NCBI GenBank assembly: GCA_943788505.1
Contig: CALSQR010000002.1
Location: 1,129,213 to 1,193,212, forward strand
Reading direction: 5' to 3'
From: an uncultured bacterium
GTDB taxonomy: Bacteria; Bacteroidota; Rhodothermia; Rhodothermales; UBA10348
DNA: 64,000 bases
Shown: positions 1 through 64,000 of the stretch, one piece after another
How positions within the stretch are numbered: position 1 is the first letter of the stretch
How the letters are laid out: each line of letters opens with the position of its first letter
The notes under the pieces: generated by a model
Databases searched by the model: none
Told to the model about the DNA's origin: nothing
Seen by the model: the letters and a program-made list of their open reading frames with translations, nothing else
Translations under genes and position numbers: made by a program

Positions 1-59
1 GCTTTAAGCAGGTCTTCAATCTGGGCGCGGTGCGCCGTCTGGGCGGTGTTTTCGCTCAT
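1..59 (-). CDS. rpsB: 30S ribosomal protein S2, N-terminal fragment (cut by window edge)
   Basis: Only the first 19 codons and part of the next are inside the window. They read MSENTAQTAHRAQIEDLLKA, and the end fits the start of S2, where an 'LLxAGVHFGH' motif normally follows. S2 is a structural protein of the 30S subunit. The gene lies 160 bases downstream of rpsI on the same strand, and the order rplM-rpsI-rpsB is common in many bacteria, which supports the call. The identification rests on this short N-terminus and the context. Confidence 0.75.
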   Translation of the reverse strand, partial: MSENTAQTAHRAQIEDLLK

Positions 60-219
60 TGGGTTGTTGTGGGTTGATGTCCGCTACACCGTTCATTAGC
101 CGACCGAACCATACGCCCCAATAAATCGGGTACGATAGGTCACCCCGGTCAGCATCCGGGTGTATGAGAGATATAAATCCGGTCGAAACCAAAAAGGCAT
201 CGACCGGAAAGGAGTTCGA

Positions 220-621
220 CTAGCGTTTCGAGAACTGGAAACGTTTACGCGCTTTCGGCTGTCCGTACTTCTTACGCTCGACCATACGTGGGTCACGCGT
301 CATGAAGCCAGCATCGCGAAGCGGTTTTCTCAGTTCTTCGTTGAACACGACCAATGCACGTGAAATGCCGAGACGGATTGCCTCTGCCTGACCGGTCATT
401 CCACCACCATGGGTGTTCACCACGACATCAAACTGACCACCTGTTTCCGTTACATCGAACGGGGAGGTGACCGACGACTGACGCCAGATGGTTGGGAAAT
501 ATTCGGTGAGTTCACGCTTGTTGATCACGACTTTGCCGGATCCGCCTGGACGCAGGTAGACACGTGCTACCGCATTCTTGCGGCGACCGACAGCGATGAA
601 CTGAGTAAGGGCTGTTGCCAT
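220..621 (-). CDS. rpsI: 30S ribosomal protein S9
   Basis: 133 residues, the usual length for S9. The N-terminus carries the family signature (FIAVGRRKNAVARVYLRPG), the middle has the GGGMTGQAEAIRLGISRAL stretch, and the protein ends in the basic tail KYGQPKARKRFQFSKR. In the family this tail reaches the P-site tRNA in the 30S subunit. The gene follows rplM by 35 bases, so the two are almost certainly cotranscribed, with rpsB next. Nothing unusual is visible. Confidence 0.97.
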   Translation of the reverse strand: MATALTQFIAVGRRKNAVARVYLRPGGSGKVVINKRELTEYFPTIWRQSSVTSPFDVTETGGQFDVVVNTHGGGMTGQAEAIRLGISRALVVFNEELRKPLRDAGFMTRDPRMVERKKYGQPKARKRFQFSKR

Positions 622-656
622 GATTCAGTTGGGTTGCAGTTGCTCGTTGAGAGCGT

Positions 657-1100
657 TCAGAGTTCGAGGGCTTGAGGTTGCTGGGCGCCATGGGGATGCT
701 CACTTCCGGCATATACCTTCAGTTTGCGACCCATTTCACGACCCAGAATACCTTTCGGGAGCATACCTTTGACGGCGTTCTGCACCATGAAAGTAGGCTT
801 GCTTACGCGAACCTCTCTCGGTGTGCGCACCCGAGCACCACCCGGATATCCGGTGTGGCGGAAGTACTCTTTGTCTGATTCCTTTTGACCGGTGAACCGG
901 ACTTTGTCGGCGTTGATGACAATCACGAAGTCACCCGTATCCACATGAGGTGTGTACGAAGGCTTGTGTTTGCCGCGCAGGATGGTGGCGATTTTAGAAG
1001 CGAGACGGCCAACTACGGCATTCTCAGCATCGACAACATGCCAGGCACGCTCGACTTCAGCCGGCTTAGCACTGATCGTTTTGAAGCTATTAACGTCCAT
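657..1100 (-). CDS. rplM: 50S ribosomal protein L13
   Basis: 147 residues from the ATG at 1100. The open frame runs 21 codons further upstream, but L13 proteins begin close to 'FxAKPxxVxRxWxVVDA', so the internal ATG ([13 protein letters not shown]) is preferred. Family motifs are clear: [52 protein letters not shown] and a closing QQPQALEL. L13 is an early-assembly protein of the 50S subunit. It is the first gene of the rplM-rpsI-rpsB run and sits behind a sigma70-like promoter, with an untranslated leader of about 115 bases. Confidence 0.96.
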
Positions 1101-1223
1101 CGGGACTCGGGAAATATTATGAGGAGTGCATGGGGTGCACTCCGAATGTTCAGACTCCGGCAAGAAGACGATATCGGATGATTTCGTTCTTCAGTGGGGC
1201 GCCGGAAAAAAACGCAGACCGCT

Positions 1224-1252
1224 AAAATACAACGAAGTGGGTGCTTCGTCAA
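1224..1252 (-). promoter_or_regulatory. Putative sigma70-type promoter of the rplM-rpsI(-rpsB) operon
   Basis: Read on the minus strand, TTGACG (1252-1247) and TATTTT (1229-1224) are separated by exactly 17 bases. This is close to the TTGACA-N17-TATAAT consensus. Transcription would start near 1217 and leave a leader of about 115 bases before the rplM ATG at 1100. The spacer contains part of a small inverted repeat (ACGAAG...CTTCGT). The function is inferred from sequence and position only. Confidence 0.5.
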
Positions 1253-1610
1253 TGATCTAGCTGAATGAAAACGGGGCCTGACACGCATGACAAGCGGTTT
1301 AGTCCCCCGTTGCAGGGTTTATGGCAACGAGAACGTTATTCTTCCGCCAATCTTGAAATATGAGATCAATTTCTAACGACCACCGATTCTTGGCCACAAG
1401 GCCTTGTAGCCAGTCGATTTGTGCTCAAATCGTGGCCTCACCAGCGCAACGGATACTTGATCGAATTCTTAGGGCTCCTGACTGAAATACGGGAGCCAAA
1501 GTGTCGATAACTAGGGTTGAAGCTGGTTTCTACGCTCTTTTGCGTTGCTATAAAGAGTCCATCCAGCTACCTTCAAGCCCTTTCCGTACTACTTGGCAAC
1601 ACAGGTTCTT
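1253..1610. other. Non-coding stretch between divergent genes
   Basis: About 360 bases lie between the rplM promoter and the outer-membrane protein gene at 1611. I see no convincing reading frame, tRNA or strong hairpin. It presumably holds the plus-strand promoter for 1611, but no well-spaced -35/-10 pair stood out. Confidence 0.4.
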
Positions 1611-2312
1611 ATGAAGCGTCTGCGACTCTTTTTCCTTCTGGCTCTTGCCTTATTACTAACGACACTGCCGACGACTTCCTCGTCCGCCCAAGACGTCGGT
1701 GTCGGGGTTCGTGTCGGCACGACGGGTGTCGCGGGGTCAATCGCTATTGGAATAACCCCAAAGCTCTCCCTTCGTGGCAATGGCAGTGTGTTCTCTGTTC
1801 CGGTTCCCTTGAATGATACATTCGGGGATGACCCTCGCGTGGATGCCACTGGCGATGCGAACGTAGGTGCTTTTTCCGGTTTTCTGGACTTCCACCCATT
1901 CGGATCCAACTTTAGGCTTTCCGGAGGCATTGGAAAAAACAACTTCACGGTTGATGCAGTCGCCACACCACTCGACTCCGTCTGCTTTGGAACGGAGGAT
2001 AGTTCGGGTGTATGCGATGGCAAGGTTTTTTCGCCCGATGAACTCGGTACGCTGAAGGCGAAGGTCAAGTATCCAGCAGCCATTCATCCCTATGTGGGGA
2101 TTGGATTCGGAAACCTGGCAACAGGCTCTTCTAGATTCACGTTCCTTCTTGATCTTGGAGCCTATTACTCGGCGGTTCCTGAACTAACCCTTGAAGGAGC
2201 GGGACTCATTACTCCGACCGCATCTCCTGAAAACGTCCAGAACTTAAACGAAGCCATAAAATCCTTTGCTTGGTATCCGGTTTTATCGATCGGAGTAGGA
2301 ATCAGGCTCTGA
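1611..2312 (+). CDS. Predicted outer-membrane beta-barrel protein
   Basis: 233 residues from the ATG at 1611. An in-frame TTG at 1593 is less likely because the signal peptide begins neatly at MKRLRLFF. Residues 1-27 form a type I signal peptide (basic N-region, Leu-rich core, SSSAQ cleavage region). The mature part has alternating glycine-rich, beta-prone stretches such as VGVGVRVGTTGVAGSIAIG, HPYVGIGFGN and a C-terminus YPVLSIGVGIRL, typical of small barrels. No specific family was recognised. It is followed after 84 bases by a lipoprotein on the same strand and may share a surface role with it. Confidence 0.65.
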   Translation: MKRLRLFFLLALALLLTTLPTTSSSAQDVGVGVRVGTTGVAGSIAIGITPKLSLRGNGSVFSVPVPLNDTFGDDPRVDATGDANVGAFSGFLDFHPFGSNFRLSGGIGKNNFTVDAVATPLDSVCFGTEDSSGVCDGKVFSPDELGTLKAKVKYPAAIHPYVGIGFGNLATGSSRFTFLLDLGAYYSAVPELTLEGAGLITPTASPENVQNLNEAIKSFAWYPVLSIGVGIRL

Positions 2313-2396
2313 TATATGACCTGATGTTACGAGCCTTCTTACCTGTCTGTATCGCCAGACATCGATTTTCACACACTGCCCTGTTTATACCGCACC

Positions 2397-4127
2397 ATGA
2401 TTGTATTAACTACCAGATACTTCCCGATTCTGACCGCGCTCCTGCTGTCATTGACCTTGTCTAGCTGTGACTTCAATGGAGTCCGGGATGCGTTTGAAAA
2501 TATTGACATCGTTATTGGGTTAGAACCCATCGACACGGTGGTTAATGGCGTCATTGTGGATGCAGGGACAGGAGAACTCATTAGCGCTCGACTCTCGTTT
2601 AGCGGCCCGGACGCCACTTTTCTGATCGATTCCTATAGCGACCCAATCGAGGATATCACAGCGGGAGACGGCGTTATCACGTTCGGTATCCAAAACTCGC
2701 TTGTACCGTCTAGTTCAAACCCTGTTGAATTCGATGTCCGGGCAGAAGCAGGTGGGTATTACACAACTACTCGGCGAGTCATTCTCGAGCAGTCCGATGG
2801 ACAGTTTTTTACCATTAAGATGGCGCGGGATAACATCAACTCGGTCATCGATGGCACGGCAAGTCGTGTAGATGCCCAAGTGTCGACGTCCGGGACCGGG
2901 CAAGTGCAGCAAACAGTGATCGTCTCGACAGCACCCGCGTCCTCATCCACTCAGTCCCAGGCAAGCATCACGATTGCACAAGGCACTATCCCGACAACTG
3001 CAGAGGGGGCCATCCTTCAAGGACAGATTACCACGCAGCTACGTGTTTACGATTCGGCAAGTGGTTTGTCCGCATTGCCTTCAGGCGCCCGGCTTGCCAA
3101 TGGATCGAGTAATGCCATTGCTGGCGCTGCGTTCTTCAAGATGTTTGACCAAGCCGGCAATGTCGCAGTCTCCTTTCCGTCGGCAACCGGAAAAGGGGTC
3201 GCAAATGGAGCCAGTGTCTGTAATGCAGGAGATACGAGTCTAATCGTCCGTTCGTCCGATACGGCTCTAATAGCTGCCGTCAATCTCCTGTCAGGATCAG
3301 CCAATGCGGACGTTTATGCCTATCAGCCAGCCAACGGAGCGAACGACGTGGTGGGATCGGTTGTCGTTACCATCGAAGGGGGCCAGGCAACAACTGAGGT
3401 CTGTCTTGGGAGTGCGGCGCCTAATGTTGATTTGACCACCGTAGATGCTAGTGGCGGACTAATTTTCACGTTTGCCCTAAGTGCGGGTCAGGTAACGAGT
3501 GGCTCTCTTGAGCACATGGTAGCTATCTTAAGTCCTGGGAGTGGGGTAAATGTCGACTTTACTCTTGTCGGGGCAGGCCTTTTCCATACGGGCAACATGT
3601 TTGTTCCAGGCGGTACCACCACGTTTATCATTAAGAGTCTTGTTGGTAGTCCGGGCAATGTCGATGTGGTCGATGGGACAACGTACTTCCTCGCAGCAGA
3701 AGTACCCGGGTCGGACCTGTTCGTGGTTGATGTCGGCAATCCGTTATCAGGATCGTCCTCTCTAACATTACCGTCGACATCAAGTCTAGCCTCTTTCGGT
3801 CTGACGGCATCGGTCCAATGTCCAGCAGGGCAGGAATTTGATGTTCAAATTTCGGACGAGAGCCTGGATGCGGTTAATATTTTCTATCGCCCCAACGCGC
3901 CGGGGACATCGTGGACGCTGTTGCCAGGTAGTGCCATTTCAAATAAAGATGCTACCGCCTCGTCCGTAACGATTGAGGGAACGATTAGCCTATTGACCTC
4001 CACAGAATATGCGTTTAGGGGTGTTTTGGGGGCCAATTCAGCAAGTACGTTACGTACTACCCCCGGGTCGCCTCAGTCATGGTTTATTGATCTCGATGCA
4101 GACGAGGTGGGCCTAACCTGCGAATAA
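2397..4127 (+). CDS. Large secreted lipoprotein of unknown function
   Basis: 576 residues. The N-terminus (TALLLSLTLSSC) is a lipoprotein signal peptide with the lipobox ending at Cys22-24, so the product is probably anchored in the outer membrane. Residues of about 45-70 (VVNGVIVDAGTGELISARLSF) resemble the start of a carboxypeptidase-regulatory-like or other Ig-type beta-sandwich domain. The rest is Ser/Thr/Gly/Ala-rich and beta-prone, with no catalytic motif that I recognise. It lies between a barrel protein and an ECF sigma factor, all on the plus strand. A surface adhesin or matrix role is possible but not shown. Confidence 0.6.
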   Translation: MIVLTTRYFPILTALLLSLTLSSCDFNGVRDAFENIDIVIGLEPIDTVVNGVIVDAGTGELISARLSFSGPDATFLIDSYSDPIEDITAGDGVITFGIQNSLVPSSSNPVEFDVRAEAGGYYTTTRRVILEQSDGQFFTIKMARDNINSVIDGTASRVDAQVSTSGTGQVQQTVIVSTAPASSSTQSQASITIAQGTIPTTAEGAILQGQITTQLRVYDSASGLSALPSGARLANGSSNAIAGAAFFKMFDQAGNVAVSFPSATGKGVANGASVCNAGDTSLIVRSSDTALIAAVNLLSGSANADVYAYQPANGANDVVGSVVVTIEGGQATTEVCLGSAAPNVDLTTVDASGGLIFTFALSAGQVTSGSLEHMVAILSPGSGVNVDFTLVGAGLFHTGNMFVPGGTTTFIIKSLVGSPGNVDVVDGTTYFLAAEVPGSDLFVVDVGNPLSGSSSLTLPSTSSLASFGLTASVQCPAGQEFDVQISDESLDAVNIFYRPNAPGTSWTLLPGSAISNKDATASSVTIEGTISLLTSTEYAFRGVLGANSASTLRTTPGSPQSWFIDLDADEVGLTCE

Positions 4128-4312
4128 CATCGCAGTGTCAGTTGAGCTGATTTGCTTGGGGCGGCCAAGAGTTTTCCACAATTAGCCTCTTTTTGGTCCC
4201 AAAGTAGCCTCAATGTCGTTCGGTTTGCACAGGCTCCGTTTCTGTACATGAGCAGGCGCGGTCTTTTTCGGGGAGCGCGTCCACTCTAACCCAGGACCCT
4301 TGCCTTGCGCCT

Positions 4313-4960
4313 ATGTCGTACCGAACAGAACTCACTTCTCTTGAGACGCTTGCGTCCACACTTCCGTTTGATCTCGATCAATCAGATCGCGTCAATGAGG
4401 CCTTTGTGGCTTATATGGAGGATCGCCTGTCGCAGCACAAGACACTGATTGATTTATGGACGTATTGCTATGTCCGGCGGTACTTCTTAATCAAATTCAT
4501 TCGGGAGCGCACGTTTCAGGTCAGCGAGTTAGACCAAGTAGTTGAGCAAGCCTATCGGAAGGTAGAGTCATCACGTTCTCTTATTGCTCATCACGACCGA
4601 TATGCCCAGTGGGTAAGTGTCGTATGTCGCAATACGTATATGAACTTTGTCTCTCGGCGCCAAGCCCTCACGTCGTTGCTTCCAAGTCATGATTTCCCGT
4701 TGCCACCCAAGGTGGGATCCGACCTTGATGTGAATGCGGGCGCCATCCACGAGGCCCTTCGAAGAGCGATTCAGGAATTGCCTGAATTCCTTCAGTCAAC
4801 CGCCCGAATGCGATTTGTTGAGAATCTGACCTATGAAGAGATAAGTCGAATCGTAGGTAAGCGTATACCAACCATCCGTTCTTACATCCACAAGATTTGC
4901 CAGAGATTCAGGAAGGATCGCCAACTGATGGCATGGGCTGAACGGCTTCTCGAGCCATGA
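4313..4960 (+). CDS. ECF-type RNA polymerase sigma factor
   Basis: 215 residues. The N-terminal half holds a region 2-like helix set (LWTYCYVRRYFLIKFIRE, then LDQVVEQAYRKVESSR and WVSVVCRNTYMNFV), and the C-terminus a region 4 helix-turn-helix (LPEFLQSTARMRFVENLTYEEIS then GKRIPTIRSYIHKICQRFRKD). Family knowledge predicts core RNA polymerase recruitment to a small regulon. It is followed after 66 bases by a protein with a single membrane segment, which may be its regulator. The sequence is divergent from the common RpoE type, so the ECF subgroup is not assigned. Confidence 0.75.
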   Translation: MSYRTELTSLETLASTLPFDLDQSDRVNEAFVAYMEDRLSQHKTLIDLWTYCYVRRYFLIKFIRERTFQVSELDQVVEQAYRKVESSRSLIAHHDRYAQWVSVVCRNTYMNFVSRRQALTSLLPSHDFPLPPKVGSDLDVNAGAIHEALRRAIQELPEFLQSTARMRFVENLTYEEISRIVGKRIPTIRSYIHKICQRFRKDRQLMAWAERLLEP

Positions 4961-5026
4961 GGTTATGCTCCTTTTCATTCTGTGTCTTATTGCTACGCCA
5001 CCACCAGCCACCACTTGCTTGTTACC

Positions 5027-5968
5027 ATGACGTTTCGCCTTGAAAAGCTCATTGGCAAACTGACCCGCCGAAAATCGACGCGTGCGCTAGAGCACGTCCT
5101 CGAAGCTGGCCGAGTTTTAGTGAATCCTGAAGCCGACGAAACACTGGCCGCCTATTGGGCGCTCCGGCCAGAAGAAAAACGGGAAGGCGCCAACCAAACA
5201 TTCGGATTGGCCCTTGCTCAACGACGATATCTGGAGCGTCTCAAGAGGGACAGAGTGCGTCTAGAGCAGGCTGTAGAGGCAACACGAAAACTAGCGGTAT
5301 CAGAAGATGCGAAGGTTCTTCGGGATCCGCTTCAGCATTTCCTGGAGTTGTCAGGGTGCGACCCGGCAGATATTCCGGCGCTTTACGCCCTCACTGAACG
5401 CGAAGCAACAAGTTCTGATAGACCAGTCTCTCGTTTTCGTATTGATAGGCCGTCCCGGGTGTTGAAGCGCGCCGCTTCGGGCGCCCTTCTTGCTTCGCTC
5501 GTTCTTTACGTCGTCACTCTAGGGTTAAATGCGTCAGATCCGCTTATCAAGCGTGTGCTTAACGAATCGCAATCACAAGCAGTGTCTTGGTACATGCTTG
5601 GGCAGACCTCACGCGGTGCGGAAGCTGCTTGGCAACGAGAAGTCAGTGCTGGATATCTTGAGGCGTTTTCACTTTTGAACGACTCAAGGACATCCATTTT
5701 GGGCCAATTTCCGGGGTATGACCGGGGGAGGCTGACTATTGCAACGAAGAAAATGGCCGATGTGGTTGCTATGCAGCGTCAACGAGAACCGGCTTCTTCA
5801 AGAGTCTTAATCCTTCTCGCTGGACTCTACATCACATTAGATCGCAAGGACGAAGCAAGACCTATACTCGAGAATGTAGTGCGTCGAAACGATGATGAGG
5901 CCGAGCGAGCTCAGGCACTCCTTGATGCCACTCGAGCCTCCTCCCGAACCGAGGGGTACCCGCCGTAA
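5027..5968 (+). CDS. Single-pass membrane protein next to ECF sigma factor; possible regulator
   Basis: 313 residues from the ATG at 5027. A GTG at 4982 would add 15 residues with no obvious role. Residues 1-145 are charged and helical, about 155-175 (ASGALLASLVLYVVTLGLNA) form one membrane segment, and the rest is helical, ending in a TPR-like pair (VLILLAGLYITLDRKDEARP, then ILENVVRRNDDEAERAQALL). The topology (cytoplasmic N-domain, one membrane span, external C-domain) and its position after a sigma gene match an anti-sigma factor, but no zinc-binding anti-sigma motif is visible. The function is inferred from context only. Confidence 0.5.
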   Translation: MTFRLEKLIGKLTRRKSTRALEHVLEAGRVLVNPEADETLAAYWALRPEEKREGANQTFGLALAQRRYLERLKRDRVRLEQAVEATRKLAVSEDAKVLRDPLQHFLELSGCDPADIPALYALTEREATSSDRPVSRFRIDRPSRVLKRAASGALLASLVLYVVTLGLNASDPLIKRVLNESQSQAVSWYMLGQTSRGAEAAWQREVSAGYLEAFSLLNDSRTSILGQFPGYDRGRLTIATKKMADVVAMQRQREPASSRVLILLAGLYITLDRKDEARPILENVVRRNDDEAERAQALLDATRASSRTEGYPP

Positions 5969-6030
5969 TCTGCAAAGGCGTTGACAACAAGTCCCTGATC
6001 AAACGGGTCAGATACGGATAATCGAATCTG

Positions 6031-7152
6031 TCAGGCGTACGTATTCAACATCACTGGCATGATGAGCATCATCATGGTTTCGCCTTCCTTCTGGTTAGCT
6101 GGAGTGACAACGCCGGCTCGGTTGGGCGATGAGAACTCAAACAAGACGTCTTCAGCATCTATGTTCGAGAGGACTTCTGTGAGGTACGTGGCATTGAAGC
6201 CGATGACTAGGCTGTCCCCGTCATAATCGCACGGAACGGTCTCATTGGCAGCGCTGGCCCGTTCAAGGTCTTCTGCTGAGATGACCACACTGTCTTTTTC
6301 CACCGAAAGCCGAATCTGATTCGTCATGGTCGAGGAATACAGAGCCACACGTTTCACGGCAGCCAGCATCGTGTCCTTATTGGCTGTCATTTTCTTGTCA
6401 TTGTCGACAGGAATAACAGCCTGGTAATTTGGATAGGGCTCATCAATCAGGCGAGCCAAGACCCGTGAGTCGCCGAAGTCAAATCCAGCATATCCGCTGT
6501 CTACGGTAAGGGTACAGGAGTCATCGGTGGCCACCTTGGCGGCCAATGAAACAGCTTTTTCCGGGACGATGAAATCCATGTCTTCCGATGAGCCGAGGTG
6601 ATCAAGCTGAAGCTTGACAAGACGATGCCCATCGGTGGCAACGGCTTTGCCAGACTCTCGGCCAATCTGGAAATAGATTCCCATCATGGCTGGTCGTAGC
6701 GCATCCCGGCTAACTGCAAAGCTGGTTTTTGTGATGGCTCGTTTAAGCAACGCGCCATCGGTTTCGACCGAAACACTGTCGCTCAGCTCAGGAAGTGCCG
6801 GGTAATCGGCTCCATCATGGCCGACCATTTTATAGTGTCCTTTATCGGTGTCGAGAACGACATTGAAGTCATCATCGGCAGAAAAACGAACTGGCACGTT
6901 CGACAATGCACGAAGCGTGTCGATCAATCGCTTGGCAGGAACGGCGACTCGCGATGGGCCGTCGATTTCAACGGCAACGTTGATCTTCTGGATAATGGAG
7001 ATCTCCAGATCCGTAGCGCTTAGCCGGAGCTTGCCACCGTCTTCTTCAAAAAGAATGCATTCCAGAATAGGAAGCGTGCTTTTGGTTGGAACGGCGCCAC
7101 TGACGGTCTGCAGGGCTTTGAGAAGTTCAGCGCTTGAAGCGGCGAATTTCAT
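6031..7152 (-). CDS. dnaN: DNA polymerase III beta subunit (sliding clamp)
   Basis: 373 residues from the ATG at 7152. An upstream in-frame ATG at 7197 would add 15 residues not seen in the family, which begins MKFxxxxxxLLxxL. Typical clamp features are present: GAVPTKSTLPILECILFE, LSATDLEISI, VAVPAKRLIDTLRAL and a C-terminus ending MMLIMPVMLNTYA, matching the 'MPM' ending of clamps. It forms the ring that tethers the replicative polymerase. It lies 128 bases downstream of dnaA on the same strand, the classical dnaA-dnaN order. Confidence 0.96.
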   Translation of the reverse strand: MKFAASSAELLKALQTVSGAVPTKSTLPILECILFEEDGGKLRLSATDLEISIIQKINVAVEIDGPSRVAVPAKRLIDTLRALSNVPVRFSADDDFNVVLDTDKGHYKMVGHDGADYPALPELSDSVSVETDGALLKRAITKTSFAVSRDALRPAMMGIYFQIGRESGKAVATDGHRLVKLQLDHLGSSEDMDFIVPEKAVSLAAKVATDDSCTLTVDSGYAGFDFGDSRVLARLIDEPYPNYQAVIPVDNDKKMTANKDTMLAAVKRVALYSSTMTNQIRLSVEKDSVVISAEDLERASAANETVPCDYDGDSLVIGFNATYLTEVLSNIDAEDVLFEFSSPNRAGVVTPANQKEGETMMMLIMPVMLNTYA

Positions 7153-7280
7153 GATGGGGTACCCGAGGTTGAACTGATCCGGGAAGATACCAACCACGAC
7201 CCCCCGATTGCTACCCGTGAGTCGTGTTTTTGATGGCCTTGAGCAAGGATTATCCGTGATGTGCGGAAGAGAAGCTCATT

Positions 7281-8831
7281 TTAGCGGCTACGAAGGTCAA
7301 TTTTATTGGTAATCTCGTCGATGATCTCAGAAAATTTAGGATCTGTTTCGATCTGGTTCTCGACACTCGTGTTGGCATGAATCACCGTAGAGTGGTCCCT
7401 TCCTCCGAAGTGAAGGCCAATCGTTTTGAGGGAATGCTGCGTCAGTTTTTTACAGAAGAACATCGCCACCTGACGAGCTTGCACGACTTCCCGCTTTCGG
7501 GTTTTGGCACGGACAAGGTCTTCTTCAATGTTGAAATACTCGCAGACCAGGCGTTGAATCTGATCTATTGTCAGCGTGACGCGGGTATCTGTGATCAGAT
7601 CGCGCAAGACGTCTTTTGCAAGAGAAAGGTCAATTTCTCGTTTGTGGAGCGTGCCATGAGCGAGAAGTCTGATAAGTGCGCCTTCTAACTCGCGTATGTT
7701 CGACTTGATGTTGTGAGCGACGAATTCAAAAATATCATCACTAATATCGATCCCGTCCTCGATCGCTTTTCGGCGTAGGATGGCCATGCGAGTTTCAAAG
7801 TCCGGCGGTTGAAGGTCAGCCGAAAGCCCCCACTGGAATCGCGACAATAGCCGTTCTTCGATTCCCTGGATGTCTCTTGGTGGACGATCTGCGGACAGGA
7901 TGATCTGCTTACCGCTCTGGTGGAGGGCGTTGAAAATGTGGAAGAACTCCTCCTGCGTCTTCTCTTTGCCACTGAAGAACTGAACGTCATCGATGACTAA
8001 CAAGTCGATCTGGCGATAGAAGAGGGAGAAGTCACTGACTCGGTTGTTCTGGATAGCTTGAACAAATTCGTTCGTGAAGCGCTCGCTTGAAACGTAGAGC
8101 ACCGTTGCGTCAGGCTTGTTCGCATGCAAGTAATTTCCAATCGCCTGGATAAGGTGGGTTTTCCCAAGCCCCACGCCACCGTAGAGCAGGAATGGGTTGA
8201 AGCTCGTTCCGCCAGGCTGCTGCGCGATGGCGACTGAGGCACTTCTGGCGAGTCGGTTACAGTCTCCTTCAATGAACCTATCGAACGTGTAGTTCGGATT
8301 CAGATGGGACTCGACTTGGATTTTCTGTATCCCAGGAATCACAAATGGATTGCTAATCGTCGTTCCACCAGTCGGTGCGGTAGACGGGTTACCAAATCCG
8401 GTATGGCCTGACGGTGTAACAGGCATTCCGAACCCGCCGTGTCCCATGCCCCGTTGGTTGCCAGCAGTCTGGCGGCCTGCAGTGAAAGTTGGTTGTGGTT
8501 CATTCGCGGGCTGACGAGCAGGCAACTGCATAACCGTACCGTCAAATCCAGATTCCTGATCGTCTTTTTCAATGACGATATCGTAGAAGAGCCTTCCCTG
8601 CGGACCAAGAACCTTCGTTATCGTTTTGCGGAGAAGACCGAAATAATGTTCTTCGAGCCACTCAAAGTAAAAACGGCTGGGAAGCTGAATGGTAAGCTTT
8701 GACAGCTCAACGTCTTCCTCCAAACGAAGCGGCTTCAACGGAGAAAACCACGTCCGGAAACTTTGACGGCTGACGTTATCTCGGATGATATCGAGACACG
8801 CGTTCCAGACTGTTTCGGGAGTCTTCTCCAT
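7281..8831 (-). CDS. dnaA: Chromosomal replication initiator protein DnaA
   Basis: 516 residues, somewhat longer than the usual 440-470. Domain I (about 1-90) starts VWNACLDIIRDNVSRQSFRTWF. Domain II (about 95-175) is a Gly/Pro/Thr-rich linker that accounts for the extra length. Domain III is an AAA+ ATPase with Walker A GGVGLGKTHLIQ near residue 219, Walker B LLVIDDVQFF, and sensor segments. Domain IV carries the DNA-binding signature GGRDHSTVIHA. The protein binds DnaA boxes and opens the origin. The long intergenic region upstream of its start is a candidate origin. Confidence 0.97.
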   Translation of the reverse strand: MEKTPETVWNACLDIIRDNVSRQSFRTWFSPLKPLRLEEDVELSKLTIQLPSRFYFEWLEEHYFGLLRKTITKVLGPQGRLFYDIVIEKDDQESGFDGTVMQLPARQPANEPQPTFTAGRQTAGNQRGMGHGGFGMPVTPSGHTGFGNPSTAPTGGTTISNPFVIPGIQKIQVESHLNPNYTFDRFIEGDCNRLARSASVAIAQQPGGTSFNPFLLYGGVGLGKTHLIQAIGNYLHANKPDATVLYVSSERFTNEFVQAIQNNRVSDFSLFYRQIDLLVIDDVQFFSGKEKTQEEFFHIFNALHQSGKQIILSADRPPRDIQGIEERLLSRFQWGLSADLQPPDFETRMAILRRKAIEDGIDISDDIFEFVAHNIKSNIRELEGALIRLLAHGTLHKREIDLSLAKDVLRDLITDTRVTLTIDQIQRLVCEYFNIEEDLVRAKTRKREVVQARQVAMFFCKKLTQHSLKTIGLHFGGRDHSTVIHANTSVENQIETDPKFSEIIDEITNKIDLRSR

Positions 8832-9639
8832 GGTGGATATTTGGCAATGGAGTCAGTTTCCTGACACCGAATATGAATCGGTAGCCAGCAGAGGGAAACG
8901 GTCAAGGTTTTGACACCTTACGGTCAGACTTACGGCGTAAGCACTGAAAAAACGGGAGGTTATTCACGTTTTCCCAACAGAAATACGCACGAATGATCTG
9001 GCCAAACTGATGTGCGTCAATCCCGGGGTGGATGCGCGGTCTTCTCAGTCAGGCTTCGAATGCTGAAAATCTCAATATGTTGTAAACAAGTGACTTACAC
9101 CCAAAAACAGGACCATATCGAGTGGGTAAAGGTGTCGACGGCTAATTCGCCACATTATGACGAAGCGAAGCCATCTACCTCTCCATAATGGAGAAATACA
9201 CATCTTGTCCACACAAGTCAGCCAGTTCGGGCCAGCTGCTGTTTCGTCGATCAGCCGAAGATGCCTGGACATGAATCCGGGCGTTCGGAGTGGGGAGACC
9301 AACAAAACTGCAAACCATTGGTCATACTCAATTTCGGGCTCTCGGGAGAGTTCTTCTGGAGTACGCCGGCAGATCAAATGCGTTTTACCACATCTATCTC
9401 AACGCCGGGTACGATTCTAACCACTGACTACTGAAAGTTCAAGGCTTGCGGTCGGGATTTCACACAACAAAAAGCCCGCGAGCGCAAATTAGACTTCACA
9501 CGCTTTTCGGCAAGTTTGCCCCCCTCAAATCATTGCAGAATGGGAAGATGTAGCCGTATCTTAACCCTTCTGTGTCCGAATCACCTCGGGCCGCACAAGG
9601 AATAAAACAGATTGATGCCTGCCCGGTCGGGAAACCGTC
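8832..9639. other. 808-base non-coding region upstream of dnaA; possible replication origin
   Basis: No credible gene is present. Genes diverge from here: dnaA-dnaN leftwards on minus, YceD-rpmF-plsX-fab rightwards on plus, which is what an origin would show. DnaA-box-like sites are few and imperfect: TTATTCACG (8960-8968), TTGTCCACA (9205-9213) and the weaker TTTACCACA near 9384. A perfect 7+1+7 palindrome TCTCCAT-A-ATGGAGA lies at 9180-9194, and CTCTCGGGAGAG at 9339-9350. The site count is too low to be decisive; it may simply contain two promoters. Confidence 0.35.
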
Positions 9640-10137
9640 ATGCTAAAGATTGACATCCGATCATTGAAGACAGGACCTCACGAACTCGAGTTCGATGTGG
9701 ATCCTGTTGATTTGGGCCTAGAGGAACAGTCATTCCGAGACATTCATGTTTCGGCGCGATTGGACATCGACGAGCGGCACATTTTTGTTCGATTCCGGGT
9801 CACCGCAGTGGCCTCACTATTGTGCGACCGCACGTTGGTGGATTTTGACCAGCCGGTGAGGGGTTCTTATCAGGCGAACTTTGTGCCGCCCGGGGACATC
9901 GAACCAGAAAATGAGGACGATAGCCTCTTTCCGCTAACTGCGGGGCAAGAGGATATTGATCTGACCGACATAGTAAGGGACACGCTGATGCTGTCCGTGC
10001 CGATCCGAAAGATCGCGCCGGGTGCAGAGGATAAGGACATTCCCACCTCGTTCGGAGAAGCTACTGAATCGGATTTCGATCCGAGATGGGGCCCTCTGGC
10101 GAAACTCCGTCCTGACTCCGAAGAGTCCCCCGAGTAA
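9640..10137 (+). CDS. YceD/DUF177 family protein
   Basis: 165 residues. The pattern MLKIDIRSLKTGPHELEFDVD at the start, a central LLCDRTLVDFDQPV segment, and a late 'DLTDIVRDTLMLSVPIRKIAP' match the DUF177 (YceD) family, in which the segment LCxRCL precedes E-rich and 'xDLxxxVxExxxLxxP' motifs. Family members sit directly before rpmF in most bacteria, as here (32 bases away). They have been linked to large-subunit rRNA accumulation. The first Cys of the usual CxxC is present but the second is not. Confidence 0.85.
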   Translation: MLKIDIRSLKTGPHELEFDVDPVDLGLEEQSFRDIHVSARLDIDERHIFVRFRVTAVASLLCDRTLVDFDQPVRGSYQANFVPPGDIEPENEDDSLFPLTAGQEDIDLTDIVRDTLMLSVPIRKIAPGAEDKDIPTSFGEATESDFDPRWGPLAKLRPDSEESPE

Positions 10138-10168
10138 CCACAGAAACTGTTTAGGAACAGGTAGCATC

Positions 10169-10360
10169 ATGGCTAACCCGAGACGAAAGAATTCGAAGGC
10201 TCGCACACGCAAGCGCCGCACGGTCTATTACAACCGTCTGAGTGCACCCACAACAATGGAGTGCCCGAACTGCAGCGAAACCAAGCTGATGCATCGTGCG
10301 TGCCCGACCTGCGGCCACTACCGCGGCCGTGCTGTTATTGATCGCGAAATTGCCGGTTGA
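10169..10360 (+). CDS. rpmF: 50S ribosomal protein L32
   Basis: 63 residues from the ATG at 10169, starting MANPRRKNSKARTRKRRT. Four cysteines (CPNC and CPTC, separated by about 14 residues) form the zinc ribbon of the C+ type of L32. The length and the RGRAVIDREIAG tail are normal. It sits in the conserved order yceD-rpmF-plsX-fabH, where ribosome and fatty acid synthesis genes are often coexpressed. A longer open frame reaches upstream, but only this start fits the family. Confidence 0.96.
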   Translation: MANPRRKNSKARTRKRRTVYYNRLSAPTTMECPNCSETKLMHRACPTCGHYRGRAVIDREIAG

Positions 10361-10498
10361 CCGCTAGTTGTAGGCCATGATTGACCAACCTATTCAGCCG
10401 GATACCCGGGCTGTCAGGTTGGATTTGTATCTTGGCCATGCCCCGGCCGGATCTTCTATGATTCGTGACCGGTCCATCGAAATCAGCCCCCTTTCCTT

Positions 10499-11500
10499 AT
10501 GCCCACACGAATTGCCGTAGATGCAATGGGAGGCGACAACGCCCCAGGCGTCGTCGTGGAAGGTGCGGCGATGGCCCTCGCTTCAGGGGGGAATGATATA
10601 CACGTGCTGTTGACGGGTCCCGAAGATCGGATCAATCCGCTTGTCGCAGTACTGGACGAATCTGTCCGCAGCCGCATTAGCGTAGTCCACGCCCCCGATG
10701 TTATCGGGATGGATGATTCGCCGGCTACTGCGATAAAGACGAAGCAACATTCCTCGATTCATGTCGGAATGGGGCTGTGCAAGGCTCGAAAGGCCGATGC
10801 GTTTGTCTCCGCAGGAAATACTGGGGCTGTGATGGCTGGAGGCTTGTTCATTCTCGGCCGCCTGCCAGGCGTATCTCGGCCTTCCGTGATTGGTTATTTC
10901 CCTACTCTCCAAGGCACTTGCGTACTGCTCGACGTTGGTACGAACGTGGATTGTAAGCCTGAACACCTTGTGCAGTTTGCGCAGATGGGATCGGTTTACG
11001 TGAAACAGGCTATGGGTGTGGAGAATCCGACAGTCGCCCTAATGAACGTTGGCGAAGAGCCCGGCAAAGGGGACGACCTGGCAAAAGCCTCCTACGATGC
11101 GCTTAAAGAAGCCTCAGGAATCAACTTTGTGGGTAATATTGAAGGACGTGATTTGATGAGGCATGCGGCCGATGTTGTTGTATGCGATGGCTTTGTCGGA
11201 AACGTTCTGCTTAAGTACGGCGAAAGCGTGGCTGCCATTCTACCAATGATGATCGGTGCAGAGATGCAGCGACTTTCGATGCCGCCTGAGGAACAGGCCA
11301 TTGTTGGAAAAGCACTCAAAGGGGTGAAGGCCCGTTTTGACTACAAAGAGTTTGGCGGAGCACCTTTATTAGGTGTAGATGGAAACGTGCTCATCGGCCA
11401 CGGAAGTTCAAATGGGTACGCTATCAAGAACCTCATTCTAGCGGCAGACACCATGATTAAAGGTCATGTGTCGGCTACCATTGCGGAGGCTATCGGTTGA
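10499..11500 (+). CDS. plsX: Phosphate acyltransferase PlsX
   Basis: 333 residues with the family start IAVDAMGGDNAPGVVVEGA and further signatures SAGNTGAVMAGG, LLDVGTNVDCKPEHLVQFA and VVCDGFVGNVLLK. PlsX converts acyl-ACP and phosphate to acyl-phosphate, the first step of the PlsX/PlsY route to phosphatidic acid, at the inner face of the membrane. It lies between rpmF and fabH as in many bacteria. No defects are visible. Confidence 0.97.
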   Translation: MPTRIAVDAMGGDNAPGVVVEGAAMALASGGNDIHVLLTGPEDRINPLVAVLDESVRSRISVVHAPDVIGMDDSPATAIKTKQHSSIHVGMGLCKARKADAFVSAGNTGAVMAGGLFILGRLPGVSRPSVIGYFPTLQGTCVLLDVGTNVDCKPEHLVQFAQMGSVYVKQAMGVENPTVALMNVGEEPGKGDDLAKASYDALKEASGINFVGNIEGRDLMRHAADVVVCDGFVGNVLLKYGESVAAILPMMIGAEMQRLSMPPEEQAIVGKALKGVKARFDYKEFGGAPLLGVDGNVLIGHGSSNGYAIKNLILAADTMIKGHVSATIAEAIG

Positions 11501-11588
11501 GGGCATGCTTATGCTGTCACTATCGATTCGCCTCTTCTAGCCGGTTTTATCGCCGGTTCGCACGAAGTAGAACCACCAAATAAACCTC

Positions 11589-12593
11589 ATGGACAACGTA
11601 CGAGCTGCCATCACTGCGGTCGGTCACTATCTCCCAGAAGATATCTTGACCAACGCTGATTTAGAGAAAATGGTAGACACGTCGGATGAATGGATCCTGT
11701 CTCGAACAGGGATCCGCGAGCGGCGTATTCTCAAAGATCCTACGAAAGCGACGTCGTTCATGGCGACCAATGCGGCCTTGGAACTGATCCAGAAGCGAGG
11801 CCTAAACCCGGAAGAGATCGACCTGATCATCGTTGCCACGGTAACGCCTGACATGTTCTTTCCTGCCACGGGCTGTATTGTTGCTGCACAAATCGGAGCC
11901 ACAAATGCGTGGGCGTACGATATTTCAGCGGCTTGCTCAGGTTTCCTGTTTGCGCTTTCGACAGGTGCACGCTTTATCGAATCTGGCAAGCACAAGAAGG
12001 TCCTGGTTATCGGTGCAGACAAAATGAGTAGCATCGTAGACTATACCGATCGCACAACATGTGTGCTTTTCGGCGATGGCGCCGGGTGTGTTCTCCTTGA
12101 AGCAGACTCTGAGGGGTATGGTATTCAGGATTCAATTGAACACTCGGATGGGTCGATGTGGGACGCATTGTGCATGCTGGGCGGAGGAAGTCTTCACCCT
12201 CCTTCACCTATCACGCTAGAAAAAAGACTACACCACCTGCACCAGGAAGGACCGCCAGTTTTCAAAGCGGCCGTCAAAGGGATGGCAGATGTTGCTGCAG
12301 ATGTGATGGAGCGTAACAACCTGACTGGTGACGATGTGAGATTCCTCGTCCCCCATCAAGCCAATCTGCGCATTATCGATGCGACAGCCCGTCGTATGGG
12401 TGTGACCATGGATAAGGTGATGCTCAATATTGAGCGTTACGGAAACACGACTGCCGGCACCATTCCTCTCTGTCTAGCGGATTGGGAGTCCAAATTGCGC
12501 AAAGGCGACAACTTGGTCTTGGCAGCTTTTGGCGGCGGATTTACCTGGGGAGCGTCCTGGGTCAAATGGGCCTATGATGGAGATGGAAATTGA
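11589..12593 (+). CDS. fabH: Beta-ketoacyl-ACP synthase III
   Basis: 334 residues. The active-site Cys is in [11 protein letters not shown] (about residue 116), the His in PHQANLRI and the Asn in [11 protein letters not shown], giving the complete Cys-His-Asn triad. FabH condenses acetyl-CoA with malonyl-ACP and starts fatty acid synthesis. It is 88 bases after plsX and its end is 14 bases before the preferred fabD start. Family length and motifs are normal. Confidence 0.97.
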
Positions 12594-12607
12594 GCTTGAA
12601 TGATCCA

Positions 12608-13549
12608 ATGAAAACAGCATTTGTATTTCCTGGACAGGGATCCCAAGTCGTTGGCATGGCCTTCGACCTTTTTGACGGCAATGAAGCTGCTCGCAGTGTC
12701 ATTGAACGTGCTGACACGGTCCTAGAGATGTCCCTGGCGGATATCATGTTTGGATCGGGAGATCCAGAACAAGCCGATACGGACAAGGCGATTCTAACAC
12801 AGACGCAGAACACGCAACCGGCTCTTTTCGTGCACTCGATGGCGGTGATGTCTGCATTACCAAAATCAGCCAGCCGACCAGACATGGTCGCAGGGCACAG
12901 CCTAGGAGAGTACACTGCCTTGGCAGCAGCTGGAGCGATTTCATTCGAAGATGGTCTTCGCACAGTCAGATTGCGCGGGGAGCTAATGGCACAAGCTGGC
13001 GACATTCGCCCAGGGACCATGGCAGCAATTCTCGGTATGGAAGACGCTGATGTGGAAACGCTATGTGCTGACGCAGCTCAAGGGGGCGTGGTCCAACCAG
13101 CCAACTTTAACTCTCCTGGACAAGTTGTTATTTCTGGTGATGTGGAAGCTGTACAGCGAGCCATCGACATGGCGCCGGAACGAGGAGCGCGGCGAGCGCT
13201 GGCTCTACCGGTATCGGGTGCCTTTCATTCGCCGCTGATGGATTTTGCTACAGAAGGACTTGCGGAAGCGCTCGCCGCGCTGGATATCCGCCGCCCATCG
13301 TGCCCTGTCATCTTGAACGTAACAGCCGAGCCTACAACAGAGCCCGACGAGATTCGCCGGCGACTTGTTGAGCAACTCACAGCGCCGGTTCGCTGGTCAC
13401 AATCTTTGATTGCGATGCAGACAGCCGGCGCCTCGAGCTTTGTTGAAATAGGCGCTGGAAAAGTACTTTCTGGCCTTGTAAAAAGGACTCTAGGCCGAGA
13501 TGTAGAAACACAGTCATACGCCGGCCTATCTGATTTGGAAACCAATTGA
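12608..13549 (+). CDS. fabD: Malonyl-CoA:ACP transacylase
   Basis: 313 residues from the ATG at 12608 (MKTAFVFPGQGSQ). An in-frame TTG at 12590 that overlaps fabH is less likely. The nucleophile Ser is in GHSLGEYTALAAAGA and the catalytic His in PVSGAFHSPLM. FabD loads malonyl units on ACP. The gene is tightly packed between fabH and fabG, supporting one operon. Confidence 0.96.
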   Translation: MKTAFVFPGQGSQVVGMAFDLFDGNEAARSVIERADTVLEMSLADIMFGSGDPEQADTDKAILTQTQNTQPALFVHSMAVMSALPKSASRPDMVAGHSLGEYTALAAAGAISFEDGLRTVRLRGELMAQAGDIRPGTMAAILGMEDADVETLCADAAQGGVVQPANFNSPGQVVISGDVEAVQRAIDMAPERGARRALALPVSGAFHSPLMDFATEGLAEALAALDIRRPSCPVILNVTAEPTTEPDEIRRRLVEQLTAPVRWSQSLIAMQTAGASSFVEIGAGKVLSGLVKRTLGRDVETQSYAGLSDLETN

Positions 13550-13560
13550 CGCATCGACCT

Positions 13561-14310
13561 ATGTCCATGAAATTCACTGATAAAAACGTTCTTGTCACCG
13601 GAGGTACCCGGGGCATTGGAAAGGCCATTGTAGAGCAGTTTGCTGCTGCAGGCGCCAATGTGGCGTTCACATATCGTAGCTCTTCAGACGAGGCGAATGC
13701 GCTCGTCAAGCAACTTGAGAGTAATGGTCGAAAAGCAAAGGCGTTCCAAGCCGATGCAGCCGACTATGCAGCAGCAGAAGCTGCGGTAGGTGAGATTGTC
13801 TCTGAGTGGGGAAGCATTGATATTATTGTCAACAACGCAGGTATCACCAGGGATAACTTGATGCTACGCATGAGCGAAGACGATTTTGATGCGGTTGTTG
13901 GCACGAACCTAAAGAGTGTTTTTAACTACTCGAAGGCAGCCTATCGTCCCATGATGCGTCAGCGTAAGGGTCGGATTGTAAATCTCTCTTCAGTGGTCGG
14001 CGTAATGGGTAACGCGGGTCAGACGAACTATGCAGCCTCTAAGGCTGGAATTATCGGTTTCTCCAAGAGCTTAGCAAAGGAATTGGGAGCCCGGGGCGTT
14101 ACCGTGAATGTGGTTGCTCCTGGCTATGTCGAAACGGATATGACCAGTACCTTGTCGGATGCTGCACGCGAAGCTATGCTGGGCTCTGTTCCAGCCGGGC
14201 GACCAGCTTCACCCGACGACATTGCTTCGGCAGTGCTTTTTTTGGCCTCTGATGAGGCCTCTTATATCACGGGACACGTTTTACACGTGGATGGTGGCTT
14301 GGCCATGTAG
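13561..14310 (+). CDS. fabG: 3-oxoacyl-ACP reductase
   Basis: 249 residues from the ATG at 13561; the ATG at 13567 is nearly as good and an upstream TTG is unlikely. It is an SDR with the NADP-binding TGGTRGIGKAI, the structural NNAG, catalytic Ser in NLSSVVG and the YxxxK motif YAASKAG. It reduces 3-ketoacyl-ACP in fatty acid elongation. The acpP and fabF genes that often follow fabG are absent; a helicase gene comes next. Confidence 0.93.
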   Translation: MSMKFTDKNVLVTGGTRGIGKAIVEQFAAAGANVAFTYRSSSDEANALVKQLESNGRKAKAFQADAADYAAAEAAVGEIVSEWGSIDIIVNNAGITRDNLMLRMSEDDFDAVVGTNLKSVFNYSKAAYRPMMRQRKGRIVNLSSVVGVMGNAGQTNYAASKAGIIGFSKSLAKELGARGVTVNVVAPGYVETDMTSTLSDAAREAMLGSVPAGRPASPDDIASAVLFLASDEASYITGHVLHVDGGLAM

Positions 14311-14375
14311 GCTAGTCCTCACTGCTGCAGTGTCTCGTTAGTGCAGGTAGAACCCTGCTTGTATAGAACAAATTT

Positions 14376-15911
14376 ATGTCAGAAGGCCACAGAAAGAGTT
14401 ACATAACCGGGATTGATCTTACGTCTCGGGCACAGGCTGAACGAAGCGAGGCCTCGGCCCGCAATGAGTTTACTGAGCCGGATCCTCCGTTGCCGTCAGC
14501 AACAGTTGATACGCTACCAGATCACTTACGAACGGCCGTCGAGTCCATTGGCTGGACCAAGCTGATGCCGGTTCAGGAAAAATCGATCCCTTATCTACTC
14601 GCTGGCCGTGATATGATCGTGCAGTCTCGCACGGGGTCGGGAAAGACGGGCGGATTTCTTTTGCCCCTCTTCAATCTTTTAGATGAGACAAGCAAAACGG
14701 CGCAAGCGCTGGTTCTTTCTCCGACAAGGGAGCTGGCCAAACAGATCCACGACGAGTTCGACAAGCTTCGTGGCGATCATCCGTTTTCAAGTGTCGTGAT
14801 CTACGGTGGTGTCAAGTATGAGCCCCAGATCAAGGCGCTTCGTGATGGAGCCCAAGTCATTATTGGCACGCCTGGTCGAATTCTAGACCACATCCAACAG
14901 GGTCGACTAGTTCTGGATGATCTTCGGATGATGGTCTTTGACGAAGCGGATGAGATGTTGTCTATGGGTTTTTATCCAGACATGCTCAAACTGGAGCGGT
15001 ATCTCCCCAAGAATCGGCAGTCGTGCATGTTCAGCGCTACCATGCCAAAACGGGTGCGGTATCTCTCGACACGCTTCCTCAATGATCCTGGTTTTCTGTC
15101 GTTGAGCAGCGGCAATGTCAGTGTTGATGCCATTGAGCATCGGTTCTACCGGGTCGACCGAATGAGCAAGGATCGGGTACTAGCTCGCTTGATCGAGATG
15201 GAGAACCCAGACTCCGCCATCATTTTTGCTAACACCAAACGCGATGTCGAATACCTGGGGCAGTTTCTCAAGAACTATGGATTTGATGCTGACAGCATCT
15301 CTGGAGACCTCTCCCAGAAGGCCCGCGAAAAAGTGATGCAAAAAATCCGGGATAACCGGCTTCGATTCCTAGTCGCGACAGACGTTGCGGCCCGTGGTAT
15401 CGACATCACGGATCTGAGCCATGTCATTATGTATGACATTCCACAAGATCCTGAATATTATGTCCACCGCGCAGGAAGGACGGCCCGTGCCGGCAAGACC
15501 GGAACGGCCATTGTCCTGATCTCCATCGAAGAACAACGAACCCTGCTGGCCATCGGTCAGCGCTACTCGATTCCTATGACACAGCACGATGTACCTAACG
15601 ATGACGACGTAGCCCGTCGCGTAACAGAACGACTCACTGTTGTCTTGGAATCTTCCTTCCGGGATCGCTCAAACCTAGAAAAGGAACGTGCTCAGCGCTT
15701 TCTCTCTCTCGTCAATGAGCTCTCCAGTGAAGAACCAGAATTGCTGGCTATGCTACTCGACGATCTCTATCACAAATCTCTTCATCACACATCGGGTTCA
15801 AGCTCCCAAGAGCGTGATGATCGCTCGGGAGATGACACTCATTTTTCTGACGAAGAAGAAGCAGAAAGGGGAGAACGGAGTCGGGGGCGCGACCACGGCC
15901 GCCGTCGGTAA
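14376..15911 (+). CDS. DEAD-box ATP-dependent RNA helicase
   Basis: 511 residues. All core motifs are present: Q motif (GWTKLMPVQEKSIP), Walker A SRTGSGKT, PTRELAKQ, GTPGRILDH, FDEADEMLS, SAT, then IIFANTKRDVEYL, ATDVAARGIDI and HRAGRTARAG in the second RecA domain. The last 40 residues are Asp/Glu/Arg-rich (DEEEAERGERSRGRDHGRRR), an RGG-like RNA-binding tail. Family members remodel rRNA or mRNA. It stands 65 bases after fabG. The subfamily (CsdA/RhlE/CshA) cannot be fixed from motifs alone. Confidence 0.93.
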   Translation: MSEGHRKSYITGIDLTSRAQAERSEASARNEFTEPDPPLPSATVDTLPDHLRTAVESIGWTKLMPVQEKSIPYLLAGRDMIVQSRTGSGKTGGFLLPLFNLLDETSKTAQALVLSPTRELAKQIHDEFDKLRGDHPFSSVVIYGGVKYEPQIKALRDGAQVIIGTPGRILDHIQQGRLVLDDLRMMVFDEADEMLSMGFYPDMLKLERYLPKNRQSCMFSATMPKRVRYLSTRFLNDPGFLSLSSGNVSVDAIEHRFYRVDRMSKDRVLARLIEMENPDSAIIFANTKRDVEYLGQFLKNYGFDADSISGDLSQKAREKVMQKIRDNRLRFLVATDVAARGIDITDLSHVIMYDIPQDPEYYVHRAGRTARAGKTGTAIVLISIEEQRTLLAIGQRYSIPMTQHDVPNDDDVARRVTERLTVVLESSFRDRSNLEKERAQRFLSLVNELSSEEPELLAMLLDDLYHKSLHHTSGSSSQERDDRSGDDTHFSDEEEAERGERSRGRDHGRRR

Positions 15912-15994
15912 TCCTTGGCGGAATTGATGATCTGTCCCCTCTATTTTAGCGATGGGCCTTTTTTGTCCCAGGATCTTTCAACCCGGATGTACGA

Positions 15995-17230
15995 ATGAAT
16001 ATGAAGCGTTTGGCCGGTTTCCTGCTTTTCAGCATAATGCTGACAGGAACCGCTCTCTCTCAGGAGTCCCCCGTAATGGTGGGAGACATTTCCGTCAGCG
16101 GTGATGATTACCGCATTTACCGTTCCGACGGTACACCGTCTTCCCTCGCAGAAATTCGCGCCGCGTTGGGCGATTACGATGTAGTGTTTGTCGGGGAATT
16201 GCATAATGACCCCGTATCGCACGCCATCGAGCAAGAAGTCCTTCGAGGATGGTACGCGGCGCACGGAAGTGCAGCGGCGCTAAGTATGGAGATGTTTGCC
16301 CGGGATGTGCAGTACATCGTGGATGAGTATCTCGGTGGATTCATCACAGAAGCGCACTTCCAGCAGGCTAGTAGTCCGTGGAGCAACTACGAAACCGACT
16401 ATAAGCCGCTTGTCGAGTTTGCCCGAGAAAACGATCTGGCCGTGATCGCCGCCAACGCTCCGCGTCGTTACGCAAACATGGTTACCCGATTCGGTCGTCC
16501 AGCTCTCGGAATGTTGTCGGATCAGGCGAAGTCATTCGTAGCTCCTCTGCCATATGGATCAGCATCGGCACGCTATACTGAGCAGTGGAATGCTGTTATG
16601 GCAGAGGCCATGGCTTCCATGACGGCGGAAATGGAAGAAGCTAATCCGGCTCCGGAAGGTGAGATGGACCACGCTGCCATGCACGAAGCCCACCACGGCG
16701 AAGGCTCGGAAATGGAGCATGGTGAAATGGAACACGGCGAAGGCGAAATGGACCACGCTGCCATGCAAGAAGCCCACCACGGCGAGGGCTCGGAAATGGA
16801 GCACGGTGACATGGAGCACGGTGACATGGAGCACGGTGAGATGGAACACGGTGCAGGCAAGGAGATGCCAGATGATGCTGATCATCAGCGCGCAACCACC
16901 GCACCAGCTCAGCCGGAACACGGTGGCGGATCGATGTTGGATGCTCAGTCCTTGTGGGACGCTACCATGGCATGGTCAATTGCAGAGCATCTGACAAAGC
17001 GCCCTGGTTCGAAAGTGGCTCACATGGTTGGCGGTTTCCATTCTGAAACCGGAACTGGTACCCCGGAGCATTTACTACGGTATCGCCCAGGCACAAGCAT
17101 ATTAATCGTTTCGGTGCAGAGCGTAGAAGATCCAACTACCTTCGATAGCGAAGAGCACACAGGATTGGGAGACTTTGTGGTGCTAGGAAGTGCTTCCTTG
17201 CCTCGCACGTATGAGACCCGCGAGAGGTAA
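15995..17230 (+). CDS. ChaN-family (haem-binding uptake, Tiki superfamily) exported protein with His/Met-rich insert
   Basis: 411 residues. Residues 1-23 are a signal peptide (MKRLAGFLLFSIMLTGTALS). The ChaN-type domain starts with DYDVVFVGELHNDPVSHAIEQ, followed by SMEMFARDVQ and SPWSNYETDYKPLVEFAREN. It resumes with a segment ending VAHMVGGFHSETGTGTPEHL. Between about 220 and 290 a low-complexity insert repeats MDHAAM, HH and EHG(D/E)M units, about 13 His and 10 Met. Family members are haem or iron handling proteins of the envelope; the insert looks like a copper or other soft-metal binding loop, by analogy with Met/His-rich copper proteins. Export to the periplasm or outer membrane is expected. 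Confidence 0.8.
   Translation: MNMKRLAGFLLFSIMLTGTALSQESPVMVGDISVSGDDYRIYRSDGTPSSLAEIRAALGDYDVVFVGELHNDPVSHAIEQEVLRGWYAAHGSAAALSMEMFARDVQYIVDEYLGGFITEAHFQQASSPWSNYETDYKPLVEFARENDLAVIAANAPRRYANMVTRFGRPALGMLSDQAKSFVAPLPYGSASARYTEQWNAVMAEAMASMTAEMEEANPAPEGEMDHAAMHEAHHGEGSEMEHGEMEHGEGEMDHAAMQEAHHGEGSEMEHGDMEHGDMEHGEMEHGAGKEMPDDADHQRATTAPAQPEHGGGSMLDAQSLWDATMAWSIAEHLTKRPGSKVAHMVGGFHSETGTGTPEHLLRYRPGTSILIVSVQSVEDPTTFDSEEHTGLGDFVVLGSASLPRTYETRER
16661..16855 (+). repeat. In-frame tandem repeats encoding the His/Met-rich insert
   Basis: An 84-base unit starting at 16661 (GAGATGGACC...) is repeated almost identically from 16745, followed by four 15-base units that encode EHG(D/E)M up to about 16855. 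The periods are multiples of three, so length changes keep the frame. This pattern fits growth by slippage or unequal crossover inside the ChaN-like gene. Confidence 0.85.
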
Positions 17231-17323
17231 TACACCGCTTGCACATCAATAAGTGTCCGGCTTGATGCCCGGTGTTGATCGGGAAGTATGCTGGATTCAA
17301 CTCGCATTAACCCTACCATTGTC

Positions 17324-19030
17324 ATGAAGTATTTGGCACTGATTTTGGCGGTATTGACCGCACCGCTGATGCTCACCGGATGTACGTCCGGTGATGCTGA
17401 TGCCTTCGGTTGCGCTACGTTTCTTTCTGAGGAAGGTACTATGACCAGTCCCGATGTAGACATGACCGAGGGATCTGAATTCGGGCGAGGACTACTTTCG
17501 CAGTTCACGTCCTTCAGGCTAACAACTGATCTCAGCATGCTGAGCGAAAACGAGTGCCGAATGCTCCCTCATTTGTTTGCTGCTGCAGACCAAATGGAAT
17601 CCATTTTTTGGAAGCAGGCCTGGGGCAATCGAGATGAATTGCTGGACTCAATCGACGATCCAGCCCTGCGGGAGTACGCGAAAATCAATTATGGTCCTTG
17701 GGATCGCATCGGGGGTAATGCGCCATTCTTAGATGGCATAGGCGACAAACCTGCCGGATCCAATTTGTATCCTCCGGACATGTCAAAGGCTGAATTTGAG
17801 GCTGCTGCTGTAGCAGACCCTGAACTCGCTGGCCTATACACGATGGTCGTTCGTGATGCGGATGAGCGCCTGAAGGCGATTCCTTACCACGAGGCATTTG
17901 CAGATGAGATGCAGCGGGCTTCTGATGAACTAGGTGCCGCAGCAGAGTATGCCGATGATCCGGGATTGAAAGAGTATCTGATGTTACGTGCCGAGGCGCT
18001 CATGACGTCTGACTATCAGCCAAGCGATATGGCCTGGATGGATATGAAAGACAACCGAATCGAGATCGTTATCGGCACAATCGAAACGTATGAGGACGCG
18101 CTCTTTGGCTATAAGGCTGCCGCAGAAGCCTTCGTGTTGATCAAAGATATGTCGTGGAGTGAGCGTCTTTCGCGTTATGCCTCCTTGCTTCCAATGCTCC
18201 AGGAAGGACTGCCCGTTCCGCCTGAATACAAGCAGGAAACGCCTGGAACCGACTCAGATTTGAACGCCTACGATGCGATCTACTACGCCGGTGACACGAA
18301 CGCTGGCTCGAAAACGATCGCGATAAACCTGCCCAACGATGAGCAAGTTCAACTGGCTAAAGGAACGCGACGCTTGCAGCTTAAGAACTCTATGCAGGCG
18401 AAGTTCGACAAGATCTTGGTGCCGATTTCAGGTCTTCTTATCGCGGAAGATCAGCGGGAATACGTGACTTTCGATGCCTTTTTTGGCAACACTATGTTTC
18501 ACGAAGTAGCGCATGGCCTTGGTATTAAAAACACGCTAGACGGATCAAGTACGGTACGTGGCGCTCTAAAAGAGCACGCATCAGCTCTCGAAGAGGGAAA
18601 GGCAGACATCCTCGGCCTTTACATGGTATCAAAGCTGATTGAGGAAGGGGAAGAGGAAGGGGACCTTCGTGAGAACATGGTCACTTTCTTAGCCGGCATT
18701 TTTCGTTCGGTCCGCTTTGGAGCTTCAAGTGCTCATGGCAGGGCCAACATGATCCGGTTCAATTTCTTTAGTGAAATGGGCGCCTTTACTCGCGATGATG
18801 CAACCGGAACGTACCGCGCCGACTACGATAAGATGATCCTAGCCATGAATGCCTTGACCGAGAAAATCCTTCGGCTTCAGGGTGATGGAGACTACGAAGG
18901 CGTGGCTCAATTCGTTGATGAATATGCCCGAGTTCCACAGCAACTGCAGGCGGATCTCGATAGGCTTGCTGATGCTGGAATTCCTGTAGATATCGTATTT
19001 GAACAGGGATTGGCCGCCGTAGCTAAATAG
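17324..19030 (+). CDS. M49-like (dipeptidyl-peptidase III-type) zinc metallopeptidase, lipoprotein
   Basis: 568 residues from the ATG at 17324, chosen because it begins a lipoprotein signal (MKYLALILAVLTAPLMLTGC, lipobox LTGC). A zinc site is visible: HEVAHG near residue 393 (HExxH) and EEGKADILG about 30 residues later supplying the third ligand. Classical eukaryotic DPP III has HExxxH; bacterial members with an HExxH pentapeptide are known. Families of this type release dipeptides from oligopeptide N-termini. It is 4 bases from the next lipoprotein gene. Cell-surface peptide use is the likely role. Confidence 0.75.
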   Translation: MKYLALILAVLTAPLMLTGCTSGDADAFGCATFLSEEGTMTSPDVDMTEGSEFGRGLLSQFTSFRLTTDLSMLSENECRMLPHLFAAADQMESIFWKQAWGNRDELLDSIDDPALREYAKINYGPWDRIGGNAPFLDGIGDKPAGSNLYPPDMSKAEFEAAAVADPELAGLYTMVVRDADERLKAIPYHEAFADEMQRASDELGAAAEYADDPGLKEYLMLRAEALMTSDYQPSDMAWMDMKDNRIEIVIGTIETYEDALFGYKAAAEAFVLIKDMSWSERLSRYASLLPMLQEGLPVPPEYKQETPGTDSDLNAYDAIYYAGDTNAGSKTIAINLPNDEQVQLAKGTRRLQLKNSMQAKFDKILVPISGLLIAEDQREYVTFDAFFGNTMFHEVAHGLGIKNTLDGSSTVRGALKEHASALEEGKADILGLYMVSKLIEEGEEEGDLRENMVTFLAGIFRSVRFGASSAHGRANMIRFNFFSEMGAFTRDDATGTYRADYDKMILAMNALTEKILRLQGDGDYEGVAQFVDEYARVPQQLQADLDRLADAGIPVDIVFEQGLAAVAK

Positions 19031-19034
19031 TGAC

Positions 19035-19583
19035 ATGAAAGGACTACTTCATTTTGTTGGGGTTGCGATGGTCTTCCTGCTTCTAGGATGCCAAGAAACG
19101 CCATCGCACCCCGACACGGTCAAGGAGGAGTCCTCGCCAGAGTGGACCTCGACCCATCAGGTGGCTTGGGACATCGTGGCGTCCTCGGGTTTGGTGACGT
19201 TGATAACGAACAATGCGGAAGGCCAGCCTCAGGCACGCATTGTTGAGTCACTTCCACCGGATTCTGGTCACATGGATATCTGGATGGGGACTAACCGCAA
19301 TAGCGCCAAGGTGCAAGAGATCCAGAACGATGACCGTACGACGTTACTCTACCGAATACCTGGTGGGGTAGGGTATGTCACGCTTCGTGGTCGCGCCTCG
19401 ATCGTAAATGACCCGGTAGAAAAAGAGGAGAGATGGCTTCCCCATTGGGAAGCTTTCTATCCGGATCGAGAGTCTATGTTTGTGCTAATTCACTTTGTGC
19501 CGGAAGATGGCGAAGTTGTTAGTTTTCCAGCCGGGCTGGTTGGCGATTCCCTCACCTGGGCGGCACCGGAGTTCAGTTTCTGA
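19035..19583 (+). CDS. Pyridoxamine 5'-phosphate oxidase-like FMN-binding fold lipoprotein
   Basis: 182 residues. A short lipoprotein signal ends at FLLLGCQ. The remainder resembles the split-barrel of 'general stress protein 26' type PNPOx-like proteins: LVTLITNNAEGQPQARIVES, WMGTNRNSAKVQEIQNDDRT, then GYVTLRGRASIVNDPVEKEER. Such proteins bind FMN or F420, but an exported lipoprotein version is unusual and the cofactor is not shown. It starts 4 bases after the peptidase gene, so the two are probably translated together. Confidence 0.7.
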   Translation: MKGLLHFVGVAMVFLLLGCQETPSHPDTVKEESSPEWTSTHQVAWDIVASSGLVTLITNNAEGQPQARIVESLPPDSGHMDIWMGTNRNSAKVQEIQNDDRTTLLYRIPGGVGYVTLRGRASIVNDPVEKEERWLPHWEAFYPDRESMFVLIHFVPEDGEVVSFPAGLVGDSLTWAAPEFSF

Positions 19584-19638
19584 TCCATTCTCGTAAGAAA
19601 CAGAACGCATCTTTAGGGATTGGCCCTTTTGATCGGAG

Positions 19639-20649
19639 ATGGTGATCGCCCGATCGTTCCAGAGTCACGACCTATTGTTTTTGATGATTATACAGACCCC
19701 TTTCCGGCCCACCCAAGCTCAGCTCCATGTCCCACCGACTTTAGGGCAAGGCGTTTCTTGTTTGCTGGTGATTGTCACATTTCTGACAATTACCCGACCA
19801 GCGCCAGCCCAGTATCTAGGGCCTTTTGATTTTGGTCAAGATCCCATCGAGTACGATGCTCGTGAGTCATACGGCTCTAACGAGTGGCAATTCGGCGAAC
19901 TCAGACTGCCGGAGGGCGAAGGACCATTTCCGGTTGTTGTGCTGCTCCACGGTGGTTGTTGGCAGGGATTGCACCGCCCTCAAAATGTTCAACCATTGGC
20001 AGCCGCAATTACTGAAATGGGTTGGGCCACATGGAATTTGGGGCATCGACAATCCGTAGATGAAGGCGGCGGTTGGACGGGGACGTTCAAGGACGTAGGA
20101 GCGGGAGTGGATTACCTCAGAGAGCTTTCCAAGCGCTTTTCTATCGACACAACGCGTGTTGTAACGATGGGCCATTCGGCAGGAGGACATCTAGCCCTTT
20201 GGGCAGGTGCCAGACATGGTATCGAGTCATCCGACAGTTTGTACTCTTCCAATCCTTTGCGAGTGGCAGGTGCGGTGAGCCTTGGAGGTATTCCTAATTT
20301 GAATGCCAACTATCATCAAGATCCCAATCCATGCGGCGATGGCGTTACTGATATCATGGGTGGTACACCCGACGATCTACCAAGCCGGTACGAGTCTGCG
20401 TCTCCTGCTGAACGCCTTCCGCTTGGGACACCGCAGCTCTTTTTGCATGGGGTCGATGACTATGTGGTGCCTTTTGCCCAGATAGAGGCGTATTCTAGCG
20501 CCGCTCGAGAAGCGGGCGATGAAGTGTATGCGCACATATTCCAGCAGGCGAGCCATTTTGAGATGATCGCACCGGCCTCTGAGATTTGGCAGAATGAAGT
20601 GTCTTTAGCGATGAAGGGCTTTCTGGACAAGTTGCTTCAGACGAAATAG
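19639..20649 (+). CDS. Exported alpha/beta hydrolase (BD-FAE/esterase-like)
   Basis: 336 residues from 19639; the true start could be the ATG at 19684. A hydrophobic stretch (VSCLLVIVTFLTITRPAPAQ) just before residue 60 looks like a signal peptide, making the preceding residues doubtful. The hydrolase fold shows the oxyanion motif LLHGGCW, nucleophile elbow GHSAGGHLALWAG, Asp in FLHGVDDYVVP and His in QQASHFEM. It likely hydrolyses an ester or peptide bond outside the cytoplasm; the substrate is unknown. Confidence 0.8.
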   Translation: MVIARSFQSHDLLFLMIIQTPFRPTQAQLHVPPTLGQGVSCLLVIVTFLTITRPAPAQYLGPFDFGQDPIEYDARESYGSNEWQFGELRLPEGEGPFPVVVLLHGGCWQGLHRPQNVQPLAAAITEMGWATWNLGHRQSVDEGGGWTGTFKDVGAGVDYLRELSKRFSIDTTRVVTMGHSAGGHLALWAGARHGIESSDSLYSSNPLRVAGAVSLGGIPNLNANYHQDPNPCGDGVTDIMGGTPDDLPSRYESASPAERLPLGTPQLFLHGVDDYVVPFAQIEAYSSAAREAGDEVYAHIFQQASHFEMIAPASEIWQNEVSLAMKGFLDKLLQTK

Positions 20650-20741
20650 GGCAGGGCTAGACCGGCTGCAGCGGAAAATGTATCATGGGTTCGGCAATCA
20701 GCCTGGTCCTTTGATTCTTTTCATCAGTTTGAGTTCTGCTT

Positions 20742-21233
20742 ATGCCTCTCCGACAAGCGATTTCCTCGGTGCTTTTTTGCACCTTGTTACTGGTGGGCTG
20801 CGCTCAATCAGAAGCCTCTAAATCTTTGACCGTGGACGAGCTATTCGTTCTTCGATCCGAAGTCGAGGAGGCGGTCTGGGCTTTTCATGCCGCCGATACA
20901 TCCCGCAATGCCGAGGGAGTCATTAATTTGATGTGGCCGCAATTTTCCATGTTGGTCGATGGTAACCGCATCGGTTATGAGCAGGCGGTTCATGGGTCGC
21001 GCGCGTTTATGCCGACATTGAAAACGTTTCATACTGAGTGGACGGACCTGCGCATAGATGTTCTTAGTGAGACGCATGCCGTCAGTTCCTTTATTTTCAG
21101 CGACTCCATCGTAACGCTTTCCGGTGAGCTGACTCGATCCATGGGTCCTAATACCTTCATTTGGGAGCAACGGGGCGGGATATGGAAGGTGCTGATCGCA
21201 GACGCCGACCATTATCCCATTGACGGCAACTAA
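20742..21233 (+). CDS. NTF2-like/SnoaL-like (DUF4440-type) lipoprotein
   Basis: 163 residues. A lipoprotein signal ends at LLLVGCAQ. The mature part has the layout of a small NTF2-like domain: helix with WAFHAADTSRNAEGVINLM, the GYEQAVHGSRAFMPTLK helix and a terminal beta-hairpin IWEQRGGIWKVLIADADHY, as in SnoaL/DUF4440 proteins. The function of such lipoproteins is unknown. The cupin gene begins 18 bases downstream. Confidence 0.7.
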   Translation: MPLRQAISSVLFCTLLLVGCAQSEASKSLTVDELFVLRSEVEEAVWAFHAADTSRNAEGVINLMWPQFSMLVDGNRIGYEQAVHGSRAFMPTLKTFHTEWTDLRIDVLSETHAVSSFIFSDSIVTLSGELTRSMGPNTFIWEQRGGIWKVLIADADHYPIDGN

Positions 21234-21251
21234 CCCACATAAAGAGAGAGT

Positions 21252-21620
21252 ATGATGGTTGAGGAACGAATCAATATCGATCAGAAGTTCAGCCTTTTCG
21301 CTGATCAGTGGTCGCCTCGTGTGATTGCGCAAATGAATGAAGTGCAGTTCAAGTTGGCGCGCATCGAAGGAGAATTTGTTTGGCACGCCCACGAAGACAC
21401 AGATGAAGCCTTCATAGTGATTGATGGAGAAATGGATCTCGAATTCAGGGACCATGTGCTCACACTTCGGGCGGGTGAAATGGCCATTGTCTCTAAAGGA
21501 GTGGAGCATAAACCAGTAGCTCGTACAGAATGCCGAATTATGCTCATCGAACCGAAAGGCGTGATAAATACAGGCAATACGGGAGGAGAGAGGACGGCTC
21601 CAAGCGATGTTTGGATATAA
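21252..21620 (+). CDS. Small cupin-domain protein
   Basis: 122 residues; the start could also be the second Met. Cupin motif 1 is exact (GEFVWHAHEDTDEAFIVIDG, with His-x-His and Glu metal ligands) and motif 2 holds the second His in SKGVEHKPVA. It is a cytoplasmic, mononuclear metal-binding fold found in dioxygenases, isomerases and sensors. No substrate can be named. Confidence 0.85.
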   Translation: MMVEERINIDQKFSLFADQWSPRVIAQMNEVQFKLARIEGEFVWHAHEDTDEAFIVIDGEMDLEFRDHVLTLRAGEMAIVSKGVEHKPVARTECRIMLIEPKGVINTGNTGGERTAPSDVWI

Positions 21621-21639
21621 AAGAGGGCAATAAGGGGCT

Positions 21640-21689
21640 CTTAAGGGCGGTTTTGTGATTTGCAAAAATTTTTGTGATAAGCCCTTAAG
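21640..21689. repeat. 9-bp inverted repeat with nested direct repeats
   Basis: CTTAAGGGC (21640-21648) and its exact complement GCCCTTAAG (21681-21689) flank a 32-base AT-rich loop containing two copies of TTTGTGAT. It lies between the cupin gene and the small gene at 21775. It could be a weak terminator or an operator; neither is shown. Confidence 0.5.
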
Positions 21690-21774
21690 TCAATGAGGAC
21701 TCGGTCGATACCTGAAAGGCGAGGTGTCCCCACGAGGGGGGTATCCACAGATCTTGACCCTTTTGGGTGGCATT

Positions 21775-22044
21775 ATGCATATCGACGAACACGTACTTGC
21801 CGGATATATGGCTGGCGAACTGAATGACTCAGAGCGCGCAAGCGTCACAACGGCTCTTCTAAAAGACCGCAGCATGCGTGAATGGCTAAGTATGGCCTCT
21901 GAAGCTCTGGCAGCCGCCAAAGCTGGAGAAAATGACGGACTGATGTCTCGGTTTATGCCGAAGATGAACGATTCCCGCCCGGGTATCCGTCATGAAGATC
22001 GCCACGCGATTCCCGGTGCATTCCGTACGCGTCGGGTCGGCTGA
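21775..22044 (+). CDS. Small protein with anti-sigma-like N-terminus
   Basis: 89 residues from the ATG at 21775. The first 40 residues (HIDEHVLAGYMAGELNDSER) resemble the helical N-terminus of anti-sigma factors, where 'hLxxYLxGEL' is typical. The usual HxxxCxxC zinc motif and any membrane segment are absent. The C-terminal half is basic and probably disordered. No sigma gene is adjacent. A standalone regulatory protein is possible. Confidence 0.45.
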   Translation: MHIDEHVLAGYMAGELNDSERASVTTALLKDRSMREWLSMASEALAAAKAGENDGLMSRFMPKMNDSRPGIRHEDRHAIPGAFRTRRVG

Positions 22045-22084
22045 TCACGCTCACTGAGCGAATCACACCAACTCAAGTTTGATT

Positions 22085-22124
22085 AGGGCGCTGCCGTCGT
22101 GGGATTCCACGACGGCAGCGCCCT
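22085..22124. terminator. Perfect 18-bp hairpin, probable terminator
   Basis: AGGGCGCTGCCGTCGTGG (22085-22102) and its exact complement (22107-22124) enclose the loop GATT. It lies 40 bases after the stop of the small gene at 21775. There is no T-run after it, so it may act as a transcript end-protecting or Rho-assisted terminator rather than a classical intrinsic one. Confidence 0.6.
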
Positions 22125-22207
22125 ATGTGTATATGGACCTTCAACTCGAGCTGAGGGTAGCACGCGTTTGCGTGAAACAACACCTCACCATTACATCGCT
22201 CCCAGCC

Positions 22208-22546
22208 ATGTCAGCCTTTCCGCCTTGTCCTTCTTGCGCTTCAGAGTACACCTATGACAACGGTACCCTTTTGGCGTGCCCCGAGTGTGGGAACGAATGG
22301 TCTGCAGCAGCTGAAGCGGCTGCAAAAGAAGCATCGCTCGTACGCGATGCGAATGGCAACGAACTCCAAGACGGCGACACCGTCACCGTGATCAAGGACC
22401 TGAAAGTGAAGGGTACTTCGTCTGTTGTCAAGGTGGGCACGAAGGTCAAGAACATCCGTATCGTCGACGGAGACCACGACATAGATTGTCGAATTCCAGG
22501 AATTGGGTCAATGGGACTCAAGTCAGAATTCGTCAAGAAAGGCTGA
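22208..22546 (+). CDS. yjdM: YjdM/PhnA family zinc-ribbon protein
   Basis: 112 residues from the ATG at 22208; a longer open frame reaches upstream over the hairpin but lacks family similarity. It has an N-terminal zinc ribbon (CPSC and CPEC) followed by the conserved C-terminal domain ([21 protein letters not shown], then [18 protein letters not shown] and a closing [10 protein letters not shown]). YjdM (formerly PhnA) was once linked to phosphonate use, but its function is not settled. No phosphonate genes are nearby. Confidence 0.92.
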
Positions 22547-22656
22547 AACATGCCCTGAGAGGCATCCTTTTCCGATAGTTCAGGGAACAAAGGGCCCATT
22601 CTAGCCAAAAAGGACTGTTTTGTCCTTGCACATTCATCAATAGCATTGAGTCCGTC

Positions 22657-24540
22657 ATGGCCGACAAAGAAACCGCAGCACCCAAACCTGAAGTACACGA
22701 ATTCAAGGCGGAGATGAAGCAGCTGCTTCACCTGATCATTCATTCGCTGTATACGCACGAGGAGATTTTCCTTCGCGAGCTCATCTCAAATGCATCGGAC
22801 GCGCTGAACAAGATTCGATTCCGGATGCTTACAGACCGGGATGTTCTAGATGCTGATGCCGATCAACTGATCGACATAAAGCTGGACAAAGAAGCGAATA
22901 CGCTGACACTAAGTGATTCAGGTATCGGAATGAGCCGGGAGGATCTACTGGGTCGAATCGGGACAGTAGCTTCATCGGGTACGCTTGAGTTTGTTAAGGA
23001 ACTCAAAAAGGATGGGGGTCCAGTTGACGCATCCCTTATCGGTCAGTTCGGGGTCGGCTTCTATTCAGCCTTCATGGTAGCTGACACTATCACCATCGAA
23101 ACGAGACATGCTGACAAGGATAGCGTCGGGCTACGCTGGACCAGCGATGGTGGTGGATCATTCACCATTGAGGAGACAGAGCGTGAAAACCGTGGCACAA
23201 CGATCACGCTTCATCTGAAAGAGGACAAAACCGAGTTTGCTGAGGAATGGCGGGTCAAGAATATCATCCGTAAGTATTCAAACTTCGTTGACTTCCCGGT
23301 CCATGTCGAAGGAGAGCGAGTTAACACGGTCGATGCTGTTTGGCATAAGTCGAAGTCAGACGTTACCAAAGAAGAGTTGAACGAGTTCTACAAGTTCGTC
23401 TCTGCTGATTCAGATGATGCACTCGGGCACCTTCAAGTAAGCATTGAAGGAATGATCAGCTTCAAGGCGCTGCTTTTCATCCCCAAAAAAGCACCTCGGG
23501 GTCTTTACAGCGAAGAGTATCGGTACGGCGTCCATCTCTATTCCTCGAAAGTCTTTATCCAGGATGACGCCAAGGATCTGCTGCCCGATTGGGCGCGGTT
23601 CGTTAAAGGAGTCGTAGATACGGAAGACCTGCCGCTTAACGTGTCACGTGAGGTGACACAAAACAGCCCGGTTATTGCCAAGATAAAAAAGGTGCTCACC
23701 ACCAAGATTCTGGGGCTCCTCAAGGAATGGGCGGCGGATGACCCCGAAAAATTTTCTACGTTCTCCCGCGAATTTGGTCCACTTTTCAAGTCTGGACTAC
23801 AGTGGGAATTCGAGCATCGCGATGAAATGATAGAGCTTTTTCGATTTGAATCATCGGTCAAGGAGGAAGACGAAAGTACGGGTTTTGAGCAGTATGTGGA
23901 CCGAATGCAGCCAGAGCAGAAGGACATTTATTATGTATTGGCTGACAGCCGCGCAAGCGCACTCCGCAATCCGAACATGGAGTACTTCAAGGCCAACGAC
24001 ATGGAAGTGCTCTTGATGACGGAACCGGTTGATGCGTTCATCATGCCTGGTATTCCGAAATACAAGGACCATGATCTGACCAGCATTGAGAAAGCAGACT
24101 TGAAGCTGGACAAGAAGGATAGGAAAGGGGCGAAAAGCCTCGCGAAGAAGGACGCGAAGAAGCTCATTGACCGTTTCAAAGAGGTTCTTGGCGATCGGGT
24201 AGAAGACGTCCGAGCCTCAGAACGCCTTGTCGATTCCGCTGCAACGTTGGTTACCGGCTCCACAGGAATGGATGCCCAGACGGAACGCATGATGCGGATG
24301 ATGGATGAGAATTTCGAGAGCGGCAAGAAAGTGCTCGAGATCAACACCGCTCATCCCCTTATCCGAAACTTGGCTAGTCTTGGCGATGCCGAGATGGTCG
24401 AACGCTCGGTACTCCAGCTCTACGATGGTGCCCATCTATTGGAAGGAACGTTGGAGAACCCGGCTGATTTCGTCAAGCGCATGACCGCGTTTATGGAAGC
24501 GTCGACAGGCGCGAGCACTCAAACCGGAGAAGATGAATAA
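22657..24540 (+). CDS. htpG: Molecular chaperone HtpG (Hsp90)
   Basis: 627 residues. The N-terminal GHKL ATPase is complete: ELISNASDALNKIR, DSGIGMSREDLLGRIGTVA, GQFGVGFYSAFMVAD and NRGTTITLHL. The middle domain contains the VVDTEDLPLNVSRE motif, and the C-terminal dimerisation domain ends normally. The protein is a cytosolic ATP-dependent chaperone. A non-coding gap of 110 bases separates it from yjdM. No CIRCE-type heat-shock operator was seen upstream. Confidence 0.97.
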   Translation: MADKETAAPKPEVHEFKAEMKQLLHLIIHSLYTHEEIFLRELISNASDALNKIRFRMLTDRDVLDADADQLIDIKLDKEANTLTLSDSGIGMSREDLLGRIGTVASSGTLEFVKELKKDGGPVDASLIGQFGVGFYSAFMVADTITIETRHADKDSVGLRWTSDGGGSFTIEETERENRGTTITLHLKEDKTEFAEEWRVKNIIRKYSNFVDFPVHVEGERVNTVDAVWHKSKSDVTKEELNEFYKFVSADSDDALGHLQVSIEGMISFKALLFIPKKAPRGLYSEEYRYGVHLYSSKVFIQDDAKDLLPDWARFVKGVVDTEDLPLNVSREVTQNSPVIAKIKKVLTTKILGLLKEWAADDPEKFSTFSREFGPLFKSGLQWEFEHRDEMIELFRFESSVKEEDESTGFEQYVDRMQPEQKDIYYVLADSRASALRNPNMEYFKANDMEVLLMTEPVDAFIMPGIPKYKDHDLTSIEKADLKLDKKDRKGAKSLAKKDAKKLIDRFKEVLGDRVEDVRASERLVDSAATLVTGSTGMDAQTERMMRMMDENFESGKKVLEINTAHPLIRNLASLGDAEMVERSVLQLYDGAHLLEGTLENPADFVKRMTAFMEASTGASTQTGEDE

Positions 24541-24624
24541 CGGTTTGGTAATGTGGAGGTAACAATCCGGTAACAAGACCGGGATATGCTTCGGGTGCTA
24601 TAGCAGGCAGCACATTTTTTCGAT

Positions 24625-24660
24625 CACGCGCCACAACGGAATTCAACGTGGTGGCGCGTG
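24625..24660. terminator. 10-bp inverted repeat downstream of htpG
   Basis: CACGCGCCAC (24625-24634) and GTGGCGCGTG (24651-24660) are perfect complements around a 16-base loop, 85 bases after htpG. There is no T-run on the plus strand. It may end the htpG transcript or belong to the leader of the TonB receptor remnant that follows. Confidence 0.4.
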
Positions 24661-24692
24661 CTGCCCACCCACCCAACGCATTTCCAATTTCT

Positions 24693-25190
24693 GTGAATAC
24701 CGGATTCCGCGCAAAAAGCGCGCTTTTCACTGCTTTTTTCGCCCTTTTCTTGTTTTCGACAGCAACGGCGCAGGATACCGGATCCATTGCCGGCGTCGTC
24801 ATCGACGGAGACTTCGGCGACTCGCTCATTGGTGCCAACGTTGTCCTTGAAGGGACCCTACTTGGCACGTCCACTGATTTGGAAGGCAGGTATCGCATCG
24901 ATGATATCCCTGTCGGTGTGTACACCTTCAAGTACTCCTACATCGGCTTTCAGACGACATACGTCGCTGATGTGGAGATTCTAAACGGCAAAACGGCTAA
25001 GATTGATGTCACTCTTGCCTCCGAGTCATTTGAACTCCAAGGTGAGGTTGTAGTCGAGGCCCGTGCCATCCGCAACAATGAATCCGTTCTTCTGAAAGAC
25101 CGGCAAAAGGCGGACGGTGTGTCCGACGCCATTTCTGCGGAAGCGATTAGCCGATCTGGTTCAGGTGATGCAGCTGCGGCGATGTCAAAG
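24693..25190 (+). pseudogene. TonB-dependent receptor, N-terminal remnant (truncated)
   Basis: From a likely GTG start at 24693 the frame encodes a signal peptide (ending FLFSTATAQ), a carboxypeptidase-regulatory-like domain (IAGVVIDGDFGDSLIGANVVLEG, then YRIDDIPVGVYTFKYSYIGFQT) and the beginning of the plug (GDAAAAMSK). In this receptor type the plug continues 'VTGASVVGGKYVYVRGLGDRY' or similar. Here, directly after MSK at 25190, the sequence changes to the antisense of a glycosyltransferase, and the open frame ends meaninglessly at 25358. The rest of the plug and the whole barrel are missing, so no transporter can be made. Confidence 0.8.
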
Positions 25191-25651
25191 CCCCGAAAAC
25201 CATTTATTGGATCTTTAATTCTGGAGCCCCAGAGTATTCTGATCGTCCATCCCCCTACGATGCCCGCCAACTTCCTCAGCCTGATCGGGTCATCAGAATT
25301 ATCAGTTGCGGATCCTTTCAGTAAATATCGTCCAGCGACTACCATATCGAAGCCTTGATTCAGGTAATCGAGCATCACCGGAAGGTCATCAGGGTTTTCG
25401 TTTCCGTCTGCACTGAAAAAAATGATCAGGTCTGTTTCAGCGTGTTTCTCTGCAAGTTGAAACGCATTTCCTCTCCCCCGTTTTTCTTGAATGAAGACCG
25501 GAATACCAAAATTTCCGTAGACATTTATGGTTCCGTCATCTGAGTTGCCATCGACAGCAAAAACCTTATCAAAGAGATTCATTTGTACCCGCGGCAGAAG
25601 CACGGTCAGGTTCTCCGCTTCATTTAGTGACAAAATAACTAAGGTCGAGGT
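25191..25651 (-). pseudogene. Family 2 glycosyltransferase fragment (both ends lost)
   Basis: Minus-strand translation gives a GT-A core: TLVILSLNEAENLTVLLPRV, DKVFAVDGNSDDGT, QEKRGRGNAF, DLIIFFSADGNENPDDLP (the metal-binding DXD-like region), AGRYLLKGSATDNSDD and IKDPINGFR. These match dolichyl-phosphate mannose synthase-like GT2 enzymes. After NGFR the frame runs into the antisense of the TonB receptor, so the C-terminus is lost. Upstream of TLVIL there is no ATG before an in-frame stop at 25682-25684; only a TTG inside the first beta strand exists. It is a remnant, not an active enzyme. Confidence 0.78.
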
Positions 25652-25896
25652 CGTGAGATGAGCATTTGATGTAAGAAGTGGTCAGATGACCAAAGAGGTA
25701 TTGCTGATCCAAACAATCTAAGAGTTAAGTCTGTGGGACTAGAATATTTTTAACGAGCCTGCAAAATGAGGTGACAGATGCTGCTCATTGCATTTCGAAT
25801 ACTTCGTTTCTAGCGTGTCTTGATTTCCCAAAATTAATCGTTGTTTGGCCAATTGTGACTCTTCAATTCACATCAGATGCGCACGCATCATTAGGT

Positions 25897-25930
25897 AATG
25901 GGGCGGCAATCTTCGGATTGCCGCCCCATT
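25897..25930. terminator. Perfect 15-bp hairpin with TTCG loop
   Basis: AATGGGGCGGCAATC (25897-25911) and its exact complement (25916-25930) close a TTCG tetraloop flanked by C and G, the especially stable cUUCGg form in RNA. It lies within the roughly 320-base non-coding stretch from 25652 to 25973, which otherwise shows nothing I can identify. It is 43 bases before the MFS gene, so it either ends leftover upstream transcripts or sits in that gene's leader. Confidence 0.6.
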
Positions 25931-25973
25931 CTGTGTTATACTGTTTTGCTCTTCCAGAATCCCCGCACCCTGA

Positions 25974-27218
25974 ATGGCCCGGCGAGATAATTCCCACCCT
26001 TATTTAGTGCTGTTTGCTCTCTGGCTGATGGTGTTTTCTGCCAGCAGTCAGGTGATCATAGTATCCCCGATTCTTCCACGGATTGGTGAGGCGTTGAATA
26101 TTGCAGAGGAATTACAAGGGTGGCTAATCACGTCCTACGCTGTTTTTCTGAGCATTTTTGCACTCATCATCGGCCCTATTAGTGACAAGTTTGGTCGACG
26201 GCTGGTGCTGCTTCTCGGATGTGGATCTATGGCGGCGGCTCTTTGGATGCACGCTGTTGCCAACAACTTTACTGAGCTCCTGGTTATGCGTGCGGCAGCC
26301 GGCGCAGCTGGTGGAATGCTTAGTGGAGCGGCCGTGTCCTATGTGGGTGACTATTTCCTGTACAACAAGCGCGGTTGGGCAAACGGCTGGGTGATGAGTG
26401 GGATAGCTGTGGGACAGATAATAGGCATCCCTATTGGAACGATTTTAGCCAATATGTTCGGCTATAAAGGGGCCTTTCTCATGTTTGCCGGTACCATGAC
26501 TCTCACCACCGTACTGATTTGGCTGTATGTGCCTCAGCCTGACGTTAGGCGCAACACGAACAAACTTACGTTAAAATCTGCCATTGCAGGATATCGCGAG
26601 TTGCTTGGTCGACCTGTTGTTGTGGCGGCATCAGCAACATATTTCTTGATGTTTTTCAGTATTGGTCTTTATGTCATCTATCTACCAACCTGGCTTGAGG
26701 CCAGTCTGGGTGTCAGTGGTAATGCGATCGCCTCCTTGTTCTTTGTAGGGGGTATTGCCAACGTAATTGCTGGCCCATCAGCCGGAAAATTGTCCGATCG
26801 AACGGGTCGTAAGCCGCTCATTATTGTCTCATGTCTCGGCTTGGCAGCTGTGATGATGGTTACCACCTGGCTGACAACCTCCATGTTCATGGCATATGTT
26901 CTCTTCGGATTTGCCATGCTCATGTTCGCCCTTCGCATCAGTCCATTGCAGTCATTGATGACGGCCCTTGTAGAGGAAGATCGTCGCGGTGCACTACTTA
27001 GTCTGGCGGTTGCTATTGGGCAGGTAGGAATCGGCATAGGTGGTGCCGTTGCTGGTATTGGCTATGTGAAATACGGCTATTCGAGTAATACGATCGTTGG
27101 GGCAATTGCCATCCTTGGAATGGCCTATCTAGTTCACCGAACCCTGCCAGAACCCGAGCCCATCGAAAAGAAACCAACTCCTTTTAAAACAACAGAAGCG
27201 GACCAGAGCTCAGCCTGA
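25974..27218 (+). CDS. MFS family transporter
   Basis: 414 residues with about twelve hydrophobic segments. Motif A is clear in the loop between segments 2 and 3 (GPISDKFGRR), with its second-half copy GKLSDRTGRK. The antiporter-like glycine-rich segment MSGIAVGQIIGIPIGTILA follows. It is probably an inner-membrane drug or metabolite exporter of the DHA type; substrate unknown. The C-terminal tail is short and charged. The gene converges with rho. Confidence 0.88.
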   Translation: MARRDNSHPYLVLFALWLMVFSASSQVIIVSPILPRIGEALNIAEELQGWLITSYAVFLSIFALIIGPISDKFGRRLVLLLGCGSMAAALWMHAVANNFTELLVMRAAAGAAGGMLSGAAVSYVGDYFLYNKRGWANGWVMSGIAVGQIIGIPIGTILANMFGYKGAFLMFAGTMTLTTVLIWLYVPQPDVRRNTNKLTLKSAIAGYRELLGRPVVVAASATYFLMFFSIGLYVIYLPTWLEASLGVSGNAIASLFFVGGIANVIAGPSAGKLSDRTGRKPLIIVSCLGLAAVMMVTTWLTTSMFMAYVLFGFAMLMFALRISPLQSLMTALVEEDRRGALLSLAVAIGQVGIGIGGAVAGIGYVKYGYSSNTIVGAIAILGMAYLVHRTLPEPEPIEKKPTPFKTTEADQSSA

Positions 27219-27226
27219 TCCGCTTC
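27195..27226. terminator. Possible bidirectional terminator between MFS gene and rho
   Basis: GAAGCGGA (27195-27202) and TCCGCTTC (27219-27226) are perfect complements, spanning the MFS stop codon. Its location between convergent genes fits a shared terminator, but no clear T-run is present on either side. Confidence 0.4.
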
Positions 27227-27300
27227 GTTAATGTTGTTCGAAAGTCGCTTTTTACCCTTGCGGGCCTCGCATTGAAGCCGCCAGAGTATCCTTCCCAAGA

Positions 27301-29541
27301 CTAGGAGTTCATCGTTACCAAGAACTCGTCGTTCTTCTTCGTGCCACGCATTCTTTCGAGTAGGAAGTTCATGGCATCGACTGGCGACATGTCGGCAAGC
27401 AGCTTCCTCAAAATCCAGATGCGCTTGAGCTTGGCTTCAGGAATAAGCAATTCTTCCCGACGCGTTCCCGATTTCACGATGTGAATGGCTGGGAAGATCC
27501 GACGGTCTGCTAGCTCACGATCCAAGACGATTTCAGAGTTACCAGTTCCCTTAAATTCCTCGAAAATGACCTCATCCATACGGCTCCCCGTGTCGATGAG
27601 AGCTGTACCAATAATGGTAAGCGAGCCGCCTTCTTCAACGTTCCTAGCTGCTCCAAAGAAGCGTTTCGGTCCACGAAGAGCGCCGGCTTCCATACCGCCA
27701 GAAAGCGTCTTTCCGGTGGAGCTCGTCACCGCGTTATGCGCTCTTGCCAATCGTGTAATGGAGTCGAGCAGGATGACTACATCCTGACCAGCTTCAACCA
27801 AACGTTTGGCTTTCTGTAGCACAATGTCCGCTACTTCAACGTGCTTTTCCGGATCCTGATCGAATGTTGAGGCAATGACCTCTCCGTCCACGTGCCGGCG
27901 CATGTCAGTAACCTCCTCGGGACGTTCGTCCACGAGAAGGACGAGCAGGTGGCACTCAGGGTGATTGGTCGTGACGGCATTAGCGATCTTCTGAAGCAGA
28001 ATCGTCTTCCCCGTTTTTGGCTGGGCAACGATCAATGCACGCTGGCCCTTCCCAATAGGTGAAAACAGATCCATGACGCGCGTTGAGAACTCACCGCCCA
28101 GCGTTTGCAGCATCAGCTGCTCTTCAGGATAGTATGGTGTTAAGTAGTCGAAACTTGGGCGCTCGTCAATTTCTCCTGGAGGGCGTCCGTTGATAGAGTT
28201 GACTTGAATGAGTGCGAAGTAGCGCTCCCCTTCCTTCGGAGGACGGATTTCCCCGTCGACCGTGTCACCCATTTTTAGAGCAAAGCGTTTGATCTGCGAA
28301 GGTGAAACGTAAATGTCGTCTGGGCTCGGCAAATAGTTATACTCGGCGCTACGCAAGAATCCATACCCGTCTGGCAGGATCTGCAGTACACCAACTTTGC
28401 GAATCATGCCGTCGAGCTCCATTTGCTCCGGATCATGCGTCTGCATGTATTCGGGCTGGTTCTCGTACGTCAGACGACGACGTTCTTCCTGTTGCTCGCG
28501 GTTGCCTCTACGATTCCGACCACGTCCGCGACCAGTATCTTGGCGGTTGTACCGATCGTCGCGATTGCCACGATCATCACGGTCGTCGCGGTTGGAGCGA
28601 TTGGAGCGGTTGCTACCCTGATCGTCCCGATTGCGGTTGCGATTGCGATCATTGCGATCGTTACGGTTGCGATCATTTCGGTCATTGCTATTCCGTCCGC
28701 CCCGATCATCTTGACCACCTCGGTCATCACGATTCCGACGGCCTCCTCGGCCACGATCATTTCCTTCGTTGCGGTCGTTGCTGCGATCGTCACGTCCGCG
28801 ACGTCCTCGATTGCGGTCATCGCTGCGTCCACCACGGTCGTTGCGGTCATCGCCGCGTCCACCACGGTCGTTGCGGTCATCGCTGCGGCCGCCGCGATCA
28901 TTGCGGTCATCGCCGCGTCCACCACGCTCGTTGCGGTCATCGCTGCGTCCACCACGGTCGTTGCGGTCATCGCCGCGTCCACCTCGGTCGTTGCGGTCAT
29001 CGCTGCGTCCACCACGGTCGTTGCGGTCATCGCCGCGTCCACCTCGGTCGTTGCGGTCATCGCCGCGTCCACCTCGGTCGTTGCGGTCATCACCGCGTCC
29101 ACCTCGGTCGTTGCGGTCATCGCCGCGGTCGTCTCGGCTGCTACGGTCATCGCCGCGTCCACCGCGATCATCGCCACGACTTCTGCGGTTGGGTCTTCCG
29201 CCGCGACCGCCGCTCTGATCACTGTCGGAGTCGGCCTCGGGTTCAGCCTTGGCCTTGTCTTTTGACTCTGCGACTACGGGCTTTTCATCTCGCTTTTGCT
29301 TGCCGTCATCATCTTTACGGGAACGACTGCTTTTTCGAGCCGGAGCTTTTTTGGAGGGTCCCTCATCCGCTTCATCGTCGCGTCCGCGACGGCTAGAGCC
29401 TGCAGCAGCTTCTGCTTTGGCTTCAAGGATGAGATAGATAAGATCTTGTTTGCGCATCGCAGAGAACCGGCCAAGGTTCAACTGTTTCGCAATGTCTTTG
29501 AGTTCAGGAAGTTTTTTGTCCTGAAGGTCAGCAATTTTCAT
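27301..29541 (-). CDS. rho: Transcription termination factor Rho with long disordered insertion
   Basis: 746 residues against about 420 for E. coli Rho. The N-terminus (1-45) is the usual Rho helical domain ([24 protein letters not shown]). Residues about 46-357 form a disordered, Arg/Asp/Asn/Gly-rich insertion including ten perfect-length decapeptide repeats. The RNA-binding cold-shock-like domain follows ([20 protein letters not shown]), then the ATPase: Walker [14 protein letters not shown], Walker [17 protein letters not shown] and the R-loop [18 protein letters not shown]. Rho ends transcripts by translocating on RNA. In Bacteroides thetaiotaomicron a Rho insertion of this kind supports phase separation, so a similar role is plausible here. 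Confidence 0.96.
28822..29121 (-). repeat. Ten tandem 30-bp repeats inside rho
   Basis: Residues 141-240 consist of ten consecutive units of DDRN(D/E)RGGR(G/S), each exactly 30 bases and nearly identical in DNA. The period keeps the frame. Long open frames on the opposite strand and in other frames across this block are artefacts of the repeat composition. Confidence 0.95.
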
Positions 29542-29928
29542 GTAGTGATGGAACTGCTTCCGACTGAGTCACATCTGGTGCGCATATCGGGGAAGAGAAA
29601 GAGGTGCGTTCCGGAGATGGTCTGCACGGAAAGTACCCGACGTTCAATCGAAGCTGTTCGACTAGGGGAAACGTTGGAAAAAGAAAGAATGCAGCGGAAG
29701 GTCCGCCGGAGAGTGGTGCCGAAACCCGGAAAGGAGTTGGGCTGGCAGATCGCCTTGGCATGGACGTTTGGGTCTACATGCAAGGGATTCTTACCTCAAG
29801 ATAGCCCTCCAACACATAAAATCAATGATGGTTCGTTTTTGAGGTGGAGAATTACATAAAATAAGGCCCATCAAAGCAGGTCCATAGTCTACCAGAAAGC
29901 CTGTGGGCAGCCCTCGCTTTCAGCCTTC
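29542..29928. other. Non-coding region upstream of rho
   Basis: 387 bases between folC and rho, both on the minus strand. No gene is supported. Because rho is often autoregulated through its leader, a long 5' leader may lie here, but no attenuator hairpin with a T-run was identified. A weak minus-strand stem (GAAAGC...GCTTTC, about 29901-29925) follows folC. Confidence 0.4.
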
Positions 29929-31242
29929 TCATTTGGCAATCGCTTGTTTCCATTCTAGTGCTTTGGCCGCCAACATATGGGATCCAGCAACTAGGCAAGG
30001 CTGTCCTTTTCTACATGCCTGTTCTAGAGTGCCGGTGACGTCGTATTGTCCATAAATAGGCTTTAAACCACTAATAGATAGCTTATTAGCAGTTTCCTCG
30101 GCCGATTGACCCCTAGCCCCATTGGTTGGAAAACAGTGCACATCGACCTTCATGTGAGCCCTTACGAAGGCTTCGTGGATCACGAATCCCATAGTAGATG
30201 CATCTTTATCGGCTAGGCATCCAAAAAGCAGACATGCTGTCGTTTCTGACCCCTTGCCAGAGTTTTCTAAAGCCGCAATAAAACTTTTCACGGTGGCATG
30301 CAATGCCTGCGGATTGTGTGCCACATCGACGATAATGAGTGGATCGTGGTGTATCTCCTCATGCCGTGCCCGGAGTCCAGAATATCCCGCAATATCTGCA
30401 AGGGCCTCTCGCACAGCCGTATCGGAGACGGGAAGAGATAGCGCATCGATGGTTGCAAGTGCCACGGTCGCATTGTCCACTTGGTGCGCACCCGAAAGGG
30501 AAAGTTTGATATCAGAAATAGAGCGAAGGGAAGAGGTCAGCATAATCTCTTTATCAATGCTGTGCGGTAGCTCAGTCTTAGATAATGGTTCAATCAGCAA
30601 TGACCCAAGTCGAGCTGCTTCGTCCACCATAACTACTCGTGCTTCATCCGGCAGCCGACCTAGAACTACGCTTCGCGAAGGGCGCATTATGCCTGCCTTC
30701 TCTAGCGCGATGGCGCTGAGCGTATCGCCGAGTAGGTCTGTGTGGTCCATTCCAATTGATGTGATGACGGATGCTTCAGGACTGAGGACATTGGCAGCAT
30801 CCAGACGCCCCCCAAGACCAATCTCTACGATGGCCCAATCGACATGGTGTGCGGCAAAGCACGATAATGAAAACGCCAGAGCACCCTCAAAAAAGCTCGG
30901 CGCAACGTCTGCAAGAAGGTCTGCATGTTCTGCTATAGAACGTTCCAGCCATGTAGGATCCGGAAGACGTCCATCGATGCGCATACGTTCACGTACGTCC
31001 ACTAGATGAGGCGAGGTATGCAGTCCTGTCCGAAAGCCAGAAGCTGTCAGCATGGCAGCAATCATGGAAGCGGTTGATCCTTTACCGTTGGTACCGCCCA
31101 CCAGGATGGTTTTGAATGAGAAGTCGGGTCGCCCCATTCCATTCAGAAGCGCACTGATTCGTCCGAATCCAGGATGGATAGCCGATGCGCCCGACGTTAG
31201 ATAGCCGGGAAGCTGCATGAGGGGATCAAGCGGATCAGACAT
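29929..31242 (-). CDS. folC: Bifunctional folylpolyglutamate/dihydrofolate synthase
   Basis: 437 residues. The family nucleotide loop is VGGTNGKGSTASMIAAML near residue 50, followed by DVRERMRIDG, EIGLGGRLDAANVL and TSIGMDHTDLLGDTLSAIALEKAGI, then DVAHNPQAL in the C-terminal domain. The enzyme adds glutamate to folates and, in many bacteria, to dihydropteroate. It overlaps the end of tsaE by 8 bases and is the last gene of the porX-tsaE-folC run. Confidence 0.95.
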   Translation of the reverse strand: MSDPLDPLMQLPGYLTSGASAIHPGFGRISALLNGMGRPDFSFKTILVGGTNGKGSTASMIAAMLTASGFRTGLHTSPHLVDVRERMRIDGRLPDPTWLERSIAEHADLLADVAPSFFEGALAFSLSCFAAHHVDWAIVEIGLGGRLDAANVLSPEASVITSIGMDHTDLLGDTLSAIALEKAGIMRPSRSVVLGRLPDEARVVMVDEAARLGSLLIEPLSKTELPHSIDKEIMLTSSLRSISDIKLSLSGAHQVDNATVALATIDALSLPVSDTAVREALADIAGYSGLRARHEEIHHDPLIIVDVAHNPQALHATVKSFIAALENSGKGSETTACLLFGCLADKDASTMGFVIHEAFVRAHMKVDVHCFPTNGARGQSAEETANKLSISGLKPIYGQYDVTGTLEQACRKGQPCLVAGSHMLAAKALEWKQAIAK

Positions 31243-31672
31243 CGCGAATAGCCGGGTGAATGCTAATGTCTCGAGTATCGTCGCCCCCGTGAATGATTCG
31301 GACTAAGAACGTCGATTGCGGTAGAAGCGATTCTGCTTTTTCAGGCCATTCGATCAGGCAGATCCCATCTCCACCGATATACTCATCAGCGCCGGAGCGA
31401 AGCAGTTCGCTGGTATCCTCTAAACGGTATAGGTCCAGGTGATATACAGGAATACGTCCGGAATACTCGTGTGCAATGGTGAACGTGGGGCTGGAAACAG
31501 TATCGGGGTCTACACCATGAGCAGACGCAATCCCTTTCACGAAGTGGGTTTTTCCTGCACCAAGATCACCAATCATCGCCACGACATCTCCGGCGACGAG
31601 TTGCTCTCCGAAGGTGCGGCCGATCCGCATGGTCTCATCGACCGAATGACTTGTACCGGCAAACGATTTCAT
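31235..31672 (-). CDS. tsaE: tRNA threonylcarbamoyladenosine biosynthesis ATPase
   Basis: 145 residues with Walker A GDLGAGKTHFVKG, the signature SSPTFTIAHEY, DLYRL and a LIEWPEKAESLLP motif, all typical. TsaE works with TsaB and TsaD to make t6A37 in ANN-decoding tRNAs. It starts 22 bases after the porX stop and overlaps folC by 8 bases, so cotranscription is very likely. Confidence 0.95.
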   Translation of the reverse strand: MKSFAGTSHSVDETMRIGRTFGEQLVAGDVVAMIGDLGAGKTHFVKGIASAHGVDPDTVSSPTFTIAHEYSGRIPVYHLDLYRLEDTSELLRSGADEYIGGDGICLIEWPEKAESLLPQSTFLVRIIHGGDDTRDISIHPAIRDV

Positions 31673-31694
31673 GAGCGGAGGTTGGTTGGATGAA

Positions 31695-33257
31695 TCAACG
31701 AGGTCGCATGGTGATAACTGGGAGAATCATTTCATCAAGGGAGATTCCACCATGCTGCATGGTATCTCGATATTTGTGGACATACTGGTTGTAGTTCGTC
31801 GGGTAGACGAAGTAGTAGTCCTCCTTGGCGATGATAAAATTCGTATTCCGGTGATCCGATGGGAGACCAAATTCCTCCGGATGTCGGACAAACACGGCGT
31901 GTCTGCTGTCACACTTGAGGTTTTTGCCATATTTGTAGCGCAGTGCGGTTGACGTCTCTCGATCGCCGACCACCTTCGTGGGGTGAAGGCTTCGGATGGC
32001 GCCGTGGTCTGTCGTGATGACAATAGTGCAGTCCGTCTCGGCAAGCTGCTGGAAGGCCTGGAAAAGCCAAGAATGCTCAAACCACGTCTTGGTTAGGGCG
32101 CGATAGGCCCGCTCATCCGGTGCGATTTCTTTGAGAACGGCGGAGTCGGAACGGCTGTGAGCCAGGATGTCAACAAAGTTGACCACCACGGCACTTAGAT
32201 CGCTTTGTAGTAGATCGTGCACCGAGTTCAGGAATTCGCGACCGTCTTTCGACCCGATCAATTTATCGTAGCGCACTCGTGCTTTGATGTGCCGCCTCTC
32301 CAGCTGATCGTTCAGAAACTGCTCTTCGTTGCGGTTGCGGCTATGTTCATCATCTTCACCTTGCGCCCAAATGCGCGGGTATCTCTCCGCTAAGTCACTC
32401 GGGAGGAGGCCGGAAAAAATGGAATTCCTAGAATACGGAGTAGCCGTAGGCAGGATAGAAAAATGATAATCCTTCTTCATTGAGTACAGCGGGGAGAGCA
32501 GGCTCTCAAACTCTAGCCACTGATCCCATCGCATGCAGTCGATCACAAAAAAGATGACGGGTCGATCCTTGCCCAGTTCAGGCGTAACCCACTTTTGAAT
32601 CACCTCATGAGACAGTGGGGGCCTGTCTTGATCTGGTGCTCGGTCTACTCCTGCAATCCAGCTGCGATAGCTGTCTTCGACATACTTTGAAAAAGCCCTA
32701 TTGGCCTCCTGCAACTGGTCGTCGAACACTTGACGCACGCCCTCATCAGCATCGAGTTCGACATCGTATTTGATCAGACGCTGATGAAGCGCCACCCAGT
32801 CCGCATGATCCAACGGATTCATTAACGCGCTGGTGATCTCTCCGAAAGACTGCAAGTAATTTTGAGAGGCCTTTTCTGACTCAATCCGTCTTCGGTCTAG
32901 GATCCTCTTGCATGTTAGGAGGACCTGGCTCGGGTTGACAGGCTTTGTCAGGTAGTCGCTGATCTTGCCCCCGAGCGCTTCTTCCATGATGCGCTCTTCT
33001 TCGCTTTTCGTGATCATAACCACCGGCATATCAGCCGATATATCCTTGATCTCATTGAGCGTATCGAGCCCTCCCATGCCGGGCATCTGCTCATCAAGTA
33101 AGACCAGATCACAATTGCCTTTTCGGACTTCGTCCAAGGCATCTACGCCGTTCGTAACACTTGTTACTTCGTAGCCGCGTGATTCTAGAAAAAGGATGTG
33201 AGGCCGCAACAGGTCGATTTCGTCATCGGCCCACAGGATTCGGGAGAGCGTTGCCAT
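31695..33257 (-). CDS. porX: PorX-type response regulator with PglZ phosphodiesterase domain
   Basis: 520 residues. The receiver domain (1-120) has acidic residues D11-D12, phosphoacceptor Asp55 in VLLDEQMPG, and the switch Thr and Lys (MITKSEEE, YLTKPVNP). After a helical linker, the PglZ domain shows metal-site motifs: FFVIDCMRWDQW, PTATPYSRNSIFSG, VNFVDILAHSR and ITTDHGAIRSLHPT. In Bacteroidota PorX is phosphorylated with PorY and controls the type IX secretion system; the PglZ domain is a zinc phosphodiesterase acting on cyclic oligonucleotides. No porY is adjacent. Confidence 0.92.
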   Translation of the reverse strand: MATLSRILWADDEIDLLRPHILFLESRGYEVTSVTNGVDALDEVRKGNCDLVLLDEQMPGMGGLDTLNEIKDISADMPVVMITKSEEERIMEEALGGKISDYLTKPVNPSQVLLTCKRILDRRRIESEKASQNYLQSFGEITSALMNPLDHADWVALHQRLIKYDVELDADEGVRQVFDDQLQEANRAFSKYVEDSYRSWIAGVDRAPDQDRPPLSHEVIQKWVTPELGKDRPVIFFVIDCMRWDQWLEFESLLSPLYSMKKDYHFSILPTATPYSRNSIFSGLLPSDLAERYPRIWAQGEDDEHSRNRNEEQFLNDQLERRHIKARVRYDKLIGSKDGREFLNSVHDLLQSDLSAVVVNFVDILAHSRSDSAVLKEIAPDERAYRALTKTWFEHSWLFQAFQQLAETDCTIVITTDHGAIRSLHPTKVVGDRETSTALRYKYGKNLKCDSRHAVFVRHPEEFGLPSDHRNTNFIIAKEDYYFVYPTNYNQYVHKYRDTMQHGGISLDEMILPVITMRPR

Positions 33258-33526
33258 TCGATTCAGGGTTTCGTCCGCAAAAGAAGTCGTTCAGTAGCTG
33301 TGTCGAAGTGCGGCGAAAGGGCTAGATGAATGAAGGCGCATTTAGAATGATACCGCAGCTTGTCCCTCAGGATCCGGCACCAGCAATATCAACCTTCTTG
33401 TGCAGTTGACTGCGCGGAAAATGCGACGCCAGAAATGTCGCTTTCGCATTCGAAAATTCGATGCATTAGCAAACACATGGGCCCATTGCTCGTTCTACTT
33501 TTAAAGACACCAACTAATGAACGGCT

Positions 33527-34033
33527 ATGAATAAGCGCACACTCGACGCAGTTAATAATCAGATTCAGGCTGAATTCCAGTCTGCCTATATCTACCTCTC
33601 CATGTCTGCAATTTTTGAAGACATGAAAATGAGTGGTGCTGCCAATTGGATGCGCATCCAATGGCAGGAAGAAACGGCTCACGCGATGAAGCTTTTCGAT
33701 CATCTCATCCGCCGTGGTCAGGCGCCCGATTTGCAATCCATTACGGCTCCTGATGTGACTTTCGAATCTGCTCTGGACGCCTTCGAACAGGTTCTCGAGC
33801 ATGAGCGCCACGTTACACGGCTGATACACTCTCTCTACGAAGTGGCCGTCGAAGAAAAAGACTACGCCCTTCAAACCCTTCTGCATTGGTATATCGATGA
33901 GCAGGTGGAAGAAGAAGAAAATGCAGAAGCCATCATTGATAGCCTGAGGCTTGCCGGTTCGTCAGGTCAGGGTCTATTTATGGTTGATCGCGAACTTGGT
34001 CTGCGCACCCCCGAGGCCGAAGGCGAAGAATAA
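33527..34033 (+). CDS. ftnA: Ferritin
   Basis: 168 residues, the four-helix bundle of bacterial non-haem ferritin. Ferroxidase ligands are placed normally: Glu in QAEFQSAY, Glu and His in WQEETAHAM, then LEHERHVT and the Gln region DEQVEEEENAEAI. It stores iron in the cytoplasm. The 269 bases upstream show no gene; an imperfect palindrome (about 33446-33464, GCATTCGAAAATTCGATGC) could be an operator, which is only a guess. Confidence 0.95.
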   Translation: MNKRTLDAVNNQIQAEFQSAYIYLSMSAIFEDMKMSGAANWMRIQWQEETAHAMKLFDHLIRRGQAPDLQSITAPDVTFESALDAFEQVLEHERHVTRLIHSLYEVAVEEKDYALQTLLHWYIDEQVEEEENAEAIIDSLRLAGSSGQGLFMVDRELGLRTPEAEGEE

Positions 34034-34098
34034 GCTATCCCAAATCTGGTATGGGAGTGCTACTTTGACGGTCTGCCACCCAACCGACCGTCACAACT

Positions 34099-36426
34099 AT
34101 GCATTCTGCCCGGTACTCAGCCCTATTCTGTCTGATTCTCATCCTTCAGCTATGCTTCTTGGTTTCTGGAGCAATGGCGCAGGATACGTCTACGCCGTCC
34201 AGAACGGATCTCGATATCCTGATACCGAAGCAGGAAGCCGCTCCGGTAATTGATGGATATCTAGACGAGGACGTGTGGGAGCAGGCTGCTCTGGCGACCG
34301 GCTTCATGCAATATATCCCTGTCGATGGACGTCCCGCTGAAGACGGAACTGACGTCAAAGTGTGGTATAGCTCTAGCGCTCTCTACGTGGGCATTATTGC
34401 CGCGGAAATACATGGTGAAGTCCGTTCTACGCTAGCTGATCGTGATAAGCTGGATAACGATGATCGCGTGATTATTGTGCTCGATACGTACAACGATCAA
34501 CGCTCCGCATTCGCTTTCATCGTTAACCCGATCGGACAACAGGCTGACGGAACGCTTCGGGATAACTCGTCGACATCGGGAGAGCCCTTTCACGTGGACG
34601 AAAATCCAGATTTTCATTTCACATCAGCGGGACGGTTGACGGAGACGGGATACGTCGTTGAGGTAGAAATTCCGTTTAAGAGCCTTCGATTTACAAATGC
34701 AGAATTTCAGGATTGGGGATTCAATGTTCTTAGAAAAGTTCAACACTCCGACTACTGGTCTTCTTGGAGTGGCGTCCGACTAGGGGCGGCATCTTTTATG
34801 GGACAAAGCGGGTCGCTCGTCGGTCTGTCCGAACTTAAAAGAGGCCGTGTACTGGACATCAACCCTGAAATCCGTGGCGCCCTTCGACGAGGACCTGATC
34901 CGGAGAAATTTAAACGGGACACTACTGACCCGTTGGGTCTAAATGTTCGCTACGGCCTGTCTTCAAACATGGTATTCAATGCAACGCTGAATCCTGATTT
35001 TGCGCAGATCGAGGCAGACGTTGTGCAGATCAACTACGACCCGCGTCGCTCCGTTGCGTATCCCGAAAGGAGACCGTTTTTTCTAGATGGCATCGAGCTT
35101 TTCAACTCCCCAACTCGTCTGATATACACCCGCAGTATTGCCAACCCGCTAGCAGCGGCGAAAATAGCTGGCAAGGTGGGTGCCACGAATGTGGCCGCTC
35201 TAACGGCCGTGGATAACGACGGGCCTTCCATTGCTAATGCTGATGCCTCGTTGGCAAATGCTATCCGCATCAAACGAGACCTGGGCGGGCAGAATAGCAT
35301 CGGTTTAGTATACACGGACCGGTTTCATGATGACTGGTACAACAGAGTGATGGCCATAGATGGCAATTTGATTGCTCGGGACAAGTACTCTTTCACGGCC
35401 CAAACAGGATTTAGCTCAACCACGAACCATGATGGTGTGGCACCGATGTGGAATATTTCGGCCTCGGCATCGACTCGAAAATGGTCTAGCAGTATCAGTT
35501 CGACGGGATACCACCCTGATTTCGACCCAGCTGTTGGATTCATCAGCCGCGGCGACCATGTCTCCATCAGCCTCGGCAGCCAGCGGACCTTTTACGGTGA
35601 GGAAGGTGATTTCTTGGAGCGGACAGCCGTTTCTCTACGGGCAATTGGAGGCTGGGACTACCTGGACTTTGTCCACGGAAGAGATACGGTGGACAGACGT
35701 CTCTATCCTTCGTTTAATTTTAGAATCCGAGGTGGTTGGGGACTAAGCATCTTCACGTGGATCGAAACCTTCGGCTACCCGGCTAACTTCTTCACTCATT
35801 ACTATCTCCAGACAGAATCCGGATTCGAGCCGTATGTCGGTGAGCCCAGTCTATTTAACCTTGGGCCGATGATCACGCTCTCGACGCCACAGTTCAATAA
35901 GGTCTCGGGTTTTATCAAATACGGATTTGGTCGGGACCCGAACTATGACGAATGGTCAGATGCCAACCTGCGAAATATTGAACTGGAGGTTCGTTTTACA
36001 CCAACCGATCAGGTGCGGCTCGAATTACGCTATGATCACCAACAGCATTTCCGCGCCAGCGACAAGTCGCTTGTTTCCTTGAGTCGAGTACCTAGGCTCA
36101 AGGTTGAATACCAGATTACATCCTCGCTTTTCCTGCGTTTTGTCGGGCAATACAGGTCTCTCTACAAAGACGCATTTAGAGATGATTCAAGAACGAATCT
36201 CCCCATATATTTCCGCACGTCTGATGGGGACTTTGTTAGGGCTGAATCACGCCGTAGGAACAATATCCAGGCGGACTTCCTGCTTTCCTACCGTCCGTCA
36301 CCGGGTACTGTTTTCTTCGTAGGCTATGGATCGGCGATGAGCGAGAGGAACACCTATCGGTTCCAAGACTTGACCCGCCAGTCCGATGGCTTCTTCATGA
36401 AGCTGAGCTACCTGTTCAGGGTCTGA
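34099..36426 (+). CDS. DUF5916 outer-membrane protein with CBM9-like N-terminal domain
   Basis: 775 residues. A signal peptide covers 1-28 (FCLILILQLCFLVSGAMAQ). Residues about 45-225 form a CBM9-like/DOMON sandwich (VIDGYLDEDVWEQA, then VEVEIPFKSLRF and WGFNVLRK). The rest matches the DUF5916 barrel region, including TLNPDFAQIEADVVQINYD and YPERRPFFLDG, and ends in a beta strand FFMKLSYLFRV. The family is common in Bacteroidota and Rhodothermota; it is thought to be an outer-membrane protein, with function unknown. Confidence 0.85.
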   Translation: MHSARYSALFCLILILQLCFLVSGAMAQDTSTPSRTDLDILIPKQEAAPVIDGYLDEDVWEQAALATGFMQYIPVDGRPAEDGTDVKVWYSSSALYVGIIAAEIHGEVRSTLADRDKLDNDDRVIIVLDTYNDQRSAFAFIVNPIGQQADGTLRDNSSTSGEPFHVDENPDFHFTSAGRLTETGYVVEVEIPFKSLRFTNAEFQDWGFNVLRKVQHSDYWSSWSGVRLGAASFMGQSGSLVGLSELKRGRVLDINPEIRGALRRGPDPEKFKRDTTDPLGLNVRYGLSSNMVFNATLNPDFAQIEADVVQINYDPRRSVAYPERRPFFLDGIELFNSPTRLIYTRSIANPLAAAKIAGKVGATNVAALTAVDNDGPSIANADASLANAIRIKRDLGGQNSIGLVYTDRFHDDWYNRVMAIDGNLIARDKYSFTAQTGFSSTTNHDGVAPMWNISASASTRKWSSSISSTGYHPDFDPAVGFISRGDHVSISLGSQRTFYGEEGDFLERTAVSLRAIGGWDYLDFVHGRDTVDRRLYPSFNFRIRGGWGLSIFTWIETFGYPANFFTHYYLQTESGFEPYVGEPSLFNLGPMITLSTPQFNKVSGFIKYGFGRDPNYDEWSDANLRNIELEVRFTPTDQVRLELRYDHQQHFRASDKSLVSLSRVPRLKVEYQITSSLFLRFVGQYRSLYKDAFRDDSRTNLPIYFRTSDGDFVRAESRRRNNIQADFLLSYRPSPGTVFFVGYGSAMSERNTYRFQDLTRQSDGFFMKLSYLFRV

Positions 36427-36440
36427 TTTATTTCTATTCC

Positions 36441-37379
36441 ATGCTTCTTTCAAACGGCGACCTAGCCACACCCACTGCGTACGACGAAAAATTTGAGCGC
36501 GTAGCACCTCTCGTGCTCGAAGTGGGCTTCGGTGACGGTCACTTCCTCGAACATCTGAGTTCGGCACATCCCGAATGGAATTTCCTCGGCGCTGAGGTTT
36601 CTTTGGGATCAGTATGGCGTGCTTTTCGCCGCATGAAGCGCTGCAAGGCAAACCATGTCCGGCTGTACAAAGGGAATGCCCGATTCATTGTTAGGGATAC
36701 GATTCCAGAAGGGGCGTTACACCGGGTATATGTAAACTTTCCGGACCCTTGGCCCAGGAAGAAACACCTCAAGAATCGACTTCTTCAGGCCCCGTTTTTT
36801 CAAATTCTATCCTCTCGTCTTGAGCCAGGAGGAGCGCTTCTTCTGACAACCGACCATCCTGAATATTTCGAATTTTCGGTCTCCGAAGGAGAGGCGTCAG
36901 GATGTTTTGATATAGTGAAGGGGCCACCGCCACCAGCTACCCTGGAAACCAAGTATGCCCGCAAATGGCGGGATCAACAAAAAGAAATCCTCCATGCGGA
37001 ATTTCGAGTCCGGCACACAATGCCGGATCCGGAGCCACGCCTGACAACGATTCCCATGCAGCACGCAATCCTCGATGGATCCCTAGACGGGATCGGTTCT
37101 TTTACGAAGCAGGTTCGCTCATTCAAGGGCGGTCATGCGATCATTCTTGAGGCCTATCGCGGTCTCGATGGATCCGGATTGTTGTTCAAAGGGGTTTCTG
37201 AAGAGACGGATCTACGACAGGAGCTGGTGATACAGGCTTGGTCTACCAAAGAGGGTGTTCTTGTCAGTCTGCAACCGTTTGGTAACCCGATGACAACGCG
37301 AGGCGTGCGAGAAGCGGTGATGGCTGTCGCCGACTGGTTGGTAAGTCAGGGCCTGACAATGAGGCAAGCCTGGGTATAG
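36441..37379 (+). CDS. trmB: tRNA (guanine-N7-)-methyltransferase with C-terminal extension
   Basis: 312 residues against about 210-240 for the common form. The SAM-binding motif is LEVGFGDGHFLEHL, and the tRNA-binding signature YVNFPDPWPRKKHLKNRL is intact, with TTDHPEYF and TLETKYARKW later. TrmB methylates G46 of tRNA. The last 100 residues (from about 205) form an extra beta-rich domain; long TrmB versions with an added C-terminal domain are known in several deep-branching groups. The gene starts 14 bases after the DUF5916 gene. Confidence 0.92.
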   Translation: MLLSNGDLATPTAYDEKFERVAPLVLEVGFGDGHFLEHLSSAHPEWNFLGAEVSLGSVWRAFRRMKRCKANHVRLYKGNARFIVRDTIPEGALHRVYVNFPDPWPRKKHLKNRLLQAPFFQILSSRLEPGGALLLTTDHPEYFEFSVSEGEASGCFDIVKGPPPPATLETKYARKWRDQQKEILHAEFRVRHTMPDPEPRLTTIPMQHAILDGSLDGIGSFTKQVRSFKGGHAIILEAYRGLDGSGLLFKGVSEETDLRQELVIQAWSTKEGVLVSLQPFGNPMTTRGVREAVMAVADWLVSQGLTMRQAWV

Positions 37380-37404
37380 AGAGTATTATGCCTGGTAGAC
37401 AGGT

Positions 37405-38958
37405 TCAGTCCGTTAGGCCACCACGATTGCGGCGCCAAGAGGAAAATCTAGCGGGAGCAGATGATCCTGTAGGAATAGATGATGCCCCGCCGGCGGAGGA
37501 TGCAGGCCCATGTCCTTGTTCATGACGGTGCCCATCCACGAATAAGGCCGCAGCAATGGCGAGCGTCTCTTCATCTTCAGCCGTTAAGGCATTCATTTCT
37601 TCTGGACGGAAGTGGTCATCCACAAAGTGCGTCGAAAAGTGACCTGAAGTGAAGGCTTCGTGTTCCATGACAAAGCGGCAGAAGGGTATGGTCGTGGGCA
37701 CACCAGCGACTTCATATTCATCCAATGCACGGATCATTCGAGCGATCGCAGCTTCTCGATTGGGGCCCCACGTCGTGAGTTTTGAAATCATTGGGTCGTA
37801 GAAGAGCGATATGTCGGATCCTTCTTCCACCCCACTATCAACGCGAACGCCAAATCCAGATGGCGGGTCATGAGCGAGCAGTCGGCCAGGTCCCGGAAGA
37901 AAGCCGTTGGCGGGGTCTTCTGCATAGATGCGACACTCAATGCTATGGCCTGAAATGGCCAGATCGTCTTGCGAGAACGCAAGCGGATGGCCTTCTGCTA
38001 CCAGAAGCTGCTGCTCCACGAGATCGATGCCTGTGATTCCCTCCGTCACGGGGTGCTCCACCTGCAGCCGTGTGTTCATCTCCATGAAATAAAAATTCAT
38101 GTCCTTGTCAAGCAGGAATTCCACGGTTCCAGCTCCGACGTAGCCGCAGGAGCGGGCAGCTCGGATGGCTGCTTCTCCCATGGCGGCGCGAAGCGCTGGC
38201 GTAAGAACGGAAGAAGGGGCTTCTTCAACCACCTTTTGGTGTCGGCGCTGTATAGAGCACTCTCGCTCGAATAGATGCAGGATCGTCCCGTGGGTATCTG
38301 CAAGAATCTGAAATTCGATGTGGCGCGGCTGCTCGATGTATTTCTCGATGAACACCCTACCGTCGCCGAAAGCAGACGTGGCCTCTCGAGAAGCCGTCTC
38401 TAGCGCTGACTGGAAGTTTTCGGCTTTACGGACAATGCGCATCCCTTTGCCGCCGCCGCCGGCTGCTGCCTTGATTAGAACTGGGTAGCCGATTCCGGCG
38501 GCGGTCGTTTCCGCTTCATCTGGATCGGAGATAGCATCGATGGTGCCAGGAGCCATTGGAACGCCCGCCTCTTCCATCAAGGCGCGGGCAGCAGTTTTGT
38601 CCCCCATCGCCTCAATGGCCTCTGGCGTTGGCCCAATGAAAATAATACCGGCATCCTCGCAGGCAGCCGCGAATCGGTAGTTTTCTGATAAGAACCCGTA
38701 CCCAGGGTGAATCGCATCTGCACCTGTCTCTTTCGCCGTTGCAAGAATTCGCTCTGTTACGAGATACGATTCAGACGATGGAGACCCTCCAATATGGACG
38801 GACTCATCAGCCATTCGAACGTGCAAGGCAGTTCGATCTGCATCAGAAAAAACGGCTACCGTGGCAATGCCCATTTCCTGGCAGGAACGCATGATCCGGA
38901 TGGCAATTTCTCCCCGGTTTGCTATAAGTACCTTGCGGATGCGGCGAATGTCTGACAT
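37405..38958 (-). CDS. accC: Biotin carboxylase subunit of an acyl-CoA carboxylase
   Basis: 517 residues. Biotin carboxylase domains are complete: N-terminal VLIANRGEIAIRIMRSCQ, ATP-grasp glycine loop KAAAGGGGKGMRIV, catalytic EMNTRLQVEHPVTE and the C-terminal domain (GFGVRVDSG, then YDPMISKLTTWG). The last 60 residues are low-complexity Ser/Ala/Gly-rich and lack a biotinyl-lysine motif, so a separate biotin carrier protein is needed. No carrier or carboxyltransferase gene is adjacent. Acetyl-CoA versus propionyl/methylcrotonyl-CoA specificity cannot be decided. Confidence 0.9.
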   Translation of the reverse strand: MSDIRRIRKVLIANRGEIAIRIMRSCQEMGIATVAVFSDADRTALHVRMADESVHIGGSPSSESYLVTERILATAKETGADAIHPGYGFLSENYRFAAACEDAGIIFIGPTPEAIEAMGDKTAARALMEEAGVPMAPGTIDAISDPDEAETTAAGIGYPVLIKAAAGGGGKGMRIVRKAENFQSALETASREATSAFGDGRVFIEKYIEQPRHIEFQILADTHGTILHLFERECSIQRRHQKVVEEAPSSVLTPALRAAMGEAAIRAARSCGYVGAGTVEFLLDKDMNFYFMEMNTRLQVEHPVTEGITGIDLVEQQLLVAEGHPLAFSQDDLAISGHSIECRIYAEDPANGFLPGPGRLLAHDPPSGFGVRVDSGVEEGSDISLFYDPMISKLTTWGPNREAAIARMIRALDEYEVAGVPTTIPFCRFVMEHEAFTSGHFSTHFVDDHFRPEEMNALTAEDEETLAIAAALFVDGHRHEQGHGPASSAGGASSIPTGSSAPARFSSWRRNRGGLTD

Positions 38959-39094
38959 ATCTTCCGATTCGTGCTCTTGGCACGGAATTAGCTAGTTTGT
39001 GCAAAGGTAACGGGAGCTATTCAATGGACGCACACGTTTCGTGGCGGCCCCATGAATACACATTGCAGGATACGAATCGTCAAAGCGGGACACC

Positions 39095-40057
39095 ATGCCC
39101 TCAGATTTCTATACCATACTGGGAGTAGACGAAAAAGCAGATGCGGATGCCATCAAGAAGGCATACCGTAAGCTTGCTCGCGAACTACATCCAGACCGTA
39201 ACCCGGACGATGCATCGGCCGAAGATCGGTTTAAGGAAGTTCAAGGCGCCTACGAAACGCTCTCGGATCCTGGAAAGCGAAAGCAATATGACCGTATGCG
39301 CCGTTTCGGTGGTCCCAGCCCTGGTTCTGGTGGATTTAATACCCAGGGTGGTGGACGGTATTATCAGCGCCCTAATGGAACGTATGTGCGAATGGACGGC
39401 AGTGGTGGCGATCCCGGCGGATACGGCCCTGGAGGTTTTAGTGGCGATCCTGGACTAGGGGATATCTTCGAGCGATTTTTTGGTGGCCGCCCAGGGGAAT
39501 CTGCCGCTCCAGGCTCGCGAAGCGGAGCTGGTTCGCGTCCTCGAGGCGCTGCCGATCCAAAGGCTTATGACCGAAACCGGACCGTCCGCATTTCTTTTGA
39601 GCGGATGCTTAACGGGGGCAAAATCAGCTTTACACTGGACGGCGAAAAAATCTCTATTCCTTTTCCCAAAGGTGTGAAGGACGGTCACAAGGTGCGCGTG
39701 CGAGGAAAAGGTCGCTCGATGCCCAATGGTGGTGCTGGAAATCTGTATGTGACCTTACGTGTTGAGGAGGATGAGCGCTTTCTACGTGAAGACCTAGCTA
39801 TTCATACCCACCTTCAGGTGTCAGTATTTGACGCTATGCTAGGAGTTTCTACAGAAGTTGGCTCGCCCCATGGCAAAAGACTCAAATTGACTATTCCTTC
39901 TGGATCACAACCTGGAGACAAGCTTCGGATCCGGGGACATGGCGTTGAAACAGACGATAAAAAGGGCGATCTGATCGTTCATCTAGATATTGTGGTCCCC
40001 GACAAGCTTAGTGATGAGCAGCGGGCACTGATTGAACAGGCGCGAGATGCCGAATAG
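39095..40057 (+). CDS. CbpA-type DnaJ co-chaperone
   Basis: 320 residues. The J-domain (1-70) has the HPD motif (ARELHPDRNPDD). A Gly/Phe/Pro-rich linker runs from about 72 to 150, then two DnaJ C-terminal beta domains (VRISFERMLNGGKISFTLDG, then LRVEEDERFLREDLAI and LKLTIPSGSQPGDKLRIRGHG). The four CxxCxGxG zinc repeats of true DnaJ are missing, so it is a CbpA/class B type. It stimulates DnaK ATPase. It stands alone, 136 bases from the divergent accC. Confidence 0.92.
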   Translation: MPSDFYTILGVDEKADADAIKKAYRKLARELHPDRNPDDASAEDRFKEVQGAYETLSDPGKRKQYDRMRRFGGPSPGSGGFNTQGGGRYYQRPNGTYVRMDGSGGDPGGYGPGGFSGDPGLGDIFERFFGGRPGESAAPGSRSGAGSRPRGAADPKAYDRNRTVRISFERMLNGGKISFTLDGEKISIPFPKGVKDGHKVRVRGKGRSMPNGGAGNLYVTLRVEEDERFLREDLAIHTHLQVSVFDAMLGVSTEVGSPHGKRLKLTIPSGSQPGDKLRIRGHGVETDDKKGDLIVHLDIVVPDKLSDEQRALIEQARDAE

Positions 40058-40116
40058 GGGATGAAGGTCCGCTATTTCGCTTTAAATACGCGGTTTTCGG
40101 TCGATAAAGAAGACGG

Positions 40117-42231
40117 ATGCGCATGCTTCGTTTTCATATCACGTTGTTCGCAGTTCTGGGGTTCTTTTCGATCCTGCAGGCACCGCATGCCCATGCCCAA
40201 TCGGACTGGTGGTCCCGGGTAGATGGGCCATACGGAGGGACCACGATGTGGGACCTCATCGAACTAGACAATGGACAGGTCCTCGCTGCAACGTCAAACG
40301 GAGTGTATACCAGTCAAGATCAAGGAGATACTTGGGAAGGTTTTTCTGATGGATTGACGGCCTTTGACGTGCGAGACATCATCCAAACATCTGACGGAGT
40401 AGTCTGGGCTGCAACGTTTGGCCGAGGACTTTTTCGCTGGGATTCTGCGAGATCAAGTTGGCAGTCTGGTAGATTGTCTAACACCTATCTGACAATGCTT
40501 CATGAGCCTCGATTTGGAATCTTGCTAGCTGGGGGTAACGGCTTTGTATACAGGAGCGAGACGGCGGGATCAGTGTGGGCTTCGCATACGCTGGATGGCT
40601 TTGCGGTAAACGTTCAGCACCTTTCAGGAAACACAACGCATATTTTTGCTGGAACGAACCTGGGGATTTTTCGCTCAGCTGACGAAGGCCGGACCTGGGA
40701 GTTTTCCTCCTTTGGCCTGCAGGAATACAACACATTAACACTTGCTACAAACGATGAAGGCCATGTCTTTGCTGGCATGCAACCTGGCTCGGGTGGGTGT
40801 GCGCTCTATCGATCGCGCGGCAACGGAAGCATATGGACATGTGTTCAGCCAGCGACCGACCCACTGACCGTTCCGATGTTGGAAAAGGGGTCAGACGGAG
40901 CGATGTATGCAGGTGGCTTTCGCAATCTCTACAAAAGCTTTGATGAAGGAGCAACGTGGACGGCGAGACGGACCTCCGGATCCAATGTCCAATCCGTGTT
41001 GGTGATGGGCTCCAGAATACTAGTTGGAACTCATGGGCAAGGAATTCTTCAATCCTCTGATAGTGGAGTCAATTGGACCGATGCGAATCAGGGGTTGCGC
41101 AGCGGCATTACCGTGGTCCGGTATTTGGACGATGGTCGCATTGTGGCTGGCTCGCGTGGGGGGCTTTTCCAATCCAAGAATCTAGGACAGTCCTGGAGCA
41201 GGATTAACGAAGAAATGCCTCTAATCCAGGAGATCACGGATGTAGCACTGGATGCGCAAGGCAGAATGATTGCTAGCTCAAAAGCAGGTGTTTGGCGCCT
41301 CGATCCAGAAGCAGGGTGGTCAGCGCTGGGTCCACCCGGCATGCCAGCCATTCGAGATGTGGACGTTGCTCCAGACGGAACAGTTTTAGCCGGATATCAC
41401 GCCGGAGTTTGGCTGCTCAGTGGTACGACATGGGTGAACTCGCTCATCAAAGGGCCAGATCAAGCTTCGCGCGATGTCGGGGCTGTCCTAACGACGGCTT
41501 CAGGCGTAATGCTGGCCGGTTCAGCGTGGGATTCCTGGCGTCGTGAGGCCGGAAGCGTTGATTGGCAACTCATGGGTACGGACAGGTTGCCCTGGTTCGA
41601 CATTCAAGCTCTAGCCGAGCAGGATGGACGAATTTTGGCTGGGACCAAATTTGCGGGCGTCATGCAGTCGTGGGATAATGGTCTGACATGGAATAGTGCA
41701 GGCACTGGTCTCGGCGGGAGCGAAGACGTTCGGGATGTCCAATTTGACCCCTATGGAACGCCGTATATCAGTACCTACGGGAGTGGCATTTTTCAACTAA
41801 ATCCTTGGAGTCATACCTGGCTTCCTGTCAACGGCGGACTCGAGGGGCATTTCAGGGTTACTTCCCTCGCATTTGATGGATACGGAAATGCGTATGCAGG
41901 GACAATTGACGGAGGGCTTTACAGCCATGTGTCCAGAGGTGTATCTATCGAGGACGCGCCAAGTGTCGCATCTACGGTGGGACTCGGTGCGCCGTGGCCT
42001 AATCCGACGTCGGGTGTGGTCCATCTCCCCGTCAACATGCGTCAGTCGGACGATGTTGAGCTTCGCGTTGTGGATTTGCTGGGCCGAGAACGTCATTTTG
42101 ACATCCGATTCGCACCTTTTGGTCAAAGTGATGTCACGCTTGACCTGCCTCGACTATCTCCGGGTGTGTATTTCGTACGCATAACAACCGATGGGCTTAC
42201 GTCCAGCCGTTCGTTTACGGTGATCAACTGA
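40117..42231 (+). CDS. Secreted beta-propeller protein with T9SS C-terminal sorting domain
   Basis: 704 residues; the start may be the first or third codon Met. A signal peptide covers about 1-28. The body is a series of BNR/photosystem II stability factor-like repeats, each about 45 residues with 'S.D.G.TW' (QDQGDTWEGF, ADEGRTWEFS, FDEGATWTAR, SDSGVNWTDA), predicting a seven-bladed or double propeller. The last 90 residues are a type A T9SS sorting domain: PWPNPTSGVVHLP, ELRVVDLLGRE and LSPGVYFVRI. Export through the PorX-regulated type IX system is expected. The ligand is unknown. Confidence 0.88.
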   Translation: MRMLRFHITLFAVLGFFSILQAPHAHAQSDWWSRVDGPYGGTTMWDLIELDNGQVLAATSNGVYTSQDQGDTWEGFSDGLTAFDVRDIIQTSDGVVWAATFGRGLFRWDSARSSWQSGRLSNTYLTMLHEPRFGILLAGGNGFVYRSETAGSVWASHTLDGFAVNVQHLSGNTTHIFAGTNLGIFRSADEGRTWEFSSFGLQEYNTLTLATNDEGHVFAGMQPGSGGCALYRSRGNGSIWTCVQPATDPLTVPMLEKGSDGAMYAGGFRNLYKSFDEGATWTARRTSGSNVQSVLVMGSRILVGTHGQGILQSSDSGVNWTDANQGLRSGITVVRYLDDGRIVAGSRGGLFQSKNLGQSWSRINEEMPLIQEITDVALDAQGRMIASSKAGVWRLDPEAGWSALGPPGMPAIRDVDVAPDGTVLAGYHAGVWLLSGTTWVNSLIKGPDQASRDVGAVLTTASGVMLAGSAWDSWRREAGSVDWQLMGTDRLPWFDIQALAEQDGRILAGTKFAGVMQSWDNGLTWNSAGTGLGGSEDVRDVQFDPYGTPYISTYGSGIFQLNPWSHTWLPVNGGLEGHFRVTSLAFDGYGNAYAGTIDGGLYSHVSRGVSIEDAPSVASTVGLGAPWPNPTSGVVHLPVNMRQSDDVELRVVDLLGRERHFDIRFAPFGQSDVTLDLPRLSPGVYFVRITTDGLTSSRSFTVIN

Positions 42232-42247
42232 TCAGGCTTGTTGTAGC

Positions 42248-42272
42248 GGCCCCCATCTAAAGGGAGCCTTTT
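42248..42272 (+). terminator. Probable intrinsic terminator of the T9SS cargo gene
   Basis: GGCCCCC (42248-42254) and GGGAGCC (42262-42268) pair with one mismatch around a 7-base loop, followed by TTTT. It lies 17 bases past the stop of the preceding gene. Confidence 0.5.
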
Positions 42273-42428
42273 CCGATGCGCCCATGCCATCACAGCGCTT
42301 CTCCCTGAAGTTCAGACGATGTCCTCTGTTGACTCATCAGACACGAATAACGGGAAAGCGCAACCTGCAAAAGTTGGGCGCCTGTCGATTAAGGGACCGT
42401 AAAGTCTTGTGCCCTACGCTGTTGGGAC

Positions 42429-42458
42429 TTGCGCGATAAATGTCGATTGCCGTATACT
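42429..42458 (+). promoter_or_regulatory. Putative promoter of the methionine operon
   Basis: TTGCGC (42429-42434) and TATACT (42453-42458) are 18 bases apart. Transcription would begin around 42465, immediately before the first helix of the SAM riboswitch. The -35 box is a weak match; the exact fit to the riboswitch start is the main support. Confidence 0.5.
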
Positions 42459-42465
42459 TGCAACA

Positions 42466-42579
42466 CTTCCATCAAGAACGACCGAGGGACAGGCCCTGAG
42501 ACGTCGTAGCAACCGCGATTCCGATAGGAATCAGAAGGTGCTAAATCCTGCTCAAAGCGAGACCGAGACAGATGGGAAG
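42466..42579 (+). promoter_or_regulatory. SAM-I (S-box) riboswitch aptamer
   Basis: The conserved S-box blocks appear in order: ATCAAGA (P1 5' side and kink), GAGGGACAGGCCC, GTAGCAACC, a variable P3 stem around GATTCCGATAGGAATC, GGTGCTAAATCCTGC, and the closing AGATGGGAAG. P1 pairs CTTCCATC (42466-42473) with GATGGGAAG (42571-42579). The downstream genes are methionine biosynthesis enzymes, as expected for this class. SAM binding should stabilise P1 and turn the operon off. Confidence 0.93.
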
Positions 42580-42604
42580 GACACCGGAGCCCGACTCCGT
42601 GGTG

Positions 42605-42639
42605 CCCCTCCCCATATTTCTGGCGAGGGTTTTTTGTTT
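42605..42639 (+). terminator. Riboswitch-controlled intrinsic terminator with competing antiterminator
   Basis: CCCTC (42606-42610) pairs with GAGGG (42625-42629), extended by CCA/TGG inside, and is followed by six T and more (TTTTTTGTTTT). The segment CCTCCCCAT (42607-42615) can instead pair with ATGGGAAGG (42572-42580), the 3' strand of riboswitch helix P1, with one mismatch. The two pairings exclude each other, which is the standard S-box attenuation switch: with SAM, P1 and the terminator form; without SAM, the antiterminator forms. Confidence 0.88.
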
Positions 42640-42807
42640 TAGGGCAAGATGGGAGATCGCTCCGAGGCACCAGCCCCGGTCGCGGCCCCAGCCGCAGCGT
42701 CTCCCAGCACTTCTTGGACGCTGCGCTCTACAAAGGACCGATCAATCGGACATCTCGATGGACTCCCAAACGGAACCCACCATCCTGACATTCCAACCGA
42801 TCAGATC

Positions 42808-43995
42808 ATGCATCCCCAGACTCGTCTCACGCTCGCAGGACAGCGCACCGATGACACATTCCGCAGCGTAGCGCTGCCGATTTACCAGTCCGCCATTTTT
42901 CGCTTCGACTCTACGGACGAAAAGCCCGCTTTCGATTACTCACGCAGTGGTAACCCTACCCGTGCCGCGCTTGAGGATACCCTAGCCGATCTAGAAGGAG
43001 GCGCAGGAGCGGTATGCGTAGCCAGCGGAATGGCAGCGATCTCAACCGTTCTGTCTCTGTACCCAGCTGGCGCGCATATCGTGTGTTCGCACGATTGCTA
43101 TGGCGGCACGGAGCGGTTGTTAACTTGGCTTCAATCGCAAGGAAAACTGGAGGTAACCTACGCGGACCTCAGTGATCCTGTCAATTTGAGCGTGGCACTT
43201 CGCCCCGAAACAACTGCTGTGTGGGTAGAGACACCATCCAACCCGCTGCTGCGGATCGTGGACTTGAAACGCGTCGGTAGCATTGCACGCGAAGCGAACA
43301 TCGATTTCATTGTCGATAATACCTTTCTGTCCCCGCTGCTGCAGCGGCCGTTCGAGTTCGGCGCAGACTTCGTGGTGCACTCTACTACCAAATATCTGAA
43401 TGGTCACTCCGACGTGGTTGGCGGGGTTGTGGTAGCTCGCACGAAAGAGGGACGGGATAGGGCACATTTCGCCGCCAATGCTCAGGGTGCGACAGGCGTC
43501 CCGTTCGACAGTTGGCTGATTTTGCGGGGGCTAAAGACGCTACCACTTCGCATGCGTCAGCACGAAGAAAATGCCTCAGCAGTCGCACAGTACTTGGATG
43601 CACACGATCTGATCGAAGAGGTGTTTTATCCAGGTCTCCCGAGCCACGAAGGACACGAACTGGCTAAACGTCAACAATCTGGTTTTGGCGGAATGGTTTC
43701 TTTCCGATTGAGCAACGAGGCGAGCATTCGTCAGCTTCTCGACACGACCCACGTCTTCACGCTGGCCGAGTCATTGGGAGGCGTCGAGTCCCTGATCGAG
43801 CAGCCATCGACCATGAGCCATGCATCCATGCGCCCTGAGGCGCGGGCAGCAGCCGGAATCACGGACCAAGTGATTCGTTTGTCGGTGGGTGTTGAGCACA
43901 TTGATGATCTCCTTGCAGACTTGGAGCGGGCGCTCGACGCCTCTCGATGTTTGCCAACCCGAACTACGCGACTAGGCGCTCCGAGTCATGTCTGA
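42808..43995 (+). CDS. metB: Cystathionine gamma-synthase family PLP enzyme
   Basis: 395 residues from the ATG at 42808 (MHPQTRLTLAGQRTDD). An earlier ATG at 42649 would add 53 low-complexity residues, foreign to the family. The PLP lysine is in HSTTKYLNGHSD, with Tyr in DYSRSGNPTR and VASGMAAIS motifs, and PQ/SLGGVESLIEQPSTMSH in the C-terminal domain. It should join activated homoserine and cysteine to cystathionine; a gamma-lyase or sulfhydrylase activity cannot be excluded by sequence alone. It is the first gene behind the SAM riboswitch and overlaps metX by 8 bases. Confidence 0.88.
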   Translation: MHPQTRLTLAGQRTDDTFRSVALPIYQSAIFRFDSTDEKPAFDYSRSGNPTRAALEDTLADLEGGAGAVCVASGMAAISTVLSLYPAGAHIVCSHDCYGGTERLLTWLQSQGKLEVTYADLSDPVNLSVALRPETTAVWVETPSNPLLRIVDLKRVGSIAREANIDFIVDNTFLSPLLQRPFEFGADFVVHSTTKYLNGHSDVVGGVVVARTKEGRDRAHFAANAQGATGVPFDSWLILRGLKTLPLRMRQHEENASAVAQYLDAHDLIEEVFYPGLPSHEGHELAKRQQSGFGGMVSFRLSNEASIRQLLDTTHVFTLAESLGGVESLIEQPSTMSHASMRPEARAAAGITDQVIRLSVGVEHIDDLLADLERALDASRCLPTRTTRLGAPSHV

Positions 43996-45076
43996 GCAAA
44001 AAGTAGCGCATTTCGAGCGTTTTGAACTCGAAAGTGGCCAAGTTCTCAATGCCGTTGAGGTGGCTTATCGGACATGGGGGCAACTCAATGACCGCCGAGA
44101 TAATGCCTTCGTCGTATTCCACTCCCTCACGGGCGATGCAGATATCACTGGTTGGTGGGGTCCGCTTATCGGTCCCGGAAGGGCTGTTGATACGAACAGA
44201 TATTTTGTGATCTGTGCCAACCTGCTCGGATCTTGCTACGGCACCACCGGTCCGTCGACCCACAATCCGGACTTGGGTCGATCTTGGCAGGCTGATTTTC
44301 CGGTGCCAACCGTGCGCGACAATGTTAGGCTTCAGCAACAGCTTGTTCGACAACTTGGAGTCAAACGGGTTGATTCCGTACTGGGCGGATCCCTTGGTGG
44401 AATGCTTGCCCTGGAATGGGCGGCCATGGATCCAGATCTGGGTCATGTGATAGCCGTGTCTACGAGTGGTCGGCACTCGGCTTGGTGCATCGCCTGGAGC
44501 GAGTCGCAACGGCAGGCGATCTATTCAGACCCCAACTTCAATGGCGGGTATTATTCGGCGGCGAGTCCGCCATCGGGCGGCCTCGCCGCCGCACGCATGA
44601 TGGCCTTGCTCTCGTATCGGACCCCTGATTCATTCACGGCGCGGTTTGGTCGGGAAACGGTGAAGGACGAAGGCGCCGAGGCTCAGTTCACCGTTCAATC
44701 GTATTTGGACTACCAGGGAGAGAAACTGGTCCGGCGTTTTGATGCCAATAGCTATGTCCGCCTCTCGCAGACCGCTAATACACACGATCTATCGCGGAAT
44801 AGGGGAAAATACGAGGATGTCTTGGCAGGTATTGAGCAGCCTGCTCTAATCGTGGGTATCAATACCGATATCCTGTTTCCCCTTTCCGAACAGCGTGAGC
44901 TCGCCGACGGCTTACCGAATGCCACGCTCGAGGTAATCCATTCGTCTCACGGTCATGATGCGTTTTTGATAGAGGGAGACAGGCTCAACACTATTATCTG
45001 GCGCTGGCTTCATGGTAAAACACCAGCCCAACGAACTTCTTCATCTGCATCCCTGAATCCATGCGTATCGATCTAA
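43988..45076 (+). CDS. metX: Homoserine O-acyltransferase (MetX type)
   Basis: 362 residues of the alpha/beta hydrolase fold. Nucleophile Ser is in VLGGSLGGMLALEWA; earlier motifs HSLTGDAD and NLLGSCYGTTGPSTHNP are hallmark MetX sequences. The late Asp is in GINTDILFPLSEQ and the His in HSSHGHDAFLIEG. It activates homoserine with an acetyl (or succinyl) group for MetB. It overlaps metB by 8 bases and the following SDR by 16 bases, so the operon is tightly translated together. Confidence 0.95.
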   Translation: MSEQKVAHFERFELESGQVLNAVEVAYRTWGQLNDRRDNAFVVFHSLTGDADITGWWGPLIGPGRAVDTNRYFVICANLLGSCYGTTGPSTHNPDLGRSWQADFPVPTVRDNVRLQQQLVRQLGVKRVDSVLGGSLGGMLALEWAAMDPDLGHVIAVSTSGRHSAWCIAWSESQRQAIYSDPNFNGGYYSAASPPSGGLAAARMMALLSYRTPDSFTARFGRETVKDEGAEAQFTVQSYLDYQGEKLVRRFDANSYVRLSQTANTHDLSRNRGKYEDVLAGIEQPALIVGINTDILFPLSEQRELADGLPNATLEVIHSSHGHDAFLIEGDRLNTIIWRWLHGKTPAQRTSSSASLNPCVSI

Positions 45077-45819
45077 CTGGACAAATCATTCTCGTAACCG
45101 GAGCTAGCCGAGGTATTGGTGCCGAAATCGCTCGACAGCTTGCAGCATCCTGCGCAACGGTTGCCGTGCACTTCAGCGCATCGTCCGCCTCAGCGGAGGC
45201 ACTTTGTGCAGAAATCGGAAACGATGCCCGAGCTTTTCAGGCAGACTTGGCTGATTCTGTTGCTGCAGATGGGCTCTTCACCGCTGTGCGCGAAGCGTAC
45301 GGCCGGGTAGATTGCGTGGTAAATAACGCAGGCATAGCCGTTCATTCACCGCTCGAAAAAAGTCTGGAGACTTGGGTAGCGGATTGGGATAAAACGCTGG
45401 ACGTTAACTCTCGGGCAACAGCCATCATTACCCGCGCTTCCGTCGCCCACTTCAAGGAAATCGGTGGTGGTCGGCTGATTTATGTGTCATCTAGGGCAGC
45501 TTTCCGAGGCGATTCGGAAGATTATCTGGCCTATGCAGCCTCAAAGGGCGCCATGGTATCCCTTGTTCGGTCGATTGCCCGAGGTTTTGGTAAACAAAAT
45601 ATCAAGGCGTTTAACGTAGCACCGGGTTTTGTGCGAACGGATATGGCTCAAGACGCTATCGACGCCTACGGAGAAGACTTTGTACTCGGCGGTATTGCGT
45701 TGGACAGGTTGACGGAGCCAAAAGACGTGGCCCCCATGATTGTACTCTTGGCCAGTGGTCTTTCCGACCACGCCACAGGTTGTTCTATCGACATAAATGC
45801 GGCGAGTTACGTCCACTAA
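45061..45819 (+). CDS. Short-chain dehydrogenase/reductase within the methionine operon
   Basis: 252 residues, classical SDR: cofactor loop TGASRGIGAEIA, VVNNAGIA, catalytic Ser in YVSSRAAFRG and YxxxK in YAASKGAM, with a FabG-like C-terminus. It overlaps metX by 16 bases and is 2 bases from the aspartokinase start, so it is controlled by the same riboswitch. An SDR is not a known step of the pathway. A homoserine dehydrogenase gene is missing from this operon, but SDRs are not known to do that reaction, so its role is open. Confidence 0.88.
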   Translation: MRIDLTGQIILVTGASRGIGAEIARQLAASCATVAVHFSASSASAEALCAEIGNDARAFQADLADSVAADGLFTAVREAYGRVDCVVNNAGIAVHSPLEKSLETWVADWDKTLDVNSRATAIITRASVAHFKEIGGGRLIYVSSRAAFRGDSEDYLAYAASKGAMVSLVRSIARGFGKQNIKAFNVAPGFVRTDMAQDAIDAYGEDFVLGGIALDRLTEPKDVAPMIVLLASGLSDHATGCSIDINAASYVH

Positions 45820-45821
45820 CT

Positions 45822-46805
45822 ATGCCCCATTCTGTCATCAAAGTGTTGAAGTTTGGAGGCACTTCGGTTGGTTCACCGGAGGCGCTAATCCGCCTGGTCA
45901 ACATCGTCAAAGGTGAGTCCAAGGCTGGAAGACCGGTTGTTGTAGTCTCCGCATTGTCTGGCGTTACCGACTGGCTGGTTGCCCTGGAAAAGTCATCCGA
46001 GGCCCAAGAAAGACAGGGAATAATCCGAAAAATTGTCCGGAGACACATCGAACTGTCTCGCTTAGTCCTATCCCATGAGCGGCATGCGGCCTATCTCGAG
46101 CATCTAGCAGAAGAGATTGGAGGGTTGACGGACTTAGCGCGGTCAGTGGCAGGAGAATTCCGAAGTCACGGCATTTGGGCAGCAGGTGAGCTATTGTCTG
46201 CGCCCTTGGTTGCCTCTCTCTTGCAACAAAGAGGCGTACTAGCCAACGCGGTAAACGCTAGGCCCATGATTCGCGTGGTACGAAGCAACGCCGGTGTGTG
46301 GGTGGTAGACAGAAATCAGACCCGAGCTCGCACGGAGTCATGGTTCGCGCATTCTAAAGGCGATGAAGTACCCGTCATTACGGGATACATCGGTTCGACG
46401 GAAGAGGGCAAGACGATCACGCTGGGTCGAGGTGGCAGTGACTACTCTGCTGCATTGATCGCCGAGGCAATCGGAGCCTCTAAATTTGACCGGTGGACGG
46501 ATGTAGATGGTTTGTACACAGCTGATCCAAACAAAGTGGCTGGCGCAGGCCGATTTCTTTTCCTGTTACTCGAAGATGCGACAACTTGGAACGAGGCCAA
46601 TCAGCTAGGCATGCATGCTCATGCATTTGAGCCGGTGCTTCAGGCATGTATACCAGTCCATGTTCGCTCGACCCGCTTTCCCCAAGGGGACGGTACCCTC
46701 ATCTTGCCGGCGCGGCTCCCTCATCGTGTGGAGCGAGACGCTCGTTCACTGATGGCCCACGCTCAAAAAACACACGTGTCCCAGACCGCAGCGAAATCAC
46801 TATGA
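45822..46805 (+). CDS. Aspartokinase catalytic domain without ACT regulatory domains
   Basis: 327 residues from the ATG at 45822. Catalytic motifs are present: VLKFGGTSVGSPEAL at the N-terminus, WAAGELLSAPLVASLL, TLGRGGSDYSAALIAEAIGA and WTDVDGLYTADP. The protein ends about 45 residues after the kinase domain, with no ACT domains, which normally carry feedback inhibition by lysine, threonine or methionine. It phosphorylates aspartate, the first step towards methionine, threonine and lysine. Its stop overlaps the asd start (ATGA). A second, ACT-containing aspartokinase elsewhere in the genome is likely. Confidence 0.9.
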   Translation: MPHSVIKVLKFGGTSVGSPEALIRLVNIVKGESKAGRPVVVVSALSGVTDWLVALEKSSEAQERQGIIRKIVRRHIELSRLVLSHERHAAYLEHLAEEIGGLTDLARSVAGEFRSHGIWAAGELLSAPLVASLLQQRGVLANAVNARPMIRVVRSNAGVWVVDRNQTRARTESWFAHSKGDEVPVITGYIGSTEEGKTITLGRGGSDYSAALIAEAIGASKFDRWTDVDGLYTADPNKVAGAGRFLFLLLEDATTWNEANQLGMHAHAFEPVLQACIPVHVRSTRFPQGDGTLILPARLPHRVERDARSLMAHAQKTHVSQTAAKSL

Positions 46806-47884
46806 AACTCCACGTTGGAATCCTTGGCGCTACTGGCGCCGTCGGTCAGAAATTTATCCGTCTTCTCCAAGACCATCCTTGGTTTGAGATTTCTTTCCTT
46901 GCTGCTTCCAATCGCTCAGCTGGTCGCCCCTATGGCGAGGCAGCGAATTGGATTGAGTCCATTCCATTGCCGGCAAAAATCGCTAGCATGATCGTGCAGG
47001 ACTGCACACCTGTTGCGGACCTAGATTTGGTGTTTTCCGGGCTGGACGCCTCAGTCGCGGGCGATGTTGAAATGGCCTTTGCACAAGCAGGCATCCCTGT
47101 TGTGTCTAACGCAAAAAATCATCGCATGGACCCTTCAGTGCCACTTCTTATTCCGGAAGTAAACCCCAACCATCTCGCTCTTATTGAACGGCAGAAGTTT
47201 TCAGAGGGTGGGTTCATCGTTACCAATCCAAATTGCGCCAGTGTCGGACTGACCTTGGCCCTAAAGCCAATCCATGACGCGTTTGGCGTCGAGGCGGTGT
47301 CGGTGACAACGCTTCAAGCTCTTTCAGGCGCCGGGTATCCCGGCGTGGCTTCGCTCGATGCGCTGGCCAATGTGATTCCTTTCATTGGAGGGGAGGAAGA
47401 CAAGTTGGCAACCGAGCCACTAAAGATCCTCGCGCCCCTAGAAACAGGATCGACACCAGAGGTGAGCACACTGCAATTTCCGATTTCTGCCCAATGCACC
47501 CGTGTCCCGGTCCTCCAAGGGCACCTTGAGTGTGTTTCCGTCAAACTGTCGAGCCCGGCTGACAGCGAGGCCGTTAGAAAGGTACTCGAATCGTTTGAGG
47601 CGCCAGCCGAGATAAGACGCTTGCCATCCTCTCCCGAACGATGTCTGCAGGTGCTCGATGAGCCCGACGCACCCCAGACCCGTCGCCATGTCGGTGCTGG
47701 GGATGGCATGACAGTCAGTATAGGGAGAGTGCGTCCGTGCGAGGTATTGGATGTCAAGTTTGTCGTCTTATCTCATAACACGGTCCGTGGCGCGGCTGGC
47801 GGAGCTATTCTAAATGCCGAACTTCTAGCGGCAAAAGGCCTATTGCACCATCGAGCAGCAACGCTGGCCGCTCAAGGGTCCTGA
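46802..47884 (+). CDS. asd: Aspartate-semialdehyde dehydrogenase
   Basis: 360 residues from the ATG at 46802, which overlaps the aspartokinase stop by 4 bases. The NADP motif is GILGATGAVGQKF and the catalytic Cys is in VTNPNCASVGL; LQALSGAGYPGV and a RVPVLQGHLECV segment with the active-site His also fit. The form resembles the archaeal/yeast-type Asd (about 350 residues). It reduces aspartyl phosphate to the semialdehyde. It is the last gene of the SAM-controlled operon. Confidence 0.95.
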   Translation: MKLHVGILGATGAVGQKFIRLLQDHPWFEISFLAASNRSAGRPYGEAANWIESIPLPAKIASMIVQDCTPVADLDLVFSGLDASVAGDVEMAFAQAGIPVVSNAKNHRMDPSVPLLIPEVNPNHLALIERQKFSEGGFIVTNPNCASVGLTLALKPIHDAFGVEAVSVTTLQALSGAGYPGVASLDALANVIPFIGGEEDKLATEPLKILAPLETGSTPEVSTLQFPISAQCTRVPVLQGHLECVSVKLSSPADSEAVRKVLESFEAPAEIRRLPSSPERCLQVLDEPDAPQTRRHVGAGDGMTVSIGRVRPCEVLDVKFVVLSHNTVRGAAGGAILNAELLAAKGLLHHRAATLAAQGS

Positions 47885-47911
47885 GTGGTCGCTAGCAATG
47901 GATGTGAAGGA

Positions 47912-47936
47912 CGTTCATCAAATGCTGATGTGAACG
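47912..47936 (+). terminator. Possible terminator after asd
   Basis: CGTTCATCA (47912-47920) and TGATGTGAACG (47926-47936) pair with a two-base bulge. It lies 27 bases after the asd stop; the following bases are only weakly T-rich. Confidence 0.35.
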
Positions 47937-48011
47937 AGGACCTCCTTTGACGTATTTTCTGACTCTCGGAAAAGCCGTTTATTACCAGTCCATCTAGCAA
48001 TCCCCGATTCC

Positions 48012-49070
48012 ATGGAATTTCTCGATCAACAACTTCTCGGTATGACCGTGCTAAACTGGCTTGAATTAGCTGGTATCACGGTCGGACTGACGCTGGCTAT
48101 GATGTTGGTTCGCCGGCTGTTTTTCGGGAGGTTTTCAGCTCTAGCGGGTCGGACGAAGAACCGAGTAGACGACATCGTGGCCGAGATGCTGCATGGCATG
48201 AGGACCTGGTTCCTCTTCGTTCTTGCCTTCTACCTGGCCGTGGAATTTGTCGCAGTTGAAGCACCTGCTATTCCTTGGTTACGACGTCTTCTGTTTGTGG
48301 GTTTTGTATTCCAGATCGGACTCTGGGGCAATGACATCATCCGACTGGTTTCGGAGTGGTATGTCGAGTCGCGGGATAACGATGCCAGCCAACTCACGGC
48401 GGCTCGGGCGGTGGCTATGGTGGCACGTTTAATCTTGTGGGCCATTATTCTGCTGTCGCTGCTCGACAATTTCGGCATAGACGTCACCGCTCTGGTGGCC
48501 GGACTGGGTATTGGAGGAATCGCGATTGCTTTGGCCGTACAGAATGTGCTGGCCGATCTTTTGGCCTACGTATCGATTGTCGCGGACCGTCCTTTCGTTG
48601 ACGGGGATTTTCTGGTTGTCGGTGATCATTCCGGAAGCGTAGAGCATATCGGCATCAAGACAACACGGATTCGCAGCCTGAGCGGAGAGCAGATTGTGTT
48701 CTCAAACAACGATTTACTGGGAAGTCGCGTGCGCAACTACAAACGCATGAATGAACGCCGGGCCCTGTTCAGTATCGGCGTTGTTTACGACACGCCACAC
48801 GACGTGCTAAAAGCTATTCCGGCCAAGCTTCAAGCAGCAGTCGAAGGAGCCGAAAACACACGATTCGACCGCGCCCATCTAAAGAACTTTGGGGACTTCT
48901 CGATCAATTTTGAGATTGTGTACTACATGGTTGTCCCAGACTATGCCGCCTACATGGACACGCAGCAGACTATCAATCTAGCTGTACATGACGTCTTTAC
49001 GCGCGAAGGCATTGAGTTTGCCTTCCCGACACAGACTCTGCATATTACGCCCGGAGCGCCAACCGAATAA
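48012..49070 (+). CDS. Small-conductance mechanosensitive ion channel (MscS family)
   Basis: 352 residues. Four to five hydrophobic segments occupy the first half; the pore helix is GLGIGGIAIALAVQNVLADLLAY, with the typical Gly/Ala pattern. The beta domain follows (VDGDFLVVGDHSGSVEHIGIKTTRIRS and IVFSNNDLLGSRVRNY). Channels of this family open under membrane tension and release solutes. Its 3' end overlaps the 3' end of the convergent ruvA by 26 bases. Confidence 0.93.
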   Translation: MEFLDQQLLGMTVLNWLELAGITVGLTLAMMLVRRLFFGRFSALAGRTKNRVDDIVAEMLHGMRTWFLFVLAFYLAVEFVAVEAPAIPWLRRLLFVGFVFQIGLWGNDIIRLVSEWYVESRDNDASQLTAARAVAMVARLILWAIILLSLLDNFGIDVTALVAGLGIGGIAIALAVQNVLADLLAYVSIVADRPFVDGDFLVVGDHSGSVEHIGIKTTRIRSLSGEQIVFSNNDLLGSRVRNYKRMNERRALFSIGVVYDTPHDVLKAIPAKLQAAVEGAENTRFDRAHLKNFGDFSINFEIVYYMVVPDYAAYMDTQQTINLAVHDVFTREGIEFAFPTQTLHITPGAPTE

Positions 49071-49653
49071 TCTCTTCTGCGTTGCGGATCTCTGGGTTCT
49101 TGCGCAGTACAGTTAGGACCGCTTTTTCAGCGGCCGAGCGCGACAGACCAAGAGCCTCAAGGGCACCCATTGCATCTGCGCGGAATGTTGAGCTGCCGGC
49201 TTCACCACCAGCGGGTAGGCCGGTGCTGGAGGAACTGGCATCTATGTCTGTCGACTCAAATCGGTCTCGCAGTTCGATGATAAGACGTTCCGCTGTCTTG
49301 CGGCCAACGCCTGGAATGCGTGTCAGCATAGCGGCATCGCCTTCGATGACCCGCTGACGGATTTCGGATGGGCGGAGTGCCGATAAGGCGGCAAGAGCCA
49401 ACTTTGGTCCAACGCCAGAGACAGCCAACATGAGGTTGAAGACGGTCCGTTCCTCTTCAGAGATAAACCCAAACAAAGTCATCGCATCCTCTCTCACATG
49501 GTGATGTGTGAGGAGCTGCGCCGGCTTTCCGATTTCTGGAAGCCGTTCGAAGGTGGAGGTAGGAATCAGGACCTTATAGCCGATTCCTCCGACATCAATC
49601 ACAGCTTCGGTGGGCTTTTTCAGTACGAGCTTTCCAGAAACGTAATCAATCAT
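49045..49653 (-). CDS. ruvA: Holliday junction branch migration protein RuvA
   Basis: 202 residues, standard length. Signatures: MIDYVSGKLVLKKPTEAVIDVGGIGYKV, LTHHHVREDAMTLFGF, ISGVGPKLALAALS-like helix-hairpin-helix (VSGVGPKLALAALS) and IPGVGRKTAERLIIELRD, then a C-terminal three-helix domain that contacts RuvB. RuvA tetramers bind the junction for RuvB. It is the last gene of the aroE-to-ruvA run and overlaps nadE by 8 bases. Confidence 0.97.
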   Translation of the reverse strand: MIDYVSGKLVLKKPTEAVIDVGGIGYKVLIPTSTFERLPEIGKPAQLLTHHHVREDAMTLFGFISEEERTVFNLMLAVSGVGPKLALAALSALRPSEIRQRVIEGDAAMLTRIPGVGRKTAERLIIELRDRFESTDIDASSSSTGLPAGGEAGSSTFRADAMGALEALGLSRSAAEKAVLTVLRKNPEIRNAEEIIRLALRA

Positions 49654-51346
49654 GATGGGGCTCCACGCGCAGTTCGCGCATCATCTGGTCCATGGTGTTG
49701 CGGTCAATGCGGGCTACAATCGGCATTCGTCGGCCGCTACCGAAGCCCTTAATACTTACCCGTAAGGCTGGGGGCGCCTGTTTGCGCTTGTATTCGTTCC
49801 TGTCAACGGCATTCAAGAGTCCTCGAACAAAGTCAGCGTCATACCCGGTTTTCGAACAGATCGCATCCACATCAAGGCGCTCTTCAATGTACAGCTTGAG
49901 GACAGTATCAAGCACCGGATACGGTGGAAGACTGTCTTCGTCTTTTTGATCGGGTCGTAGCTCAGCCGAGGGCGGCTTATCGATACTTGAGCGCGGAATC
50001 CGGTCTGTGCCTGAGAGCGCATTAATATGTTCAGCAAGGGCGTAGACATCCATTTTGAACACATCGGCCAGTACTGCGAGGCCACCAGACATGTCTCCGT
50101 AGAGCGTGGCATATCCCATCGCCATTTCGCTTTTATTTCCAGTAGTTAGCACCATTTGCCCAAACTTGTTGGCGACGGCCATGAGGACAAGTCCACGCGA
50201 GCGAGCCTGAATGTTTTCCTCGGCGATGCCTTCCTTCGTGCCCTCAAACAAGGGCGTTAGTATGTCGCCGAAAGCCTCAACTGCCGGTTTGATTGGAACG
50301 GTGTGACACACGATTCCCAAGTTGTCCGCCAATTGCTCTGAGTCGCTCACACTTCCGGAAGATGAGTAAGCTGATGGCATCGTAATACCCGTAACGCGTT
50401 CGGGCCCAAGAGCATCCACTGCCAAGGCGGCAGTCACGGCCGAATCAATACCTCCCGATAGTCCGATCAGAACGCTGTCAAAAGCACCTGTTTTATCGAC
50501 ATACTCTCGAATTCCTAGCACCAAAGCTCGGTGTAAATCAGCCACTCGCTCCCGCTTGGGCAGGGGGCAGGGCTCGCTGGAGGTAGAGTCCCAAATTAGT
50601 AGGGCTTCTTCAAACGATGGCGCACAGGCCAACATCGTTCCATCCGCCGCATGGACACGCGAATCGCCATCGAAGACAAGCTCGGTATTCGCTCCAACTT
50701 GATTTACCAGCAAAAATGGAATGCTATGGCGCCTGCACAATGTCTCGATGATACCTGAACGCACCCCGTGGCGGTCGTGGGCATAGGGAGACGCGGACAG
50801 ATTGACCAATAGGTCAACTCCTTGATCGACAAGCTCCGCAACCGGATTACGATCATACATGTGGTAGGTGGAGTACTCCTCGATATTCCACATATCCTCA
50901 CAGATGTGAACGCCTAGTCGGAGTCCATGGAATTCAACGACCTCCTGCGATGGCGCCGGCTCGAAGTAGCGGTACTCGTCATAAACGTCGTACGTCGGAA
51001 GAAGCATCTTAGCCGTGATGCGTGCCACCTGACCTTTTTCCAAGAGAACAGCAGCGTTGAGCAGTTTTTTACCAATGGGGTTGGGATTGCGAACGGGAGC
51101 ACCAATGATCACGCCAACGCCAATTGGTAGTCGCTCATGAATGTGCCGAATGGCAGCCTCAACAACATCAATGAAATGGCTGTTGTCGAGTAAGTCATGG
51201 GGTGAGTACCCAACGATGCTTAATTCCGGAAAAACAACCAATTCAGCTCCCTCGGCAGCGGCATCCAGAACCATGTCGAGAGTGCGTCGGGCATTGCCCG
51301 GGAGATCTCCGACGATAGGATTGAATTGTGCGAGTGCGATCTTCAT
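49646..51346 (-). CDS. nadE: Glutamine-dependent NAD+ synthetase
   Basis: 566 residues from the ATG at 51346 (MKIALAQFNPIVGDL); an upstream in-frame ATG is less likely. The N-terminal nitrilase-type amidase has Glu in VVFPELSIVGYSP, Lys in the ARITAKMLLP region and Cys in GVHICEDMW. The C-terminal synthetase has the P-loop LIGLSGGIDSAVTAALAVDAL and TGNKSEMAMGYATLYGD. It makes NAD+ from deamido-NAD+ using ammonia channelled from glutamine. It follows pgeF by 67 bases. Confidence 0.96.
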   Translation of the reverse strand: MKIALAQFNPIVGDLPGNARRTLDMVLDAAAEGAELVVFPELSIVGYSPHDLLDNSHFIDVVEAAIRHIHERLPIGVGVIIGAPVRNPNPIGKKLLNAAVLLEKGQVARITAKMLLPTYDVYDEYRYFEPAPSQEVVEFHGLRLGVHICEDMWNIEEYSTYHMYDRNPVAELVDQGVDLLVNLSASPYAHDRHGVRSGIIETLCRRHSIPFLLVNQVGANTELVFDGDSRVHAADGTMLACAPSFEEALLIWDSTSSEPCPLPKRERVADLHRALVLGIREYVDKTGAFDSVLIGLSGGIDSAVTAALAVDALGPERVTGITMPSAYSSSGSVSDSEQLADNLGIVCHTVPIKPAVEAFGDILTPLFEGTKEGIAEENIQARSRGLVLMAVANKFGQMVLTTGNKSEMAMGYATLYGDMSGGLAVLADVFKMDVYALAEHINALSGTDRIPRSSIDKPPSAELRPDQKDEDSLPPYPVLDTVLKLYIEERLDVDAICSKTGYDADFVRGLLNAVDRNEYKRKQAPPALRVSIKGFGSGRRMPIVARIDRNTMDQMMRELRVEPHHD

Positions 51347-51413
51347 GGTGAACCCGGGAGGGACGTTCTTTAGTCGATGCGTGTGCAACGCGTTCTTTCG
51401 GGGAAGGTTGTGA

Positions 51414-52154
51414 TCATACCTTCAATCCAATGAAGCCCATCATCCGACCTGTGGTGCCACCTTCTCCTCGATAGGAAAAGAACGTGTCCGTTTCGCACAT
51501 TGTGCAGCGGCCACTCGCTTCCACATGCTTAGCCTTGAGACCAGCTTCTACCAGTTGCTCCACTAATGAGGCAGATAAGTTGATGTGGGGTCGCGGCCAT
51601 TCGGGTCGTCGTAGCACATGCTGAGGTGGAAACTGATCGGCGACTTCTTCTCCTACCTCAAAACACTCTGTACCGATGCATGGACTGATCCAAGCGATGA
51701 GTTTTTCAGGACGGGCTCCGAGAGCCGCCATGGCCGTCACGGTCTGTGCAACAACGCCCCCTACACTTCCGCGCCATCCTGCATGACAAGCTCCTACGAC
51801 AGAGGCCTCAGGATCTGCAAAAAGTACAGAAGCGCAGTCGGCCGCACTCATACAGAGTAGAATTCCAGGCGTTGCTGATACCAGCCCATCAGTTTCTCGA
51901 ACCAACCCACCCGAGCGTACTTCCTGAACATGGCTTCCGTGCACTTGGCCAGCGATCGCCATGGTATCGACGTCAAACCCAAGGTCTCTTGCCGCAAGTG
52001 CTCTGTTGGCCTGCACTGCGTCCATTTCATCACCTGTCGAGAGTCCGAGGTTGAGCGAAGCATATGGCGTGGCACTTGAGCCACCCTGCCGGGTGGAAAA
52101 GCCACTAGCAACAAGTGGCAGACCATCTAAAAGAGAGGAACGAACCCACTTCAT
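51414..52154 (-). CDS. pgeF: Peptidoglycan editing factor/LACC1-like purine nucleoside phosphorylase family
   Basis: 246 residues of the YfiH/DUF152 family. Zinc-site residues are visible: His in GQVHGSHV, Cys in MSAADCASVLFAD, His in ACHAGWRGSVGG, with CIGTECFEVGEEV and the C-terminal CTMCETDTFFSYRGEGGTTGRM. Members have been described both as purine nucleoside-cleaving enzymes and as a peptidoglycan amino-acid editing factor in E. coli. It overlaps the Rieske oxygenase gene by 4 bases. Confidence 0.92.
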   Translation of the reverse strand: MKWVRSSLLDGLPLVASGFSTRQGGSSATPYASLNLGLSTGDEMDAVQANRALAARDLGFDVDTMAIAGQVHGSHVQEVRSGGLVRETDGLVSATPGILLCMSAADCASVLFADPEASVVGACHAGWRGSVGGVVAQTVTAMAALGARPEKLIAWISPCIGTECFEVGEEVADQFPPQHVLRRPEWPRPHINLSASLVEQLVEAGLKAKHVEASGRCTMCETDTFFSYRGEGGTTGRMMGFIGLKV

Positions 52155-53287
52155 GATGACGAATTAGACATGGCCGTCCGATAGGACCGCTTCAGGCACT
52201 GTTGAAAATGGTGGACCCCGCCCTCGAGATCATAAGAAAAGCGACCTTGATCGTAGGCACGAGATTCTAGACCTCGCTGTACGTGTTCACATATTTCGAT
52301 GTCTTCGGCCTGCACCTGATCACTAAACGTGAGATCATCCGCAATCCGCTCGGGCTGATTGGTGATGATATCTTGGGCATAGTAGTAGTCGAAGACCACC
52401 GAACAGCGGTCATGTTGATCAGCATCTACTCGGTTGACCTGCAGGCGGCCAGGGAGAATGTTGAGCATGATATTTGGGTAGATGAAGTAATAATAGGCCT
52501 CTTCTTCTGTGCCCCCATAGATGTTGTCATCGTTACGAAATGGACTGAACTGTACCGAATGGTGCTCCATAGTTTCGGTTTCATAGGAACCAAAATCCAG
52601 CATGCTACACAAGTCCGGGTGGACCAGAGGGATGTGATATCCTTCCAGATAATTATCGACATAAACCTTCCAGTTGGACGATACCTGGTAGCGATCACGT
52701 CGATTGAAGGACAAACCAGACAAATCCATCGGCGCAATTCGCTCAGAAATGCCTGCCACTACATCATCGAAGGCAGGCGCGTATTCCGGCTCAATACATG
52801 CGAAAACCATGCCTTGCCATTCTCGAAGTGCAACGGGCTCTAGACCGAAGTCTTTCTTGTCGAACAATTCAGTGCGATCAAACCTGGGGACACCACGCAG
52901 GCTGCCATCGAGTAGGTAGGTCCACCCATGATATTTGCACTGTAGCACCTTGGAATGTCCACACTCCTCCATGGCGAGCGGACCGCCACGGTGCTTACAC
53001 ACATTGAAATATCCTTTCAGGTCGTCGCTGGCGTCTCTCACGATGACAACGGGGTTTCCGGCGATGATATCGGACATAAAATCGCCGTGCTTCGCTACTC
53101 TTGCAGACGGTCCGATGTATTGCCAGGTCCGGGCCAACACGGCCTGCCGGTCAAAACTGTGGAAACGTTGGTCGACATACCATGCTGAGGGAATCGTCTT
53201 CGAGCGAGCTAGCGACTCTTCGACGAGGGCGTCCTCGGAAATGGGGGGAATTCCAGCGATTGAAGACATGGCACACGTTGCAGACAT
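52151..53287 (-). CDS. Rieske non-haem iron oxygenase, alpha subunit type
   Basis: 378 residues from the ATG at 53287; the ATG at 53269 and a longer frame from 53365 are alternatives. The Rieske [2Fe-2S] ligands are CKH and CKYH (VCKHRGGPLAMEE, then LQCKYHGWTY). The catalytic domain has the mononuclear iron motif NWKVYVDNYLEGYHIPLVHPDL with two His. It resembles carnitine/choline monooxygenase-type oxygenases more than aromatic-ring dioxygenases. The substrate is unknown, and the reductase partner is not adjacent. It is embedded between aroE and pgeF. Confidence 0.87.
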   Translation of the reverse strand: MSATCAMSSIAGIPPISEDALVEESLARSKTIPSAWYVDQRFHSFDRQAVLARTWQYIGPSARVAKHGDFMSDIIAGNPVVIVRDASDDLKGYFNVCKHRGGPLAMEECGHSKVLQCKYHGWTYLLDGSLRGVPRFDRTELFDKKDFGLEPVALREWQGMVFACIEPEYAPAFDDVVAGISERIAPMDLSGLSFNRRDRYQVSSNWKVYVDNYLEGYHIPLVHPDLCSMLDFGSYETETMEHHSVQFSPFRNDDNIYGGTEEEAYYYFIYPNIMLNILPGRLQVNRVDADQHDRCSVVFDYYYAQDIITNQPERIADDLTFSDQVQAEDIEICEHVQRGLESRAYDQGRFSYDLEGGVHHFQQCLKRSYRTAMSNSSS

Positions 53288-53327
53288 GGTGGAAAAAGAG
53301 ATGGGGTAAATAGACCCCTCTGCAAAG

Positions 53328-54269
53328 TTACGAACGGCGTTTGGTGTGGAGCGCCTCTCGAACAATCTTTTCTACTTCGCCGACCGGCATTTCTTGACCC
53401 GTCCAGATCGAGAATGCGGCGGCTGCCTGCCCAATAAGCATGGCTAGCCCTCCGATAGTAACGGCGCCTTGTCCGGCGGCATGCTCCAGCAAGAGAGTGG
53501 GGTCTGGATTATAAATCAGATCATACACGGTGTGGCGAGGTCCGAAAGACATGTTGTCAGGGAGGGGAGAAGCATTAATCGATGGATGCATTCCCAACGG
53601 TGTTGCATTAACAATCAGGTCGGATGCTTGTGCGGCATTCTTCCTTTCCTCCCAATCGACAAACTCGATATGCTCGATGCCGCGCGCCGTGGCCTCATTT
53701 CTGGCTGCTATCTGAACAGTTGAAGCACTAAGGTGCACCCGGCATGCATGGGCCACGGCGCGCGCAGCCCCTCCCGAGCCCAAGATCAGGACGCGTGGAT
53801 TCTCCGGCAGTTTTGCCACAAGATTGCCAGCTCGCGGAGCCCGTAATCCATAGAGGAAACCAGCGACATCCGTGTTCTCTCCTACGAGGAGGCCGTCGCG
53901 CCGAAAAATTGTATTGACCGCACCAGCTTTCTTAGCCGTAGGCGTCAGCTCTTCTAGATAAGGAATGACGGCTTGTTTGTAAGGAATAGTAACGTTCGCT
54001 CCGACAACGGTTGCTCCGTCGATGGACGCTATTGCGGATCCAACGGCAGAGGAATCAACATCGAGAGCAGAATACCGTCCTCTCAAGCCCAGGACAGCGA
54101 AAGCCGTGTTATGAATCAGCGGAGAGAGTGAATGGCCAACGGGGTGGCCTATCAAAAAAAAGGATGGTAGAGAATCGTTGGAAATATGGCCACTAGATTT
54201 ATCTTCGCCGCCCCGATCATTTGGGGGATCGAATTTCGCCAAGTGTCCGTATGTGGGAAGGAACTGCAT
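53328..54269 (-). CDS. aroE: Shikimate dehydrogenase
   Basis: 313 residues from the ATG at 54269 (another ATG lies at 54281). The family core begins at about residue 38: LIGHPVGHSLSPLIHNTAF, NVTIPYKQAVIPYL with the catalytic Lys, GAVNTIF, NTDVAGFLYGL with the Asp, and the NADP loop LGSGGAARAVAHAC. It reduces 3-dehydroshikimate in aromatic amino acid synthesis. The N-terminal extension of about 35 residues is unusual. It heads the aroE-oxygenase-pgeF-nadE-ruvA series. Confidence 0.93.
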   Translation of the reverse strand: MQFLPTYGHLAKFDPPNDRGGEDKSSGHISNDSLPSFFLIGHPVGHSLSPLIHNTAFAVLGLRGRYSALDVDSSAVGSAIASIDGATVVGANVTIPYKQAVIPYLEELTPTAKKAGAVNTIFRRDGLLVGENTDVAGFLYGLRAPRAGNLVAKLPENPRVLILGSGGAARAVAHACRVHLSASTVQIAARNEATARGIEHIEFVDWEERKNAAQASDLIVNATPLGMHPSINASPLPDNMSFGPRHTVYDLIYNPDPTLLLEHAAGQGAVTIGGLAMLIGQAAAAFSIWTGQEMPVGEVEKIVREALHTKRRS

Positions 54270-54350
54270 CATACCTCCCAAGATACTTCCTTTTTTGGCG
54301 TTCCGGAATGATGCCGGATTTCACCAACCCACGACGATAGGTTTCAGCCA

Positions 54351-55760
54351 ATGTCATCGCACCCAAATTTTCTGACGCAAGTCCAGCGAATGTTCGCCAA
54401 AGCGGCAGACTTCACAGATCATCCGAAAGGGCTACTGCGACAGATTAACATCTGTAACTCAGTCTACAAGATCGAATTTCCTCTTGTGTGTGACGATGGA
54501 TCGATTAAAGTAATCAAGGCTTGGCGTGCCGAGCATAGCCACCACAAGTTGCCAACGAAGGGTGGTATCCGGTTCGCAATGTCTGTGAATGAGGATGAGG
54601 TTGCTGCGCTTGCGACGCTTATGACGTACAAGTGTGCTATTGTTAATGTCCCGTTTGGTGGGGCTAAGGGTGGTATCCAGATTAATCCGAAGGACTTTTC
54701 AGAAGCCGAGCTCGAACGGATTACGCGCCGATATACCTACGAGCTATTCTCCAAAAACTTCATCGGCCCTGGCGTAGATGTTCCAGCACCTGACTATGGA
54801 TCCGGTGCTAGGGAGATGGCCTGGATAGTTGACACATACCGGTCGCTAACGGATGATCCACTCACTGCTCAGGCATGTGTCACTGGCAAGCCTATTGCCC
54901 AAGGCGGCGTTCGGGGTCGGACCGAGGCAACGGGTCGAGGCGTGTATTACGGAATTCGCGAATGCGTTTCTTTTGCCGATGAGATGGATCGACGAGGAAT
55001 GACGACTGGCATTGAAGGCAAAACAACCGTTATTCAAGGCTTGGGGAATGTGGGTTACCACGCTGCCAAATACATGCAGGAAGGAGGGGCAATCTTAGTT
55101 GGGTTGGCCGAGCACGATGGCGCGATTTACAACCCAGAAGGGCTCGACATCGAAGCGGTTGTCGCCCACCGGAAAGCATCCGGATCGATTCTGGATTTCC
55201 CAGGAGCGACAAACGTCGAAACATCGGCCGAAGCCCTCGAGCTTCCTTGCGATATTCTCATTCCAGCTGCCCTTGAGGGTGTTATTACTGCCGAGAACGC
55301 GCCTCGCATCAAAGCAAAAATTGTTGCTGAAGCGGCGAACGGACCGGTTACGGCCGATGCAGATGCGATTTTACTCAAGAGAGGGGTCCTCATCATTCCC
55401 GATGTCTTTCTTAACGCCGGTGGAGTGACAGTTTCCTATTTCGAATGGTTAAAAAACCTATCCCATGTGCGCTTCGGCCGCATGAGCAAACGATTCGAAC
55501 AAGCGTCTAACGAGCGCATTGTTCGGGCGTTGGCCAACTCAATGAACATCGATATCCCAGCCGAGGAAATGTTGGCCCTGACGGCTGGCGCAGATGAGGT
55601 TGACCTAGTCAATTCAGGCCTTGAGGAAACGATGGCAACTTCCTATCAGGAAATCCGGGAAATTGCTCTCAATAAGGGTACTGACTTGCGAACGGCTGCT
55701 TTCGTTAATGCGATCAATAAGGTCGCTGTAGCCTACGCTGAAATGGGCATCTTTCCGTGA
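54351..55760 (+). CDS. gdhA: Glu/Leu/Phe/Val-type glutamate dehydrogenase
   Basis: 469 residues. Substrate motifs [25 protein letters not shown] and [17 protein letters not shown] with catalytic Lys, then [19 protein letters not shown], are followed by the nucleotide domain with [17 protein letters not shown]. It interconverts glutamate and 2-oxoglutarate with NAD(P). It ends 1 base before the convergent queD stop. Nothing unusual is visible; leucine specificity is unlikely but not ruled out. Confidence 0.93.
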
Positions 55761-55761
55761 G

Positions 55762-56187
55762 TTAGAGCTGACGCTCTGCTTCAGCATAACAGGTTTCGGT
55801 CTCGGATATCCGGACACGTACGGTGTGGACACGTCGTGATGCCAGGAGCTCACGATGGTTCTGGACCAAGTGATCTGCCACGTAGATACAGATATTCTCC
55901 GCTGTGGTGTCATAGGGCAGAACAGCGTGACGCCAGCCTGTATCGCGCATGACGTTCAGTAGTTTAGGGTCATTCTCAGCCACAAGCGTAGAGTGATCCC
56001 ATTCATCGATCAGCGGCATCAAGGCGTTCTTCAGATGCTTAAAATCCATCAGCAGGCCCTGTTCATCGGGTTCGCCCTCCACCTCGACAAACATCTCATA
56101 CGAGTGACCATGCAAGTCCTTGCACCGACCCTCGTGCCATGGTAGACGGTGGGCACCTTCCCAACGGAAGCGTTTGGCAATTTTCAT
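55762..56187 (-). CDS. queD: 6-carboxytetrahydropterin synthase (QueD/PTPS family)
   Basis: 141 residues. Zinc His residues lie in GAHRLPWH and LHGHSY, with the catalytic Cys in GRCKDLHGHSY (CxxxHGH), Asp-His in EWDHSTL and Glu in ISETETCYAE. QueD makes 6-carboxytetrahydropterin for queuosine synthesis, though PTPS members can serve folate or biopterin. No other queuosine genes are adjacent. The length is slightly over the E. coli form. Confidence 0.92.
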   Translation of the reverse strand: MKIAKRFRWEGAHRLPWHEGRCKDLHGHSYEMFVEVEGEPDEQGLLMDFKHLKNALMPLIDEWDHSTLVAENDPKLLNVMRDTGWRHAVLPYDTTAENICIYVADHLVQNHRELLASRRVHTVRVRISETETCYAEAERQL

Positions 56188-56251
56188 GGACTCGGCCGGA
56201 TGTAGAGTGGTAAAACGCCCGGATGAACGGCAAGAACTGCCAATGCGTTCC

Positions 56252-57271
56252 TTACTGGTTGTTCTTCACCGGTACAAAGGCCTTAGTAGGCGGGCTGGCA
56301 AGGGAATCACCATGATCAAAAATGAGGTTCATGGCCGATTCCTGCAGTAGGTCACCGAATTCGAGCTTGAGCTCTGCAACAACGCGCTCGAGCTCTATTT
56401 GGAGTTCCATTGTGTCTAGCCGTACGACTGCCCCCATGGATCCGAGACGCTGAATTTGCTTGATTCGGCGTAAACGTTCGTCTTCGGGCACGTCAGAGCT
56501 CCTTTGGGAGGTGGAACGGCCCGCCGATATGGCATTTTCAACCGCTGTAATTCTACTAGCCTGATCTGCCAATCGCTTGTTTCGCCCTTCCTGTTGACGC
56601 GCCAGGCTGTCGTTCCATTTTACCAGTTGCTGGTCCGTCAACTCCCCCGTTAACGCTTCCACTTCCGGCCGTTTAGCCCAATCGCCAGCTTTAGAATCCA
56701 TCACAACATGGACACCCTCATCTCCCACAGAGAAGAGAACATGCGCAGCTATGGAGTCGGATTCGCCTCGAGCGGCATCGGCGACCTTAAACATGGTTTC
56801 AAGTCGTTCCGTGAACACCTTCATGTCCAACTGCTCTTCTGTACCTGTTTCGGTTACAATCTGGTACGTATACAGAGGTTTGCCGTTGTCGGGCTTCGAA
56901 TCTCCAGAAGGGGACGCATCCATTGTTGCTGGGCTCGGCAATGAACTCGGCTTTTCAAACAGCACCAGCTGCGCATCTTGCGGCGTGATAATGGCGCCGC
57001 GGGCACTAAGATTGAGCACGTTAGCTGCAACCGTCTCAATTTCTTCCGACGAGACCTCGTTGCGTTCCACTCGTTCTGAGAATCGAGCGAACGAAGCAGC
57101 AATCTCTTCTCTGGATGCATCGTCCGATGCAAGCTGTACCAGACGGTTGCCCAGCATATCTAACGTGTAGTCGACAATATCCGCTCGCCGATCTCCGATC
57201 ATGAAGTATCCCGTCAGCGAAACGGCGATAAGGAGGGCGATGAGTCCGTATTCTCTCCAGAATCCAGTCAT
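56252..57271 (-). CDS. Membrane-anchored hypothetical protein with helical domains
   Basis: 339 residues, not recognised. An N-terminal membrane segment (YGLIALLIAVSLTGYFMIG) is preceded by few charged residues, so most of the protein should lie in the periplasm. There follow helical stretches (ASREEIAASFARFSERVERNEVS), a Ser/Pro-rich linker near residue 115, and a charged coiled-coil-like end (LDTMELQIELERVVAELKLEFG). It is 64 bases upstream of queD on the same strand. No enzymatic motif is visible. Confidence 0.65.
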   Translation of the reverse strand: MTGFWREYGLIALLIAVSLTGYFMIGDRRADIVDYTLDMLGNRLVQLASDDASREEIAASFARFSERVERNEVSSEEIETVAANVLNLSARGAIITPQDAQLVLFEKPSSLPSPATMDASPSGDSKPDNGKPLYTYQIVTETGTEEQLDMKVFTERLETMFKVADAARGESDSIAAHVLFSVGDEGVHVVMDSKAGDWAKRPEVEALTGELTDQQLVKWNDSLARQQEGRNKRLADQASRITAVENAISAGRSTSQRSSDVPEDERLRRIKQIQRLGSMGAVVRLDTMELQIELERVVAELKLEFGDLLQESAMNLIFDHGDSLASPPTKAFVPVKNNQ

Positions 57272-57374
57272 GAAGTGTTCTTGCGTGGACGATTGGGGTA
57301 GCGGAGGCGCAACTTACACCCCTTCAACGAATGAAAGGGACATTTTGTTATACCCGGGTCGTTGAAACCGAAAA

Positions 57375-58151
57375 CTATGCGCCAAGGCCGCCGTCGATCT
57401 TTATTGTCTCAGCTGTAACAAACGATGCTTGATCGGACGCGAGCCAGAGCACTACATCAGCTACTTCTGAGGCTTCCCCGATGCGACCAATCGGATGCCA
57501 AGCAGCAGCAGTGGCCTCCTTTTCTGCATCTTCCGTCCCAAAAACACGCTCAGCCATATCCGAGCGAATAACGGCTGGACAAACAGCATTTACACGAATG
57601 CCTTGCGGGGCAAATTCTAATGCTGCTGCCTTTGTAATTCCCACTACGCCAAACTTACTGGCTGCGTATCCTGAACTCCCAGGGAATCCCTTCACGCCAG
57701 CCATGGATGCCATATTGATGATAGAACCGCCACCCTGCCTGAGCATTTCTGGAATCTCGTGCCGCATACACATCCACACGCCGGTAAGATTGATAGCAAG
57801 CAGTTCATCCCATACGTCTTCCGGGTGCTCTGTTGTATGGAGACCAAAAACGCCATCAATACCTGCATTGTTGAACGCAATATCTAGGCCACCGAACTGT
57901 TCGACACACGCCTTGACCATGTCGGCAATCTGGAGTCGTTGAGCCATATCGGCTTGATGGAAAACGGCAGATCCGCCTGCATCTCTAATAGAAGAGGCTA
58001 CCGATTCTCCTTTGTCAGCACGTCGTGCTACGAGGAACACGTTTGCGCCTTCCGCGGCAAATGCCCGTGCCGTTGCTTCACCTATGCCCGAGCTGGCACC
58101 CGTTATGAGTACAACTTTGTCTTCGAATCGTCTGGGGGCGGAAGTCGTCAT
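57375..58151 (-). CDS. Short-chain dehydrogenase/reductase
   Basis: 258 residues from the ATG at 58151; a longer frame to 58292 would put noise before the fold. It is a classical SDR with LITGASSGIGEATARAF, FNNAGID, catalytic Ser in INMASMAGVKG and Tyr/Lys in GYAASKFGV, ending FVTAETIKIDGGLGA. It oxidises or reduces an alcohol/ketone with NAD(P); the substrate cannot be told. It lies downstream of nrdJ on the same strand but beyond a terminator. Confidence 0.88.
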   Translation of the reverse strand: MTTSAPRRFEDKVVLITGASSGIGEATARAFAAEGANVFLVARRADKGESVASSIRDAGGSAVFHQADMAQRLQIADMVKACVEQFGGLDIAFNNAGIDGVFGLHTTEHPEDVWDELLAINLTGVWMCMRHEIPEMLRQGGGSIINMASMAGVKGFPGSSGYAASKFGVVGITKAAALEFAPQGIRVNAVCPAVIRSDMAERVFGTEDAEKEATAAAWHPIGRIGEASEVADVVLWLASDQASFVTAETIKIDGGLGA

Positions 58152-58264
58152 TTGGTGCAGTCTTTCGTTTGTCTGGAAGCAAGTATATGCAGCCACTCGG
58201 TCACGGTTCTCGGCAGGGGAGTGGCGCCAGAGATTTTCAGGGTGTCCAGGAGAAAATATCGGAC

Positions 58265-58303
58265 AAAAAAAGGCGCCCGGCGGTCCCACCAACCACCGGG
58301 CGC
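58265..58303 (-). terminator. Intrinsic terminator of nrdJ
   Basis: On the minus strand GCGCCCGG (58303-58296) pairs with CCGGGCGC (58280-58273), extended by an inner GGT/ACC stem, and is followed by seven T (58271-58265). It lies about 95 bases after the nrdJ stop. Confidence 0.85.
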
Positions 58304-58351
58304 TCCCCGTTAACCGGGCGGGGTACTGATGACCGCGCCCTGAGGTGAATT

Positions 58352-58385
58352 ATCCCGACCAGCGCTCCCGAGCGCTAAGCGGGAT
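58352..58385 (-). repeat. Two-part hairpin just after nrdJ
   Basis: ATCCCG (58352-58357) pairs with CGGGAT (58380-58385), and inside it AGCGCT (58361-58366) pairs with AGCGCT (58371-58376) around CCCG. It is 13 bases past the nrdJ stop on the minus strand and upstream of the real terminator. It may stabilise the nrdJ transcript end; this is a guess. Confidence 0.5.
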
Positions 58386-58397
58386 GTCAGTGCGACA

Positions 58398-61300
58398 TCA
58401 TCCGCATCCGCTCGTGTTTCCACAGTTAGGGCAAGAATAACAGGCCCCACTGCGCACGGTGATGCTGCCGCAATTTGAACAAGGAGGTGCATCCTCCTGA
58501 TTGGCAAACGTTGTTTCGGTGGTCGAGGCACTGGCCGTAGCCGTAGCCACAGCTGCCACTTCTGAACCAGAACGACCTAAGAAATCTTCTACCGTGTCAC
58601 CGACTAGCGGGTCAACGGTTGTAGTCGTTTCAGCCGTGAACATATCGATCTGCTCGAGATCTTCCGCTGGGTCGTCAACAACTGGCTCCTCCTTCTTTGG
58701 CTCTTCGATTGGCTGCGTTAGGAAACGAAGAGAGAGGTACCGGAAGATGTAGTCCATGATCGACTTAGCGATCGGGATCTGTCGGTTGTTGGTGAATCCG
58801 TTCGGTTCGAAGCGCATGTGGCTGAACTTATTGCACAGATCTTCCAATGGAACGTTGTATTGCAACGCGATCGAGATCGACGTGGCAAAGGCATCCATTA
58901 GACCTGAAATGGTCGAACCCTCTTTGGCCATCGTGATAAAGATCTCGCCCGGCATTTTCGTGTCGGGGTACATCCCGATGTGCAGGTAGCCTTCATGACC
59001 CGCGATTGAAAACTTGTGGGTCAATGACGGGCGTTCATCTGGCAGTCTGTGACGCACTGACTTATGAACGATGCGCTCAACGACTTTGATTTCTGGCTCC
59101 ACCGTTGAAGCCATTCCATCTCCCGACGTGGCTTTCGTTGCTCCCTTAGTGTTTCCACCTTTACTGGTAGCTAGTGGCTGGCTACGCTTAGAGTTTTCAC
59201 GGTAGATGGCGACAGCTTTCAGACCGAGTTTCCAACCCTGCATGTAGGCGTCCGAGATTTCCTCGACCGTCGTGTTCTCCGGCATGTTCACCGTCTTGGA
59301 GATTGCACCTGAGATGAAAGGCTGAGCTGCAGCCATCATCTTAATGTGTCCCATATGATGAATGGAACGTTCTCCGTTGAATGGCTTGAATGCGCAATCG
59401 AACACAGGTAGATGCTCCTCCTTGAGAGCTGGCGCACCTTCAATCGTGTCCTTCTCATCGATATACTTGATGATTGCATTGCACTGCTTCTTCGTGTAAC
59501 CGAGACGTGCCAGCGATTCTGGAACGGTCTGGTTGACGATTTTCAGCATACCATCTCCTTTTCCGGCGAGTAGCTTGTACTTGACCAGGGCGATATCAGG
59601 CTCGACGCCTGTCGTGTCACAGTCCATCATGAAGCCAATCGTTCCGGTCGGTGCCAGAACGGTGGACTGCGCATTGCGATAGCCATACTTCTCTCCGAGT
59701 GCGACCATACGGTCAGCAGACTCGCGAGCAGCTTCAACAAGGTACTCGGGACACGACGAGTGGATCGTGTCCACTGCATCTCGGTGCATTCGCATAACTT
59801 CGAGAAACGGCTCTCGGTTGGCGTCGTAGCCGTCGAAGGTGCCGATCTTTGGGTTACCAGCGATCTGTGCAGAGCGGGCATATGCTTCGCAATGCTCGAT
59901 AGCCATGACTGCTCCTGCCACAGCGCGACCCTCGTCACTGTCGTACGGCAATCCCATCGACATCAAGAGCGCTCCGAGGTTGGCAAAGCCGAGACCAAGG
60001 GGGCGGTACGCATGGGAATTCTCAGCGATGGACTTCGACGGATATCCGGCGTTATCGACCAGGATTTCCATAGCTGTGATGTAGATACGAGCAGCTGCGC
60101 GGTATCGGTTTACATCAAACGTGCCATCTTCCTTCTGGAACTTGCGCAGGTTCAGCGATGCTAGGTTGCATGCTGAGTCGTCAAGAAACATGTACTCTGA
60201 GCATGGATTGCTCGAATTGATCTGAGCACTGTTCTTACACGTATGCCAGCGCTGAATGGTGTCTTCGTACTGAACCCCCGGGTCTCCGCAGATGTGCGTA
60301 CCCTCAGCGATTCGCTCCAGAATATCGGAGGCGTCCACCTCTTCGAGTGGCTCGCCAGTTTTGACGGCTCTCAAAGCATAGGCTGCGTTATCGTCAGCAG
60401 CAGCCATGAAATCGTCATCGACACGCACTGACTGGTTGACGTTCTGAAATGCCACCGAACCATAAGCCGGACCATTAAAGGAGCCGTCGTATCCCTGTTC
60501 TATCAGTGCCCAGGCTTTTTTCTCTTCTTCCTGCTTTGCATCGACGAATTCGAGGATGTCAGGGTGCCAGCTCTTCAGCGTTTGCATGATCGCAGCGCGC
60601 CGCGTCTTTCCACCTGACTTGATCGTTCCACCTGTCGCATCCTGAACTTTCATGAAGGAAACAGGCCCCGAAGGCGTTCCACCGCCCGACAGGCGTTCAC
60701 GGCTAGAGCGCAAGGTTGACCAGTCTGCGCCTACACCTGATCCAAACTTGAAAAGACGGGCACTCTCGCCCATCAACTGCCAGATATCATCGATCGAATC
60801 TTCTACGGAGATGATGAAACAGGCCGATGCCTGAGGGCGGATGTACGGATCTACCGCTACAGCCTTTTTCTTTTTCTCATCCCATCCGAAAATAGTTTTT
60901 CCACCTGAGTCCTTCACACCATACTGATGGTGGAGACCAACATTGAACCAGACTGGGCTATTGAAAGCGCCATACTGATTGACGCATAGCCAGCTCAGTT
61001 CATCATAGAACGTTGCGGCGTCTTCCTTGCTGGCGAAATATTTTTGTTTGAGTCCCCAATCAGCGATTGTGCGAGTAACACGGTGAATAAGCTGGCGGAG
61101 GCTGTTCTCGCGGCCACCCTCTGAAGGGTGTGTACCGTTCATCGACAACTCGCCGTAAAAGTATTTACTTGCTACGACGTTTGTGGCCAACTGACTCCAA
61201 GAGACAGGAAACTCCAAATCAGTCTGTTCAAAAATCTTCTCACCCGTATGATTCTTGATGGAGGCGTCGCGGCGCTCCCATGTCACAGAATCGAACGGAT

Positions 61301-61406
61301 CTTCTCCTTCGTTTGAGAACACGCGGTCAATGACAAGACCTCGCGTTACATCTACTTCAGTGCCGGAGTCTCCTCCGAACAACGTTTCCCGGTTGGCATC
61401 AGGCAT
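58398..61406 (-). CDS. nrdJ: Class II (adenosylcobalamin-dependent) ribonucleotide reductase
   Basis: 1002 residues. The reductase core shows SSNPCSEYMFLDDSACNLASLNL with an active-site Cys region, ASACFIISVEDSIDD, and the phosphate-binding PTGTIGFMMDCDTTGVEPD. The C-terminus carries a linker rich in Thr/Glu and ends in a zinc-ribbon-like cluster (CSNCGS, CYSCPNCGN, CG) used for thioredoxin-type reduction in this subfamily. It makes deoxyribonucleotides using vitamin B12, independent of oxygen. A good Shine-Dalgarno sequence (GAGGAG) precedes the ATG. It is divergent from the gene at 62028. Confidence 0.96.
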   Translation of the reverse strand: MPDANRETLFGGDSGTEVDVTRGLVIDRVFSNEGEDPFDSVTWERRDASIKNHTGEKIFEQTDLEFPVSWSQLATNVVASKYFYGELSMNGTHPSEGGRENSLRQLIHRVTRTIADWGLKQKYFASKEDAATFYDELSWLCVNQYGAFNSPVWFNVGLHHQYGVKDSGGKTIFGWDEKKKKAVAVDPYIRPQASACFIISVEDSIDDIWQLMGESARLFKFGSGVGADWSTLRSSRERLSGGGTPSGPVSFMKVQDATGGTIKSGGKTRRAAIMQTLKSWHPDILEFVDAKQEEEKKAWALIEQGYDGSFNGPAYGSVAFQNVNQSVRVDDDFMAAADDNAAYALRAVKTGEPLEEVDASDILERIAEGTHICGDPGVQYEDTIQRWHTCKNSAQINSSNPCSEYMFLDDSACNLASLNLRKFQKEDGTFDVNRYRAAARIYITAMEILVDNAGYPSKSIAENSHAYRPLGLGFANLGALLMSMGLPYDSDEGRAVAGAVMAIEHCEAYARSAQIAGNPKIGTFDGYDANREPFLEVMRMHRDAVDTIHSSCPEYLVEAARESADRMVALGEKYGYRNAQSTVLAPTGTIGFMMDCDTTGVEPDIALVKYKLLAGKGDGMLKIVNQTVPESLARLGYTKKQCNAIIKYIDEKDTIEGAPALKEEHLPVFDCAFKPFNGERSIHHMGHIKMMAAAQPFISGAISKTVNMPENTTVEEISDAYMQGWKLGLKAVAIYRENSKRSQPLATSKGGNTKGATKATSGDGMASTVEPEIKVVERIVHKSVRHRLPDERPSLTHKFSIAGHEGYLHIGMYPDTKMPGEIFITMAKEGSTISGLMDAFATSISIALQYNVPLEDLCNKFSHMRFEPNGFTNNRQIPIAKSIMDYIFRYLSLRFLTQPIEEPKKEEPVVDDPAEDLEQIDMFTAETTTTVDPLVGDTVEDFLGRSGSEVAAVATATASASTTETTFANQEDAPPCSNCGSITVRSGACYSCPNCGNTSGCG

Positions 61407-62027
61407 AGGTACTCCTCAATTTTCAGGGTGCAAATAATATGGGCATCGTTAGCACGGGCTTTTCAGGCTACCCTTGTGTGTGACTGCGGGTGGGTGTCGC
61501 ATGGCGACGGTGGGATTCGCAGAGAGCACGGGAAACAGACCACCAAGCTAGATCCGAAGTAAACGAAAACATGCCGGTTTACGCGAGGAATGCATCCTCA
61601 GAGGCGATAACCGAAAAGTGCCAGGTGGCGGCGGGTGCGGATGATAATAAATGAGCATAATCGCCGTTATGCAAGCAATAATTTTCCACATTTACATAAT
61701 TAACAAAACTACCCAAAAAACGGTATCAGGAAGCGCCCAAGGGAGATTGGTAAGGGGCTCTCCTTCACTCACACGAACCCTAAATCCGTTATTGCCCCAA
61801 GTTATTGTTGAAAGGAGGTTTGTTATCAAGGCGTTTTCCACAGAGGACCTCTTGGTCGGCTCAATAACGGTCTTATAGCGAGCACAATAACGGCAATTTA
61901 GCGTAGGCAATCTGAGGGGCGATTTGCACGATCTTCTCCCGATATAAAACGAACCTAGTAGCGGATGGTGGGTACAAGGCGCCCAAGAAATAGTCCGTTA
62001 TCCACGACCGACCGACACGCAAAAGAC
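61407..62027. other. 621-base non-coding region between nrdJ and the divergent gene at 62028
   Basis: No credible gene lies here. It contains an AT-rich stretch (about 61641-61720), two exact TTTTCCACA sites (61682-61690 and 61834-61842), one TTATCCACG (61998-62006), and a cluster of CCGTTAT-type repeats on both strands. It may be a replication-origin-like region or a multi-site control region for nrdJ and its neighbour. A cobalamin riboswitch was looked for and not found convincingly. Confidence 0.45.
61664..62001. repeat. Cluster of CCGTTAT(TG) repeats
   Basis: CCGTTATTG occurs at 61786-61794 and its complement CAATAACGG at 61862-61870 and 61885-61893. The 7-base core CCGTTAT also appears at 61664-61670 and 61995-62001, the last fused to CCACG to give a DnaA-box-like TTATCCACG. 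A near relative, GATAACCG, lies at 61606-61613. Five copies of one 7-mer in about 340 bases is far above chance expectation. Confidence 0.75.
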
Positions 62028-62429
62028 ATGGAATTCAACGAACGTAGTGCCTATCCGCACCCAGGTGACTTTAAAGTGATGCGCCCAGAGTATCTAGAAC
62101 AAGAAGATGGCTTCTTCTTGGCAACGATCACCATCACACCGTTCAAGGTGGTCGGAAAGAGCTCAGCGATGGCAGGAGCCCGCAGAGCTGCGCTGTACGA
62201 AGCAGAGAAGACGTACAAGTCCTACCACCCATCTTATCGCGTGACCAATCCTTATCCGGCAGAATTCTCAGATCAGGAAGGTCAGAAATGGAGTCGCCTT
62301 TCGCCTATGCAGCGAGAAAAATTCGGTGACTACTCCTTTACCGACGCTGATGGTGAAGAAGACTACGCTGACATTGAGCAGATGCTCATGTGGGATATCC
62401 GCCCGGTCAAGGAAGAAGTAGCTGGTTGA
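62028..62429 (+). CDS. Hypothetical protein
   Basis: 133 residues from the ATG at 62028, not recognised. It is charged and soluble, without signal peptide or membrane segment. Visible features are an N-terminal YPHPGDFKVMRPEYLEQEDGF, a helical SAMAGARRAALYEAEKTYKSY and an acidic C-terminus with DADGEEDYADIEQMLMWDI. The codon-like composition and strong hairpin behind it suggest a real gene. It is divergent from nrdJ across the repeat-bearing region. Confidence 0.65.
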   Translation: MEFNERSAYPHPGDFKVMRPEYLEQEDGFFLATITITPFKVVGKSSAMAGARRAALYEAEKTYKSYHPSYRVTNPYPAEFSDQEGQKWSRLSPMQREKFGDYSFTDADGEEDYADIEQMLMWDIRPVKEEVAG

Positions 62430-62457
62430 CCCTGGCGATTTCAAACGGATAGACGTT

Positions 62458-62490
62458 ATAGGGGGCGCGGCCATAGGCCGCGCCCCCTAT
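62458..62490 (+). terminator. Perfect 15-bp hairpin terminator
   Basis: ATAGGGGGCGCGGCC (62458-62472) and its exact complement (62476-62490) enclose ATA, followed by TTCTTTAT. It is 29 bases after the stop of the gene at 62028 and 68 bases before the end of the convergent Pmp3-type gene, so it may serve both. Confidence 0.75.
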
Positions 62491-62557
62491 TTCTTTATAC
62501 AGCTATTCTACCTAGGAATGCAGAGATCCTGCAGCCTTCATGAGACCGGTTACATAT

Positions 62558-62722
62558 TCAGTCCTTACTGGCTAGAATCCAAATGGCATGCACCAGTCCA
62601 GGGATGTAGCCAAAGAGGGTCAGGATTATGTTGATCCAGAAATGCTTGCCGAAGCCGACTTTGAAAAACACGCCGACAGGCGGAATGATGATAGAGAGGA
62701 TGACGCGAATGAGGTCTGCCAT
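62558..62722 (-). CDS. Pmp3/YqaE family small membrane protein
   Basis: 54 residues, read directly from the minus strand (ATG at 62722, TGA at 62560-62558). It begins MADLIRVILSIIIPPVGVFF and continues with KHFWINIILTLFGYIPGLVHAIWIL, the two hydrophobic hairpin segments and the PP-G-x-F and GYIPGxxHAxW motifs of the family. Members are stress-induced membrane proteins that modulate membrane potential in yeast and plants; in bacteria their role is uncertain. Confidence 0.92.
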   Translation of the reverse strand: MADLIRVILSIIIPPVGVFFKVGFGKHFWINIILTLFGYIPGLVHAIWILASKD

Positions 62723-62872
62723 GGGACAAGCGGGTCTTAAGTGATAAGTGAGACAGATCGAGAATCAAGACTCCTATACGGAAGACTACGTGCTAGAGAT
62801 GCACTCTGATGAGGCTGATTCGCTTCTTTTGATCGTTTGATAGTAAGAGAAGGCGAGACACCTCGGAAAAAG

Positions 62873-64000
62873 CTACTTACCCCGGTCCCTGAAATCGTCC
62901 TCACTCAAGCCCGAAAGGAGTTCGTCTTTGACCTCCATCATATAAGAGCGAGCAGCTTCATGTTCGTTTGGTATACGACCATCAAGTATTGCCTCCCGTA
63001 TGGCGGTCTTAATTACACCGATGGCGCGCGACGGGGGAAGGTTCAGTACCTGCATGATTTCAGCACCATCAACCGGTGGCTGAAAATTACGTAGGTGATC
63101 CTTTTCCTCTACTTCAGCAAACTTTTGCTCCACATCATCGAAAGCCGTCAGATATTTGTGGACGCGACGTGGGTTTTTGGATGTGATGTCAGCACGAACC
63201 AAAAGCATGAGGTCTTCAATATTTTCGCCGGCATCGAAAAGCAGGCGCCGGACAGCCGAATCTGTGACGTGTTCATCGACAAGCGAGACAGGGCGATGAT
63301 GCAAGCGGATCATCTCCTGAACATATTTCATCCGCTCATCTGTCGGAAGACGGAGCGACTTGAAAATCTTGGGTATCATGCGCGCTCCACGCTCTTCATG
63401 ACCATGAAAACTCCAGCCCACCCCTTCTGTAAATCTTTTTGTCTGTGATTTACCTATGTCATGAAAGAGGGCGGCCCAACGCAATCCGAGAGACGTCTCA
63501 GCGGATCGTTCTTCTAGGCTTTCGACCAGGTTGTCCACCACTTTCAACGTGTGGAAGAAATTGTCTTTATGCTTGACGCCGTCGATGGCTTCTACACCTT
63601 GAAGAGCCACCAGATCAGGCAGGATGTGATGAAGCGCACCACATTCATACAAATGTCGGAATCCCACGGATGGCTTTGAGGAGCACATAATCCGGGTAAA
63701 TTCCTCTCCTATCCGCTCCTTACTAAGCATGGAAACTCGCTCCGCTCGTTCCTTCATGCCTGCAAACGTCAGCGGATCTATGTCGAAACCAAGCTGCGAA
63801 GCGAATCGAGCTGCACGGATGATTCGGAGAGGATCATCATCAAACGTCTGGACAGGATCAAGTGGTGTGCGCAGTATCCCCTCATTGAGATCAGCGATGC
63901 CGTTAAAGGAATCTAGAAGATCACCAAAAGCCGAGGGAAGAAGGTTCAAGGCCAATGCATTGACGGTAAAGTCCCTTCGGTGCTGATCATCTTCCATGCT
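62873..64000 (-). CDS. CCA tRNA nucleotidyltransferase/poly(A) polymerase family with HD domain (N-terminus beyond window)
   Basis: The frame stays open to the window edge, so only the C-terminal 375 or so residues are seen. The conserved RRDFTVNALAL, a 'DLLDSFNGIADLNEGILRTP' region and DDPLRIIRAARFASQLGF belong to the class II nucleotidyltransferase. A later HD domain shows HTLKVVDNL and LRWAALFHDIGKSQTKRF with the HD pair, and HGHEERGARM. It adds or repairs the CCA end of tRNA, or adds poly(A). The catalytic GSxxRG loop lies outside the window, so the specificity is undecided. Confidence 0.92.
   Translation of the reverse strand, partial: SMEDDQHRRDFTVNALALNLLPSAFGDLLDSFNGIADLNEGILRTPLDPVQTFDDDPLRIIRAARFASQLGFDIDPLTFAGMKERAERVSMLSKERIGEEFTRIMCSSKPSVGFRHLYECGALHHILPDLVALQGVEAIDGVKHKDNFFHTLKVVDNLVESLEERSAETSLGLRWAALFHDIGKSQTKRFTEGVGWSFHGHEERGARMIPKIFKSLRLPTDERMKYVQEMIRLHHRPVSLVDEHVTDSAVRRLLFDAGENIEDLMLLVRADITSKNPRRVHKYLTAFDDVEQKFAEVEEKDHLRNFQPPVDGAEIMQVLNLPPSRAIGVIKTAIREAILDGRIPNEHEAARSYMMEVKDELLSGLSEDDFRDRGK

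Follow-up and report, generated by a model that had tools for sequence, protein, structure and literature searches.

Catalytically inactive XerD-like proteins exist in streptococci, and the arm site of a tyrosine recombinase is an asymmetric word of 11 to 13 bp. DnaA regulates nrd genes in bacteria outside the group studied here. No fork traps with polar terminus sites are known other than Tus-Ter and RTP, which occur in some Gammaproteobacteria and in Bacillus; each of these two proteins regulates its own gene, whose promoter contains a ter site (PMC10331603). In Bacillus subtilis, XerD acts as an SMC unloader at the terminus, as stated in passages of two reports (PMC8669397, PMC12322038). 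Our searches of the open-licence literature gave no earlier description of the site or system set out below and no pertinent account of how replication terminates in Rhodothermus or Salinibacter; the text matches to the 9-mer were unrelated among the matches listed.

The locus lies in a 2.75-Mb Rhodothermales genome consisting of two contigs. The window, meaning the whole 64,000-nt stretch of DNA that was analysed, corresponds to C2:1129213-1193212.

An ordered repeat array upstream of nrdJ

The sequence-only reading had noted a cluster of repeats with DnaA-box-like sites between nrdJ and a divergent gene, and every motif it named is present: CCGTTATTG at 61786 (+), CAATAACGG at 61862 and 61885, CCGTTAT at 61664 and 61995, TTTTCCACA at 61682 and 61834, and TTATCCACG at 61998 (Table 1). 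The clustering of CCGTTAT is real. Five copies fall within 401 bp, with P(>=5) of about 6e-10 (Poisson, density taken from the rest of the window), and the whole window holds 11 copies, compared with 4.7 +/- 2.2 in shuffles. TTWTNCACA is not enriched over the whole window (3 seen, 3.1 expected), and the two boxes of this type at nrdJ keep their position in relatives. Genome-wide, CCGTTATTG is not over-represented in the window's own genome, with 33 copies and 33 for the reversed pattern, which served as the control in word searches. The unusual feature is the clustering of the 9-mer rather than its genome-wide count.

Table 1. Features of the window, in window coordinates
Feature	Coordinates	Strand	Remarks
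dnaN	6031-7197		identified by its sequence
dnaA (window copy)	7281-8831	-	
SAM riboswitch RF00162	42466-42578		70.5 bits
nrdJ	58398..61406	-	class II (B12-dependent) ribonucleotide reductase; Pfam Ribonuc_red_lgC and Ribonuc_red_2_N
Divergent intergenic control region	61407..62027	.	interval between nrdJ and small gene; conserved, 26 loci compared
Putative nrdJ promoter, TTGCAT-N19-TATTAT	61644..61674	-	conserved alignment block; assigned by consensus reading
Site R4, inverted CCGTTATGC	61664..61672	+	~221 bp from R1 in many loci; overlaps putative nrdJ -35
DnaA-like box D2, TTTTCCACA	61682..61690	+	17 bp from R4 where both present
Site R3, inverted CCGTTATTG	61786..61794	+	~99 bp from R1 in most loci
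DnaA-like box D1, TTTTCCACA	61834..61842	+	TTATCCACA in several relatives; 52 bp from R1 in most loci having D1
Site R2, CCGTTATTG	61862..61870	-	23 bp from R1
Site R1, CCGTTATTG	61885..61893	-	reference point for conserved layout
CCGTTATCCACG	61995..62006	+	listed in the sequence-only reading; outside conserved set
Small conserved gene, 133 aa	62028..62429	+	divergent from nrdJ; no Pfam match

Relatives share this layout upstream of nrdJ. Counted from R1 at 0, the order is R2 at +23, D1 (TTWTCCACA) at +52, inverted R3 at about +99 and inverted R4 at about +221, with D2 placed 17 bp before R4 and, at the nrdJ loci of relatives, often an R5 near +300. Of the relatives that have both R1 and R2, nearly all space them by exactly 23 bp, and G032 by 24. 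A search for the exact pair, CCGTTATTG-N14-CCGTTATTG, finds it in the own genome and 26 of 59 relatives, controls giving zero or one match per genome even with two mismatches allowed, and the examined loci that carry it adjoin nrdJ. CCGTTAT is present 117 times across 26 nrdJ loci, where dinucleotide shuffles give 2.0, and DnaA-like boxes 39 times, where they give 1.1. At R4 and the putative nrdJ -35, the alignment conserves TTGCATAACGG. In genera g9 and g10 the direct pair persists and the inverted sites are missing. Most relatives have no counterpart of CCGTTATCCACG at its position, and it lies outside the conserved set. The sequence-only reading had listed three outcomes as jointly counting against its proposals: repeats not conserved before nrdJ in relatives, skew that does not turn at the element, and a 7-mer common across the genome. 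Skew indeed does not turn at the element, and the 9-mer is at background frequency in the own genome, but the repeats before nrdJ are strongly conserved.

The same site upstream of an Xer-type gene and smc

The proposal that the repeats are the operator set of a new regulator is supported, in that the 9-mer recurs before the same genes throughout the order. Found through CCGTTATTG pairs at other spacings and then tested directly, an Xer-type gene is preceded by CCGTTATTG, at a distance of up to 500 bp, in 29 of 30 genomes (7 families), the exception being G034. Upstream of smc, CAATAACGG is found in 20 of 29 genomes from 5 families. By chance the 9-mer is expected upstream of a gene with a frequency of about 0.004. 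The sequence flanking the xer and smc sites varies among families, so their conservation is not merely recent common descent. We are highly confident that CCGTTATTG marks a real operator set that includes nrdJ; xer and smc were the further targets assessed, and the full regulon could extend beyond them or differ from this set. At most xer promoters the site runs on into TTGAC and overlaps the -35 element, which suggests autorepression, and R4 appears to overlap the putative -35 of nrdJ in the same way.

A conserved CCGTTATTG pair also lies 3' of a rhomboid gene (L099 ~8250-9534; own C2:570250-571533). It precedes a putative terminator-ended RNA of 110 nt, apparently a small RNA, past which is a long, apparently structured non-coding stretch with no Rfam match above the gathering score.

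Several other candidate regulators of nrdJ were rejected. No match to the NrdR box consensus, ACACWATATATWGTGT, occurs in the window with up to three mismatches. No Rfam match falls in the nrdJ region, the SAM riboswitch at 42466 being the only riboswitch in the window. The 133-aa neighbour is 66-84% identical in 10 relatives, but its AlphaFold model (pLDDT 73) has only weak dsRBD-like matches and no clear DNA-binding fold, and the gene was also not found beside nrdJ in L019, L022 and L114.

A catalytically dead Xer as the candidate binder

The product of the Xer-type gene belongs to the tyrosine recombinase superfamily (Phage_integrase PF00589, E 5e-21; XerD 1a0p, E 3e-24). We read 31 orthologues from 8 families, all outside f10, f12, f13 and f14, and both catalytic arginines are replaced in every one: the first by serine (GLSEIEI or a close form; GLRVSEL in XerD) and the second by threonine (HSLTH; HVLRH in XerD). 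None of the 31 thus qualifies as an active Xer. In the alignment to XerD 1a0p the lysine and the histidines are still in place, and so is the tyrosine at those loci that extend to it. Active Xer paralogues with both arginines are present in G036, G032 and G015.

Such long retention without recombinase chemistry implies that the dead Xer should be a DNA-binding protein, and the word at these sites resembles a tyrosine recombinase arm site in length and asymmetry. In the one f15 genome searched, no Xer orthologue was found at E<=1e-20, and f15 lacks the terminus array described below; both points favour the dead Xer, as do, by analogy, Tus/RTP autoregulation and B. subtilis XerD. Whether the dead Xer binds CCGTTATTG we judge close to evenly balanced, tilting towards binding, and CCGTTATTGCAA is a further candidate sequence for it.

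The strongest competing explanation is that the operators belong to another transcription factor and that the dead Xer gene is merely one of its targets. The site-conservation data fit this equally well, and transcription factors commonly have operators of this kind, with direct and inverted 9-mers at more than one spacing. It leaves unexplained, however, the loss of the catalytic arginines, the inward-pointing array and the absence of Xer from the f15 genome, and we found no candidate gene for such a factor; we therefore regard it as rather unlikely.

Inward-pointing sites around the terminus

In two genomes the 9-mer exceeds its control (G036, 23 versus 6; G032, 20 versus 2), and the excess consists of a 12-mer, CCGTTATTGYAA, that is invariant at terminus sites. 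Many genomes carry about 6-15 copies of CCGTTATTGYAA on both strands, with controls near 0. In six chromosomes, those with usable contigs (families f3, f7, f11, f12 and f13; G028 and G042 are of the same genus and not fully independent, and one G036 copy was counted across the record start), 64 of 64 sites point inward to a single pivot. Two opposed groups of sites thus flank the terminus, the arrangement expected of a fork trap. The pivot is the GC-skew switch in both genomes checked (G036, 4.46-4.47 Mb; G032, ~3.48 Mb), and an active Xer gene and a dif-like palindrome lie there.

At the array centre in these two genomes, a NUMOD4/HNH_3 gene overlaps the gene for an active tyrosine recombinase (L366 5278-6914, L369 17334-18873), and the dif-like palindrome is just upstream of the pair. 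The NUMOD4/HNH protein was rejected as a general binder because it occurs only in G036 and G032 among the sequences examined.

The array is not universal. It is nearly gone in the own family (0-6 copies), so a terminus role cannot be general. The own genome has two copies, both directed towards C1 ~312 kb, where the skew turns and places the terminus. A dif-like palindrome, ATGTAACATAA-GGTTAA-TTACGTTACAT, is located at G000:C1 ~311865 (L145), at that turn. Copies of CCGTTATTGYAA are scarce in families f10, f14 and f15, yet f10 and f14 possess the Xer orthologue (51-55% identity), which counts against the model set out below. So do the missing smc site in 9 of 29 genomes and the missing xer site in G034, as well as G046, in which one contig has an extra + / - pair outside the main array. 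Beyond the shared 9-mer, promoter and terminus sites also diverge, and each kind might have a protein of its own. Any given function at the terminus is less probable than binding of the dead Xer to CCGTTATTG.

The terminus copies might instead be KOPS-like sequences that orient FtsK, sharing their 9-mer with the promoters by coincidence. Terminus-directed polarity on both arms would suit such sequences. An invariant 12-mer with only 6-15 copies in each genome would not, nor would the recurrence of its 9-mer, in both orientations, at promoters of three kinds, and we consider this quite improbable.

Location relative to the origin and to DnaA boxes

An origin-like element was another proposal of the sequence-only reading, and it is not supported. 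GC skew, computed on spaced stretches and hence sampled rather than continuous, turns from negative to positive about 50-140 kb from the nrdJ element in three genomes: near 2.50 Mb in G036 (element 2.553, ~54 kb apart), near 0.60 Mb in G060 (element 0.468, ~130 kb apart) and, for the own genome, near C2 1.06-1.13 Mb (element 1.191, ~60-130 kb). The contigs of the own genome would join with C1 reversed, judging from replichore symmetry. The nrdJ element has two conserved DnaA-like boxes; clusters of four lie beside dnaA in G036 and G060 (in G060 at 612.3-612.5 kb, adjoining the second dnaA). An oriC made of DnaA boxes and repeats beside an AT-rich stretch would account for the fixed spacing of the boxes and the single element per genome, and neither the skew switch, within ~140 kb of nrdJ, nor dnaA-dnaN, ~54 kb from the element in the window, is far away. 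With the switch and the DnaA-box clusters located elsewhere, and the 9-mer also present at the smc and xer promoters and the terminus, we rejected oriC at this element as highly improbable.

DnaA-dependent control of nrdJ, also suggested by the sequence-only reading, is plausible: DnaA-like boxes occur in 23 of the 26 orthologous nrdJ regions, at mostly fixed positions, and point to joint control by DnaA as likely. Far less likely is DnaA as sole controller (or as a protein titrated at the locus) with CCGTTATTG as a variant DnaA site, a scarcely credible alternative despite the conserved boxes, the shared 9-mer length and the two dnaA genes of the own genome, since CCGTTATTG is unlike TTATNCACA and kept separate from it, the single-dnaA genome G036 has the same layout, and DnaA is not expected to give a terminus array.

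The two dnaA genes of the own genome are at window 7281-8831 (-) and G000:C1 ~1145920-1147446, and both carry the DNA-binding signature GGRDHSTV. G015 and G060 also have two, and G036 and G055 have one.

Proposed model and comparison with known systems

If a single protein recognised the word in front of nrdJ, xer and smc and at the terminus, all of these observations would be explained: the sites, their conservation, positions and polarity, and the lost residues. We propose that the nrdJ control region is a fixed array of CCGTTATTG operators for one protein, interleaved with DnaA boxes, and that the same operator fronts a few genes of the chromosome cycle, including at a minimum nrdJ, the Xer-type gene and smc. 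The binder would be the catalytically dead Xer, acting purely as a DNA-binding protein. It would repress its own promoter via the site overlapping the -35, control nrdJ together with DnaA, and touch smc. In many relatives, the same protein might bind the inward-pointing CCGTTATTGYAA sites and there unload SMC or block outgoing forks. Replication of the terminus array may titrate the dead Xer, coupling the end of replication to gene expression. Taken as a whole, with the dead Xer as operator protein for nrdJ, xer and smc and as the protein of the terminus sites, this is the reading we lean towards, if narrowly; binder, repression, DnaA binding and terminus function are all predictions from the genomes compared. 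The fullest form, in which the dead Xer is a master chromosome-cycle protein of Rhodothermales that governs nrdJ (with DnaA), smc, itself and a polar terminus array, amounting to a third terminus system, is possible though doubtful.

If true, the model would add a third, convergent polar terminus system in another phylum than those of Tus-Ter and RTP. One protein would tie together DNA precursor supply, chromosome folding and termination, and a recombinase would have been converted into a pure DNA-binding regulator. With a site of 9-12 bp and a named candidate protein, the model is directly testable.

Compared with known systems, DnaA-like boxes fixed upstream of a ribonucleotide reductase gene recall DnaA control of nrd genes elsewhere, but here the gene encodes a class II enzyme, NrdJ, and copies of another, unrelated operator stand among the boxes. 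The dead Xer may share with the streptococcal XerD-like proteins an Xer fold without the catalytic residues. It may resemble B. subtilis XerD as an Xer-family protein whose terminus role is tied to SMC, but the Rhodothermales candidate is catalytically dead, its presumed sites precede its own gene as well as nrdJ and smc, and those that it presumably binds at the terminus are polar and convergent. Relative to Tus-Ter of E. coli and RTP-ter of B. subtilis, the site sequence is different, the binder proposed is an Xer rather than a Tus or RTP homologue, and fork arrest is putative. As in those systems, two opposed groups of sites flank the terminus, and a site lies in the promoter of the candidate protein itself, suggesting autoregulation here too.
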